Below, piece by piece: positions 1 to 64,000 of a DNA stretch of 64,000 nt. Position numbers and translations under genes: made by a program. Numbering within the stretch: the stretch's first letter is position 1; every line of letters begins with the position of its first letter. Under the pieces are notes generated by a model that did no database searches, was not told the origin of the DNA, and worked only from the letters and a program-made list of their open reading frames with translations. Source of the stretch: Mugil cephalus (Eukaryota > Chordata > Actinopteri > Mugiliformes > Mugilidae). The stretch spans positions 10,632,413 through 10,696,412 of the forward strand of contig NC_061783.1 of NCBI RefSeq assembly GCF_022458985.1, read 5' to 3'.

Positions 1-630
1 CTAAGTTCCCCTTCAACAGGTGGACTCTATTACACCTCTGTAGTTGTGCTGTGGTATCTGGCACCGACACGTGAGCATCAGATCTTTTTAGTCCTTTTAG
101 TCGTGAGCTGGGGCGTCCATGGATCAGACTGGTTTGCCCCACACATCTCACAGATGCTGGATTATACTGAGGTCTAGGGAATTTGGAGGTCAAGTAAACA
201 GCTTGAACTTGAGGAGTTCCTCAAATCATTCTTGAATCATTTTTGAGTTTTGGCTCAACACATTTGTAGTTTCTTTGACACGGTGTACGTGGTCTGCTAC
301 GATGCTTTGGTAGGTGGTTACACCCACATGAAAGACAGGACCCAAGGTCTCCCAGCAGAGGGCCTCAGCTGGCTTCTCTTCTTCCCATAGTGCATCCTGG
401 TGCCATGAGTTCCTCATGTAAGAGACACACACCATGTAAAAGGAAGCAGGACTCATGAACCAAACCACCTTCCACTCCATGATTCAACCTTGGCTGCAGT
501 GCTTTTCCTTTCTTGGACCAGTTTTGATACGGACCTCCTTGGACCATGAACTTCCCACAAGAGATACAGTCAGCATCTCAACCAACAAAAAGACAATTCA
601 CTCACCTGAAGATGTCACATAAAACCTATA
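1..630 (-). mobile_element. Decayed Tc1/mariner-like transposon, copy 1 (cut by window edge)
   Basis: On the minus strand the frame around 226-480 resembles Tc1-family transposase: it contains GCTMGRR-like and CWETLGP motifs and VADHVH (DDE-region phrases of fish Tc1 elements). Large internal pieces are missing and frames are broken, so it is not functional. The segment ends near 600-630 in a degraded terminal repeat (cacctg...gtcacataa). It keeps a block at about 100-175 that copy 2 has lost. Assignment rests on remembered family consensus. Confidence 0.7.
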
Positions 631-1047
631 ATTTATTAATTTATTCAGTAAAATTCTGACATAGTAAAACGCAGCTTTAGAAAAGACGTGTGACTTCAGC
701 TGCCCGAAGGTCGAGGGGACACAAAGGGAGACGTATTGCTTTGTGGTTGACTTTTTTCTTTTTCTTCTTCCATTTACAACAGATAAATAATAACAACATA
801 CCAAACGTAGGCATATATTTACACATCAACAATATTACAATAGTACAAAGCCTTCAACATGTCCCCTCTTGCATTGTGAACTTTGTGTTTTTTTGTTTCA
901 TCATGCAAACAGGCTTTAAACAACATTACTTTAAAAAAACACACTCGTGACAGTGGACGCTAAATACAGCCTCCTGTTGGTTTCCTCTCTGCAGCGTCAA
1001 CAGACCGACCTGCTCCTCTGCTGCCCTCAAGTGGCCACAAAACATAA

Positions 1048-1754
1048 GATAGATCAGACCTGGACATTTTACGGCCCGCGGTACGTCAGTCATGAGCACA
1101 GATGAACTGTGCATGCAATACGACTGTGTTGCTTTTATTTTGAGCCATAATGTGTTATTTACGTCATGGCACTGTTAGTTCGTCAACAACAAAAAAAGTA
1201 AGAGGGAAACAGCTTCTTGGTGTTTATTTACCCTCAAAAGCCTGAACGGATCGCTGGCATCCGTCAAAGCGGCCGATTTTGAATTAATTAATTAATTTTG
1301 AATTTGTTTTTACCAACAAATTCCTCCAAACAACTCTCTCTTGCTGGGGCTCCGCGATCGTTGCTCTCCAACCTGCAGCCGACAGCAGCGGTGCGTCATC
1401 ATTACCGTAACGGCAGCATTTTTTTCTAGAAAGCGCAACTTGAGTATTATCCATCGGGGATTACGGTAATTCAAATACAGCAAGCTTCTCTTTGTGGGCA
1501 GACGGACATTCAGGTCTTAAAGGGTTAAACATTTATTGAGATTTATTGAGATACAGAAAATAATTCATGTAGCTACATGATCCACCGAAGTTTTCCAAAG
1601 AGGACAAAGTTTCCAACATTCCAATGCGTTATATCCAAAACTACAGATCGATTTTGTTTCATTTTCCTCTTCAACCTACACCAAAACTCTATTTACAGAA
1701 TATTCTTATGTTTCTGATTACCAGTAGCAGCTTATCAACATATATAATTTACTG
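1048..1754. other. Sequence unique to duplication copy 1, unassigned
   Basis: About 700 bp interrupts the alignment with copy 2. It opens with a GC-rich phrase near 1068-1085 (ttttacggcccgcgg) and then becomes A/T rich. No ORF of substance, clear terminal repeat or target duplication was recognised. It may be an insertion in copy 1 or a deletion in copy 2. Confidence 0.4.
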
Positions 1755-1810
1755 ACATACAATAAATAACTAATATAACAATAATTCTGCTCTTTGAACA
1801 CAGTGAGCAG

Positions 1811-1812
<2 letters not shown>

Positions 1813-1863
<51 letters not shown>
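1813..1863. repeat. (TG)n microsatellite
   Basis: About 25 TG units. The equivalent site in duplication copy 2 (about 6143-6164) has a short interrupted tract, so the repeat expanded or contracted after duplication. Confidence 0.95.
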
Positions 1864-1870
<7 letters not shown>

Positions 1871-2418
1871 CATGTACAGGTTAATAGTGAAAATAACAAC
1901 CGCAAGGCCTTCGCATGAGACCAAATAACAGGCAGATCATGGTCCTAGCAGTTAAAGAATTTGTGGCTTTAAACCACAAATATGTGTTAAATATCGAAGC
2001 TTTTGTTAGCCCAATTCTCTTTATGATTTTTTTTTTTTAAAGTCTTGTCAACCAAGGATTTCACTTAAAAATGGCGACTCCCTAGCAAGCCAGGTGGAAA
2101 GGACGAAAAATTAGCCTCTAAAATCTCTGATTTTAGCAACTTTTCAGCATTTGACTTTAGCAAAGGTGTTATTTCCGATATAGTTTGCAGTACAAGGACC
2201 AATACATGTACACTTCATTTCCCTTTTAAACTGCACTACCCCGGTTGGTAATACTTGGATCAGAACAAACTAGCTTTGATATTTGTTGTCTGTGTAACAT
2301 TCCACATCATGTGATTTGAAATTTACTACAGGCAATGTACATTTTAGTTGTTTTTAATTAACATACTATGAAAAGAATTCATTAAGACAGTACACTTTGA
2401 TCTGCTCAAAGTCACAAG

Positions 2419-2424
2419 TTTATT
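2419..2424 (-). terminator. Polyadenylation signal of the C-type lectin gene
   Basis: Plus-strand tttatt reads AATAAA on the minus strand, about 200 nt downstream of the lectin stop codon. It is the first AATAAA recognised after that ORF and would give a short 3' UTR. Confidence 0.55.
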
Positions 2425-2627
2425 ATCATAAATTAAAGTCTCCTTTAGAGAAACACAGTAACATGTTACTAACCATTACATTAGATTTCTTTTACATCTA
2501 TACATTTGTCTTTGGTTCAGTGAAAAAATTAATTTTCTGTTAGTCAGTTTCTATTTTTTGTCATTCAGACTGAATTCATACAGAACAAGTTGAAGTTGTT
2601 GCTGAACCACACATGACATTTCTTAGC

Positions 2628-3110
2628 TTAACAAACTGTACGAGATGCACAAATAAAACTAAACATACTCTGGCAGGTATAGTCATTCCATGTTGTATCA
2701 CTGGTCCAGGTCTGAACACAGTTTTCTTTACCCAGAGAATTGTTTGGCTCTCCTGCCTTCCAAAAGGTAAAGTTGACCGCAGATCCATCAGACCACATCC
2801 ATGTTCCTTCCTTATAAATGTCATTAAGTCCGATCCATGTATAACCTATAGCAGGATCAAAGTTCATGATCAGGGTTTTGACGAAGTTCTGTTCTTCCGC
2901 GCTGTGGATGGACACCAGGTGGGCTCCCTCTGACATACACTGGATCTCTGCATCAGCCCACGTCAAGCGAGTGGAAATGTACTTGTAGCAGTCGCCGTTA
3001 AAGCTGAACCAAAACAAGGGACAGCTGCCACGCACTAGTGGCACTTCCTGGATGTCTGAAGGAGGCAATTCACCCAGAACCAGACCAAACAAGAAGAGGA
3101 ACAAGATCAT
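2628..3110 (-). CDS. Intronless secreted C-type lectin (single CTLD, EPN type)
   Basis: Complete 160-aa ORF with start and stop and no intron. Residues 1-13 are a hydrophobic signal peptide (MILFLFLFGLVLG). The rest is one long-form C-type lectin domain: Cys30/41 N-terminal pair, Cys58-Cys154 and Cys131-Cys146 by family pattern, WIGLND at 92-97, EPN at 121-123, and WND at 141-143. Glu121, Asn123, Glu129, Asn142 and Asp143 supply the expected calcium/sugar ligands. EPN predicts a mannose/GlcNAc-type rather than galactose-type (QPD) preference. Cys160 is an extra, probably unpaired, cysteine at the C terminus. N113-F-T is a possible glycosylation site. Size and layout resemble the fish nattectin/ladderlectin/type II antifreeze-like lectins, which are usually multi-exon. 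The intact frame, the TATA box upstream and AATAAA downstream suggest a working gene, possibly an old retrocopy. The exact orthologue is unknown. Confidence 0.88.
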   Translation of the reverse strand: MILFLFLFGLVLGELPPSDIQEVPLVRGSCPLFWFSFNGDCYKYISTRLTWADAEIQCMSEGAHLVSIHSAEEQNFVKTLIMNFDPAIGYTWIGLNDIYKEGTWMWSDGSAVNFTFWKAGEPNNSLGKENCVQTWTSDTTWNDYTCQSMFSFICASRTVC

Positions 3111-3201
3111 GGTGGATTTAAGGTCTTCAATGACTGTGAGTTGTTAATGTTTTGCTCTTGGAGGTTTTCAACAATCTGACAAACATAGGTCAGTCTACTG
3201 T

Positions 3202-3209
3202 CTTTTATA
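3202..3209 (-). promoter_or_regulatory. TATA box of the C-type lectin gene
   Basis: Minus strand reads TATAAAAG about 95 nt upstream of the lectin ATG. That is consistent with a transcription start about 65 nt before the ATG and a 5' UTR without an intron. Confidence 0.65.
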
Positions 3210-3215
3210 TCTCTC

Positions 3216-3655
3216 AGAGAGGGTGTTTGCACCGTTGGTGTGACATCATTGGTCAAAAACCCTTGACACAAGTAATCAGTTTCCACATCTGAAAGTCAAC
3301 CAGTACTTCACATGGAGATATCTTATATAGTGTCAAGTAAAAGTATTTGCAACAAACCAGCATTTCAGCATAAAAATGACTCAAAACATCAACTGAGGTC
3401 CTGATAGTAAAGAGAACTGACAAAGATGAGAACAAACAAACAAATGATACAAAAATAAATTTATTTATTCAAAGAAATTCATCATCATTATCAAAAACTA
3501 TAGCAAGCATTTTCTTCATGTGAACTGCTTGACTCAGGTCCTTCCATGACATTTCTGTGGGATTGATGACCCTGATGAATGCCACAAGCCAAAATGTGTG
3601 GAACGAATCCTAATTAATGTGTTCCATGTGCCACACATGTAACTGTAGCATTTCT
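3216..3655. other. Upstream flank of lectin gene, nothing recognised
   Basis: A/T-rich sequence with no supported ORF. It may hold lectin regulatory elements, but none was identified beyond the TATA box. Confidence 0.4.
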
Positions 3656-3659
3656 TGAC

Positions 3660-3930
3660 ATCATCTCATCTCATCTTCTACTACTGCTTGTCCTCACTAG
3701 GGTCGTGGGGATTGCAGGACCCCATCCCAGCTGTCAAACAACCTTTTGCACTAACACTAACACCTAGGGTCACTTTAGACACCAAACAGCCTAACAAGCA
3801 TGTCTTTGGAGGTGGGAGGAAACCAGAGTAACTGGAGAAAACCCACACAGACACAGGGAGAACATGCAAACTCCCCCCAGGCCCGAGCTGGACTTTCTCA
3901 CTGGGAGGCATCAATGCTAATCACCGGGCT
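3660..3930. repeat. Dispersed teleost repeat (catctcatcttcta family)
   Basis: Matches a very common fish dispersed repeat by recognisable phrases: catctcatcttcta, tcctcactagggtcgtggg, cacctagggtcactttaga, catgtctttggaggtggga, and agaacatgcaaactcc. The copy is degraded. A truncated second copy lies at 55565-55640. Confidence 0.75.
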
Positions 3931-4950
3931 TCTAATTTAATTTCCTTCTCCATGCACCTTGGTAGTAGATGAAGTGGTGCCAGTAATACAATTTCTTTTG
4001 CTACAGGTTCTTCCACGACGTTTTTATAGCATTAATCACAGGACTTTAACTTGACCATTCACAGACATTAATTTTGAAGAACTACTTGTGTCCTTGCACA
4101 CACAGATGTCCTGAAAATTTCCTTAAGAATGGTATAATCCATAATTAGTTTTTCCATCAATAATGGAAAACTGCAACAACCAAGATGCAGCAAAACAGTG
4201 GTGGTTCTAGCTTGAATAGCACCCTGGTTGAGAATACTCTCTGCCCTGCTTCTTTCACAGTGTCTGCTGCAGGTGCAGCTGAAATCCGCACACAGACGAT
4301 GATACGATAGATAAAATAAAAAAGTTTCCCTTTTTTTTTTTTTTTTTTGTTTTGTTTTGCATTTTGCTTTGGTGTATGACAGTACAGAGATTTACAAAAC
4401 TAAGATAATGAGATTAAAATACAGTAAAAAAAATATCTAGCACATGTCAAGAGCTGAAGTCAAACATGTTTATTAAAGCTGTGTTTAATGTGTTCAGATC
4501 TTATTGAAGGTTGAAGATATGGAACATCTCCATGTGAACTAATGGATAACTTTCAGGTGATGTGGAAAGTAACAATTCATGCCAAGTTTTCCAGTTCTCC
4601 GTGCCCAGGCCTCCTCTGAAAGATAAAAAAGAACAAAAAATCCAAAAAGTCTTTTTAATGTTGGCCGTGTAATTTAAAGAAAAGGAGCAAGTGCTGCTAC
4701 AGAGAGCTGATTTCACAAGTAAAAAACATATTCTGTATTCAGCATACCCCAGAACTGATTAGAGTCACTATAATTGAAGTAAGTATTAGTTGGAAGAATT
4801 TGTAACTCACTGAAGCTTAGCTTTTTAGCTAAACTTACACACTGGTACTATTTGTACAAGCTGCATAAGAGAAAACAGCCTTTCTAAACATATTATTGCT
4901 AGCAGTTCTTTTTCTTCTCAGTTTGGAATTCAGTAAGAAAAATGAACTAA
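3931..4950. other. Spacer, no gene recognised
   Basis: A/T-rich spacer with a poly-T run at about 4330-4348. Short ORFs here show no family features. Confidence 0.4.
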
Positions 4951-5562
4951 TCAGCCTTAACATTATAACCTCCTGTCTGATATTGACTAAGTTCCCCCTT
5001 TTCCACCAAAACATTCCTGACCCTTCAACAGGTGGACTCTATTACACCTCTGTAGTTGTGCTGTGGCACCGAGACGTGAGCATCAGATCTTTTTAGTCCT
5101 GAGGTCGAGGGAATTTGGAGGTCAAGTAAACAGCTTGAACTTGAGGAGTTCCTCAAATCATTCTTGAATCATTTTTGAGTTTTGGCTCAACACATTTGTA
5201 GTTTCTTTGACAGGGTGTACGTGGTCTGCTACGATGCTTTGGTAGGTGGGTACATCCACATGAATGACAGGACCCAAGGTCTCCCAGCAGAGGGCCTCAG
5301 CTGGCTTCTCTTCTTCCCATAGTGCATCCTGGTGCCATGAGTTCCTCATGTAAGAGACACACACCATGTAAAAGGAAGCAGGACTCATGAACCAAGCCAC
5401 CTTCCACTCCATGATTCAACCTTGGCTGCAGTGCTTTTCCTTTCTTGGACCAGTTTTGATACTGACCTCCTTGGACCATGAACTTCCCACAAGAGATACA
5501 GTCAGCATCTCAACCAACAAAAAGACAATTCACTCACCTGAAGTTGTCACATAAAACCTATA
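4951..5562 (-). mobile_element. Decayed Tc1/mariner-like transposon, copy 2
   Basis: Begins with a degenerate fish Tc1 terminal repeat (tcagccttaacattataacc, then tcctgtctgatattg) and ends near 5560 with its degraded partner. The interior, read on the minus strand (frame at 5158-5412), keeps transposase phrases such as CWETLGPVIHVDV and SIVADHVHPVKE. It is about 0.6 kb, against roughly 1.2-1.6 kb for a full element, and most of the transposase is lost. It shares junctions with copy 1, so the insertion predates the duplication. Confidence 0.75.
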
Positions 5563-6256
5563 ATTTATTAATTTATTCAGTAAAATTCTGACATAGTAAA
5601 ACGCAGCTTTAGAAAAGACGTGTGACTTCAGCTGTCCAAAGGTCGAGGGGACACAAAGGGAGACGTATTGCTTTGTGGTTGACTTTTTTCTTTTTCTTCT
5701 TCCATTTACAACAGATAAATAATAACAACATACCAAACGTAGGCATATATTTACACATCAACAATATTACAATAGTACAAAGCCTTCAACATGTCCCCTC
5801 TTGCATTGTGAACTTTGTGTTTTTTTGTTTCATGCAAACAGGCTTTAAACAACATTACTTTAAAAAAACACACTCGTGACAGTGGACGCTAAATACAGCC
5901 TCCTGTTGGTTTCCTCTCTGCAGCGTCAACAGACCGACCTGCTCCTCTGCTGCCCTCAAGTGGCCACAAAACATAACGACAAGTACTTTTACATTCCGGC
6001 TTTAAACCACAAATGTGTTGAACCTCTGAACATGGCACAGAAACGGAGACATGTTGTCACCTCTGGAATATATAAATAAACAATATATTACAATAAATAA
6101 CTAATATAACAATAATTCTGCTCTTTGAACACAGTGAGCAGAGGTGTGTGTTTGTGTGTGTGCGTCATGTACAGGTTAATAGTGAAAATAACAACCGCAA
6201 GGCCTTCGCATGACACCAAATAACAAGCAGATCATGGTCCTAGCAGTTAAAGAATT
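4986..6256. repeat. Direct segmental duplication, copy 2
   Basis: Same-strand partner of 1-1957. It has lost the piece equivalent to about 100-175 of copy 1, retains about 25 bp near 4996-5025 that copy 1 lacks, and has no equivalent of 1048-1754. The two copies bracket the lectin gene. Confidence 0.85.
5564..5577 (-). terminator. Candidate polyadenylation signals for rapgef5
   Basis: Two overlapping-distance tttatt motifs (5564-5569 and 5572-5577) read AATAAA on the minus strand, about 2.7 kb downstream of the rapgef5 stop. The same motifs occur in duplication copy 1 (about 632-645). Use by rapgef5 is an inference; a nearer non-consensus signal could be used instead. Confidence 0.3.
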
Positions 6257-8288
6257 TCACGAAAAGCATCTTTAAAAAGAGAAGAAACAACACAGGGGTC
6301 CTGATACGAATGAACATCTGAATTCAGAAATAATAATTCCTTTAATTCATTGCACTCAGATGCTGTTGAGACAGGATCACTCGGTCTGAACAGTAGCGAA
6401 CGACGGCTAATGTTAGCAAAAAGCACAACCAGTCTGTCAACATTTGTTTAATGGAGACTTTTAGACACAAGCTAAAAGTGTCTTATTTCTCTTTTTTAAT
6501 GCAAAGTGAGAAGCTGCTAATAACACGAAACTCAAGAGTGACTACGTTTGCTTTCTTGCAATGAACCAAAGGAAAAGTTTTCAAAAAGGCAGGTTATCTT
6601 TCGTCCATTTGATCCATCCTGATCTGCAGGAGAAAGCAGCTGCTTGCTCTGAAAGGTTTAGTGTTGAAATGATGACAACATTTCTACTATATTGCACTTC
6701 ACTCCCATCCCTGCCTCCCCCATGACTTATCTAAACAACGCAAAATACGCATCGGCATATGTTCAGATGATTCCTCCGGTTGAGCAGAAATGTGCGACTG
6801 AAACGACTGACAAAGAATGAAAAGATACAGAGGGAAAAAAAACAAGGCTTTCTTGTTTTAAATTGTAAGTATCATCATCAACACTGTCATAACGACGCCA
6901 TGTTGCATTTCTTTCCTGGGGGACTTGCTGAATTTGATTAATAAGACCAACTCAGTGATTTGAAAACATGATTTTCACATGATATGGCTGCATCAACGAG
7001 AAGATGTCGCCACAATCTGAAAGAATATTTCTTTTAGCGAACTATAGTTAATGTGCCAAGTGATTTAGGGATGAATATCTTCCAGCAGAGGAAGTCTGAG
7101 TGCTTGTGCTTAAATTACTCCGTTGACACCCTGTGTTGGTTCTCACAGTTTACATGATACCACCTCAGAATGAATGGATTTTTCAGTCAGTAAGAATAAA
7201 TCCTAATAATTTAGATTTTATGGAATAAAGCTGTTAATTCACATTCTGTGTAAACACAAACAAACCTCTGAGGATTAAAAAAATAAATCAAAAAGAAAAA
7301 AATAAATCTATGCTGTGGCTATGGTTATCATAGCACAGGAAAGCACAAGTATGTGGGATCCAATGACAAAACCCTGAACTCAGTCGGCTTGATGTTAGAA
7401 AGCTTCTCTGAGAGGCGTCCGATCAGCTTTACGTGAACAGGGACCGGGCGTCGTAGCAGGGCTTCGCTCAACGAAATGCAATCCTGTGCAAAAAAGACAC
7501 TGATTCCTCCACAGTGCACCTGTGCCGCAAGAACCAACGTGAGTGACGTTTGGCACTGAGAAACATATAGGTCCATATTATATACACAATGTAAAATTAT
7601 TAGTATCTATTCACACAAAAACATCCTAGAGAAGAGAAGAGTGCACGTTTGGCTAAAGCTGTTCATTATTCAGTTACAGCTTTCAAACTCTGAAATGTTC
7701 AGGAGAGAACACGTGTTTAAATGTCTAAGTCAGTCAGCGAAACCCTCAACGTTTCCTTCACAGATCTGCTCGATGCAGACCTAAGCATGAAATCATATCG
7801 GACCACTCTGTCCTAAATGCTAGAAACGAATCAAAACCTCTCTACAGATGTTTTTGTGCCCGTGACTGAAACGATGCCATCAAGTCCTCGTCGGTGACGA
7901 GAGCTAAAGGAACATTCTACCTGCAGAACAGGCTCATAAATAACCAAAGACTGATCACAAGAACGAAACACATTCAGTCCAATAGATACTGTACAAATTA
8001 GTTACAACCGTCTCTGCTCTCAGTCTCAGTTTGGCAAAACTCCATCTCGCTGCAGTTCTAGAAATCCTTTGTAAATACACGTTAAAGAGCAAACTGAGTG
8101 CAGCTCTGTGTCTCCACCAGTTTTATCAGTGCACAACTTATTGTCCATTTGGCACCAACGCTGGTCGCGTGATGTTGCTGCAGCGTACGTGCGAGTGTGT
8201 GACATTTCGCTGTACAAAGTGTCCTCCATGTCACGCGGCGTCAGCTCCTCCGCTGTGTCCAATTGTGTCTGCGCTCGTGTGCGCGCGT
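5578..8288 (-). other. rapgef5: Probable rapgef5 3' UTR
   Basis: Sequence downstream of the rapgef5 stop with no further exon. It is A/T rich and contains the downstream part of duplication copy 2. A minus-strand ORF of 82 codons (7328-7576) lies inside but matches nothing I recognise. Confidence 0.45.
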
Positions 8289-8407
8289 TCAGGCGCGTGG
8301 CTCCAGTTTGTGCGACAGTTCGAAAAGTGTCTGCTGATTGTCGATAATGTGCAGGTACTGAACGCTCGCCCTCACCTCCGCACTGTCGACCCCGATCACC
8401 TCGTTGC
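8289..8407 (-). CDS. rapgef5: rapgef5 exon 25 (C terminus and stop)
   Basis: Encodes [20 protein letters not shown], then RA and TGA at 8289-8291. Confidence 0.95.
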
Positions 8408-11400
8408 CTGAGAGACGGACACAGAACACGTATGCTGGTTGTCAGACAGGTGAGTTTTGTGAGTGGGCTCAAAAACACACACACACACACACAGACACAG
8501 ACACGCAAACACTTAACAAAAATACACCATATTATTGCAATATAGAGAAAATAAAAGACTGTCTGGAAGTGGTTGCTTAGAAACTGTGAGGAAAAACTGA
8601 GTGGGTGAGCCCTCTGGCTCAGGCGCAGTATACCAACTCAACTGCAGATGGCGATAGACTCTTCACTATAAACGCATCCAAACACTTGGTCACAAGCAGA
8701 AACATGACTGTAAAGAGCTCCTATTGCTGAGGATGTGTCATCATTCGTGATTCACTCGGAAAAGAGGAGACTCACCCTGTTGGTCGCTTTGGCAGTGGCG
8801 AATCATTCTCACCGTGTCTGCGATCATGTGCTGTTGGTTCAGGAGAAGACATTTTAAATAAAAATCTTCAAAATGAGTCTACACTGATACCTCAGCTGTC
8901 GATACTGGACCTTGATCTTATGTTTTGGGCAAAATAATGGCAACTGTGCCACCGTTTAAGGTGCAATAAAAAATACAATATAGAGCTTGGTCTTGGTAAA
9001 ATTCCACTAAACACATAAAGGTTTGGTCATTAGCTCCAGACAAATGTAACCTTCTCTACTATGTTTGTTAACGTCTAGAGACACTAATGCATATATTCAT
9101 ACTGTAGAGCCAGGCAGCTTTGCCTATAATACACCGAAGGAAAGGCTGTGAACAGCACAAGGCACGAGAACCCGGAAAGGCACAATTACTTCAATGTCAC
9201 ATTGAAATGGTCTGAGGCTTAAGAGACTGCAGGACTGACTTGACTTACCAGCTTCTCAAAATTGACCAGGTTGTCATGGAAGGTCTTATTTCCCTCATGG
9301 ATAAAAGTGATATCTAGAAGCAGCAGACAAACGTATTTAGGTTTTATTCAATGTTTTTCAAACTTGTGTTTTTGTGTGTGTGTGTGAAGCGAGGATACCT
9401 TTTAGGAGAAGAGGCATGAAAGGGATCTTGGGAGGTTTCATCCTCTTGAAGGCCTCTCTGTAGGCTTTGTGGTTCAGAGACGGATCCTGGAGAGAGACGC
9501 AGTGGAAAAAAAAAAAAGAAGAATTGGAAAGGATTCGTCATCAAATCAGAAGAGGAAGACATTTGAAGCTCTGGTTGAGTCTCACCGTGATGAGCTCCAG
9601 CTCTGAAAAAAGCTTCTTGAACTTCCCTGGACATTTCTGAAAAGGAAGAAGTTTCGTCAGAGCGGGATTTAACATGCAAGGCTTGTGCTGGAGGAGACGA
9701 CAACATCAACACACACACACACTTACCTCCCACGTCTGGTTGAGTCGGCTGACAGCTGCGGTGTTGAGACCCATGATGATGGCGAATGCAGAGTTCAGAT
9801 TTCTTTGGGCTTTACAGCTACGTACAACACACAAAGATGTAGAAACTGAAACGTTGAGGTCTTCAGTAAATCATTTGGGTTTATGTCACAGTGCGAGTGT
9901 CCTTACTGGGCTGCGATCTTGATGAACTTCTTGAGCAGCTGCACCCTCTTGTTGAGGGATACACACATGAGCACCTCGGACATGACCCACTGCTGGACTT
10001 CATTGCAACGCTGCAGCAGAACTGAGAGCGCTGCCGTGTGGCCAGAGCCAGGAGCGCGGCTGAGGGTGTAGTACACCAGCTCCTGCTGCATGTGGACATA
10101 GGGAAGAGTTTGTGTGAATGTCCACTCATGATCCTATTATCACTCCGTATGTCCAACTAACAAAAGGCTAAATAAGATCACTCTGAAACCGTATAAAACA
10201 GAGAAAATCAGTTCATGAGCACATCTGAGAAACGGGAAACTTGGTTTAGATTTCCTAAAGGTACAAAGGTGCAGTCTGCCTGTCTCTGTCTGTGCTGTGC
10301 TGAACCGTTTGCACAAGAAATATTCAACTCTTCCTGAAAGGCGCTCAGCTGCAAGCTCAGATGTACCCGTAATGCAGAAAGTCTAGTGGAGCATTTGCAT
10401 CTTTAATGCCAGCAATCTCTGTTATGAATATGAATTTCTAACTCCCCGTGCCCACATTCCACATGCATATATTTGTGTATGTGCGAGTGCCGCACCTCGT
10501 GGATGGATTTAAAAAGGCTCCAGTCCAGGTGCGTGAGAGCAGCGGCAACATCCCAGGTGTTGATGCCCAGGAGCCGAACCGGCCTCCTGCTCAGCTCCGC
10601 ACTGTCTGTTAGGGGAGGCTGCAAACAATGAACACAAATAAAGAAAGTACGTAAGAGGGAAAAGAGTACAAGCAGCATCTCACCTTCATTAGAAACTAAA
10701 GGACAAAGAGGCTCATGGGGGATTTGAATTCATACAACAATAGAGCACGATGCCATAAGATCACGTGTTTTACTGGTAACATAGAAGAAATCCTGATACA
10801 GGTCACTATAACTACATTAACTACAAATTCTGCAAAACCGGCATTGACTCAGGAGACAAAATGTTCCCAGACGAAGCTAAATATTACATTCCCACAAAGG
10901 TCTAACGTATAGGAATGTGATTCAGAAAGCCTCCCAAAAAGTACCTAATGCCTAAACAGTCAATTTTAAGAGTTTGTGCTTTGATTTTTACCTGCAAACA
11001 GAATTTTTTAGCGGCTTTCAGCGCTTACGGAAAATAAGAGAAGAAGCACAAACAGAGCGGTGCATATACATACCAAGATCTCATTGAGATCCCTGCGACA
11101 GGCCACAAGCTTTCCCTGTGGGGTCAGAGACTCGGAATAAACACAGTCACTGGGTTGTAACATCCTCCGCTCTGCAGAGACAAAGAAGAAAGAAGGAGGC
11201 GGTGACGATGAGAATAATTTAAAGCCAAGAGTGTAGAACAGTGATTCCCATCCAGGGGACTTGTTCTCCTGTTTGTACCTTTGCAGATTACCAGTAATTT
11301 TGACTTCTTTTTAAGTCATACCAGCATTTTATATTCTGTGAATGTGTTTATTTCAGATAAACTATGTGTCTACTCCACTGTGAGCCAAAGTAACAATTTT

Positions 11401-14400
11401 TTTTTTAATACATGCACCAATGGTGTTTGTTGAATGACAATAAAATAAGTCTAAGCCTCTAAGTCTAAAACCTACTTTACTGGTCTGCAAGCAAAACTAG
11501 TGTAAGCATTCAGAGAAATCCAAACAGTGATGGATAAATAGTATTAAATCAATACACTACTAAATGAATAACAATAAGCCATTTCACACTGTACCTCCAG
11601 TGTGCGACACCACAGCGAGCACCATGTCTTCCTCTGCTCTGTCCATCTTCAGACCTACAATCCTCAGCAGCTCGTGGGCCTCCAACGAGGGGTTCGTGTG
11701 GATGCTCAGGTAGGAATCAGCACTCACATACACACAGCAAATAACTGAAAAATACACGGAAATGTTCGATGAAGTCATAATGAAGCACGTGCAGAACAGA
11801 GAGAGACTTGAGGTCAGGTTAAGAGCTGACGCAGACGAAAAGACGCCATTTACGCCATTTGTCATTATGCATAATTGTGTGCATTTTTGGACGGTGTGCG
11901 TCTACATGTGCGCTTGTGTTTGTGTCTGTTACTCACCCTCTCTGGTGTCAGTCTGTGGGCTGCGGAACTGCAAACAGTTTTCCTTCAAACTCAGCTGCTG
12001 ATACATCTGTTTGCTCTGAGAGAGAGAGAGAGAGAGAGAGAAGAAGAAACATGAAGATTTAAGTACACTATCTAAAATGTACGAAATCTTAAAACTTATT
12101 AGATATCTGTATTATTTTAAAATGTGGATATTTTTATATTTGAATGCACTTAATGCACATATTCAACGCACCTGTACAAACTAATACAGTAACTTTTAAC
12201 TTAAAATCAATAGCAAGATTTGTAAATATTCTTTCACCGCCCATTTTACCTTTTGGTTTGGAGGGCAGTCATCCACCGTACTAGAAGAAAAGAAAAAAAA
12301 AACACACATCCAACTGTGAGGAGTGATGCCAGGAAGAGAAAGGGCACGACATTTCTTGGCAATCAAATTTAATGCTGTTGTTGTGCGCAGACAAACCCAC
12401 TTACTGTCTGCGACGCAGAAGTTTCTGAAACTCCTTCAGGTCTTTCTCCAATGTGGGGAACTCGTACAGATCTTCTAAGACACACCTGTACAGAGTCTGT
12501 CAGGTGGACAGAAAAGAAATTGGATATCAATGACAGCTCAGACTAAATACTTTCTGGCAAACCAATTAATTTGACCCAAAGTCACGAGAGCAGAAATATC
12601 AGCAAACGTCCATTTCTAACTGGGCAGGTACTGACACCGAGGCTCAGCTTACAGTGTCAGCAACATCTCAAATTCACAGCTACACAAAGAGCGACCTCAA
12701 TAGAACTTAACTACAAAACTCTGCCTCTTTGACACTACCTGCATTTCAAACAAGTTGTCATGACGATCGTCGCACAGCTATATATATATATATTAGTGAA
12801 ACAAAGAAAAGGTACAGAGCATGAACACAACTGCGCAGCTCATTTGCTGAACACCATCACGTCAAACATCAAATTCTCTAAGACAAATTAGTGACAACTC
12901 AGTAACACTAAACTCACAAGGACCCACATCCAGACTTGTGCATTTCCACACACCTCCTCATCGCCGTCATTGACCCAGCATAGCCTCCAATTCCAATTCC
13001 CCTCTCGTTCCTCTGTTACTAGGCAACTATCACCTGGGTTACGCACTCTGTATGAAATTATACCCATGCCAACCCTACCACTTTGGTTTCCATGGCAACA
13101 CAGCACAGAGCAATGGAGCTGTCAGGTTATGGAGGGACAAGTGATTGGTGAGTGTGTGTGTTTTTGTGGTGTTGTGTGTCTGTATTTGTCGGTTTATCTT
13201 TTGGCGTCACACGTGGCCCAATCATTTCAGTCCCTCGTGTGAAAATAGCAGGAACACAATGGACACCAGCAGCATTAGTAATGAAAAATGTGACAAGGTA
13301 TGATCTGCATGTGCATATTTTCAATTACAAAGATCTCTGAGTGCTGGATTTTGCATGTAAAATAAAAAGGTTTCACTTTTGACAATTTTATTTTATTATT
13401 TTCTATTTAAACACAGCCCGTACCACAATAATCCCTCTGATTATTTTGTATTCTCTGAAACCACAACGACATATTACGATTACACCCCCTCAGTCCTCAC
13501 ATGAAGCCAACGAAGCCGTCTGTTTTTGTCCCGCTTCTTTGTCAGAAGGATGAAATAAAAACATCAACATGCTTCCCTTGTGGGAGAAAGCTCGGAGAAA
13601 TCACTAACGCACTTTCAGCTCCCTGTCTCTCTGATGTCCTGTCATGCAGAACTTAAGAAGGTATAGAGCTAAAATGAAGATGAATGCGGGCTATTTCTTT
13701 CTCAATATGTGAAAAAGACACCTGAGGATCAAGCATATTCAATCACTGAAATAAAAAGGCATTAAAAACACTGGGGGCGGTGAAGGACGTTAGTACCGAC
13801 ATACCTTCATGAAGCTCCTGACATGCTCCTCTTCTTTGAGGAAGTCCTTGTAAAGTCTGCTCCAGTGTGAGACCAGCTGCAGTACCTTACGCTTCCTGAA
13901 GAGGGCGTCTTTGCCCTCCTCCTGGCCCCTGCAGCGAGCGCTGCTATAGGTGACAGAGGTCAAGGAGACAACAGAGGAGAGTGAGGAATGTGAAATGATT
14001 CGTGCGTGTATGTGATTATGTTTTTTTCAGGAAGGATATTGTCCCAGTAGAGCCTGGCAGAGGTCATGAGTGGACATGAACACCAGGTAGGTCAACAGGA
14101 AGTCGTCCAGGAGCATTTCTGAAACACATTATTAGAGAACACATCATTAGCCACCTCATCGGCGACATGGTCCAAAGGAGCTTCCCTCCTAATTTGTGGA
14201 ATTAAGATAAGGAAAGTCACATGAAAGTCTTTCAGGTTCTCCATTTGTATCTCTGTTCATTTGAAGTGACAAATCGTACACTTGTTACTTAATTCTCTCA
14301 ACTTCAAAACATTAGAAATTCACATTTAAACAAATTGTTTTACTTATCGAAGAAATAAAGCAAAGATTGGACCTTCAAGCTCCGGCTTAATGTCCAGATT

Positions 14401-15244
14401 TCTTCTTTTAAAATAATTTAAATCACGTGTAATGTGAAAGGCGTCACTTGTAGTGATGAAACCACTGTAGACGACAAGAATTTTAAGCAAACGCTAAGGA
14501 TCCCCAAAGCATTTTGGTCTCTTTCAGCTAACTATCATCATTTTATGGAATGCAAATTTATTTTACTTTCATTTCTCATGGTCACAACTGGCAGCTGTTC
14601 TCAGCAAGAAGATCTCTAAAGTCCTACTGTGCACTGCCTGCTCAGAAAGGCCTTCTTTTATTCTTGAGGACTCAGTGGGGATGAAAAACAACAGCTAAAA
14701 GGTGAGTGAATTGAACTTCATTTCATCAGATGGCCTGAAACACAACGGCAAATTAATAACTGTTTTTTTTTTTTTTCTCTGTATCTCATGTTGTGTGTAC
14801 ATTGGAAACCACAACCTTGACACTAACACATCCATCGTGTGATAAGGGAACGTGCTGATAGTACTGTCGTATCTCAGTGAGATGTCAAAATAAAGTTCTG
14901 TGTGTGTAGCTCTGCAGACTATGACTTTGGAGTTGGAGGGATTTTTGTGTACGTTCCTTATGCTGCCACGATCGATGAAATCCTTTCCAAGTAAGCAGAT
15001 TATCAGAATCCTCTAATACATTTTTAAGTGCTCTTTTCCAGAAACGAACATTGACAAAGAGGCATGAGGGTTAATCTTTCTCTGTGCTTATAATTTTAAC
15101 AACTTGAAACAGTGAAATGTATCAGAGGAAGCTGCAGAGGAAGAGAGACCCAACAGGTGACCAATGGTAAGAACCAAATATAAACGGCCCTTGTGGCAGA
15201 TGGGTAATGAGCCATTGTCGGTGGTGCCAAGGATATGTGGTTGG

Positions 15245-15325
<81 letters not shown>

Positions 15326-18300
15326 TGTCTTTCCCTGGGAAATGTGTGACCCAAATATGGCACTGTCAAGCAGAGAGCAACGAAATCAATTATAGAAGAC
15401 TGAGCATAGGCCGCGGCATCAATATTTGATCAAGCGTCTTCTCTTTAAAAATAAAAACAAGACTTTCTCGACTCTCTTTAAGGCAGGTCCGACTTATCAC
15501 TTTTTCAGAACCCTTTTCACTTGCTTTCCTGTCACTCTCTCTTTTCCGAGACCTTCAGTCCTCCATCTATTTACGTCCTTTATTGACCAGCTCTTGGCCC
15601 TTTTCCTTGCTTTTTCTGCTTCCCTCTTTTCTCCAACGCAAACCTCCTTCCCCACACCTGTTTTTCATTTTCTCTTCTTGGTGATTACGTTTCCCCCGCT
15701 ACTTCACTCCTCCTACGCCCGACTCTCTCTTAGCTCTGTGCGATGATAAATATCCATTTTCTTCTTCAACATATGCCCTCTGCGTTTGCCCGCTGGCACA
15801 CGCAAAGTCAAACACTCATGGATGCTGCAGTGCACACACACAAACGCACGCACACACGCAGCACCCTGATGAATAACTCATTCACTCCCGACCTTGGGGA
15901 CTTTATCTCTTGCGAGAGAGAAAGAAAAAAAAAGAGGAGAAAATGTGTGTGTGCTGAACTAATCGCAGTAATCTGCTGCTGTGTTTTTTGTTTATGTGTA
16001 CGTGGAGGGGGGCGGCTGGGGTAATCGCTCTCTCTCCGTGGAAGCATGTTTGAGCCTGTTCAACATGCTGCACGGCTAAAGCTGCTAAAACGGCGCATGA
16101 ATGCTCAGCACCACCCCAGAGGGCCCGTGCACACACAAACATACAGAAACATTTACATCATACGCTTATTCGGGGCGCACAGACTAAAATCCAAACACAA
16201 ACAGACGCAGATGCAGCGAGAACCAAACATGCGCATAAACTCCGCAGCCCCCCCCGCTCCTGCCTCTCCCTCCGCACCCGCACAAAAAGCGAGTGTTTTT
16301 CTTTTTAAGCGAATAAATATCAGGCGGACTTCCTCCACAAAGACCATCTCAGTTCTCGCTCGCCGTCTCTCTCTCGCATTTATCTCTCCCTCTTTCTTCG
16401 CTTGCTTCCTGCAATTCAGTGAGATGGCTCCCTGTGGACTGCTGGGAACTGGTGGTGCTGAGGAGTTGATGCATAAAGGCGCCTTGTCTCGAAGCGGTGC
16501 TAACAGGCAAGAGAAGGAGTTTTATAAAACCCAAGTTGGGACCCAGATGTCCCTGTGTAATAACAGCATTAATTCACCTGGGTTTCATATCGCTACTGAA
16601 TTTAATTGGAAGGAAAGAAGTAACGCGCATTTCCCTAGTGAGCAGGAGTGGTTCTGTGCGATATTTTACCTTTAGTCACCTCTTCTTCTACTTCAGCTCA
16701 AAACAATGATTAATCAAACAGTAGGACTGCCACTATCATGAAAAGTTATTTGATGATTAATTGCAAATAACAGTTTAATTTCCTAATTTCTTTAAATGCT
16801 ATTTTGAGATGATATTAGAAGTTAAGTGCCTTGAGATTAAACAGTTGTCACTAATTCTGCCATCAGGCGTCTTTGAACCACAACAAAACTACACAAGTTA
16901 CACAGATGATTATGTAACAGTGGTGACAGGAGAAAAATGTATCAACAATGGAGATAATCAACTATCCATCACTGCTTTCCTTCAAAACATCTAAAGAGGT
17001 GAAATATTCCCTACACATCTGCTGTTTTCTAATAACTGAACACAGTGACTTTCAGCGTGGCCTATGTGCTCACTGCCCTGCTATGAAACTGATGACAAAA
17101 TGATCCCCAGGGTAAAAAAACTGTAGCACAGTACAGTAACAGCAGGAGTATCAAAGAAAAACTGACATGTTGTTGTTTGTACTCGCTGAAGTAGTTTGAA
17201 GCAGAAAGTTCCTGCAACACCCCTAGGCAATCATTTCACAAACCCATTAGAGCATTTGAGCTGTTGAACGATCCTTGTATTTACAGGCAATGACATGGCT
17301 CGGTGAATGCACCTGGATGTGCAAGAGCGGACTCGCACACTAAAACACAGAGTGGTATCACAGAGGGGAAGTGCATACCTCCGGAGTTTGAACCCACGTC
17401 TGTGAAAATGAAAGAGACAGAGGAAGGACCAATCCGGGCAGTGTTGTGACTTGTTGTATAGCTTTGAAAAGAGGAGTGGTGCTTTGTTTAATAAGAGCTG
17501 AAACAAATACTTAAGCTGGCTGACCTTTTATTTATTTATCTCATCCCAATTCTAGCCCTTTCTACTTATGTGTGCTGTCACATTCTATGTAGAGATGCCC
17601 CCACACGGATGAGCCTCTGTGCACCATGTATACAAATCATGTGTGTGTCTCCAGACTTACCGCTCTCCCTGTTTTCCGGTGCGCCTCTTTGGTCGTCCAG
17701 TCGCAGGTCACTTAGCAGATGTTCCAAGATCTTGAGTGGCGTTCCCGACACCACCACATACCTGTAGGACGAGAAGTCAGAACAGTCTTCCTCACTAGAG
17801 CAAGAGTACCAACCACGGCCACTTTTATCTCTCCACCCTCCTCCCTCTTCGTCGGTATTCTCGTCCGCATCGTCGTCATCGATGTAGCGAAAATAGGGAA
17901 CATCGAACGCAGAGATTTTGGAACCGCTACCATCTGGATCAGGATTGCCATCCTCGTCCTCGTCTTCATCGCTGTCGTCGTCGTCGTCTATGTCCTCCTC
18001 TGCCTCTGCAAGTGTAGCTAGCTCAGAGGTCATCTTCCTATCTGAACACGACCCATCAGCCGGCCCTCTTCAAGCCTTCGCATGCTCGGGAAGGGTTATT
18101 GTCTGTGGGGCCGCCTGGCCCTGTCAGCTAAGAGCTCCAGAGATTAAAACCCTCTCTCTGACAGCTCCTACAGCAGAACTGGGAGGGAACCGACCGCTGC
18201 TGAATGCCCTGAAAATGGTACACTCACATACACACCCACTTAACCTGCCTGTCACAGGCACTCCTTGCTTTGTGCCTTAGGTCTTGGCATGCGCTGACTT

Positions 18301-19726
18301 AAATAAACACCAGTGCACAAAGTAATCAACTCTTGAGAAAAGTGCACAAACACAGATGGATGCGTAGAGGGAAGTAAACCAGTTGTGGTGTTGTATTTTT
18401 TCCTCCTTTCAGCTGAAAACAATAAGCCATTCACTCCATCCTGCCCTCGGCCAGAAGCTAAAGCCGCCACTATCAAAGGCACACACACACACACAGTGTC
18501 AACTGTCACACTGACACTTTGAATGTAGTAATACGATCATGTGTTTGTTGCTGCTGTTAGCTCGGAGGAACTGACCTCTTGTCGGTATCCTCGTCTCTGG
18601 ACCCGCCCCCTGACGACGTGGGCGAGGGCCGATCGGACGGCGACGTGACCGATGATGTCACGCGCTGCAACACCAACACGTCCCGTCCTCTCTCCTTCAG
18701 GCAAACCCTCCCCAACGCCTCCTGGAAGAGGAAGGTAGAAGGTAAAAAGTTTAGACATGTCACAGAGGGAGGCAAAACTGGAAGGTGAGGACACTGCAGT
18801 ACACTACACACGTAAAATACATGATCTCCATATGACTATTTTTGTGTACAGATTTTGCAGAATTTCATCACTTTATATCTGATTTTACTGTACATCTGCC
18901 AGGTTTATTATAGGGTTATTAAAAATGATAACTGTAATAATTATAAATATAATTATTTATTAGGAAATGCGTGGATAGATGATATGAAATGGACCTTTAA
19001 TGAATTTTGTTTTTGTATAAAGTTAATATATGCCTAAAAGGGAAATCATTAGCGACCTCAAACATTCAGCGTTGGTTAAGCCCTGGCGTCCACACCCTTA
19101 AACCCAAGATTAAACGTTTCTCCAAGACATTGGCAAACTATCTCATACACCTCACACATGCCGACACAGATCCCGCTGGCATCGGAGGAAAAGTATTGCA
19201 TTTCTTGCCTTTAGAAGGAAAGGTATTGTGGAATAAATTACAAAGAGGAGAACAAGGAATGTGGGCTGACTCTTGAAATGATCCCCCCCCCCCGCTCCAA
19301 AAAACGAACAGGAACTCGATCTGTGACTCTGACACATACACACAAATACACCTGCTGCGACAGTCGCGTGTAATGGGAGCAAAGTTTTAGACGAACAAAG
19401 GAGCACAATAACTAACAGCCCGAGGAGAGGAGAGAAAGAGGAGAGGAGAGGGAGATCAAAGGCAGAGGACAAGAGCAGAAGGAGAGATAAAGAAGCAAAG
19501 TCTCTCCTCCAGCTGCTCGCTGCAGTCTCTGTCGCAGCCACAGGGTTTGAGCAGCAGTCGCACACCAACACAGACACATCTCCATGTAGGGCTGACTTTC
19601 TGCTGAATTTGGTCATATATCAGTTACATAACATCACAACGGTGGAAAAAAAATTAACCAGGGCTAGAAGAACATTCTTAGTCCGGAAAAGAGTGCCAAG
19701 GTTCAAAAAAGGTTCAGGGTTAAAGA

Positions 19727-19762
<36 letters not shown>

Positions 19763-20095
19763 TCAACGTAAAGGCAGACACAAACAAGTGAACACACTCA
19801 CGCTATCTCTTTGACAGTCTGATGAAAGGAGCTGTCTCATCCCGAGAGACAGCAGGTGGGATCTGACTTGGGTCAGACAAAACAATATGCACAAAGTGCT
19901 CTTTGCGTGTGAGAGAGAGAGTGTGTGTAGACACGTCTTGATGAATCATTGTGCACGATACAGATGTTCATCCGCCACGAGATCAGCCCCTCAGGCGTGT
20001 TGCCATGTGTCACATTATCTTGTAAAAAAAATACAGTACTATATAACTGATATATTTAAGCAATTCTGGAGGCCCACTTGCCTATTGGAGAGGTT

Positions 20096-20161
<66 letters not shown>

Positions 20162-23100
20162 CATATTTAAACGGCATTAAATTATGTCATAACTTTGCTT
20201 TAAAAGGTGCTAAACACAGCAATTTGAATCCAACTAAATCATTCTGGAATCAAGTGTTTTGTAGTTTGCTGTAAAGCTGCTTTGGACATTAACAGACACT
20301 GACTAAGTAAAGATAGTGAACAAATAGACATAACACCTCACAGCAGCACTGTTTTGATGAAGTCAGAAGAAAGTGAATATTTCAGGGTTTTATTTTGCCA
20401 CTTTAGGTTCTGTACAAGCCCTTGAGTAAGATGCCTAACCTCCAAACTGTACGTGTAGCCACTGCTCCAATGGTTAATACTGAGAACCAGCTCATGTTAT
20501 GTGAATATATTTACACAGTTCTTGACCTGAAAAGCTGAATAATACTCACTATAAAGATAACTACAGAGATACAAAGATATAGTGGATCATATCTGCTAAT
20601 TTTCACAGTAGTACACATGTTAAAATGAACAGACTTTCACTGGCGCACTGTTAAAGATTTATTGTCAGCTTTTATGTAACGCGCTGACATTAAACATCCT
20701 CATGGGTTAAAAACACTCGGACGCAACCAGGAGATAAGGAAATCTGCGACAGCCGAGGTTAAGCGATCTGACACATCGTGCCATTAATTACATTTTGGAC
20801 CGGCACCAACACCGCACCCAGCAGCCCAGATGTGATACGAAGATAATAAGTTTGCTAAGTGGTCTGAAAGGGGACATGCCATTAGACCACATCATCTAAG
20901 GCTGAGCTACATAACAAGACAAGCTTTATCAAGCCCCCCCCCCTTCTATCTCTGCTAGCCTTTCCGGTCTCTCTCCACTATAACATGTCTAATTAAGGAC
21001 AAGCAGACCAGTAGTAGAGAACCATTATGCAACCAATTACAACGCCTTGAAAAACATAGAAGAAAATGTTGTGTTGCTTTCCAGATACACTAGCCAACCG
21101 CTGATCTTTCCGGCAACACTCTTTACACAGATGCCAAGAAAAACAACTGCGAGCCAAGTGTGGAGGAAGGCTGTGCTATAACACGCAACATCAAACGGCT
21201 TCCAGAAAATGCACCAGAAGTGAAACTTGTCAGATGAACGCCATTCATACGAGACAAATTGCGCAAACATATCGGGCACACTCGAACACGCACAACCCCG
21301 AAAGAATTAAGCGCTGGGAGCATATTGCAAGAACAACCTTATTTTGGCTCAGAAAATAAACTTTTAGAGAAGAGGAAGGGGGGGGTCATGCACTAGGTTA
21401 TGCAACAGGGAGAGAGCGAGAAAAGAAAGCAGGGTAATAGGCTGGGAAGGAAAGTGAGAGACACGGAGGAGTGAGGGGGAGTGTGAGAAATATAAGACGG
21501 ATATAAACAGACAGAAAGACATTTGGATGATTCAACTGGCATTTGAGTTATAATACATAATTTGTGTGATATTCCTGTAAGTTTAGAGAACTTCTGTTAT
21601 GATGATAATCACACTTTCTGACATTTCTCTGGAGAGCCACTTGTTCTGTCCTAACAGGTGTGTCGCTCTGCTTCCTCTCGTTCTCTCACCTCTTCCTGCT
21701 ATTCATCTGTATTTCCAGCTCTCTTCCCTCCTTTCGTTTTCTGCTCACCCTCTCCGTTTATATCTGACCCGGTGGACTTTGTGCTCCGGAGGTTTGAGAT
21801 TTTTCAGGACAGAAAACTGAGACCAGAGGGCTGCACTCATCAGGGGATTAAACTGCACGCACACATTTAAAGAGTTACGCGTGCGGTATGTGACATGAAG
21901 GAGGCAGAATAAATTAATTTTTTTGCATATCTGCCCTCTGCCTCTCCCACACACAGGCAATATGACATAATAGTGTTCAGAGGAAAGGTGGGCCTCATGG
22001 AAAGCCGAGAGGAAGCACTCTCTGTTCCTTTCCTGTTCCTACCAATGGGTTAGTGTGTCTGTGCCGATAGTGACCGAGCCATAATCTGTGTTGTGACAGC
22101 TCCAGGCCTGATTCCTGGAAGTAACGGATAACAATATGAAAACACAAAAAGCTTTTTGGGTCAGCAGCAACCATGTACGTTCAGAATAATTCCCAAACCT
22201 AATAAAAAGTGACCCCCAAGAAGTGCGCCCATGTGTGTGACTGTGTCGGCACGCTGTGACCTTGTATATTTCCTCGTGCAGGTTGACCTCCGATAAACTC
22301 TGAGCACAAATGCAGCCGACTAGAAGGCAGAGGAGCACCCCGATGCACTCTACCGACATGCGAGTTATATCGCTATGGAAACAGCCCACACCGGTTTGTC
22401 AGAGCTTATCTGTCATGGAAAAAAAAAAAAGAAGAAACTTAAAAAAAAAAAAAAAAATCACCATGACAACCCAGTGAAAGGAGAATGGCCTTTGTGGTGA
22501 ATCGAGCAGGTTGCTTGGTTTTGATTTCTGCTAAATTCTGAAAACTAAGATGGACGATGATCTGGCCAAAATAACAATGACACCTGTCATGTATTCATAT
22601 ATATATATATATATATATGCAGAGTGATTTCTGTAAAGATTTATCCATAAAGAGAATCTCACTTACAGCAGACAGCTTATTTTATTTTGTTTTCAAGGCC
22701 ATTTTAAAATATTTGATGCGTGTCTCTCATACTTCCTCTGACTGATATAAACACAACCGCCTCTTGGTCATTTTCACTGCTTTCACCGCTCTGACTGTGA
22801 TGATACACAGTACAACTCAGCACCTGTGTTGTCAAGCATTTTTTTTTTTAGCAAAACATTTTTGCAATTTTTGCCAAACTTTTTGCTATTGTTTTCTTTT
22901 TTTTCCAGTCTCGTATACAGAGATGTTTCTCTTATTCATCAACAGGATTTTGACAATTTTATTCGTAGATGTAAATTACAATTTGATCTTGTAAGATGCT
23001 GCATTTGCTAAACAACACAACAAGCTTGATTTCATATTGGTTCCTATTTTGTCTGGAGTTGTGTGTGACAAGGACATTACATGACACAGTGTGCTGCCTT

Positions 23101-26100
23101 TAATCAATGACAGAAATGACAAGCGTGTAAAGAGAGATGGATCTTCGGACCAGAACATTTAATTCATCAACACTGTTCCCAATATGTGAATCAAATTTAA
23201 GACTGAATACGTTTTTCGGTAGACAGAGTCACATCAACCATTTTATTGGTGACTGATATCTTTTGCCAGGACACTTTGAAGCTTTAAGATTTCTATACAC
23301 CAACCTAAGGCAGTGTACTTTATTAGGTATCATTTTTAACGTGGTTGCTGGCAATTCAGCCCAAATATATATGCCTGGAAACTGGATTTGAACTGGTACT
23401 TCTAAAACATGATTGTAATTGATAAAAAAAAATGGTTGCAAAAAAGTTTTTCTCATTACTGTATGTTATGTATTTAACAGTCACTAAAAAAGTATTATCC
23501 TCATGCAGCTTAAACCACTTAGGATGAGTCTAAAGTATATATTATATGAAAATGAGGGTTTTAATGGTTAAAAGTGTTCAGTGGGTTCAGTGTCTAATGC
23601 ATGTGTAGGAGTCTAGTTCAATGTCTTTCATCTTCGACCCTGCTGTAACAATACAATATATTTTTCTGTATTTTCATATAGCAGTTATACATTTTTACCT
23701 GTTTGTGAGGGACCAAAGTGAAATTATGCAGACTGGAAAAATCCCTAAAGCTTCTGTTAAACCGATAATGCAGTAGATTTTACCAAAACACACATGGTGA
23801 CGTAGAGTGAAATCAGACTGCATTTGCTTCGTTTCCTGCCCTCAGGTGGAGTGTAGAGTGGGATTATACAGTACAACGCTTCACTAACACCCCGCTCATT
23901 ATGAGCACACACTGAGTCAGCCTGCCTCAGCACCAGCAGCGCATGACCGTACACATACAGGCTCCCACAAATGATTATAAGCTCTAGCCAGCAAGCTGGC
24001 GCGCACACGCACTTACTTGACAGACAGTAGAAAGAGCATAAGATCACATCGCACTAAGCCATTATTAAGACCCACATTAGAGGAGCTTGAGAACTGCTGG
24101 TTGTTTAATCTAAAGGGATCTCAGCGAAGTGCATCTGCGATGTTAACTTTAGTTCGTGTGTGCAACTATGCAGACGTGTGATCATGCGCTCAGACGATGT
24201 GCAAACGAGCAGCCCCGTTAGAAATGTGCGTGTCTATCACAATGATGCTGAGGAGGATTTACTTGTATGATCTCTGACCTGAATCCACGAGTGACTCCGA
24301 CCTGAGGTGTGTGCGTAATGACAACATTCACCGCATGACGTCCATTACTCTCTACTCACACTAACCATGCAGCCACAACTCACTCTGCAGATTACACGGT
24401 GAGAGTTCACAGATTAACATCATCATACTGCACGGTCTACTGGCATTTCACGACCCCAAAGCCTGTATATCACGGTCTCTACTAACCGCCTGGTTCCTGT
24501 CGGGTAGACGGTAGTTGTGGTTCTGCAGGAGCCGGCAGCCGTCCTTGGCCAGACGCTGAACTGCCTCCAGCCCCAGTCGGCTGGTTAGCTCCTCGCGGCC
24601 GCACACGGTCCCCATCCCTCCGCCGCCGCTGCCTCCGCCGTCCCGCAAAGTGCACACTCCGCCCAGCTGCAACACAGGAGGCATGAAGACAAATCTCAGC
24701 CCGCAGTCCCAGGACATGGTGGAAGCTGTCAGAGTATGTTCAGGCAATGGAAGTCAAAAAAGCTGCCCAATGGAAACAAGTTTGGGCATAATCCAGAAAC
24801 ATGAATGATAGGTTCTCAGTTGTCTCTTTATGTCCATGTGAGAAGATGAGAAGAAATTCTTTCTATTAAAGTCGGTAATTCCTTCTATCTGTTGCACTTC
24901 TGTCTTTGTGTCAGTCAGCAGTCTGTGTTAGAGGATCTAGCAGAGTAAGAGTGAGTGTGTGTGATTAGTTGTAGAAGTGGGCGGGAGTGGGTGCCTGTGT
25001 GAGAGGAGTGTGTGTGTGTGTGTGTCAGGGTGTGTGTCTGTCTGTCTCCTCCCCTTAATAGTCAGGTCTAGTCCAACTGAGTCGAATAAAAGTCTGTGAA
25101 TAAGAAGATTTAACAGCAACGCTTAAAAGGGACAGACTAGCAGCCAATATATTTCATTAAAAGTGCTGGAGGACACAAATGGCTTTGTCCTTGGATAGAC
25201 CTGACAGAACACATTACAGAGTGTGTGTGTACTCCCTGGAGTGCAGCTAGTATGATGGTTATCACTGGTGGCGGGTAGCCTGGTATGTTTATTTTCCTTG
25301 GAAGAGAGAGATGTTTCATTTGGCTGAGAAATGGGTAACCCTTCCTGTGGGCTCAACTATCCCACGGTACCATGCTCTAGCAGAGGGCAACACACACCCA
25401 TGCACAACATCATCCATCTTATTTACGAGGAAAACACCCCCTGATGACAACTCTTATCTGGTAGAATAGCCACGTACATGCGCAGACATAATATCGCAAC
25501 GGCCCTGTGTCCTTTGCAGTTTCCTGTAAAACCGTTTTCAGCTTCCTGTCATAGATACAGAGTGAACTAAGATAAACCTGTCTCTGCGTGTTTGGGCTTT
25601 TTTGGCTGTGTGTCTAGTTTCTGTTTCTCCCCACTGCATCCTTACCTTTTCTTTGATCCTTCTTGGGTTTGAGCTCATGACAAGCCAAACTTTAAGGAGG
25701 GTAAAGAGTAATTTGAAGCAAATAAGACTCCAGTTCATTTCAGGATATTAGCGGAATATTTGCATCAGGTTACATTGTTTTGCAAGTTCTTAGTAGATCA
25801 AGGACCACATGGGGAAAATAAGCCTTGGACTTGATTGTGTTATCTTTTGTAATTTTGTAATGTGGTTTATCATCTTCCCTTTGAACAGATAGTCTCAATT
25901 AATACACATCCTAGAGCTATCACTAAGCCTGAAGTGGTCATCAGCCTCCCGAAAGGGATTGCAGGATCAATCTAAAGGCTTACTTATATTCATTAGCAGC
26001 TGAAATTAACTTAATTATGCCCTTTCCTCATTATTGATTTTACCTAACATATTAACGGCAATACCAGTTTAATGTGTTTGTAATCAGTTAGACACAGAAG

Positions 26101-29100
26101 AGAAAACAGAAGGGAGAGAGGCTGTGATTAAACCACAGTTCTTTTCTAAAGTAGCTAAATTCACTATGTTTTCACTCTGAATTGACTAGCAGCCAGTAAC
26201 ACACAGCTGAGCTGCAGACAACACAATATGATTAAAAAAAGAAAATACTGGGTATAAACAATTGCTGTAAGTATGAGAAAATGAAACACTTGCATGCACA
26301 AATACAGTCATAAATCATCAAAGCTACAGGACAATTTTCAGTATATACTAAATGTCAGCAAAAACAACTAAAATCCGTATAAATATGAACAGAAGCTCCT
26401 CTTCTATTTTTTTTTTTTTTAAAGAGACTGATGCCACAATGGAGCACAGGACAGGATCCAGGGGACACAGTGCGTTTACATGCACGTGAAAAAAACAAAT
26501 TATTGCCTTAATCGGACTATAACAGGAGAACTTAAGTGCATGTAAACACGTTACTCCGATTAAAATCAGAGTTCTCATTATCCGATTGAGACACTCAGAT
26601 AATGCGATTGAATCGGAGTTTTCAATCGGATAATACGTGTGCACATGCTCCACCACTGCTGCGCTGGCGTGTGACGCCGGAACAAAAACGTCCAAGAAAG
26701 CTGATCGCAGAAGAAGAAGAAGAGAAACGAGCTGTCTGAGGGATAGCGCAGCTTTTACCTGCACCAGAAGCAGCGCAAACATTACGTATGATTTAAAAAA
26801 CGTAGTATTATCCGTCTGGTTGTTGTTTGAAATGCCGGTCTGAACGACTCTTGTTTATTATATCACGTAATAGGCCAGCCGGAAATCGGGCCGTATTAAC
26901 GTGGTATTAACCCGCTGAAAAGACACGTATCGCCACCTAGTGTGGAGAGGAGAACAGTTATTCGATTTTCTTGCGCTGCATGTAAACTGGGACAAAGACT
27001 GTAGTCAGAAAGTCGGATTTTGAGCATAGCTCGATTAAGCTCTGCATGTAAACGCACTGAACAGATTAATGGTGTCAGAAAAAAAATAATTTAGACTTCT
27101 TTTTAATATGTGACTCCTTTACTTAAACTCTATTTTAGGCCTTATTCAGTTACTACAGCATGCGACAAAAAGCCATTTCTTTGTCTTAAGGGGTTACAAG
27201 GCAAACATGTGTGCCACACTGATTAATATATTACTATATGTGTAATTGTGTTCAAAGGATTCTCCTGTCGCTTTTCTCCTCCTCTCCCCTCACGTCTCTG
27301 GTGTAATCATAGAATGAATTATTGATAGAGAAAAAGAGGTTTTGACTGCACAGACACAGGAACAGAAAACAAACGGGCCTCGCGCTGCACTCTGTTCTGA
27401 CCCCATTTTCTACACTCAGCCATGTGTGCACCTCCAAATACATTGTACCGTGTGACCTTTAAAAGAGTGCAAGGTAGTAAGAACAAGCCAATTATTATGT
27501 TATCCTGGATGGAACAATCAATCTGTGTTCGGGGTCAGGAAGTTAGGCTGCAGAGCAACGTGCACATACCCTCTAGTTTATGTTTGCAAGCAGGTGTTAA
27601 ATTAACCAGTGCTGTGCAAGTAGTATCTAAACGGCTGCTCCTGGATAAAAAGAAATTATTGCATTTGACGCTGCATACGAAGAGAGGTTGTCCAAATGAC
27701 CCTATCATAAGTCCTCCAGATAGTGCACTCTCTAATGTTTGATTACTATTTCTATTAACTGGAAGTGTGAACTCTCTCAGGGACATAAATGATGAATTGA
27801 ATCCTTTAGAAGATTGTGAAAATGGACTCAAGGCTCAGGATTAGGGATAAAGAAACCTGATAGGGACATTCGTGTCATGTCGGTGAGTATATTACCGGAC
27901 TGCTCTCCTCGCTGGGCGTGCTCGGCTCCTGGTGCCTCGTCTCTGTTGTCTCAGAGTCCTGCTCTGATACTGCAACCGATAACAAACAGCAGCACGTTAG
28001 TGATCTCCTTCATAACATGTCATAGTCTTTGTCGCTCCTTCTTTTCGAAACAACACTCCACGTATCTACTTACAAGCTTTGCGAGTCTTACGAGCGAGAG
28101 CAGCCGCCAGTTCACTTTGTACCTGACGGAGGAAAGAAGGGGAATCTTTTCTTCATGACTTATATTTCTAACAAATCTCTACCAGGATTAATATTTGTAT
28201 CTAACTACATGCTCACACCATTGTATTCTATTCATTCTGTTATTTATTTATTTTTGCTATTATACCCGTTTCTCTTCTCTTTTAAAATATTTTTTATGTG
28301 CAACTGAACTACTGTGACCAACCAATTTCCCGTCAGATTCACTGACCGTGGAAGTGAGCCTCTCGAGAGCTTTCATCTGAAGGATCTCGCTGCAGACGTC
28401 CCTGTTGCCCTCAGAGTCTTCATCAGACCTTGGGGATAAAGACACAGATTTATTTTCAACTGTTGAGAGCAGGTTATTCCAATGTCACACCTCCAGAGAA
28501 TGAACAGCTCCCTGCGCAGCTGCGGTCCTCTCTACACTGCCCCCTGGTATAATGAGAAAAGAACTACAGCCTACGAACATATAAATGTCTTCTGGATATT
28601 GTTACCCGTGGGAGGTAATATTTGATGTTATTCAACTGAGTAGCAGCCACTTTTCCAGTTCTATGTATGAAATGAAATGAAAGGCTGTGCCTGGTGACTC
28701 ACCAGAGACTCTGAGGAAAAATCTCCTTGCAAAACAAATGAATTCAGTGAAGTAGGTTGACGTTGAATCATTCAATAAAAATATCTTAATAATGATAAAA
28801 TACTATAATTGCTGGAATGGTTGCAGTCAGAAATGACATGTAATTCGGGGTTTTAACATGCAAACACAATATTATTATACAATATATATAATATATACAA
28901 TTTACATGTTTTTTTGTTTCTTTTTTTGTGCTGTGGACTGCTTCTCAGGCAAACTGGGAAATTATGATAAGCATTTTTCTCCACAGTCTGACATTTTGAT
29001 TGATGAACTGAAAAGTCCACATACCATTTACTGCAAGCATGAGCAGAATAAGCATACTGTCAATGAATGAATTTCCTGCGTGAATATTTTCCATTCAGCA

Positions 29101-32100
29101 AATTTGTATCTGCCCGTTTGACTGTCCCGCCCATTTGCCTTTCTAGTTTTTCACTGCTTACATGTCTTTGTACCAAGCATCCCCCCCCTCCTTGCCTCTT
29201 TCATGTGGTTTCATGTAAAATAGCTCCCAGACACACCCTGCTATTGATGTGAGTGAAGCTCTGTGCATGTGTGAGTGGCGCTGCAGTGGCTGTGGCCGTG
29301 CGTACATGTGTTCAGAACGTATACAGATGCGAAGCTCTTCACGAGCATTTCATCCAAGCCCGAGCGCGTCTGCGAATGCATTTGTGTTTGACTTGTGTGT
29401 GCTGTATAAACAGGTGACTGTTTTGGGGAATAAAGTCTGTTTTATTCCCACAGCAATAATACGAGGTTGTAAGGAATGCGGAATATGCCTTCAGTGCCGG
29501 CAGACTGTGTCCTCATCTAATATGTGCTCTTACAAAACCGGTGTTTGGATTGGTCTCCCACACACTGACTGCCTCACCCTGGCTCAACACTCGCACACGC
29601 TCGCACACGCGCGCACACTCGCACACGCGCGCACACATTTGCATACAATTTGGATTTTATCAAGAGATCCCGGTGGCGCTGGTAAAAGCTGTAGAGGAAA
29701 GGAGATGAAGCCCTGTGCAGCCTTGTGCGTGTCTGTGTGCGCGCGTGCACTGTAATCTGATAAGGACATGATAGATGCAGAAGCGGGGGACACGGTGATA
29801 ACACATTGCCCTCAGCCTGACACTTCAGCTATCAGCTCTTGCACAGATGGTGAAAGACAGACACAGGTAGACCATCAGATGCCTGGAAGTAATGTGAAAA
29901 TATTTTTACTGTTAGTTTTATACTTTATACTTTATATTCATAGACTCACTTGAAATAAAACAGCTCATCCTTACAACAGAACTGTCAAAAAAAACACATG
30001 TGAATGTTTGTTGCTTCACGAAAGCTAAAATCCATTTGAAGATCAGGGAACAAAAGTGTATTCTGAGCCATCACGCTAAATTTATTCTCGTCGGGGTCAT
30101 TAAGTGCTTTTTAGCCAGCGCGCTGTTGGTAATTTGGTGACTCACCATGAGCCTAAATGTACCAGAACTAGGAAAAGGAAGCACAGCAGGAGGCGTGTCA
30201 CCAATCATTAAGCAGCGCATAGCTGTATTGATAGAGGATTAACGTGATTGGTGGCTGGGCCGCCTCCCCGCTAAGACCACGTCAAAGACAAATGCTGCAG
30301 AGACATGTAGTCATGCTCTGTGATATTTTTTATGGTTTACCAAAACAGCTGCTTAATACAAGATCCGTAAGCAAGTAAAATGTAATTACATAACCTACAC
30401 ACACATACATGCAGTTGAGATGTGAACGTTGCTAGTTAAACAAAGAGTTAAAAGTTTGTCCCATAATGCGGATGATTTATGGAGGATGGGTCCCATTTGC
30501 CCTCCTTCCAAGCTAATGTTCCTTAAATAATCTGCAGAGTCTGGCTTTTCACCCTTTTCTTTTAAAATACAAAGAGCAATGGATTTTCTAGGACCAGGAC
30601 ACTATGCAAAGCAAGCAGGTCCATTTTCTACTCCCAAGCAAAGGTGTCATATTATTGCTCCTGGCAATTCTGCTCCTCCTGCACAATGCAGAGAGCACAG
30701 TATTTCAAAGAAGGGCAAGCTGACAATTTAATTGTTTCTGACCGACTCCACTTCCTGCACCGAACAATAAAGCAAGTATATAGATGATATGTGGTGTGCA
30801 TATTATATAATTAATAATGTGAGGATGGTGAGGGAAGTACCGGTATGTAGGTTTGTGCAATAAAGTGCAGTATTATGATATCTTTCCCTTTTTTTTTGCA
30901 TAAAAACAACAATGTAACATTAGATGTTGGAAAGTTCAAATGTAAAAATTTGCTACTTTGTGATCAGTTCACGCTCTGATAAATTTTAAAGGAAGCCAGG
31001 ACATCTTTAAGCAACAGTATACTGTGCTCTGTTCCTTTAAAGAGCAACATATACTCTATGCAAATTTTGAGGGAAAGTGGAGAGAATAAGACAGAGGGAA
31101 ACTGAGAGACATTTATACACGACACACTCAAGGTTCTACGCTGCATGAAGCTCAAGTTGGAAACCTGCTAAAAACTTTCATATTCGGGTTTTTGTGTAGT
31201 GCTTCAAAGACACATCTTTGTCAAATGGAAAGTCACAGTTGTCTGATATATCACCACATTGTTTTCAGGTGGCAAATACTGCAAATTGTTGAGACAGACT
31301 AGTGTAGACATAAACCTAATTATCGTGCCAAGTAATTAACATCTTCTTTAAACAGTATTATGCAGCAGAGGTAACCCATTTAATTAGTAACGTATTCTAT
31401 TTATTTTTTGTTTTACTGAAGAACTAGCCACTGGCTTGCGAGTGAAACAATCAGGCAATGTTAGGCCGTATCACATGTTAAGTTATCCGTATCAAGTCAA
31501 TGTTTACCTCATTAGATAAAGAAACGTGAGAAGACATATTATGCATCAAATCCCTTTGTGGCAGCTAGTGGAGGTGTTTTCCCACACAGCTACAAGTAAA
31601 CTCCTCTACAAAGAGATGGAGGCAGCGAAGGAGGGAGGAGGGTGTGAGATGGAGAGAAAGAGAGAGGACGCCTGCAGAGAAATGGAGCGACAGTCAAGGG
31701 TAGACTCAGAAAGTAGCAGAACTGAAGTGACGGAGTGAAAAGGCGAAATGCAAAATCTCATTTACGTCTAATCTGTGAAAGTGAAACGGCTGCAGTATTT
31801 TAAACTGAAAACCAACAAACTATTTGAGCTCATACAGCGTTTTATAAATCTATGTTCATTGTTATGACAACACATGTTTACAGTACATCAAACATTTATA
31901 TGAGAGAAAAACACAGGATGCAGACCTCCTTGTCATATATATATTGTGCCTTTTTTCCCACCGTCCTGCAACAACAGCAGGACGAACTGGTAAAACCAGA
32001 TGGGAATGAAAAGCCTCCCAGATAAAATTAGTTAGAAAATAACATTTTCAGGTTGCATGTCAATAACGGCCGTCTTTTCCAATAACTCCTCTGCAGTCTG

Positions 32101-35100
32101 CCGACTTGTGGAAGCACTATGGCGGAGTGCTTTTAAGCATACATGTCAAGCCGCTGTAATGTATATCAAGTAACAGACGGAGAAGACGACAGAAGAAGGT
32201 ACAGTTTGATACATGAGATTTATATTAGTGGGTATGACAGACGCCGTCGTGTTCTCTCCCCGGTGTCTGTAAATACGCCCTTTGAAGATGAGACACATAA
32301 GAACACGTTGATGTGCGCTCTTGTTCCGTTACTCTCCATATACACTCTATTTTTCATTACCATCCCTTTCCACACACATACACACCAGCCTCTCTGACTT
32401 TCTTTTGCTCTGAGTGACAGATTGAGTTCAGTAGCAGCCTCAGCAGGAACCCCGCACACAGGAGCGGAAAAGCAGGGAACTCTGGCTGACACCACTCTGC
32501 ATGTTTGAGTGCGTGTGCGTCAGAGCTCATCTCGTGTATGCGAGTGATCAAATCATGTGTCGTTTTTTTTTTGTGTATATCTCGAGTGTGTTCCCTATGT
32601 GGATGTGGAGGTGTTTGCGCTGGCAGATGAATGTGCCTCTCACATAAGCAGATTGAGGATTTAAAACACTGAAAGGAGATTAGGTTCCTCTATGGGGATT
32701 TGAGGAAGATCTTAGAGAGTGTGTGCATTTTATGCTGCAATGACAGAAATGTACTTGCAAGGGTGCAGCAGCACTTCCAACAAATCAAACACAGTCACTC
32801 GTCCCTTTTCACAGTAAACCGTCACACAGACAACTGGCCTCAATAACAAATCTAAACTGGAAGGCTGTCACTTCAGCTTTAAATTTTTGTGTGAGCAATG
32901 AGCTTCCACTTCAGGTCAGTTGAGATCATGTAGTGCCTCACATCTGAGTCACATTCATAATCATCTATGATTCTGCAACTGTTATGTGACAGAGGGGGCC
33001 GTCATTATTCATTAAAGATCCCGCCATTCAAAATTAGACGAAGAACAAAATATTATTTCTGAATTCAGTGTATCAAAACCTGCAGATAATCACCCAAAAC
33101 AGACTAAACCACATGAAAGTTGTACATACAAGTTCTGTTCCGAATGAACCAAATTACATTTAGGCGCCAGTTCTCATTAGCCTACTGGTAACCCACTCAT
33201 TAATGCATCCGTCCATTGCAGCATCAATACTATCGTCAATTTGTTTGGATACTTACGGGCTATTGGCTCCACCCCCAGAGCGAAACTGGACGTATGGGGC
33301 GAGTTGTAGGAGGAGCTTAACAGCCTCGGGCCACTCCCCTTCATTGGAGCGAAACTCGCAGGAGGCGGAGTCGCACTCCTCAAAGCTGAACTGGTAATAA
33401 GAGTTGGAGTCCGAAAATACCACCCACTGGTCGACTGGAGAAAATAAAAAGACGCAAAACAAAGCATATTTCAGGTTGTTGTGTTCTGAAAAGGATCATC
33501 AAGACTTGAGAAACTGAAGAAGGCCAGGTTGATTATATCACCAAATTAAGGCGGCATTTAAATAACAACGGCTCACTGTGGTAAAACAGTGAACGAAGCC
33601 CGTAAGAATTTGAGTTGGGACAAGTACTGATGTGAACAAATATGATTCACTTGAATAACTACGCATCGCTCTAAGAAACACTGAATGAGTGAACGTCTCT
33701 AGAGGAACTTTGAGAGAAGCCCATAATAAGACCCAGATAAACTCTTTGTATGAGGTATTGTGAATTAGCCAGACCAATGAACTACACCTGAGCATGAAGG
33801 AACATTAACTGCCTCCAAACACCGTCTTTACAAGCATGAATAATGGAGCACAATCATTTTTTTACTGCTCCATTCATACCTAGACACTGTCAGCGTGCTG
33901 AGATTAAATTAATAAACCCTCAGCCAGTGTGTAGTAAAATGCTGTTAACATGGCAACAGATGAATAATAAGGGAGGATATTTTGGGGCAGAATAATTACT
34001 GAGATTATTGAAGGTCTGGGCTCAGATACACAACGTACCGATTCCCACTTTCAGTGTAATTTTACCTTGTGGAAAGTTAATCTCAGGGATATAGATATAG
34101 TCAATATCCAGACTAGAAAAGATCTTAATTAAAACCAGGTTCATGTTCTTAGCCAGTGAATGAGGCAGTAAATGAACCTCTCAAGTAAATTGCTTGAATC
34201 TTCAGACATGCACAGATTGTTGCTGATGTTGCTGGACGGTGGCTGTAAATGTTAAAGCACAGTCCAAACTCTGGGCATGTTAGTGTGCGTCTGTGTGAGT
34301 GTCTTACCAGACAGCAGGACTCCCAGCTCCAGCAGCACCTGCCAGACACGCACAGCGGTCGTCCGACAGCGCACGTACACGCACTGCTCGCACAGCCACT
34401 GCACCAGCTCCACCCCCACATAGCTACGCCTGTTAAAACACACACATTTTCAGCACGCGAGTGTGGCTACACGGTGCTGTGATGCGTGACGCACAAACAC
34501 ACACATGCTCTTCTTCCCTTGGCACAAGGCTTGTCTTTTTTTATTTAATCAATAAGCATTGATTATTCATTAGTTCTCTGTAAGCCTTTTCCTCCGAAAC
34601 ACGGGATACTTTCCGTCTGCTTTCCCCCCAGGACAAACTCTGTGTGTGTGTGGGTTTGAATATGTTTATTCTATTTATATTTGTGTCCAGATGGTTTTTA
34701 CAGACATCTGGACGAATTGCATGTTCAGTATACCACATTAGAGTGCATATATTCCCAGAGTGCGCTCCACAATGCGATATCTACGTCAGCTGCACCGGCC
34801 AATGGGAAGGAGGCCTCGACACGGTGACTGATGAATCAGTGTATATGCTTCACTGGACCCATTGATTCAGCTCTACAGGCAGACACACAAACAGACAAAG
34901 ACAAGCGTACCGTATGATTCTGGCCAGGTGTATCTTGTCTTTAGCTGGGTACGGTCCGTGAGAGAGGAAGGCGTTCCTCACAGAGCGACCGGCACATGGA
35001 AAACTCTGGGAACAAGACTAAGACACAAAAAAAAAAAACACATTTAGCACCATCATTCTAAAAATAATGCAATTAAAATGACAAACTTCTTATGAATAGA

Positions 35101-36681
35101 TAAAGAGCTGATGTGCAAGTTGTCATTGACTGATTAGGGAGCACAGCTTTATTTCTCTTCCCTTCAGGACAGAAACATTGACCATGTCTGCACACTCGGC
35201 AATAATCTGGATATTGACACTACTGTAAATACGACTGTATTTTAATTAGGTGGTTTACACGTGCTGCTTCGCTGTGTTGTTCCATTCAGATTTTTCTTTA
35301 GGTGCAACAGAGCAGACCTCACTTAACAGCAGACGAGGCTCCACTGAGGACGGTTACAACATCAGAGACTCTCCTCAAAAATTTCTTTTAGGTTTATGCA
35401 AATAGATCAGTCACGAAGTTGTGCACGACAAGAATAAAAAAACAACCGTCATTCTTGTTCCTCTGGAAAAATGTCAGTATCGTACTTTCTTTAGTTTGGA
35501 AGCTGAACTAAAGTTTCCCCACCCGCAACATTTTAATAAGGGGATTTCTAACTGTACTCACTCTGTTTGGAATTAATCAGATTCGTGAGTTTGGCTTCGT
35601 GCGGTAAAGGACAGGAGAGCAACAGCAACATAGTCATACACTTCATCTGATCAATGCTGAGTTGATTTTATTTTATTAACAAAATGGCTGCCATCAGAGA
35701 AGAGAGGTGTTTAGCTTTTATCCTTGGGTCAATCTGACCCCAATCAATGTTCATCATTCAAAAAATAACAGTAGAGGGAAGATCAACTCACTGGTAGCAA
35801 GGGGTTATTTAAGTAGTCAACAAATAAACAAAGAGTCTGACACAAGAACTTGGTCAACAAGTTTATGTAAATCATTTTCTTGAGGGTAAAATTTGTTAGT
35901 AATATTTGAGGACAACAGGAGGCTTAGATTCCACTTTCATTTCTGTTGTAGAAAGAACAAACAGTTAACAGCGTTTAAAATTGATGATTGACCTTTTGAT
36001 AATTGGTTCAAACAGCTTATCAACCATGTTAATGTGTGAGTCAATGAACAAATACACGTGGGGTAAATGTGACGTGATATAAAGAGTTTATGGCTGGATA
36101 GAAAAGTAGTGATCAAAACAGTGGCAGCCAAACATCGGTAACAAAACAAAGTGTTTGAAAAGATGAACAAAGCTAGAATCAAAGTCTGCAGCACTGTTGA
36201 TACTCTTGTCTTATCACATCCTTTTATTTTGCGTCTGTGTAAACAGCTAAGTTAAAATCTCTAATCAGACACAGACAGCAACTTCTATTGTGGCAAGATA
36301 TAAAATAATAAGATATAATCAATGCAGTGCAGAAGGAGAAGATGCAAAGGCTTTGGCACAAGAGTGATGGATATTGTTCTAAATAAGCAGCTCAGATGTT
36401 GAATTATTAACTTCCCTATTTTTTTTTTTAGCTAATGTTTTCAGTGTAGAAGGAAAAACCACTCAAGTGAAATATTCAAGCCCTCTGGTCTTAAGCGTAG
36501 AGCTAAAATATTTGCCAGCCCGGATTATAGCGACAAATTATGACAGACTTGCCAGAATGTGTGTGTCAGTGAAAGTAACTTGGAAAAAGCCCAAGGTGAT
36601 ACCCCCACTGATGTCATCTGTATTTGGGGTTAAACAAACATTTGCGTCGCAGCAAAACTAAAGGATGACATCACTTTCAGG

Positions 36682-36743
<62 letters not shown>

Positions 36744-39700
36744 TCTTACCTTGTGTACTGCAGGTCCAGTGCTTGGTCCAGGGATGGTGTCAGGTGATTG
36801 CTGTTGAAACAAAGCAAGTCATCAGAGCCAACGCACACAAAATGACACACAGAGTCAATACACTAAACAAACACAATGAGAAAGACCAGTTTTACCGTTC
36901 CAGAAACAATTGTCAGGTTTACTTGGGAATAACATCAGTAATAACTTTTTCTTGTACATAAACAAACTTCCCGGTCCTGTTACATTTAGTGCTTTCATGC
37001 ACCCGTCACTGTGACAGACCTTCACCAAATCTAAAGAACATGTGATTATTTGACCTACATTAACCTATTGTTAACGAAGTCTGATATTATTCACTCAATC
37101 AGAATAACACCAGGAAGTCACATTAACAGCTCATTTCCTCAGCTATAAAATCCAACTGACATCCCAACCGTCACAGTACGACGGTGAGGCCATTACGACT
37201 CTCTTCATGGTTAATGCTTTCATGACATCATGTCACAGCCTTTGCCCTAGGTGTATCCACTCCACCTCCACTTCCCCTATCAGGAAGTAAGCTTTTAATC
37301 TTTATGGATTATTACAGGGCCAGGGGAGCAAGATGACAGTGTTGACACTGCGGTGACACACTCATAAAATAGATTAAAACTGATATTAAGTGTCAGATGA
37401 AGTCGAGCGGAAATCGCGCTACATGCAGATGTCAGTTTTTATATTTGACTTCTGGGAATTACAGTGTTCCCGTTTACTAATTTTCATGCCAGGCCTGCAG
37501 CTGAAATAAAACCTAGCTTCAGATGTAATTTTTCATCAGAGGTCATCAGGAATCCATCCTGAATGAGACACACATATACACATCTATATATAACAATACC
37601 GGGAATACAAATGTTGAAACTATTGAATCCATTTTTCTATTATATATTGTATATTCAGTAGTCAAATTTGAATTTTATGCTGCACTTCTAACCAACATAG
37701 TGAAATATGTGCTCTGCGTGAAGGTGTTCTAAGGGGTTGGATTTTTTTTTTATTGTTTTACAGCAGGCAGTCTTAAGGCAGCAATAAAAAAAAACTGACA
37801 CATATCAAAGTGCAATCTATACAATACAATTGTTTGTATTAATGTTTACACACACTAAATAATTACATGTGTAGGTATTCACTAACTGGAGGCCCCCTGA
37901 GTGCAGTCAAAGTGTTGTAAAAGATTTTAAATTAAATAATGTATGATTCTACAGCTGGATCTGGACGTCTGTTGCTAATAGAAAACTACTTAATCTGGAA
38001 AAAAAACGCCGACATCCTGCCTTGTCAAAATAGGAAAAGCAAATATTGTTGGCGCCACTATACTCCGAGTGTCCCAGAAGGTTGTGATAATATGCAAATC
38101 TTTATTGCAGACACAGGTTAGTGTGGTCTGTCTGCGAACGCTGGAAAAACAAGGTGCAGCAAAAAACAAATAAGTAAATAAAAGCCTGAGGGACTGAATC
38201 CATACAGATACTAACAGAATCAAAATGGGAGACACTAATCTAACAACTGTTCAACAAAGGAGAAGAGGGTTCAGGTATGAGGATATAAAACTGGCTGGTG
38301 ATGGTAGCATAAATCAGAGAGGATTTCAGGAAAAAAAAAAAAGAAGAAGAAGGAGACAGCTCTGAAGACCTTGGATGATGTGCGCAGAAAAATACCAAAC
38401 AACTTTGAAGAAAGATCATCTTCCGGCAAGATAACAAATCAGCTTACAGGTGAGTCATATAAGGGCCAAACTGGATGTAAGATCTGAAATGATCTGTTTA
38501 CCGATATGTACAGTGGAACGTATCCCAGACCTTTATCATTTAGTGTGAAACTAATAGAGACCTATCTACACAAAGATTACAGCAGTATAACAAATACCTC
38601 TTACATATATTTGCCTCCAGTGAATAATAAAAGTGTTTTTTTTCTGTCAACGAGTCTCAAAAAACATGAGGTGAGAAAATATCTGTGAAATATAAAAATA
38701 GATAAAGATAAAAAATCCCAACTTTAGATATGATTTACGTTGTTGACGTTCATTAAAAAGAGGCAGATGAGAAAATCATGCAACACGAGTGCAACTGGTC
38801 TGTGAGATCAGAGATGAGGCAGGATCACTGATAAAGTTGCGGGTTTGATTCTCTCAGGGAATCTTCAGAGAAACTGAGCCTGTGCCAACGATCGCTGCTA
38901 CTGCTGCTGCCCTTCGCAGCTCACTGGCTGGCGATAACAAACCACCAGATGATGACAGATAGCGAGAATCGGAGAGATCAAATGAACCTAAGCAACTGTG
39001 GAAGACAGATGAAGATGAAGAGGCACAAATGAGCTGAAGTGCAAGAGTGGAAGGCTGAGCAAATTCACATCAGTCTGCGAATACATGACAATGGATGTGA
39101 GCATGACAGATGGAGAGGAAAAGACATGAGAGACGGAGAGATCATTTCGATTATAATTGTGAAAGAGAGTAAAAGCCGGCGAGACAAAGAAAGACAGAGA
39201 GAGAGAAACGCTCGGTTGTGGCTTTGGGTTGCAAGAAAATGAAGTGGAGTGGTGATTAGGGAGATGTAGATCATCGTGTGTGATCCTTATTAGAGCGATG
39301 ATACTGTCTGGGACGCTGCGTGCTCACGCACAACTGCACACACACCTCTTTTTCCAAGTTACTCACACCTCAACTAATCATAACAAAAGTTCCCCATTAT
39401 AGGAAATATGCTTGTTCACTTTATTACTGAATACTAAATGATCGTACATCATCACACTCCCACGACATTAAATATAAAGAACACAGAGACACAGAAGCGT
39501 TTAGCTTAGTGGTCCGTCCAAATGTAAGAATATTGACTTTCTACCACCTCTAACTTCTACTACAAACGCACTGTATGTGGTTCAGCCTGTACAAAGTTAG
39601 CGCATCTGACATTCTACAGAGCAAACAAATGCTGGATAAATCAGGATGGTAATCAACAGTTTATTTTATGTGCAATGTAAATACGTGAGCTCACAGCTCT

Positions 39701-41293
39701 GACGTTAAGTAAAGTGAAGGTCTGACATGACAGTGATTAGTCCCCACAAAACCTAACGCAATTTGCTACTTGCTTGACTATTCTCGTTCTTGCCCAAGTG
39801 CATCAATATCATCATCATCTCCGGGAAGTTGGCAGGCAGACAGTGGAAACTTCAAGAAGCCTTCAGCTAAGAGGATAACAACCAGTATGTATTTACTATA
39901 CAGTGGTTAGTGGTGGCATAGACACAGCCCTTGGCAAGGATTATTATTCCATTCGGCATTATCTGGCAAAACTTTGCCTCCTACAAACCACGGCAAACGT
40001 CTGAATTGCCAATCTTCTATCTATACTGTGGATAAATACAGCAGAACACATCATTTTTTTCCCCAATTTACATAAGTTTCTGTTTCTACTGCCAACTTTA
40101 CGACTAAGCTCCACTAAAATAACACTAAAGTAACAAAACATACAACATACTCTGAATATAGCATTTTCGAATTGAGACACCTAGCACATGCCCCTGTTAG
40201 CAGGGTTTTGGACACGTATACAACACATTAACAATATCTGTCTCTATTAGTATTGGCAACATATCACCTCCTGCCTGTTTATAATCAACATTGTTTCTGG
40301 GCCAACGGCGCAGCCACTGGAAATCATGATAAAAGGTAACGGATATGCAGCCGTGCTTTCCTGTTCCACACTCTAGTCATTGTTCATAGTGCAACTAGTG
40401 AGAATGGAGGTGACAGATGACCAGACAGTTCACGCACAGTTTAAACCCTCAACGTGCATGCAACCAATCCCACATTACTACAGAGCACAAACAGAAACCA
40501 GAAAACGTCACGTACCAAAACACTGTCCCTTGCCAACAAACTCTATTCATATGCTGACACCTGTTTGTAGAGATTATCACTGCCCTGGCTACGGACTGAA
40601 AGTTGAAATTGACTAAAACTCCAATAGCACAGTTTTAACAATAAACTGTGCCTTAGGTTTCAGATTAATCAGCCCTGAGAAACATTTTCAAAATGCTCAG
40701 TTTTCCACTGGGTGAAAAATGCCAACTCTTTGCGGACGTTCTCCTGGACATCAGTGAAGACGAGAGCTTTTTTTCCTGTTTGTGCAGAGGAGTTAGGACT
40801 ATGGGTTGAGTGGAGCACACCAGCCAGCCAGGCACATACAGTAGACAAAATAAATTGCTTCCTAGTCTCGCTATCTTCGCCTCCTTGCTGTTTTGTCTTG
40901 GTGGCTCTATCTTATCTTCCATCTCTTTGTCTGGAGAACACAGATCTCTCAAGAGGCCTTTGTTTCTCCGCCATCATGTCTCGTCACAAACACAGGCCGA
41001 ACACTCTCCAGCACCAGAGGTGTTTCATTCATACTGCACCACACAACGACCGGCCCATGTTGCCGTGAGTCTCTGGGTCTGTTCAATTTGTTCTCCTCCG
41101 CAAAAAAATGCACACACACCCTATAAAGGAGTCTACCCCTGCACATTGCTATAATTACACCGGAGGCCAAAAGAGAAGAGAAGATGAATGAGGAGGAATG
41201 AACGCGACTGAGAGAGTGTGCGCATGCTGACACCCTTATCTGTGTGATGACTTCAAAGTGTGTATACAGAGAGAGAGAGAGAGACAGAGAGAC

Positions 41294-41334
<41 letters not shown>

Positions 41335-44300
41335 AGGGTCATTATCTGCAAGAAATGGATTACTCTTTACTCTTAGATTAGATTGCTGAGCACACCGAAG
41401 AACTGTAGCACGGCGCGCTTGGCAAGCCCCCTCACACACACACACACTCACACACACATTCACACTCAGCTCCTGTCGACTCTTCGACACATCCGTCATA
41501 CAAGGAAGTCAAAATGGAGACATCAAAGCGGCTACAGCCTGATGGACATGTAGAAACAGACACACACAGTAAAGCTGTTCAGAAATCCACCTGCCAACCC
41601 ACGGGTATCTGCCAGCACAGAAAATACTGAATTTCCCTTGTGATAAATAAAGTATCTATCTTTCTATCTAAAGGTAACTTATGTCTAACCATAACTTATG
41701 CAACACTACCAAAAATTCTCTACTTCCAGCTAATTTTGCTGGAATTACATTGAGACGTTTGGGGTCCGGATAGCGGATTTCGAGCTGTTATTTCATTTAA
41801 ATGAGAAAGTAATTGGCTGGTTCTCTGTTTTTATTTAAAAATATATATATATGTACTGCCTTTGACAAAGGCGACGTTTTGGGAGACACTTGTATTTAGT
41901 TAACAATCTAAATAATAACCCATTTCTATTCCGATTGATTTGGTGACATTTAAAACACGTGATTTCATGTCATTTTTGTTTCATTTTGGAATTTCTAATA
42001 AAAATAAAGGCCGTTATCCATTTAAACTCCCATTTAAACAAAGTGACCAGTACTTTCACAGCTGAAGGTTGAGCAGCACAGACTTCTCTTTTGCCTTGAT
42101 TTCATTCAGTCTTCTTTCATCCAGCAGAGGATCGGATAATATCACTTACCATTCTGTAAACAAATGGTCATGAACTGGTTTGGCTGGTCATTTTAACTGT
42201 TTTAGTGATACTAATAACAATCAGCATGACCTTAGGTTTTAAGTGGGAACTCCTGAATGATCTGGGAATAGGAATATTTTATTTTATGTATTCAGGTGTA
42301 GCCTCGTGCCTCATTTCCATTGTTTTAAATAAATGTATTTTCAGTGGATGATCTTAAAAAAAGACAGTACGCATACTTCTCACTAAGCAGCCTCTCCAGC
42401 CCTCACTTTCTTCTCAGCTTTCGGATTTTTAATGTATAATGCAAGGATGGATGCAATTATGGATGTGAAATATTGCTGGCAGACATAAAAACACATCACA
42501 AGCTGCGGTTTTGCTGCATTCATAACGCAGAAATAAGATCATCTTCTGAGGACTAGCATCCACTTTCCAGTCAGATAGCTTACATTATGAGTGTGTTTGG
42601 TTGCATAATTTTATTTTTCAGCCTAAAGCAACAAACTGTACTTTCACAGTTATGTACATAAAGCATCTGTGGGTAGAAATATATTATTGCTTGGTTTCTG
42701 CTTAGTTTTAAATATCTGACTTCCCAACCGTTGGTCACAATATTTTTTAAATATACGTCGATGAGTTTCATGTAAATGGAAAAAAACCAACTAAAGACAA
42801 TGACTAAATTGAGAAAGACTGTTTCTGAAAGATATACTCCTGCACATTGACGCCTCCTCCCCCATCAACGTGCAAGATTTGCTTACATTAAGTATATAAA
42901 TATTTATTTATAATAACACTTTGGTTAAACAGATGGTGATAAATAACATGGTTCACACAGCGAGAGAGAGATAAATAACACACTGTAAAACACAACACAA
43001 GACGGGCCAAATATAAAACAAACCCAAACATAAGACGGGGATAAAGTGTCTGTGGAGTGGGGCTTTTAAAGGCCACTTAAAACAATCCACTGATTGAGCA
43101 AATCCAATAGATTGGAGAAGAGAATTCAGGGAGTGGGGGCTTCCTTTTGGTTCCCCATGAGAGAGGTGGAAGCACAATATGCCAAGATTTGAGGACCGGC
43201 GAGGTTGAACAAGTAGCCCCTAAAGTATGCGAGAGCCAGTTCACGTCGTGCTTTATATATAAACAACAGGCTCGTGTAGTTTATTCTAATTTAATTTTGA
43301 TGCAGCTTTGACAGCCAGCTCTAGGTCATAGGCTTGCAGCTGCATTTTGAACCAGCTATTATTGATTTAGATCAGCTTGACTGAGGCATGTGTAGAGGGA
43401 ATTATAATAATCAGGAGAGGAGAAAATTCAGGTTTGAGCTTATAGTTCAAGATCTGTGGAAGAAAAGACCTGTTAAGAGCATTACCACATGGAAAGGCAA
43501 CGACGACAAAAGAAGAACAACATTACCGCCCATTAAGAAACACTGGTTCTTCCTCGTAATTGGTTTAGCAACAGCTTGACCAATACAAATAGTCCACAAT
43601 TATCCCGAAAATTGAATCGCGCCTTAACGCCAAGAACAAAATACTACCAGTCAGCAACTGACCCGTCAGCATTCATCTTTCCAGCCCAGCTAGTGATGTA
43701 GTGCCCCCCGAGCCTCTCTGACAGCATTTCCTCACCACCAGCCTTAAACGTATGTGGAGAGAAGTCCTTTACACAAATAAACTAATATGTGAACCTGTCA
43801 AACCAATACACGGTTCTCAAATCCGACACCTGAGGGATCATGCTGATTTTCTTTGTAGCGAACTCCACACCTGGAGAGTGCGGCAAAAGTTTAGAAATGA
43901 TCTTTCTGCTCTTGTCATATTGCTGCCAATAAAGGAATAAAAAACCCAAACGCCAGAGCAAGTCACGACAGAGAATAACATGAGAAAGGATTCTCTAAGG
44001 TGAGGCTGCTGGAGGCTGGCACCAAAGGCGACTGGTGGCTTTGTGAAATACAACGGTTTCAATTCACTCCCTAAGCTGTCGGCAGACATCAATGAAGCGC
44101 ATGAGGTAATGAGAAAAACCGCTTATGTCAGATGTTTGACACTTTTAGACGATAGACGGCGAGATGCGCAGAAGAGTTCACCTCTGAACGAGTTCATCTT
44201 TGTTATTAATATTATCATTTCATCTTCTAGACAGCCCTCTCTTTGCTGGTGTAGCACAAAAACAATCCCTGGAGGTCCCTTGCCCACATCCTTTTTTTTT

Positions 44301-45805
44301 TTTCTGTGTGTCTGTGCCAGGTGAAGCATAGGCAACTGCCAGCGTCTAGAGAGAACCAGTCTGCACAGAACAGCCATACCTTTACACTACTTAACCCACG
44401 CCTCATCACACTCATCCGCACATGAACACACAGCAACTTGGATAAAGAGATGAAAAGAGGGAGAAAAAATCATTCTGCCTTCCTTTGTTTTCTTGCCTCT
44501 AAGGCAAGATTGATCTGACCAATCTATGATTTTGTGATAATATTCTTGTGTGGACTATTTTGCCTGACATATTTCCATTCTGAAACGCGTATCAGGATGT
44601 GATTTGACAATAATACTTTGATCGTACCAAAACGTAAGGGGAAACACAGCGGGCTTAATCTGTAGGTCATTTAAGCACCACTTAAAATAAACAGATCTAA
44701 CGCAACATTAACTGTTCCTTGGTCCGGACACGTTACACTACCAATGTTGTATATTTTTAGCACATCTGGCTCCGGTGGGACTGGGAGCCCTGTGTCTAAT
44801 CCCCACAGAGGCAACCAAGGACATGTTGTCTCCTGGCTGTCACGGACGATGACGATGAGGCGAGCTGACACTTTGAGCCATTTGGCTTGTTGAGGGTGTT
44901 GATTTCACGTCGGGGCACGCCGAGGCACACACATTTAATGCTTAGTTGACCAGTCATCATAACACAGAACCAGAAGACCCGTGAGGCAGATGGGATGGTT
45001 GAGCAAAACATTTGCAAGCACCACGTAAGAGACTCGGCAAAACACTGACGAGACAGAGAAATGCAGGTTTATTTCATACCGAGTACAAAATCTGACTCCT
45101 GAATACATCACAGGGGGATTTCGGGACTTGTAAATGTTTATAATTTTTTGACATTTCTAGCAATTAACCAGGTAATTGGAAAATAGTGCCACATTAATTT
45201 ATGTTAAAAACTAATTCAGAGTTGTGTAACACATTTTTATTATTATTTTTTTAATAAAAATAGATGAATGTGTACTTCATAGTGTACTCAAGGTGCGTGT
45301 GTGTGGTGAGTCTGGTGGGGGTGTTGTTGCCTTGACTACCAGAGTGTGAAGGTATGGTTTCCAGCATCAGTTCTGGTTATTATGGATGTAGCATAGGCAA
45401 CACACACGCACAACCACACATTCAAACTACACAGGCACGCACGCACACACACACACAGGGTGCCTCTGCGACACCAGTGCTCGGAGCAAAAAAAAAAAAA
45501 AATGAAAACACCTGAGTCGTGACGGGGTTACGAAACGACCTCGGAGAACTGGGTGTCTGTGTCGGTTAAGGGACAAACCCAGTCGCTGCTCGCGTTTGTC
45601 AAACATCAAAGGCGGAAGGACGGTCGGTCAGTCGGTCAGTCGGTCGGTTTGAAATACTCACGCTCTTCTTCCGCAGGTGCAGCCCGTGCTTGAGTAGCCC
45701 CGGTAGGTCCCGGATTTTGTGTTTGAGCTGAGCCTGGTCCCTTGCGCTCCTGTTCCACCGCAAGCCCGCGAGCAAGCCGTCCTCTGCGGGCTCCGAGTCG
45801 TCCAT
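8289..45805 (-). CDS. rapgef5: rapgef5, Rap guanine nucleotide exchange factor 5 (25 coding exons, long form)
   Basis: Multi-exon gene encoding about 926 aa. Family function: exchange of GDP for GTP on Rap-type small GTPases, downstream of membrane signals. Domains by residue: DEP about 55-130; a degenerate cyclic-nucleotide-binding (CNB) region about 195-345; REM about 420-560; RA-like about 590-670; CDC25 GEF about 690-920. RAPGEF5 is chosen over RAPGEF3/4 because of [41 protein letters not shown] and the C-terminal [22 protein letters not shown]25 hallmarks present are [31 protein letters not shown] and [10 protein letters not shown]. Exons (plus coordinates, 5' to 3'): 45662-45805, 34911-35005, 34308-34429, 33257-33434, 28347-28428, 28074-28122, 27896-27969, 24487-24666, 18576-18721, 17661-17926, 14040-14118, 13805-13949, 12405-12496, 12250-12280, 11937-12015, 11595-11744, 11073-11171, 10496-10618, 9907-10085, 9727-9817, 9586-9636, 9399-9486, 9249-9313, 8776-8830, 8289-8407. 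All introns are GT-AG except one AT-AC. Paralogue (a or b) not determined. Confidence 0.93.
8776..8830 (-). CDS. rapgef5: rapgef5 exon 24 (CDC25 GEF)
   Basis: Encodes [13 protein letters not shown]. Donor G/gtgagt, phase 1. Confidence 0.94.
9249..9313 (-). CDS. rapgef5: rapgef5 exon 23 (CDC25 GEF)
   Basis: Encodes [20 protein letters not shown], with His in FHDNL where human has Leu. Donor CTG/gtaagt. Confidence 0.95.
9399..9486 (-). CDS. rapgef5: rapgef5 exon 22 (CDC25 GEF)
   Basis: Encodes [17 protein letters not shown], then [12 protein letters not shown]. Donor G/gtatcc. Confidence 0.95.
9586..9636 (-). CDS. rapgef5: rapgef5 exon 21 (CDC25 GEF)
   Basis: 17 codons ([17 protein letters not shown]), phase 0 at both ends. 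Confidence 0.94.
9727..9817 (-). CDS. rapgef5: rapgef5 exon 20 (CDC25 GEF)
   Basis: Acceptor acgtag, donor GAG/gtaagt. Encodes [20 protein letters not shown] and RLNQTWE. Confidence 0.95.
9907..10085 (-). CDS. rapgef5: rapgef5 exon 19 (CDC25 GEF)
   Basis: Acceptor atgcag, donor CA/gtaagg. Encodes [17 protein letters not shown] and [14 protein letters not shown]. Confidence 0.95.
10496..10618 (-). CDS. rapgef5: rapgef5 exon 18 (start of CDC25 domain)
   Basis: 41 codons, phase 0 at both ends. Encodes [20 protein letters not shown], then FKSIHE, diagnostic for RAPGEF5. Confidence 0.95.
11073..11171 (-). CDS. rapgef5: rapgef5 exon 17 (RA-like domain end)
   Basis: Acceptor ctctgcag, donor TTG/gtatgt. 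Encodes [18 protein letters not shown]. The reading frame requires a length of 98 nt, so one boundary may be off by one. Confidence 0.86.
11595..11744 (-). CDS. rapgef5: rapgef5 exon 16 (RA-like domain)
   Basis: Acceptor ttttcag, donor G/gtacag. Encodes [12 protein letters not shown] and [14 protein letters not shown], the ubiquitin-like RA fold of Rap GEFs. Confidence 0.92.
11937..12015 (-). CDS. rapgef5: rapgef5 exon 15
   Basis: Acceptor ctctcag, preceded by a (TC)n microsatellite that forms the pyrimidine tract. Encodes [14 protein letters not shown]; donor G/gtgagt. Confidence 0.92.
12016..12041. repeat. (GA)n microsatellite forming a rapgef5 pyrimidine tract
   Basis: About a dozen GA units on the plus strand. 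On the minus strand this is (TC)n ending directly at the exon 15 acceptor, so tract length could affect splicing. Confidence 0.85.
12250..12280 (-). CDS. rapgef5: rapgef5 exon 14 (31-bp microexon)
   Basis: Acceptor ttctag, donor AAG/gtaaaa. Encodes [10 protein letters not shown], equivalent to TVDEYSPQKK in human RAPGEF5, in phase on both sides. Confidence 0.88.
12405..12496 (-). CDS. rapgef5: rapgef5 exon 13 (end of REM)
   Basis: Acceptor cctgacag, donor CA/gtaagt. Encodes [18 protein letters not shown]. Confidence 0.92.
13805..13949 (-). CDS. rapgef5: rapgef5 exon 12 (REM)
   Basis: Starts after the AC acceptor. Encodes [20 protein letters not shown], then [17 protein letters not shown], matching the RAPGEF5 REM helices. 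Donor AAG/gtatgt. Confidence 0.92.
13950..14039 (-). other. rapgef5: AT-AC (U12-type) intron of rapgef5, 90 bp
   Basis: The minus strand reads ATATCCTTCC at the 5' end (U12 consensus ATATCCTT, 8 of 8) and ends CTCTGTCAC at the 3' end. A U12 branch-site match CTCCTTGAC lies at 13959-13967, with its adenosine 10 nt from the last intron base. Splicing here joins CA + C to restore His-Tyr of the REM domain in frame. A GT-AG alternative does not keep the frame. Confidence 0.9.
14040..14118 (-). CDS. rapgef5: rapgef5 exon 11 (REM)
   Basis: Acceptor gtttcag. Encodes [20 protein letters not shown]. The donor is ACA/atatcctt, a U12-type AT-AC donor; no usable GT lies nearby in frame. Confidence 0.92.
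14119..17660 (-). other. rapgef5: rapgef5 intron 10, including a long (GT)n tract
   Basis: No exon recognised. Contains a (TG)n tract of about 38 units at 15248-15324 and a pyrimidine-rich stretch at about 15530-15730. A plus-strand ORF of 209 codons (16046-16675) is judged spurious. Confidence 0.6.
15248..15324. repeat. (TG)n microsatellite
   Basis: Uninterrupted run of about 38 TG units, the longest dinucleotide tract in the window. Confidence 0.97.
17661..17926 (-). CDS. rapgef5: rapgef5 exon 10 (FDVPYF motif, start of REM)
   Basis: Donor G/gtaagt at 17660. Encodes [13 protein letters not shown], an acidic linker, then [18 protein letters not shown]. The phase-compatible acceptor (atggtag) at 17926/17927 has a poor pyrimidine tract. 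The open frame runs on to an ATG at 18031-18033 through a run of Asp/Glu codons, so a shorter isoform starting there is an alternative, as in the shorter human RAPGEF5 protein, which also begins just before this motif. Confidence 0.85.
18576..18721 (-). CDS. rapgef5: rapgef5 exon 9 (end of CNB region)
   Basis: Acceptor cttccag, donor AG/gtcagt. Encodes [17 protein letters not shown], matching the strand linking CNB to REM in EPAC2, then a Ser/Pro-rich linker. Confidence 0.88.
18722..24486 (-). other. rapgef5: rapgef5 intron 8, repeats only
   Basis: No coding exon recognised. Holds a poly-A run (19730-19757), an (AT)n run of about 31 units (20098-20161), a purine-rich block (about 19424-19500) and a short (AT)n (22597-22618). 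Confidence 0.55.
20098..20161. repeat. (AT)n microsatellite
   Basis: About 31 AT units without interruption. Confidence 0.95.
24487..24666 (-). CDS. rapgef5: rapgef5 exon 8 (glycine-rich remnant of the CNB pocket)
   Basis: 60 codons, acceptor tgttgcag, donor GCG/gttagt. GGVCTL aligns with VVCTL of EPAC2, but the phosphate-binding cassette that should follow is replaced by a Gly-rich run ([12 protein letters not shown]). From KDGCRLL onward the spacing to VLVLQ in exon 9 equals that of EPAC2 (39 residues). The open frame continues upstream to 24747, so a longer form or alternative first exon (ATG at 24745-24747) is possible. Very GC rich compared with flanking introns. Confidence 0.8.
26468..27059. 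mobile_element. 592-bp MITE with perfect 17-bp terminal inverted repeats
   Basis: Starts CAGTGCGTTTACATGCA and ends with its exact reverse complement. Inside are several copies of (A)ATCCGATT/AATCGGA in both orientations near the left end, typical of subterminal transposase-binding repeats. A low-complexity Lys/Arg-coding stretch near 26690-26740 is not a transposase. No clear target-site duplication was found, so the superfamily is undecided. Lies in rapgef5 intron 7. Confidence 0.85.
27896..27969 (-). CDS. rapgef5: rapgef5 exon 7
   Basis: Acceptor gttgcag, donor CCG/gtaata. Encodes a polar S/E/T/P-rich stretch ([18 protein letters not shown]) where cAMP-binding relatives have the first CNB beta strands. 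Weakest family match of the upstream exons; retained because splice sites and phases fit. Confidence 0.68.
28074..28122 (-). CDS. rapgef5: rapgef5 exon 6
   Basis: 49 bp, acceptor ccgtcag, donor T/gtaagt. Encodes [16 protein letters not shown], continuing the CNB helix from exon 5 in frame. Confidence 0.82.
28347..28428 (-). CDS. rapgef5: rapgef5 exon 5 (start of degenerate CNB)
   Basis: Acceptor ccccaag, donor ACG/gtcagt. Contains [14 protein letters not shown], aligned with the CNB-leading helix of EPAC2. Confidence 0.85.
28429..33256 (-). other. rapgef5: rapgef5 intron 4, no exon recognised
   Basis: 4.8 kb without recognised coding sequence. A plus-strand ORF of 168 codons (29249-29755) overlaps alternating CA/CG dinucleotides and is judged chance. 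Confidence 0.5.
33257..33434 (-). CDS. rapgef5: rapgef5 exon 4 (end of DEP, linker)
   Basis: Acceptor tctccag, donor CC/gtaagt. Encodes [17 protein letters not shown] and [14 protein letters not shown], corresponding to the post-DEP strand and helix of EPAC proteins. Confidence 0.88.
33435..34307 (-). other. rapgef5: rapgef5 intron 3
   Basis: A/T-rich intron with no recognised element. Confidence 0.5.
34308..34429 (-). CDS. rapgef5: rapgef5 exon 3 (DEP core)
   Basis: Acceptor ttaacag, donor G/gtaaga. Encodes [10 protein letters not shown], then [18 protein letters not shown], the DEP core that in relatives targets the protein to membranes. Confidence 0.9.
34911..35005 (-). CDS. rapgef5: rapgef5 exon 2 (start of DEP domain)
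   Basis: Acceptor ttcccag, donor CG/gtacgc. Encodes [18 protein letters not shown], matching the helix that opens the DEP domain in EPAC-type Rap GEFs. Confidence 0.85.
36685..36739. repeat. (GT)n microsatellite
   Basis: About 27 GT units, followed by a short gcgc extension. Confidence 0.96.
41268..41333. repeat. (GA)n/(GACA)n microsatellite
   Basis: GA repeats interrupted by gaca units. Confidence 0.95.
41615..41670 (+). mobile_element. 3' tail of a fish LINE-type element
   Basis: The phrase ctgaatttcccttgtgataa, followed by ataaagtatctatct, is the familiar 3' end of many fish non-LTR elements, ending in a tetranucleotide tail. Only the tail is recognisable; the 5' body is missing or too diverged. 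Confidence 0.55.
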
Positions 45806-46090
45806 GGTTCTTCTCCTGCGTGTCCTCCTCGAGCTGCCTGCCTGCGTGCGCTCCCGGGGTCTACTGTGTCCTCCTCACAAGGCGCACCGCCGCCCGCGCC
45901 CGTTCGCCATTTCCCCCCGCCTCGCGCTTACTCTCGGCGACCCGCATCTGCAACCAAACCGCGCGCTATTCCGCAGCACGCGACGCCGCTGCTCCACCCA
46001 AATGGCTCGCGCGTCCTACTCCTCTCAGGAGTAGCACCAGGTTGATGCGCGAGCGTGTGTGTGCTTGTGTGTGGGAGACGAGGAGAAGAG
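45640..46090 (-). promoter_or_regulatory. rapgef5: CpG-rich promoter/5' region of rapgef5
   Basis: This block around the rapgef5 start codon is clearly richer in G+C and CpG than its surroundings, as for CpG-island promoters. No TATA box was seen. Long plus-strand ORFs here (for example 45742-46191) are antisense by-products of high GC. Confidence 0.65.
45662..45805 (-). CDS. rapgef5: rapgef5 exon 1 (start codon)
   Basis: 48 codons from ATG at 45803-45805 to donor AGC/gtgagt, phase 0. Begins [10 protein letters not shown] and ends HLRKKS. Lies in the CpG-rich region. The start is the first ATG of an ORF whose donor phase matches exon 2. Confidence 0.8.
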
Positions 46091-47998
46091 AGGGGAGGGG
46101 TGGGGGGTCACAGGTGCACAGAAACGTTGCATCACCTCCACCACCTCTCAGTCCTAAATACATCCATGTTGGGGCCAAGTTAACGCGTTAAAGTACCACT
46201 TCAACTCTCACAGCTACTGGCGCCGTCCACATGTTAGTGCGCATTTGCGTCAGAAGTTTCTACCCGTTTGAAACAACACAAAGGACAGCGAGGTCTTTTG
46301 GGGGAAGGGAGGAAAAAAAAAGACACAGGCAGAAGGCACTCGGTAGGGCTACGTCACCGCATTACCTGGCTCAAATTTCCATAGGTAAACAAAGAGCACA
46401 GCCGCAGAAGAAAGAGTGTTATCTGCGTGTTTGTGCGTGGTGGCCTACTTTCAGGAGTCCGTTTTTCTAGTTTATAGCTGTGCGTCGTCCCGACGGTGTG
46501 ATAGGCCTATTGCTGTGGTAGTTGAAGGTGAGCCAGTGTCTCTCATATGGTTTCCCCATTCACCGTTGTTAGAGACGGTGTAGCCCATGTTTAAAGAAAA
46601 CACCAGCAAAGGTTAAAACTTGGACCTGTTTGATGAAAAATATTATCACCAGTTTCAATATGGGGGTATGCCTTTACACCAGCCCATAAATTCAGGAAAG
46701 CTCCAAATATATTTACTTATATTGCTTTTCAGACATGCATACGTAACTAGATACAATGACTGCATGTTACAGATCTGACAGTAACTTTACAGAACATGAA
46801 TATATATAATAGGCTACTACCTGAGTAATGTTTGGCTCGAACACAAGTTGGAAATCAGCACATTCTCACTTCATCACTGATGTATTTTTAAAGTTATCTT
46901 GCCACTGAAGCCTTAATTATGATCCTGAGTGTGAGGGATTCTATTAATATATTCCACCCATATTCCCATATTCTTACATTGTGTCCCTGATTGTCATTAA
47001 ATAATTTCTCTAGCAGAGAGCAATGATGAGTTTATTTTTCAAACTTTTGATGCCCCCCTCAGGGCAGTGGTTTTTTGTTTATTTGTATTTGCATTTTTCC
47101 GCCCGTGGATTCACATCAGAATTTCTCAGAAATCGGCATCGTCTCCTAAATACGACATTCGTCTAACAGTGAGTGTAGTCCCTGAAAAATACCGGGCAAA
47201 CCCTGCAGTGTTGTCAAACAAAACTGGCAGATTTCTTTAAGGGTATTTCCTGACACATGAGACAGAAATTTGTCGGATACAGAAAAATTAGCACACGTGC
47301 AATCAATGAAAATCGGTATATTTTCTCTCTGTATCATCATTGTGGCTTCACGGGCACTGAATGGCACGAAAGAAAAATGAAATGTGTGTCTTGAAAAAGA
47401 GAACACTCTAGTGCTCTTACTGGTTAACGTCAAGTAACATGATTAAAGAACTCCGCTGAATACGATATGAAAGAGAATTAATTTGTCCTTTTCAGCATAT
47501 CCGAGAGGATCTGAGCCAAGCAGAGTTCAGTTCGAGTGCAGCGGGTTCACTTGTGTAACTCACATGTCGAGCGTGCTTCTCGATAGGATTTGTAATCTGG
47601 GATAATTGGCCCCTTTCAGGGACTCAGATTATACTGACACCATCGCTGTCAGAGGTAATGGACCGGCATACTGTTGGGCAGCTGTCACAGACAAAATAAA
47701 CCTCTCTGTTTTTATTTTGATCAAAGGCATCCATTCACATGTCAGACTGTAGTTGGGTGGTGGATGTACACTCAACCGAGGGAAGATCAGTTCAATTATA
47801 CAGACACACAATCACCATCTCCATCAAGCACCGTACTAGGGAAGTCGCCATAAAGTTCGAAAGTCCTTAAGTTTTGCTCTGTCTGTGAACACTTTATTTT
47901 AATATAGCGATCGGAACAGGAAATAATGAGAATGAAATACCAGCATGGCAATAAAAACTGGATTAGGTTACCAATGATTTTCTTCGAAATGTCTAAAC
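46091..47998. other. Intergenic spacer upstream of rapgef5
   Basis: Becomes A/T rich beyond about 46500. No gene recognised. Confidence 0.5.
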
Positions 47999-48413
47999 CA
48001 GGGATGTCAAACATAAGGCCCGTGGGCTAAAACCAGCCCAACGGAGGGTCCTTTCACGCCCACGGGATAAATTTGCAATGGTGAAAATTAGAATTAAGCT
48101 TAAGACCAATTTGAAAATTAAAAATTTTCCACTCTGGGTCGCACCAATCTACTCACAGTCACGCACACAACACAACACTGAGACCTAAATTGCACTTCCT
48201 TTTCTTAAGAAATTTCAGGTTGCCGATAAAATGTTTTTAAAAGGACAGTTCGTTAAATGTAAACATCTTCACAATGTATTTCTCTGAAATAAAACAAAGG
48301 GAGAAAATGGTGGTGTCATTATTTACAGGTAATTATGCTATAATGTTACTGGTCTGACCCACTTGAGATCAAACTGGGCTGTATGTGGCCCCTGAACCAA
48401 AATGACACCCATG
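47999..48413. mobile_element. hAT-type MITE, 415 bp
   Basis: Ends are CAGGGATGTCA on the left and, reversed, CATGGGTGTCA on the right, which are imperfect inverted repeats. Flanked by the 8-bp direct repeat gtctaaac (47991-47998) / gcctaaac (48414-48421), the length typical of hAT insertions. The interior phrase ctgtatgtggcccctgaacc is common in fish copies. No coding capacity. Confidence 0.8.
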
Positions 48414-48459
48414 GCCTAAACTTTCAAAGATCTTAAGGAAAATCAAAACGAACTTGTTT

Positions 48460-48560
48460 GAACTTGTTTGTGTTCGCCTGAAGACGTTTCACCACTCGTC
48501 CAAGTGGCTTTTTCAGTTTTGAATGATTGGTTTTTATTAGGTTTAGGTTTTTATTAGGGA
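48460..48560. repeat. Dispersed repeat fragment (gaagacgtttcaccactcgt motif)
   Basis: The phrase cctgaagacgtttcaccact, followed by cgtccaagtggct, recurs widely in vertebrate genomes as part of retroelement sequence. Family and true limits are uncertain. Confidence 0.4.
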
Positions 48561-50233
48561 CACTTGAAACTCTCATGATTGTGTCTATTAACAATCCGTT
48601 ACTTACTTGCAATTCAAACAGACCCCAGTCATGTGTTAGTGACATTCAGTAACAGTCAAAGTTGGCATTAAAATAAAAATAAAAATGTCGCCTTAATTGT
48701 TATTTGTATTTATCGTTGTCTGCACAGTGTGGCTGTAGTGTGAGCTGGATATCGCTCGTATAGTTTTAGAAGGAGCCTAAGTGACGAGTTCCTACGCAGG
48801 CTTGACGTACCGCACGGCTACTGAAAGAGAGTTCTGTCTGAAAATGCAAAGCAGCCTTGACATCACCTATTAAAAGGATTTTTCCACGGGAAATTACAAA
48901 GAGGGCTTATTCTGATGAAGAAAAAAAAAATTCATTCACGCAGGAGCCTCGTGAGCGCCAGAATGCGCCAAAGTCTAAAAGCAGAGCTGGACATATTTAA
49001 TGAACGCGCACTTACATCATTACATTCAGGTCATTGTTTAGGTAGTTAGAGGACGATATTGAACCAGAGGTCGCCCGACCATCTGTGAAGGAGACTGCAT
49101 TAAAACAAACAAAAAAGACTGAAGAGAATGAGCTTGCGTTCTCCAAACAATAAGGTACGTTTCAAAGACACTCCAGTGAAGAACGTTTCAAATTTGGACT
49201 CGTGAGACACTCCTGAAAGCGAAATCAGGAAATAAGGAAAACACTTGGTAGTTTGCTGAATTGCTGAGGGAGCAAAAGAAGCGAAGGGGACTTTGGGCTT
49301 TTCTCGTGCCTGGAGTCTGGAGGATGATGAAATACGTTGCTCTGCAGTCCTCGGGGACCACGCTGAGACCAGCCGCTGATACATGCACACACAGTCACAT
49401 ATGCACACACAGCAGAATCAAATAAACCTGATAGTGAAGCAGAAAAAAAAAAAAGGCACATAGTGCATACACAGTACAGTACGCCATGATTACATGTTGA
49501 CGCCAAGGGAGAGGAATGGATTATAGGGGGAGGGGAAGTGGAGTGATGGAGGAGATGGGAAGGGAAAGAGGAAGAAGGCCGAGAAGGCTGGAGAAAGGGA
49601 GAGATAGTAAACCAATTACCATAGGACTGGAAAAAGCCTTTCATCCTAAAAACGGTCACCGCACACACAAATATATACACTTCTATCTTTTTTTTCCCCG
49701 GCATACAAATACGGCAGCCAGACACACACACACTGGTCAGGCATCCCCCTTTATCACTCACTCCCGCACATATTCTGAGCCCTCTTCAAACAAATGCACT
49801 CTTGATTAAATATTGAAGAAAGCCTGTGGCGGACCGAGAGGAGATACAATTCCTCGCTCTCCTTCAGAATTTGCAAAGAAGTATAGGAGCAGAAGAAGAG
49901 GGAAGAACTCAGTGGCCCCAGAAAAAGGCGCAAAAGGGAAGGGAAGGATGATGAGAGGTGGGGGTGGGAAGTGAGAGGATGGAGCAGAATCACAAGGGAA
50001 AGAAAGGTAAGGAGTGGACCGCCACGTTGAGCTACAAGCTACAGCCAGTGTGACGGAAAAGGTCACATAAACAAAAGCACGAACAACGCTCACGCCATGA
50101 AATGTCTCACACTGTTCTTTGCACTTTCATTGTAAGTAATTGTACTGCCCTTTACCGCACGACGGAGGTAATGGGAAAGACTGAAGACTCTGGCTTCAGT
50201 AAAATGTTAATCGTTCTTCTAAACGGTCTAAAC
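48561..50233. other. Intergenic, including purine-rich blocks
   Basis: No gene recognised. Strongly purine-biased plus strand at about 49500-49615 and 49850-50010. A 178-codon minus-strand ORF (49225-49761) follows from this bias. Confidence 0.45.
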
Positions 50234-50739
50234 CATAGGTCTTCAACAGGGGGTCCGTGACCCCTAGAGGGTCCGCGTAGGTACTCCAGGGCAGTCGCAA
50301 AATCTTTGGTTGATTAGGTACTTTATATATTTTTTAAATTTTCCCAGACTACAGTAGGCTCCGCCCCTATCGCTTCTGAATCAATCACAAGGCCACATAT
50401 TACACGCTGACTGTCAGGTTCAAAGAGCTTATTCAGTCCCCAGGTAAAATCCCAGAGACATGCTGCAATATTAGCAGAAGAGAAGCTAGCAGTGCAGCTC
50501 GCTCCCATCAGTCTACTACTGAGGACGAAATGGATCGCTTTGTCACTAGAAATAAAAAAATTATTGTATTTGAACCTGTGTATTATTTGAATAAACTTAA
50601 TATTGAATGTAGAATGATGATAATAATGTATATTTATAAACAGCACTAGGCCGAGTTTAATATAGAACACATATAGTAGGTAGGGGGTCCCTACTTAATC
50701 TCTCCATCGGTTTGGGGTCCTTGGCCTGAAAGACCCCTG
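50234..50739. mobile_element. hAT-type MITE or deletion derivative, 506 bp
   Basis: Left end CATAGGTCTTCAACAGGGGG and, reversed, right end CAGGGGTCTTTCAGGCC are imperfect inverted repeats. An 8-bp target duplication is present: gtctaaac (50226-50233) / gtctaaat (50740-50747). The interior plus strand reads MDRFVTRNKK near 50530, resembling the start of ZBED/hAT-type transposases and suggesting internal deletion of an autonomous element. Confidence 0.78.
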
Positions 50740-51084
50740 GTCTAAATGAAATTACTTTAAAATGTGGCATATGTTCATGTCCACCACCACTCTAATTATA
50801 CTTTCATTTGACACAAACTAGTTAAATGAACTATTTTATTGATAAAAATAAATAAATAAAGCATTTCCATCAGTCTCAGCTGGAGTGTGTGTGTGTGTGT
50901 GTGTAATGTTAATTGGCAAATGTCAGGATGACCCACGAAGCTCAGCTAGCGGATACGTCAGGTATTGTACCGGCTAAATGGCAGCATTGTCATTGTCTGT
51001 TAGCATGCTGAGGTACAGCCTACATGGCTGCGGACTCCCTCAGTCTTTTAACTGAGTCTGGATTTAGAGTCATTTTTGAAAACA

Positions 51085-51149
51085 AACAAACAAACAAACA
51101 AACAAACATGAACATTTAAGCATGTTAAAAAAAAAAAAAAAAAAAAAAA
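51085..51149. repeat. (CAAA)n and poly-A tract
   Basis: Seven CAAA-type units near 51082-51108 and an A run at about 51127-51149. Possibly the tail of an unrecognised retroelement. Confidence 0.7.
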
Positions 51150-51229
51150 TCCAAGAACACACAAACTGGAAATGTTTGCTTCCAAGGTAAAATAATAGAA
51201 CCTCCTGGAAACATCAGGGCAATGTTGAC

Positions 51230-51291
<62 letters not shown>

Positions 51292-51309
51292 GTCTGTCTG
51301 TCTGTCTGT
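51230..51309. repeat. (ATCT)n then (TGTC)n compound microsatellite
   Basis: About 15 tetranucleotide ATCT units followed by four to five TGTC units. Confidence 0.96.
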
Positions 51310-51879
51310 GTGAACCCTCCTTAGACCTAATGCGTGACTGCCATCTACCTGCAGACCCGGTGAAGCGCAGGCAGGATTTCAATGTCACGGACGTTTCCAG
51401 CCAGACACTTCGTCCTTCACTACTTCAGAGATTTCAAAGGCCTGTGACTAAAGATACAGGCTGAAGGTTTTTAAGATCAGGCACTGCGATGCACAAAAGA
51501 ACACCTGGGGGGGCAAGTGGGAGAGAGATTAGAGGAACACCAGCACTCACATACTGCAATCAGAGGCTTCTATCTGAAGGGTACCTAGATAGGAGACACT
51601 TTGAAGAAAAAAAAGTGCTGTTTAAAAAAAAAATAAAAAAACTCTCTGAACAGGGCTACCAACCAACAGATTAATCTAGCCATGGTATGTGTATTTATAA
51701 ATATGCATTATGTTGTTCAGGATAACAGGAGGTTTTAGAAAATTATGCAAGGACCAGATCTGATGAACTGAAACATGACATCAAGTGATCAAATTTCCAC
51801 CTGGTGCCAACCATATGTTGGTAGTGTGTCGCACTGAAGTGGCTGGGCTACACGCACATGTACAGTATGTACACATGTA

Positions 51880-52235
51880 CACAGGCAAAACATTATGACC
51901 ACCTTCCTAATATTGTTATATAATGTTGATCAGTTTGTGATCTAGTGAATTTGGAGTCCAGGTCGTCACCTTGTGCTGTTTTTATTTATTTATTTATTTT
52001 ATTTGAGTTGTTCTACTATTTATGTATGTGTCTGTGTCAATCTGCATCCTGACTGGGGATGGCTGCTGCCATAGGGTAGTGTCATTGTTAAGAGGTGAGG
52101 TTGTCTAGTCTGGTCTAGGTTGGTGCTGCATGTCTAAGTAACATCCGCAAACGTTTCCCAGCAGAACACAGGATGGTCAATGTCATTCATTTCCCCTGCC
52201 AGCAGTTTTAATGTTGTGGCTGATTGGTGTACAGT
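51880..52235. mobile_element. Deletion derivative of a fish Tc1/mariner element
   Basis: The left end (acaggcaaaacattatgacc, then accttcctaatattg) and the right end (atgttgtggctgattggtgt) are the two terminal repeats of the same Tc1-like family seen at 4951-5562. Internal sequence keeps pieces such as agtaacatccgc and gtttcccagcagaacac. Near-palindromic catgtac repeats flank both sides. Confidence 0.7.
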
Positions 52236-53500
52236 ATACACATGTACATTTTCAGGTCAGTACACAAAATCAGCAGAGTGGCCACAAGAAGCTGAAACGA
52301 TGTACAAGATGGCCACACACATAGAGTTATTAAGAGGAATCAGACTTACAAATAGTGTTCATAATGCAACTAAAGTTGCTGAAAAAGAAAGGAGTTTCAT
52401 TAATGATGAAAGAAACAAGAAAAAGAGGATGTGACTGATTTGGAGACTACATTACACTCCTCTCAGCTACAGATAAGTGCGTAAAAATAACTGAAAGCGT
52501 GTTGTCTTGTTGTCTGACTCCAGTATAATAGGAGAAGCTGAAGCTTTAAGTCATTAATAACAACAACAACAAAAAAAAGAAGTTAGCGACTGTCTTTAAA
52601 ATTTGCCTATAGATTTAACTTGGTTTCATACTTTGAACTAAAGTACACTCTTGAGGTGGCTCACAGTTTCCCCTGGTAAAATAAACAAAGGAAGAAGATT
52701 TGTTTATGTGCAGGCCACGACCATGGAGACACACAAAGTTCTACAGCAACCAAATCATCCCTCCCTTTCTTAGTCACACACTTTACACAATTTCCCTAGA
52801 AATGAAATGCCAGAATAAGAGGAAGCCTGCACTGGACCCTTGAGGATGATGGAATAGCAAAATTATGCTGAATAATATTTCTGGAAATGTGATAAGAGTA
52901 ACATCCTCTGCAAGCTGCAAGTGTCAAAGTTCATTGACATTTGAGTCGTGGTAGTAATCCACAGAGATTCTGCTTTATCAGACCTTCTCATGTGAGTGCT
53001 CATCATACTGTGTTTACTGAGAAATAAACACTATTACCATTATTTGAAAATGATCTTTTTTTTTGGTCTTGAATCCTGCTAGAAGATTCCTGGTAGTATG
53101 TTTTATGAAGCACTGGGAGACTGGCCAGGTGCTCCCAGGCTCCGGACAAACAAGACCAATCCAATACAAACAAGACTCTGCAACTGGAAGGAGTTAAAAG
53201 ACACCTTCAGAGTCCACGACCCACTGACCCTCTTCTCCCGTGACCCTCCCTTCCTCAGTCATACATAAGAGAATTTCATCAGAAGTATGACTGGGCAATA
53301 AGAGGAAGCCTGCAGGAAAAAGAGCACACATATGCTATATGCTCAGGCCGGAAATCTCTTCACTTCCATCACTGTAATGTCCTAAAAATGGATAATATTC
53401 TCAATCTAGACAGCTATCACATCTTTATAGATGCCTGTCTCATCTTCAAAGTTTTAAATGCTCTTGCCTCCCTTGGTTAAGAGCTGGTTATGAATCAGAC
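52236..53500. other. Intergenic spacer with a short unexplained ORF
   Basis: A plus-strand frame (52180-52434) ends in a Lys/Arg-rich, stop-terminated stretch. No homology is recognised and no exon boundary is convincing. Confidence 0.35.
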
Positions 53501-53559
53501 ATGTACTCACATAGCCCATATAGTTTTCTTTATCTGATGTATACTCTCCGGGTTCTTGG

Positions 53560-53766
53560 TCCACGTCTGTTTTGCGATAGTGTCTGTCTGTGTCAACATT
53601 GTCTCTCTGTGTCTGGTTCTGTAATTGTCTGTTGTCTTCTCTGTCTGTGTTGCGTAGCTGCCTTGGGACTACGGCTGAAAATTAAAAATAAAATAAAAGA
53701 TATAATAATTTACACTGATGGCTAACGCATCAGTGTTGATTAATGTGCATTGTCCCAATTCAATAA

Positions 53767-53800
<34 letters not shown>

Positions 53801-53826
53801 ATAATAATAATATTAATAATAATAAA
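53560..53826 (+). mobile_element. Retroelement 3' end with (CTA)n/(AAT)n tail
   Basis: The run gctgccttgggactacggct, then gtgcattgtccc and aataaactactacta, resembles fish non-LTR element 3' ends that terminate in trinucleotide microsatellites (CTA at about 53767-53801, then AAT). The upstream body is not recognisable. Confidence 0.5.
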
Positions 53827-55510
53827 CAATACGCAGTATAAAAATGTCACTTGCAACATGTGGAGTATACACTGGTTTCATTTCATTTGTGTGTACATTC
53901 CTCCTCTCATTCTAAAACAATTTAATATATTCATCGCTCCTCATCTCTTCTCTTGGGCTTTAACAGAACAAACAGTTGTGCTAAGGGACTAGAACAAACC
54001 ACATAGATCATTTGACCGTGTTCTCCATTAGCAGAATAAGTTGTAAAGGTAGATGTCTATATTTTCTACCTTAAGAATTTGCCATCCACGTTGACTAGGA
54101 GAAATGTTGCCTATTGATTGAAATCTACATGTTCATTACTGACCTGTGAAACAACTGCAGCCACAATGATGATAAAGATCATTCATGTGACCGTATCGGA
54201 AAGTCATGTCAAATCTAATTGGAAATGATAGAAATGAAAGAAAATGTGTGCTTACAATTGTTAAATTGGCAAATTCACACTGTCGTGGATTGAAGACAAA
54301 GTCAGAATTTCACACATGGACACATACATGCACGTGCATATCCTAAATAATAATTACAGATAATTTTGCCATGTATCAGGAGGCTGGTGGGTATTCCGAG
54401 TTTAGATGAAGGGATATGTCAAGTTATTTTCCAAATGATGAGAGATAAAGAGGGCTTAGCGTGGACTTGTTGTAATAAATGACAAGACACTTCAGCGAAT
54501 CCAGAGACCCAAAGCTGGATAGTTCCACGTAAAACAAAACAATGAAGGCATCTCAAAGAATCAAGATCATTTCATTTTCTTTTCTGTTCCTTTAACAGAT
54601 GAGCTCAGCTTCAAGGAGGAATATGTCTGAAATGGGCACTTCCCAGTGACCTCAACCAAGCTTTGACCCGCAACCACTGAGCTATTCTGAAGTCTCAAAC
54701 AATCCACTAAAATTACCAAAACACTCCCCAATCAAAAGTGGACACAATCCCCTTCTTATTAATTCAGGAGTCCTCTGGTTTGATTCCCCATAAGTGATCC
54801 CTTCACACAGAGGGAAAGTTTAATAGCAATATTAATAGTAACTGGGGGAATTAGAAGGAAATATGTATTTTGAGGATGAAACGTGTCACGGTCATTTAGC
54901 TGCACGTAGTTCGTCCTCGGAAGGAAAACTCGAAGAATGAAAGAAAGTTGTGAAAACATAACCGAAAGTCAATGGAGGAATGTGACTCTTAATAGAACGG
55001 AAAAAAGGGAAATCTGGCATCCTGTGGATTTTGAAATGCCAAATGTCCCCAGAAAATAAGGTGTGTGGGGGGTAATATGTGTGTGGGAACATTTCTGTTA
55101 CCACTATAACATTGGTATTTTTATTGATATTTTACATCAAAAAATGACTTAGGCAATTATGCTATTAGGCTAACGACACCCAGGCTAAGGTCATATTTTG
55201 GTTGTGAACATTGTATCCCAGCCAATAGGATAACAACATTCTTAAAATAAAAAAAAATAAAAAATAAAAAAATCTTTATCAACATCATAAATGAAAATCA
55301 AAATCAATCTTCTTATATTTTCATATCAGCAAATCCTTATTCTGTGTAAAGCATCATAAAGATGAGAGTAACAGAGGAAGAGGCATTGATAGAGCTATAT
55401 ATTGCTTAATATGGCTCAGGCTTACAAGATGACCTAAATATATGAGTTATCATCCTATAAAATATAAAATAATTTATATATATATATTATTATATATATA
55501 TTTATATATA
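53827..55510. other. Intergenic, nothing recognised
   Basis: A/T-rich sequence without gene-like ORFs; an AT-rich simple stretch lies at about 55470-55510. Confidence 0.45.
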
Positions 55511-55645
55511 ACAAAAGGTGTGCCTCATGGATCAGTTGTGGGCCCCGTCTTGTTTATAAACACATCTCATCTTCTCCTACCGTTTATTTCCTCACTAGGA
55601 TCGCGGGGGTTGCTATCCCAGCTGTCATTGGGCGAGAGGTGAGGT
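55511..55645 (+). mobile_element. LINE reverse-transcriptase scrap joined to a dispersed repeat copy
   Basis: The plus strand at 55511-55560 reads KGVPHGSVVGPVLFIN, close to the G-V-P-Q-G-S-x-L-G-P-x-L-F motif of non-LTR reverse transcriptases. It runs directly into a truncated copy of the repeat seen at 3660-3930 (55565-55640). Non-functional. Confidence 0.6.
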
Positions 55646-56029
55646 ACACTCTGGATACGTTTGTTTATAACCTCTGTTAATTAATATAAATTCTCCAGTT
55701 GGTTGCCATGTCCATCCTTACATGGATTCTGCACATCTTACATAACTTTTATTTATTCCTTTTCTAGTTGCAGCTGTCAAAAAGTGCATTGCAAGTACTG
55801 CATTAGTGACATGTTTAATGGAAGTAGTGATATCTAGAGAGTGCCAAAGAATAAATATCAAGGAATTTGGCTTAATAAATCTTTTACATTTAAAAGTCAT
55901 ACTAAGAAACTATGACAAAAAACTCTTGAACTGTTTAGAAGTTTAAAGTTAAGCTGAGGTCGTCTTTCAGTAAGTCTTAGACTCAGGGTATCCTTCATCA
56001 TTTTTCAATAGGAAACTGAAGCTACTGTG

Positions 56030-56300
56030 TTGCTCTGTGCTCTCCTTAAAGCCACCAGACTCCTTTGAGAAAAACAGTAATTTTACCTCTTTACGTGATT
56101 ATTTAAAAAGTCAGTATTCAGAAGCCTACTGGTTGGAAACAATTTAGACATACAGCAGCTTGACTATCTATCCGGGGGAGCTAAAACTGAAACTATATTT
56201 CACAGAGTTTTCATGAAATCCCAAGAAAGTACCAAGACCATTCGGAGGAACTGACAAGCTTTCCCCCCCCCCACAAGCAGCTTGGCATATTAGTAGTTTT
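56030..56300. repeat. Probable dispersed repeat fragment
   Basis: The phrase aaagccaccagactcctttg, then agaaaaacagtaattttacc, is familiar from many fish genomes as a dispersed element. Family not named. A C run lies at 56265-56273. Confidence 0.35.
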
Positions 56301-57300
56301 GGATTTCTTAGTTAAAACTTGATGCAAGAGTTGGATCAAATATCCAGTATGACTCAGAAGAAGAGCAATATTTCTGTGTTTGCTTTACAACATCGCTCTT
56401 GCCGCTGCTTATCCAGTATGACCCTCCATAACCCAAGACCCCAACAGCACACTGAAGATACACAGATGGCAGATAGTTAAACTTACCACTATAAACGCAG
56501 TGACCATTGTGTCTGTGTTGGGTGACCCTTTCTTAAAGTTCTTAGACTTGGCAAACAAGTTCTTTTTTATGGACAGAGCAGTCAATGAATTTTAAGTGTG
56601 GAGTGTCCCAGAAGTGCAAAAAGTTTATATAAAAGTCCGTTGAAAGTTACAAACCGCTAATATAGCTGGCATCTTTAAAAACAGAAGCCAAAGCAGTGGT
56701 ACAAAAATTTCTCTAAAAAAAAAAACAAATATCAAATATCAACAAAGTAATGGTGCAAAGTTATTACTGGATGCTTGTTAATGCATGACAGTAGTTACGT
56801 GGATGCAGTCCATTCAAAATGTCCAATACGGCCCTTTAAAAGATGTGAAGTGTAGTGATAGAAATACTCAAATAGAATATTCATAAGTAAGCTCAGACAC
56901 AGGCAGGGACTTTGCTTGGTTGTGGTAGTTTAGTTTAAATGTGTATTTATACACAAAATGTTGCCCTGAGACACATGAATCTTCATTTGCAACAGAAACG
57001 TTTGATGCCTGATGATGGCTGAACTACATAAGCTATTGATCATTTTACTCTATCCTGTGTGTGAGTATGAGTATGGGAACATTTGTTATTCGTTTAGGCC
57101 TAATTATTAATTAATCTCTAAACTGCACGCACAAGCCATCATTGCAATGCAAATGCTCGGGTTTGGGTGGATTCCCTTTAAATTGGCTGAAAATCCCACG
57201 CCCTACCCAAATAACCATATTTGAATAAATGAATAAAAAAATAATAGGAATTAGAATGGACATCGTCTTAATCAAAACCACCGTCAACCACCCAAAGGAT
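56301..57300. other. Distal upstream region of il6
   Basis: No ORF supported. A minus-strand ORF of 145 codons (57111-57548) runs antisense through the il6 promoter and first exon and is a chance frame. Confidence 0.45.
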
Positions 57301-57316
57301 GCCCCACCACCACGCT

Positions 57317-57324
57317 TGACGTAA
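57317..57324 (+). promoter_or_regulatory. il6: CRE/C/EBP-like site upstream of il6
   Basis: TGACGTAA is a CRE half-site variant. With the preceding T its reverse complement also fits the C/EBP consensus TTRCNNYAA. Lies about 40 bp upstream of the kB-like site, the same order as in mammalian IL6 promoters. Confidence 0.45.
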
Positions 57325-57355
57325 TGCAGAAATTGCCTGCCTCTTTCAGGGAGGG

Positions 57356-57365
57356 GGGGAATTCC
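57356..57365 (+). promoter_or_regulatory. il6: NF-kB-like site of il6
   Basis: GGGGAATTCC fits the kB consensus GGGRNNYYCC at all fixed positions and sits about 18 bp upstream of the TATA box. Confidence 0.65.
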
Positions 57366-57382
57366 TCCAGGGAAGACTAGAG

Positions 57383-57389
57383 TATAAAA
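57383..57389 (+). promoter_or_regulatory. il6: TATA box of il6
   Basis: TATAAAA 94-100 nt upstream of the il6 start codon, predicting a start site near 57415 and a 5' UTR of about 70 nt. Confidence 0.75.
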
Positions 57390-57482
57390 TGACAGCCCAT
57401 CACGAAGACACGACACCTCCTTCGGGCCCTGGCAACCCTCAGCATCAGTGGCAGCTCGACAAGATCTTCCCTTCAGCGCGTC

Positions 57483-57498
57483 ATGCCCTCTAAACTTA
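57483..57498 (+). CDS. il6: il6 exon 1 (coding part)
   Basis: ATG CCC TCT AAA CTT A, donor gtaagt; 16 coding nt. Very short first coding exon, as in other IL6 genes. Confidence 0.92.
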
Positions 57499-58618
57499 GT
57501 AAGTGATCCGCAGCCTGCGGTGCGTTGCGTAGCGCACGTTTCCTGCACGCCTTCCTCTTTTCACTCACTCGTTCATTCATGCTTTTTCTCTCCCCCCGCA
57601 CACAGATCTAGTGCTGCTCTCTGCAGTGATGCTGGCCGCTCTGCAGCCGCGCGCCTCCGGTGCTCCGCTGGAAGACGCGTTTACGGACAGCCCGGCGGGG
57701 GACACTTCAGGTGAGGAGGGGGAGGAAGAGTCCCCTCAGTCGACGACCAACCCCTACTCTCGTTTCGCTTTCCTGAACGACCGTCACAAGCAGGAGGTAA
57801 GACCTTTTGTCGTTCGTTTTCTTGAATGAGTGGTTCCTTGTCAAGTCTTACCGAGCAGATGTTTCTTTTCCATCTTTATTTATTTACATCATTTCTTCTC
57901 CATCAGTTTGAAGCAGAATTCCAAGGTGAACAATACAGCCGCCTGCACTCCCGCAGTTCCCCCCTGTTCCCGGAGAAGTGCCCCGCCTCCAACTTCAGCA
58001 AGGTTGGTGTCTTCCTTTCGTGCTGCTAAAAGAAAGTGTGCAATTGGGATAGTTTGAGCACTGTTAAATGTGTGCATGTGTCTCTCCTCTGTTCAGGAGG
58101 CTTGTCTCCACAGGTTGGCCCAGGGCCTCCTCACCTACAAAGTTCTCCTCAAGCACGTGGAGAAGGAGTACCCCAACAGTCAGATCCTCCAGGAAGTCAG
58201 AGGACTCTCCACCATGCTGTACGATCAGGTTATGAAAAAGGTACGCTGAAAACCTCTCTTTTCTGGGTTGATCCTGACATTGTTGTGATAAGGCAGCAGC
58301 TTTTCATCATTCATATTGTAGCAAATGGGATATGACCTTCTCATTGTGCTTAAGTAGCACAATACCCGGTGGTCTGGGTGCGCCTGCTTTAAATGTGTCC
58401 CACTCCCACAGATGAAAAACAAGAAGCGGGTCACGCCGCCGACCACGGCCGAGGAGGAGCAGATGCTGAAGGACATCGCCTCGCCCAAAGATCCCTTCGA
58501 CAGGAAGATTATGGCACACGCCATCCTGCACTACCTCGCCAACTTCGCCTTCGACGGCAAAAGAGCCATCGACAGAAGGGAGAGGCTCAGATCGATGGGA
58601 ATATGGCACAGCGCTTAA
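57483..58618 (+). CDS. il6: il6, interleukin-6 (five exons, 217 aa)
   Basis: Coding exons: 57483-57498, 57606-57796, 57907-58002, 58097-58240, 58412-58618. All have GT-AG sites and add up to 654 nt (217 codons plus stop). Five exons is the classic IL6 layout. Residues 1 to about 24 are a signal peptide (LVLLSAVMLAALQP core). The IL-6/G-CSF/MGF signature C-x9-C-x6-G-L-x2-[FY]-x3-L is matched exactly by Cys94, Cys104, GL and Tyr. Only this cysteine pair is present, as expected for fish IL-6, whereas mammals have two pairs. N98-F-S is a sequon within the loop. The last exon encodes the predicted helix D (AILHYLANFAFDGKRAIDRR). Position between rapgef5 and tomm7 matches human IL6. The product is a secreted four-helix cytokine acting through gp130-type receptors in inflammation and acute-phase responses. 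Confidence 0.96.
57606..57796 (+). CDS. il6: il6 exon 2
   Basis: Acceptor cacacag. Encodes the rest of the signal peptide, an acidic N-terminal segment (TDSPAGDTSGEEGEEE) and FLNDRHKQE. Donor gtaaga, phase 0. Confidence 0.95.
57907..58002 (+). CDS. il6: il6 exon 3
   Basis: 32 codons, phase 0 at both ends. Contains Cys94 in EKCPASNFSK. Confidence 0.95.
58097..58240 (+). CDS. il6: il6 exon 4
   Basis: 48 codons, phase 0. EACLHRLAQGLLTYKVLL carries Cys104 and completes the family signature. Confidence 0.96.
58412..58618 (+). CDS. il6: il6 exon 5 (stop codon)
   Basis: 68 codons and TAA. Encodes the helix D region and C terminus (RLRSMGIWHSA). Confidence 0.96.
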   Translation: MKNKKRVTPPTTAEEEQMLKDIASPKDPFDRKIMAHAILHYLANFAFDGKRAIDRRERLRSMGIWHSA

Positions 58619-59081
58619 ACCAAACGTAGAAAGAAAAAAATGATAAAGCAACTGTTACAAATGATTATCTCAGGGAAACTAGGTGTTAGTAACACCCTTA
58701 CTCTTGTCAGCAAGTGCACCGACAAAGTGTGAGTGCGATGGGTTTGCAGCTATCCACTGTATGTACTATGTATTCAGTATTGTAAGCATGTGGGCTTTCT
58801 TTGCCCAGTTTTTTTTTTTGTTTTGTTTTTTAACTTATTTTACCTATTTATACACAGCTATTTATTGGAGAAAAATCTGTGATTGTAGGATTAACTTGAG
58901 CAGCAGATGGAAACGTATCAGAACATCAATGGCTGTCCATTTTTTTAAAAAGAACTATTTTGTAGTAATTATATTGAATATTTATTTAAAAGCTAAAGCT
59001 AGTGCACATTTTCATGATGTCTTTGATGTACACGCTCCTGTGAACGGGGCAACATTGTGTATGCACACGGAGATAAATAAA
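58619..59081 (+). promoter_or_regulatory. il6: il6 3' UTR with AU-rich elements
   Basis: ATTTA motifs at 58846-58850 and 58860-58864 and overlapping ATTTATTTA at 58980-58988 form an ARE-type region like that which destabilises mammalian IL6 mRNA. AATAAA occurs at 59076-59081, with a second candidate at 59453-59458. A 180-codon ORF across this region is spurious. Confidence 0.7.
59076..59081 (+). terminator. il6: Polyadenylation signal of il6 (proximal candidate)
   Basis: AATAAA followed by an A-rich run, about 460 nt after the stop. A distal AATAAA at 59453-59458 is an alternative. Confidence 0.55.
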
Positions 59082-59822
59082 AAAAAACATGATTTGATGA
59101 GAAACTTTTGTCGCGTCTACTACACTTGGCAGATTTTCAAGGCTGCATTTGGAGGCCGATCAGATTCTGACCGGTCTCCTCGTGCGTGCGCATTTATGTT
59201 CAATGGAAAATGTGACATGAAGTAAATGATCTATGAATCACTGCTATTACATTACTGAAGGTTCAGTGGAAGAAGGCCCTTTAAGGACAGTTCCCGTATT
59301 TTTTGAACAACCACTTGACTGGTTGAAATGTAAACAAACAGAGTGTTCAATGCCATTTGACTCATTTTTTTGCCATTTCTGATGAATTCTTACTGTTATT
59401 TTTAAGTGTCGGAATTCATTACTGAAAGGATCCCTGCGGAAAACAGACGTAAAATAAACCTTGCACCGAAATCTCGCAGGTGAGTTGTTGCAGGATAACG
59501 TTTGATCAGTTGCAGCGCACGAGCAAATTGCGGCAACAAAACCAAAAGCAACAACAGGAAAAGATTTCAGACTGCAACACGGTGATGGAGATGTTTCACA
59601 TGCTTGCAGGTTACAGTGCTCTCACTCAATATTGGGCCAGTTACACATAAGAAGATAGAAAAATAGGATCCAGACTTAAAAGCACTTGAATTATTCTTCA
59701 ACATATCTCTTGGAAAATGCAACAAACAATCGTGTTCTTCTTACTGTAGTTATTTTTTTTTTTTAAAGTCATTGACGCAATTCCACTTACAAAGCAAGAC
59801 AACAGCGTCATTTTGTTGAGGA

Positions 59823-59828
59823 TTTATT
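59823..59828 (-). terminator. tomm7: Polyadenylation signal of tomm7
   Basis: Plus-strand tttatt is AATAAA on the minus strand, about 330 nt downstream of the tomm7 stop. il6 and tomm7 are therefore convergent, with 3' ends about 0.4-0.75 kb apart. Confidence 0.55.
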
Positions 59829-60159
59829 TTTGGAAGTTTTAAATTACAAATAAAAAATGAGAAAAGCTTGAAGACTTTAGTAAACCCAAACAACAGTGTC
59901 ACACATTCACGCACAAAAACTTTCAACTGATAGTCCAGTCATCCCTACATATGTCCAGGAGCACAGAAGCAAACACCTTCTGTACATCCATCGTACGTTT
60001 AGCCCGGGCGTTTACAATGTGGGAAGATATTCGTTCATTACATCTCGGGTGGTAAACGGTGCAAGTTATAGAGAGGGAAGATGTCGTCCATCTCCTCCAG
60101 TAGCGGATGTGTCACATGGTCTGAGAGGAGGATGAGGAGATTGGCTGTGACGGTGGTCT

Positions 60160-60175
60160 TCAGCCCCATAGCAAA
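60160..60175 (-). CDS. tomm7: tomm7 exon 3 (16-bp coding part)
   Basis: Acceptor ctctag. Encodes SLLWG and the TGA stop; too short for an ORF scan but required to complete the protein. Confidence 0.93.
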
Positions 60176-62990
60176 CTAGAGGAAAATGCATAGTCAAAAT
60201 TAATGATGTCCCTTTGAAAAATTGAAAACCTCATCGTACACCGTGCTCTTCATTTCCCGTTACCAACTGCTGTGTCTGTAACATTCAAGCCCCCTGGTTC
60301 TGTATGTTTCTCATTCTGCTCCAGTTTTAAAAAACTGAATGTGGAAAAAAGATTTATTTCTTCGTGTACAGGGCGAACCAAGATGTCCAACTAACTCCTG
60401 TGCTCTCCGCTTTTCATTCGTTGACCACACAGTGTTGTTATGACATGTGGAATGTGAAGCACTTGGTGCAAATGCTCTTTTCTTTTAAGGAGCTATATGA
60501 ATGAAATAAACTTGAGAGTGGGGCGTCTGTCAGGGTTGGTGAACAACTTCGTCTCATGTTGTGGAGCAAACCACCTACATCATCACAGCCAAAACTAAGG
60601 AGAGGGTGGTGGGTTTCTGGAGGTTTCTGTCCCTCCTGCAGCCTGTAACCATCAACGGGGAGATGGTTCAGACCTTTATGTAGCCAGATGTATTAACATT
60701 TCCCAGTAAGTACTGGAGATGTTTCATCAGCTCCCCCGCGACACTGTCTGGGACAAGTGCTTATGGAAAATGTCGTCCCGTCCTTTTTTTTTTTTTTTTT
60801 TACCCCATTAGCGGGGGTAGACGGACGCCCACACTAATTTTTATTCAATCTGAGGTTTCTTCCTGTCAAGAGGGAGTTTTTACTCCCCACTCTTGGGAGG
60901 GGAACTTGTTGTCGGGTTTCCCTCAGTAATACTGTAAGCTCTTGACCACACTATGTAAAGCGTCCTGAGAGGACTTTCTAATTTACTTCCATGTATGAAG
61001 CTGAACTTCTGATGCAACTGGAATCCTCCTCGCCGATACTTCTGCATTATTCGGCCAGCAGTAAAATTAACTACTAATGTCACGGTTCCATTGGCAGCCG
61101 TATACGTTCAAACCACAACGAAACCACCACGTTTGGCAGATGGACACGATATGTTCCTATTGTTCTCAATGTTGGTTAAAAAACAACAACTCTGTATTAT
61201 TGTGACAAATCAATCTGTCGTTACCTCAACACCGTGGGCTCTGGCATTCCTGGATCTGCTCCCCGTTTGAAACCTGAAATTAAAAAAATAAATTAAAAAA
61301 ATCACAGAAAATAATTAAAAGCATGTTTTAGAAAAGACCCAAGAAATGACTGAGGATTTACATTTACACATTAAGAGTGTTATAATAGCTGGGAAATGCC
61401 TGCACATGTAAATTCATTGACGATATCGTTTCGATACTGGGTCAGAAAGTCATTCTGCTCGAGTGATTACAATGTGTCAGCAGATTTGTCCCTGGCAAAC
61501 ACCCCAGTTTCGTTAAACTACAACATTGCATCACAACGCAGAAAGTAAAGGGGCCACGTAATCGCCTATGAAAATCAGCCAGCAGCACATTCATTTCCCC
61601 AATACATCCAGGTCACAGATAGTCAATTATGACGCAACAAATTCTAAAGAAAAGGGCAAGAGATTCCTAAAGACTAAAAATGGCCTCATTTAAATTTAAA
61701 TTTAAATAAATCTCTTAACCTAGACCAAAACCGCTGTCCACAAATTTGTAAATATTGCATTTACTCTACAAAATGCCTTAAAATAACTCCGAATAGTAAC
61801 AATCAGCCCGAGCTGTTCTACCACTAAGTATTCACATCAAATGAGTTCGTTTTAGCAGCAGAAGCAGTAAAAGTGTTCTGATCCTCTATTAGAAAAGTTG
61901 AAGCCCACACAGATTAATCAATTAATTGCTTGTTTTAATACATATCATGTATCGCATGGCCGACTCACGCTATGGCTATTTGAAATATCGAGAAGCCAAT
62001 AACACAAAAGTAACGCATGTCTAATTTAAGAGAGGCTGAAGTAAAAAAAAAGCTCCAAGAGAGAAGTGACCAACCTAAAGAGTAAAAAATAGACGGGAGA
62101 AAGTTTGACATCAGCATTGGTCTTTCCAAAATGCTGCAGTCGGAGAGGATTCACTCAAATGGGGCAAATCCGCCGGCTGTGTGGTCACATATGCAAAAGT
62201 CTCAACTTCCCCATCTACATGCTCCATGTCGCAGCCATGCAAACGTCTCAACTTCCCCAACATCTCTTCAAACCATGACGAGCCACATCAGTGCCCAAAA
62301 ACATGCAGCACTAAGAAACAGGCGTGCATGTATGTTTCAAAATGAACTTTTAAACCCACTACAGGATGCACTTCTTCAACCTACAATAGAGGACGCATGA
62401 CTTTAATCCTTCAAGACCATCAATTAACCAAATTATCATCCAAACTGATCTGCATGTGGGAAATAGAATATAAAAAGCTCCCTTCATTTCTCTGTATGTT
62501 CTTGTATCAACACAGAATTACAGTATTTGACTTTTCATTTTAATATCCCACTCATCATGTCCATGGATGTGACTGCATGATGGATAATGATGCAGTGCAT
62601 CTCTTCACCACAGAGGGGGGGCATCTACAGTCAACCACCAAGTCAATAAAAACTGGGACTAGAAACCTTGTTATCTTATTATATTTGACAGAGAGTTTGC
62701 GTTACGAGCGCACTAAAACACACACACACACAAAAATGGAGCTCAACATACACCCGCATACCCATGGGGAAATAATACCACTAACAGCTAATTCGTAAAT
62801 GCTAACTAACTAAGCTAACCGGCTAACATTAGCGAGGCTTGAATCCTCATCTCGCCGCACTCCATCTGCCCCTGTCCGGATACTGACCGAGGTACAGCAC
62901 GGTTGGGATAAAACCCCATCGGATGACAAACTGGCCGCATTGGAACAGCTGCTGCAGCCGCTGTTTGGTCTCTTTGCTGAGTTTAGCCAT
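60160..62990 (-). CDS. tomm7: tomm7, TOM complex subunit TOM7 (three exons, 55 aa)
   Basis: Coding exons: 62888-62990, 61225-61273, 60160-60175, giving 168 nt and 55 aa, the same length as human TOMM7. Sequence includes MAKLSKETKQRLQQLF, then the single transmembrane segment around FVIRWGFIPTVLYLGFKRG, and the conserved tail DPGMPEPTVLSLLWG. All sites are GT-AG and phases agree. The product sits in the mitochondrial outer membrane, where TOM7 modulates assembly of the TOM import complex and, in mammals, PINK1 retention. The intron splits the codon for the Gly after VLYL. Gene order with il6 matches human. Confidence 0.97.
60480..61000. repeat. Degraded dispersed fish repeat in tomm7 intron 2
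   Basis: Contains the familiar phrases agctatatgaatgaaataaa near 60490 and gaggtttcttcctgtcaaga, then gggagtttttactcccc, near 60850. These resemble a very common fish element whose family I cannot name with certainty. A poly-T run lies at about 60785-60801. Confidence 0.5.
61225..61273 (-). CDS. tomm7: tomm7 exon 2
   Basis: 49 bp, acceptor atttcag, donor AG/gtaacg. Encodes GFKRGADPGMPEPTVL. Confidence 0.95.
61274..62887 (-). other. tomm7: tomm7 intron 1
   Basis: 1.6 kb. Contains two imperfect direct copies of aagtctcaacttcccca / acgtctcaacttcccca (about 62197 and 62243). No other element recognised. Confidence 0.5.
62888..62990 (-). CDS. tomm7: tomm7 exon 1
   Basis: 34 codons plus one base, donor G/gtcagt. 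Encodes the cytosolic N terminus and most of the membrane span. Confidence 0.96.
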
Positions 62991-63039
62991 GTGTTTTATT
63001 CCCGGACACAGCGACGCTCCTGCGGCTTCCAAGGGCACG

Positions 63040-63120
63040 GAAGAGGAAGTGACGTCGACGGAACTGCACCGACGTTCTTCATTTGTCATTGGCCGCCACC
63101 TTGTGGACAGACGCGGGGCT
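63040..63120 (-). promoter_or_regulatory. tomm7: tomm7 proximal promoter (CCAAT, YY1-like)
   Basis: The minus strand has CCAAT at 63088-63092 and, next to it, CAAGGTGGCGGC, one base off the YY1 consensus common in mitochondrial-gene promoters. About 100 nt upstream of the ATG; no TATA. Confidence 0.5.
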
Positions 63121-63186
63121 GCAGGTCATTTACAACACACTGATGGAGCAAAAGTTACCCACTTTTAAACCACACTTAGCCATTGT

Positions 63187-63191
63187 AAAAA

Positions 63192-63223
<32 letters not shown>

Positions 63224-63225
63224 CA
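63187..63225. repeat. Poly-A and (TA)n tract
   Basis: An A run of more than 20 followed by (TA)n; possibly a retroelement tail. Confidence 0.8.
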
Positions 63226-63690
63226 AAATATAAACCTTATATATAAAATATAAACCCAAAGTGTTTAGATTAAGTTTGGACAGAAGTGTCCGAGTAGCTT
63301 ACACAAGCTACATATTTAACAATTGATAACTACATCTGTAAATGCCTTTGTAGTGGAACATTTCTTCCTAAAATAAGTACTAAGATAACTAATATAAAAC
63401 TCTTTCACTATAAATGTTCTCCTTCAATCAGTAATACTGAAAAACAAGACGTTAAAATGCCTAAAAGCAGCCAACAGAAGCCAACTTTTCATAGCCAATT
63501 TAGTAGATAAAATGTATTTTAAAGTATACATTACTAACATTTTACAAAAAAAAAAACTCAAATGTCTAAAAATAATTATATATTTCTAGTCTACATCTAG
63601 AGGCTTCTGTACCTGAAGTGCATGATTTCAAGTGAATTTATTAGTGTGACGTTTGAAAGTAGAAAAAACAAAAACATCACAGAGCAGTGA
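63226..63690. other. Spacer between tomm7 and the next gene
   Basis: A/T rich; no gene recognised. Confidence 0.4.
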
Positions 63691-64000
63691 AATATAGAAA
63701 CACTTTATTCCCAGAAGTTGTAGCAGTGAGTTATTTTCAGACACAGAAAGGCCAATATAATCAACTTTAGTACAACAGTATGATGTACAACAATAGCTTC
63801 CCCATTCCCGTTCTGTAAACCCCACATAAAAAGCAACATGATTGTTATTGTCCCACCAAGCTACGAACACTCAACAGCTCTAGTACACAGACAACAGAAC
63901 ACAAGTTTGCTTGAGGGTGGGGCAGAATGGACGCTTGATGTAGGACATCAAATGAAGCAGAAGGTTTTTTTTTTATTATTATTTTTTTTTTTATTTCTCT
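63690..64000 (-). other. Possible 3' UTR of the next minus-strand gene
   Basis: Plus-strand tttatt near 63703 reads AATAAA on the minus strand. In human, FAM126A (HYCC1) follows TOMM7 in this orientation, so this may be its 3' end. No coding sequence is visible. Confidence 0.3.

Follow-up and report, generated by a model that had tools for sequence, protein, structure and literature searches.

The REM (RasGEF_N) domain of rapgef5 in Mugil cephalus is almost certainly interrupted by an inherited minor-spliceosome (U12-type) intron of the AT-AC subtype, located at 13950..14039 (minus strand) of the 64,000-nucleotide stretch of DNA that was analyzed (hereafter, the window). A preliminary description had proposed a 90-bp AT-AC U12-type intron in this domain, and splice signals, reading frame, and paralogue positions all bear this out. 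The intron is best read as an old inherited feature and not as a new phenomenon. The features of the window to which we refer are as follows, with a slash marking splice junctions.

8289..17985, minus strand: rapgef5 coding exons, 15 exon pieces and 14 introns (exon model)
14040..14118, minus strand: upstream REM exon (exon model)
13950..14039, minus strand: predicted AT-AC U12-type intron, 90 nt, phase 2 (CA/C, a His codon), from splice ends, frame, and paralogue positions
14032..14039, minus strand: 5' splice site ATATCCTT; extended by one base, it agrees with RTATCCTTT at 8 of 9 positions
14027..14029, minus strand: in-frame TGA reached on intron retention (read-through translation)
13959..13967, minus strand: branch-site-like CTCCTTGAC, 8 of 9 to TTCCTTRAY
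13950..13951, minus strand: 3' terminal AC (CTCTGTCAC/CTATAG), from the sequence and the enumeration of frame-keeping pairs
13941..13949, minus strand: CTATAG/CAG with two in-frame AG ends, at 13944 and 13941 (sequence)
13805..13949, minus strand: downstream REM exon, followed by a modeled GT-AG intron (exon model)
62847..63125, minus strand, upstream of rapgef5: tomm7-like exon (Tom7, 34.7 bits, profile positions 1-27 of 41)
2628..3143, minus strand: 171-codon open frame, downstream of rapgef5 by about 5 kb, encoding a C-type lectin domain within one frame (91 bits)

The gene and its surroundings

The gene was identified as rapgef5 because the modeled chain contains RasGEF_N and RasGEF domains, both above the Pfam cutoffs, and an RA region closest to RAPGEF5 (solved RA domain 1wgy, 61 bits, versus 37 bits for RAPGEFL1). 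The whole modeled chain (578 residues without a start) matches RAPGEF4 best (403 bits). The model begins at an arbitrary point, 17985, and is incomplete at its 5' end, and one of its boundaries, near 11745, is uncertain; within the exons modeled, a cyclic-nucleotide domain is absent. Among the 14 modeled introns, 13950..14039 is the sole one combining a U12 donor (8/9) with a branch motif (8/9), and its standing as one AT-AC intron among 14 is partly by construction, because the other 13 were sought as GT-AG introns only. The GT-AG intron at 9314..9398 (minus strand) has a U12-like donor, GTATCCTC (7/9), and a major-type 3' end. This segment, with donor GTATCCTCGC at 9398, was considered as a U12 intron and rejected; its best branch motif reached 6/9, at 22 nt. 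Since the rapgef5-like copy on C11 carries GTGCGCTTCT at the same donor place, the 9398 donor is probably a weak major-type donor. Elsewhere in the window there is a direct duplication (167..1047 and 5099..5976; 881 aligned bases, 98.5% identity, copies separated by approximately 4.9 kb) and an additional, weaker match (1758..1962 and 6089..6257), and an Rfam search of the 64-kb window at gathering scores yielded no matches.

Splice signals, reading frame, and competing readings

Read on the minus strand, 14039..13950 is ATATCCTT...CTCCTTGAC...CAC, exactly 90 nt, starting with ATATCCTTCC and ending with CTCCTTGACCTCTGTCAC (in a longer reading, ATATCCTTCCTG...TGTCTCCTTGACCTCTGTCAC). The U12 consensus is RTATCCTTT for the donor and TTCCTTRAY for the branch site, and U12-type introns are without a polypyrimidine tract before the 3' splice site. 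The donor 9-mer ATATCCTTC agrees with the U12 consensus at 8 of 9 positions and scores 2/6 as a U2 donor; the donor consensus itself agrees with the examples in Table 1 of PMC7367187. The pyrimidine fraction of the intron, scored over 17 bases, is 0.76, and those of the 13 other modeled rapgef5 introns range from 0.65 to 0.94. The donor, the 3' AC, and the branch site 10 nt before the end that had been described are all present, where 10 nt is the distance from the branch A (13960) to the last intron base; the motif CTCCTTGAC ends 9 nt before the end.

The chance occurrence of this architecture (i.e., ATATCCTT and then, inside 120 nt, a branch motif matching at 8/9 or better and AC) was estimated from 300 first-order Markov simulations of 64 kb, both strands. 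It was expected 0.05 times per 64-kb window over both strands and was seen once. The 8-mer alone is not significant, because approximately 2.0 occurrences of ATATCCTT are expected per window and 2 were seen (14039 and 15236, both on the minus strand). The second of these lies within the upstream intron, pairs only with the same acceptor, at 1,287 nt, and was rejected. A strong U12-like donor motif, GTATCCTTCA, also occurs at 55988 (plus strand), with no exon identified beside it.

Excision of the 90 nt gives CQALLG-H/Y-SSARC in the REM domain, and the product joined at 14040/13949 is above the Pfam cutoff for RasGEF_N (36.6 versus 28.3 bits). Exact removal had been said to restore a conserved His-Tyr in frame, and the junction HY does align on the HY of RAPGEF4/Epac2 in solved structures. 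From one REM exon to the next, 48 pairs of splice ends keep the frame; 25 of them (4 GT-AG, 6 GC-AG, and 15 AT-AC) were compared and the other 23 (AT-AG, AT-AA, and GT-AC) were counted only. Among the 25, 14039..13950 alone gives G-H-Y-S-S without loss or insertion; several AT-AC pairs retain the upstream residues but add others, and one of these has the same donor and ends at the branch motif. A major-spliceosome intron of the GT-AG or GC-AG type with slightly shifted ends is very unlikely: the 10 such pairs do leave the frame open, but the four GT-AG pairs all depend on the same poor donor (CAT/GTCCACTCA) and each removes 13 or more residues, all six GC-AG pairs lose ALLGHYSS, and the residues equivalent to those deleted are retained in the paralogues. 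The AG ends at 13944 and 13941 lie within reach of U12 AT-AG use (introns of 96 and 99 nt), which makes microvariation at the 3' end possible.

Excision of an AT-AC intron by the major spliceosome has precedent, as U2-type AT-AC introns are described in PMC2831892 and PMC8280824. However, the sodium channel introns of this type given in PMC2831892 all have G at +5, whereas +5/+6 of the 90-nt intron are CC; the U12 branch motif 10 nt from the intron end and the U12-type introns at the same REM place in nine other genes (see below) also argue against this reading, which we regard as highly improbable. The idea that the 90 nt are no intron and are retained in the mature mRNA can draw on a length that is a multiple of three, but the retained segment has an in-frame TGA at its fifth codon and nine related genes are also interrupted at the REM place, leaving this reading with a negligible probability. 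The same stop corrects one point of the preliminary description, which had expected standard GT-AG gene finders to miss the intron and create a false frameshift. They would indeed miss it, but because 90 is 3 x 30, retention causes no frameshift but an in-frame stop (read-through Q-Y-P-S-stop, with TGA at 14029..14027), and the conserved REM domain would be displayed with an apparent in-frame stop.

The same REM place in other genes of the genome

Searches of the M. cephalus genome covered the 635-Mb assembly (24 contigs) and led to models of a phase 2 U12-type intron at the REM place in ten genes: two rapgef5 (the window gene and a second copy), two rapgef4-like, one rapgef3-like, one rapgefl1-like, one rapgef1-like, and three rasgrp-like. 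Seven of the modeled introns are AT-AC and three are GT-AG. The position is thus conserved, with U12 signals, in nine further homologous genes of this one genome, "same place" having been judged by eye from local matches except in one three-sequence alignment. The paralogue introns are to be read as models, because their acceptors were selected by demanding continuation of the protein. The nine are as follows.

C11, rapgef5-like: ATATCCTTA..CAC, 232 nt, AT-AC
C7, rapgef4-like: ATATCCTTT..CAC, 1,161 nt, AT-AC
C1, rapgef3-like: ATATCCTGC..CAC, 136 nt, AT-AC
C12, rapgef4-like: GTATCCTTG..CAG, 84 nt, GT-AG
C20, rapgefl1-like: GTATCCTTC..CAG, 1,651 nt, GT-AG
C8, rapgef1-like (L022): ATATCCTCA..CAC, 505 nt, AT-AC, R/Y
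C1, rasgrp-like: GTATCCTTC..CAG, 897 nt, GT-AG, K/S
C13, rasgrp-like: ATATCCCAT..CAC, 2,018 nt, AT-AC, I/Y
C9, rasgrp-like: ATATCCTGT..CAC, 213 nt, AT-AC, L/Y

The protein search (36 matches) yielded the five Epac/RAPGEF5-type genes (C11, C7, C20, C1, and C12), which show the same break and phase as the window gene, with donors of 7 to 9 of 9. They were named from RA matches (RAPGEF5, C11; RAPGEF4, C12 and C7; RAPGEFL1, C20), and the C1 gene was named rapgef3 by exclusion. The branch motif is 6/9 in C7 and 7/9 in C11, C12, C8, and the rasgrp-like genes of C1 and C9, and the residue after the junction is Phe in C20 and Ser in the rasgrp-like gene of C1 instead of Tyr. Read-through reaches a stop inside the intron in all six Epac/RAPGEF5-type genes, window included, and in all three rasgrp-like genes; the rapgef1-like copy, L022, which we take to be rapgef1/C3G-like, is outside this count.

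A 56-residue RASGRP2 query gave four matches (E values of 1.2e-5, 0.025, 0.165, and 7.18) in a limited search, so that more rasgrp genes are possible. The first three, two of them with weak E values (0.025 and 0.165), are the rasgrp-like loci, each with a U12-like donor at the place and with a downstream exon (CHLLK, CYLMR, and CHLVR) resembling RASGRP chains; the fourth (L063; residues 23-56 only) has no U12-like donor. The RasGEF_N search returned 19 matches, namely, the window, two in loci already fetched (C2:30238818 and C17:19032551), and 16 that were then fetched. A U12-like donor of at least 7/9 was found at the REM place in 2 of these 16 (L022 and L024), and the other 14 have no donor of at least 7/9 within -4 to +44 of it. 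Five rows of the protein search, on C5, C15, and C10, lie near L014, L021, and L012, all among these 14; L014 and L021 presumably belong to the RAPGEF2/6 type. In L017, L018, and L020 (C11, C2, and C2), which we take to be other exchange factors of the RalGDS/SOS types, the REM exon ends AG/GT at the same R/Y phase 2 place with a stop directly after, which suggests an intron with a U2-like donor there; the U2-like donor score, calculated for donors only, is 5/6 in L018 and L020 and lower in L017. Class conversion of the same ancestral intron is possible in these three loci. No relative was confirmed in the prokaryotic or viral contig collections, where the search produced 65 and 3 pattern matches, respectively.

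That so many genes share the position points to a common ancestral U12 intron. We consider it somewhat probable that the Rap-GEF (rapgef1/3/4/5/L1) and RASGRP genes both received their intron from one exchange factor of the REM-CDC25 type, with other relatives having lost it or carrying U2-like donors at that place. The seven AT-AC and three GT-AG introns would then imply up to three subtype switches, and the two rapgef4-like copies, one AT-AC and one GT-AG, represent a case of subtype difference after gene duplication. If this history is true, Rap activation and Ras activation would share an exposure to the activity of the minor spliceosome, and retention in the nine copies that were read would stop translation in the intron, halfway through REM and before the catalytic domain. 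With its shared position, the Rap-GEF/RASGRP set offers a compact natural test of U12 intron persistence and subtype switching after duplication, and of whether the minor spliceosome limits Rap/Ras signaling.

Predicted splicing and comparison with published minor introns

In the minor spliceosome, U11 and U12 bind the donor and the branch site. We infer that 13950..14039 is actually spliced in this manner: U11 would recognize ATATCCTT, U12 would recognize the branch site CTCCTTGAC, and the intron would be excised from the conserved His-Tyr, where it splits the His codon in phase 2. One U12 snRNA match, a predicted gene, is found in the genome (C20:4465539-4465691; 123 bits versus a gathering score of 53). 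Retention would place the in-frame stop in the middle of REM, so that translation would end ahead of the RA and RasGEF domains, and the product would probably be lost through nonsense-mediated decay or nuclear retention. A dependence of rapgef5 mRNA levels on the minor spliceosome, as raised in the preliminary description, is a reasonable inference. The U12 introns retained in zrsr2-mutant zebrafish are shorter (median, 451 bp versus 1,398 bp; PMC9501576), and minor introns of the AT-AN class, which require CENATAC, show comparatively high retention at baseline (PMC8280824). The 90-nt AT-AC intron fits both sets by its length and ends and, being short and AT-AN, is predicted to be sensitive to retention; the word rapgef is absent from the main texts of both papers.

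The literature already describes minor introns in Rap-GEF and RASGRP genes (PMC6865273 and PMC2831892), so the rapgef5 intron is a new example of a known and deeply conserved kind, less surprising than the preliminary description implied and, for minor-intron specialists, an ordinary phenomenon. Judged by titles and abstracts, no paper among the matches listed reports a RAPGEF5 minor intron; three that contain both RAPGEF5 and U12 as words seem, from their titles, to be unrelated. None of the literature matches listed states one shared position for the Rap-GEF and RASGRP minor introns, which may well be known to specialists or in databases. For RASGRP, PMC12332006 lists RT-qPCR primers that target a U12 intron of mouse Rasgrp2. 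The reverse primer translates to KTCHLV, a REM segment, and CCTTAAC followed by TTTAC/CT is present in the forward primer; together they point to a U12 intron at the same REM place. In the three-sequence alignment, the I-Y of RASGRP2 falls on the H-Y of the window gene, and the Tyr is invariant.

PMC2831892 reports that U12 introns are very stable among vertebrates and describes intron 11 of fly Epac as the orthologue of intron 16 of human RAPGEF3, both being U12 introns of the AT-AC subtype. These two share with the rapgef5 intron the AT-AC subtype and the Rap-GEF family, with conservation reported from fly to human, but they belong to a different paralogue. The rapgef3-like gene of this genome has its U12-type intron at the REM His-Tyr place. 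PMC6865273 concerns the same gene families, and its passage on them gives percentages, not positions, whereas the shared position proposed here derives from one genome. The figure of 71% for Rap-GEF would correspond arithmetically to 5 of 7 genes, which fits the U12-type introns in the RAPGEF1, 3, 4, 5, and L1 types. The 5-of-7 reading also fits the two RAPGEF2/6-like loci (L014 and L021) that are without a U12-type intron.
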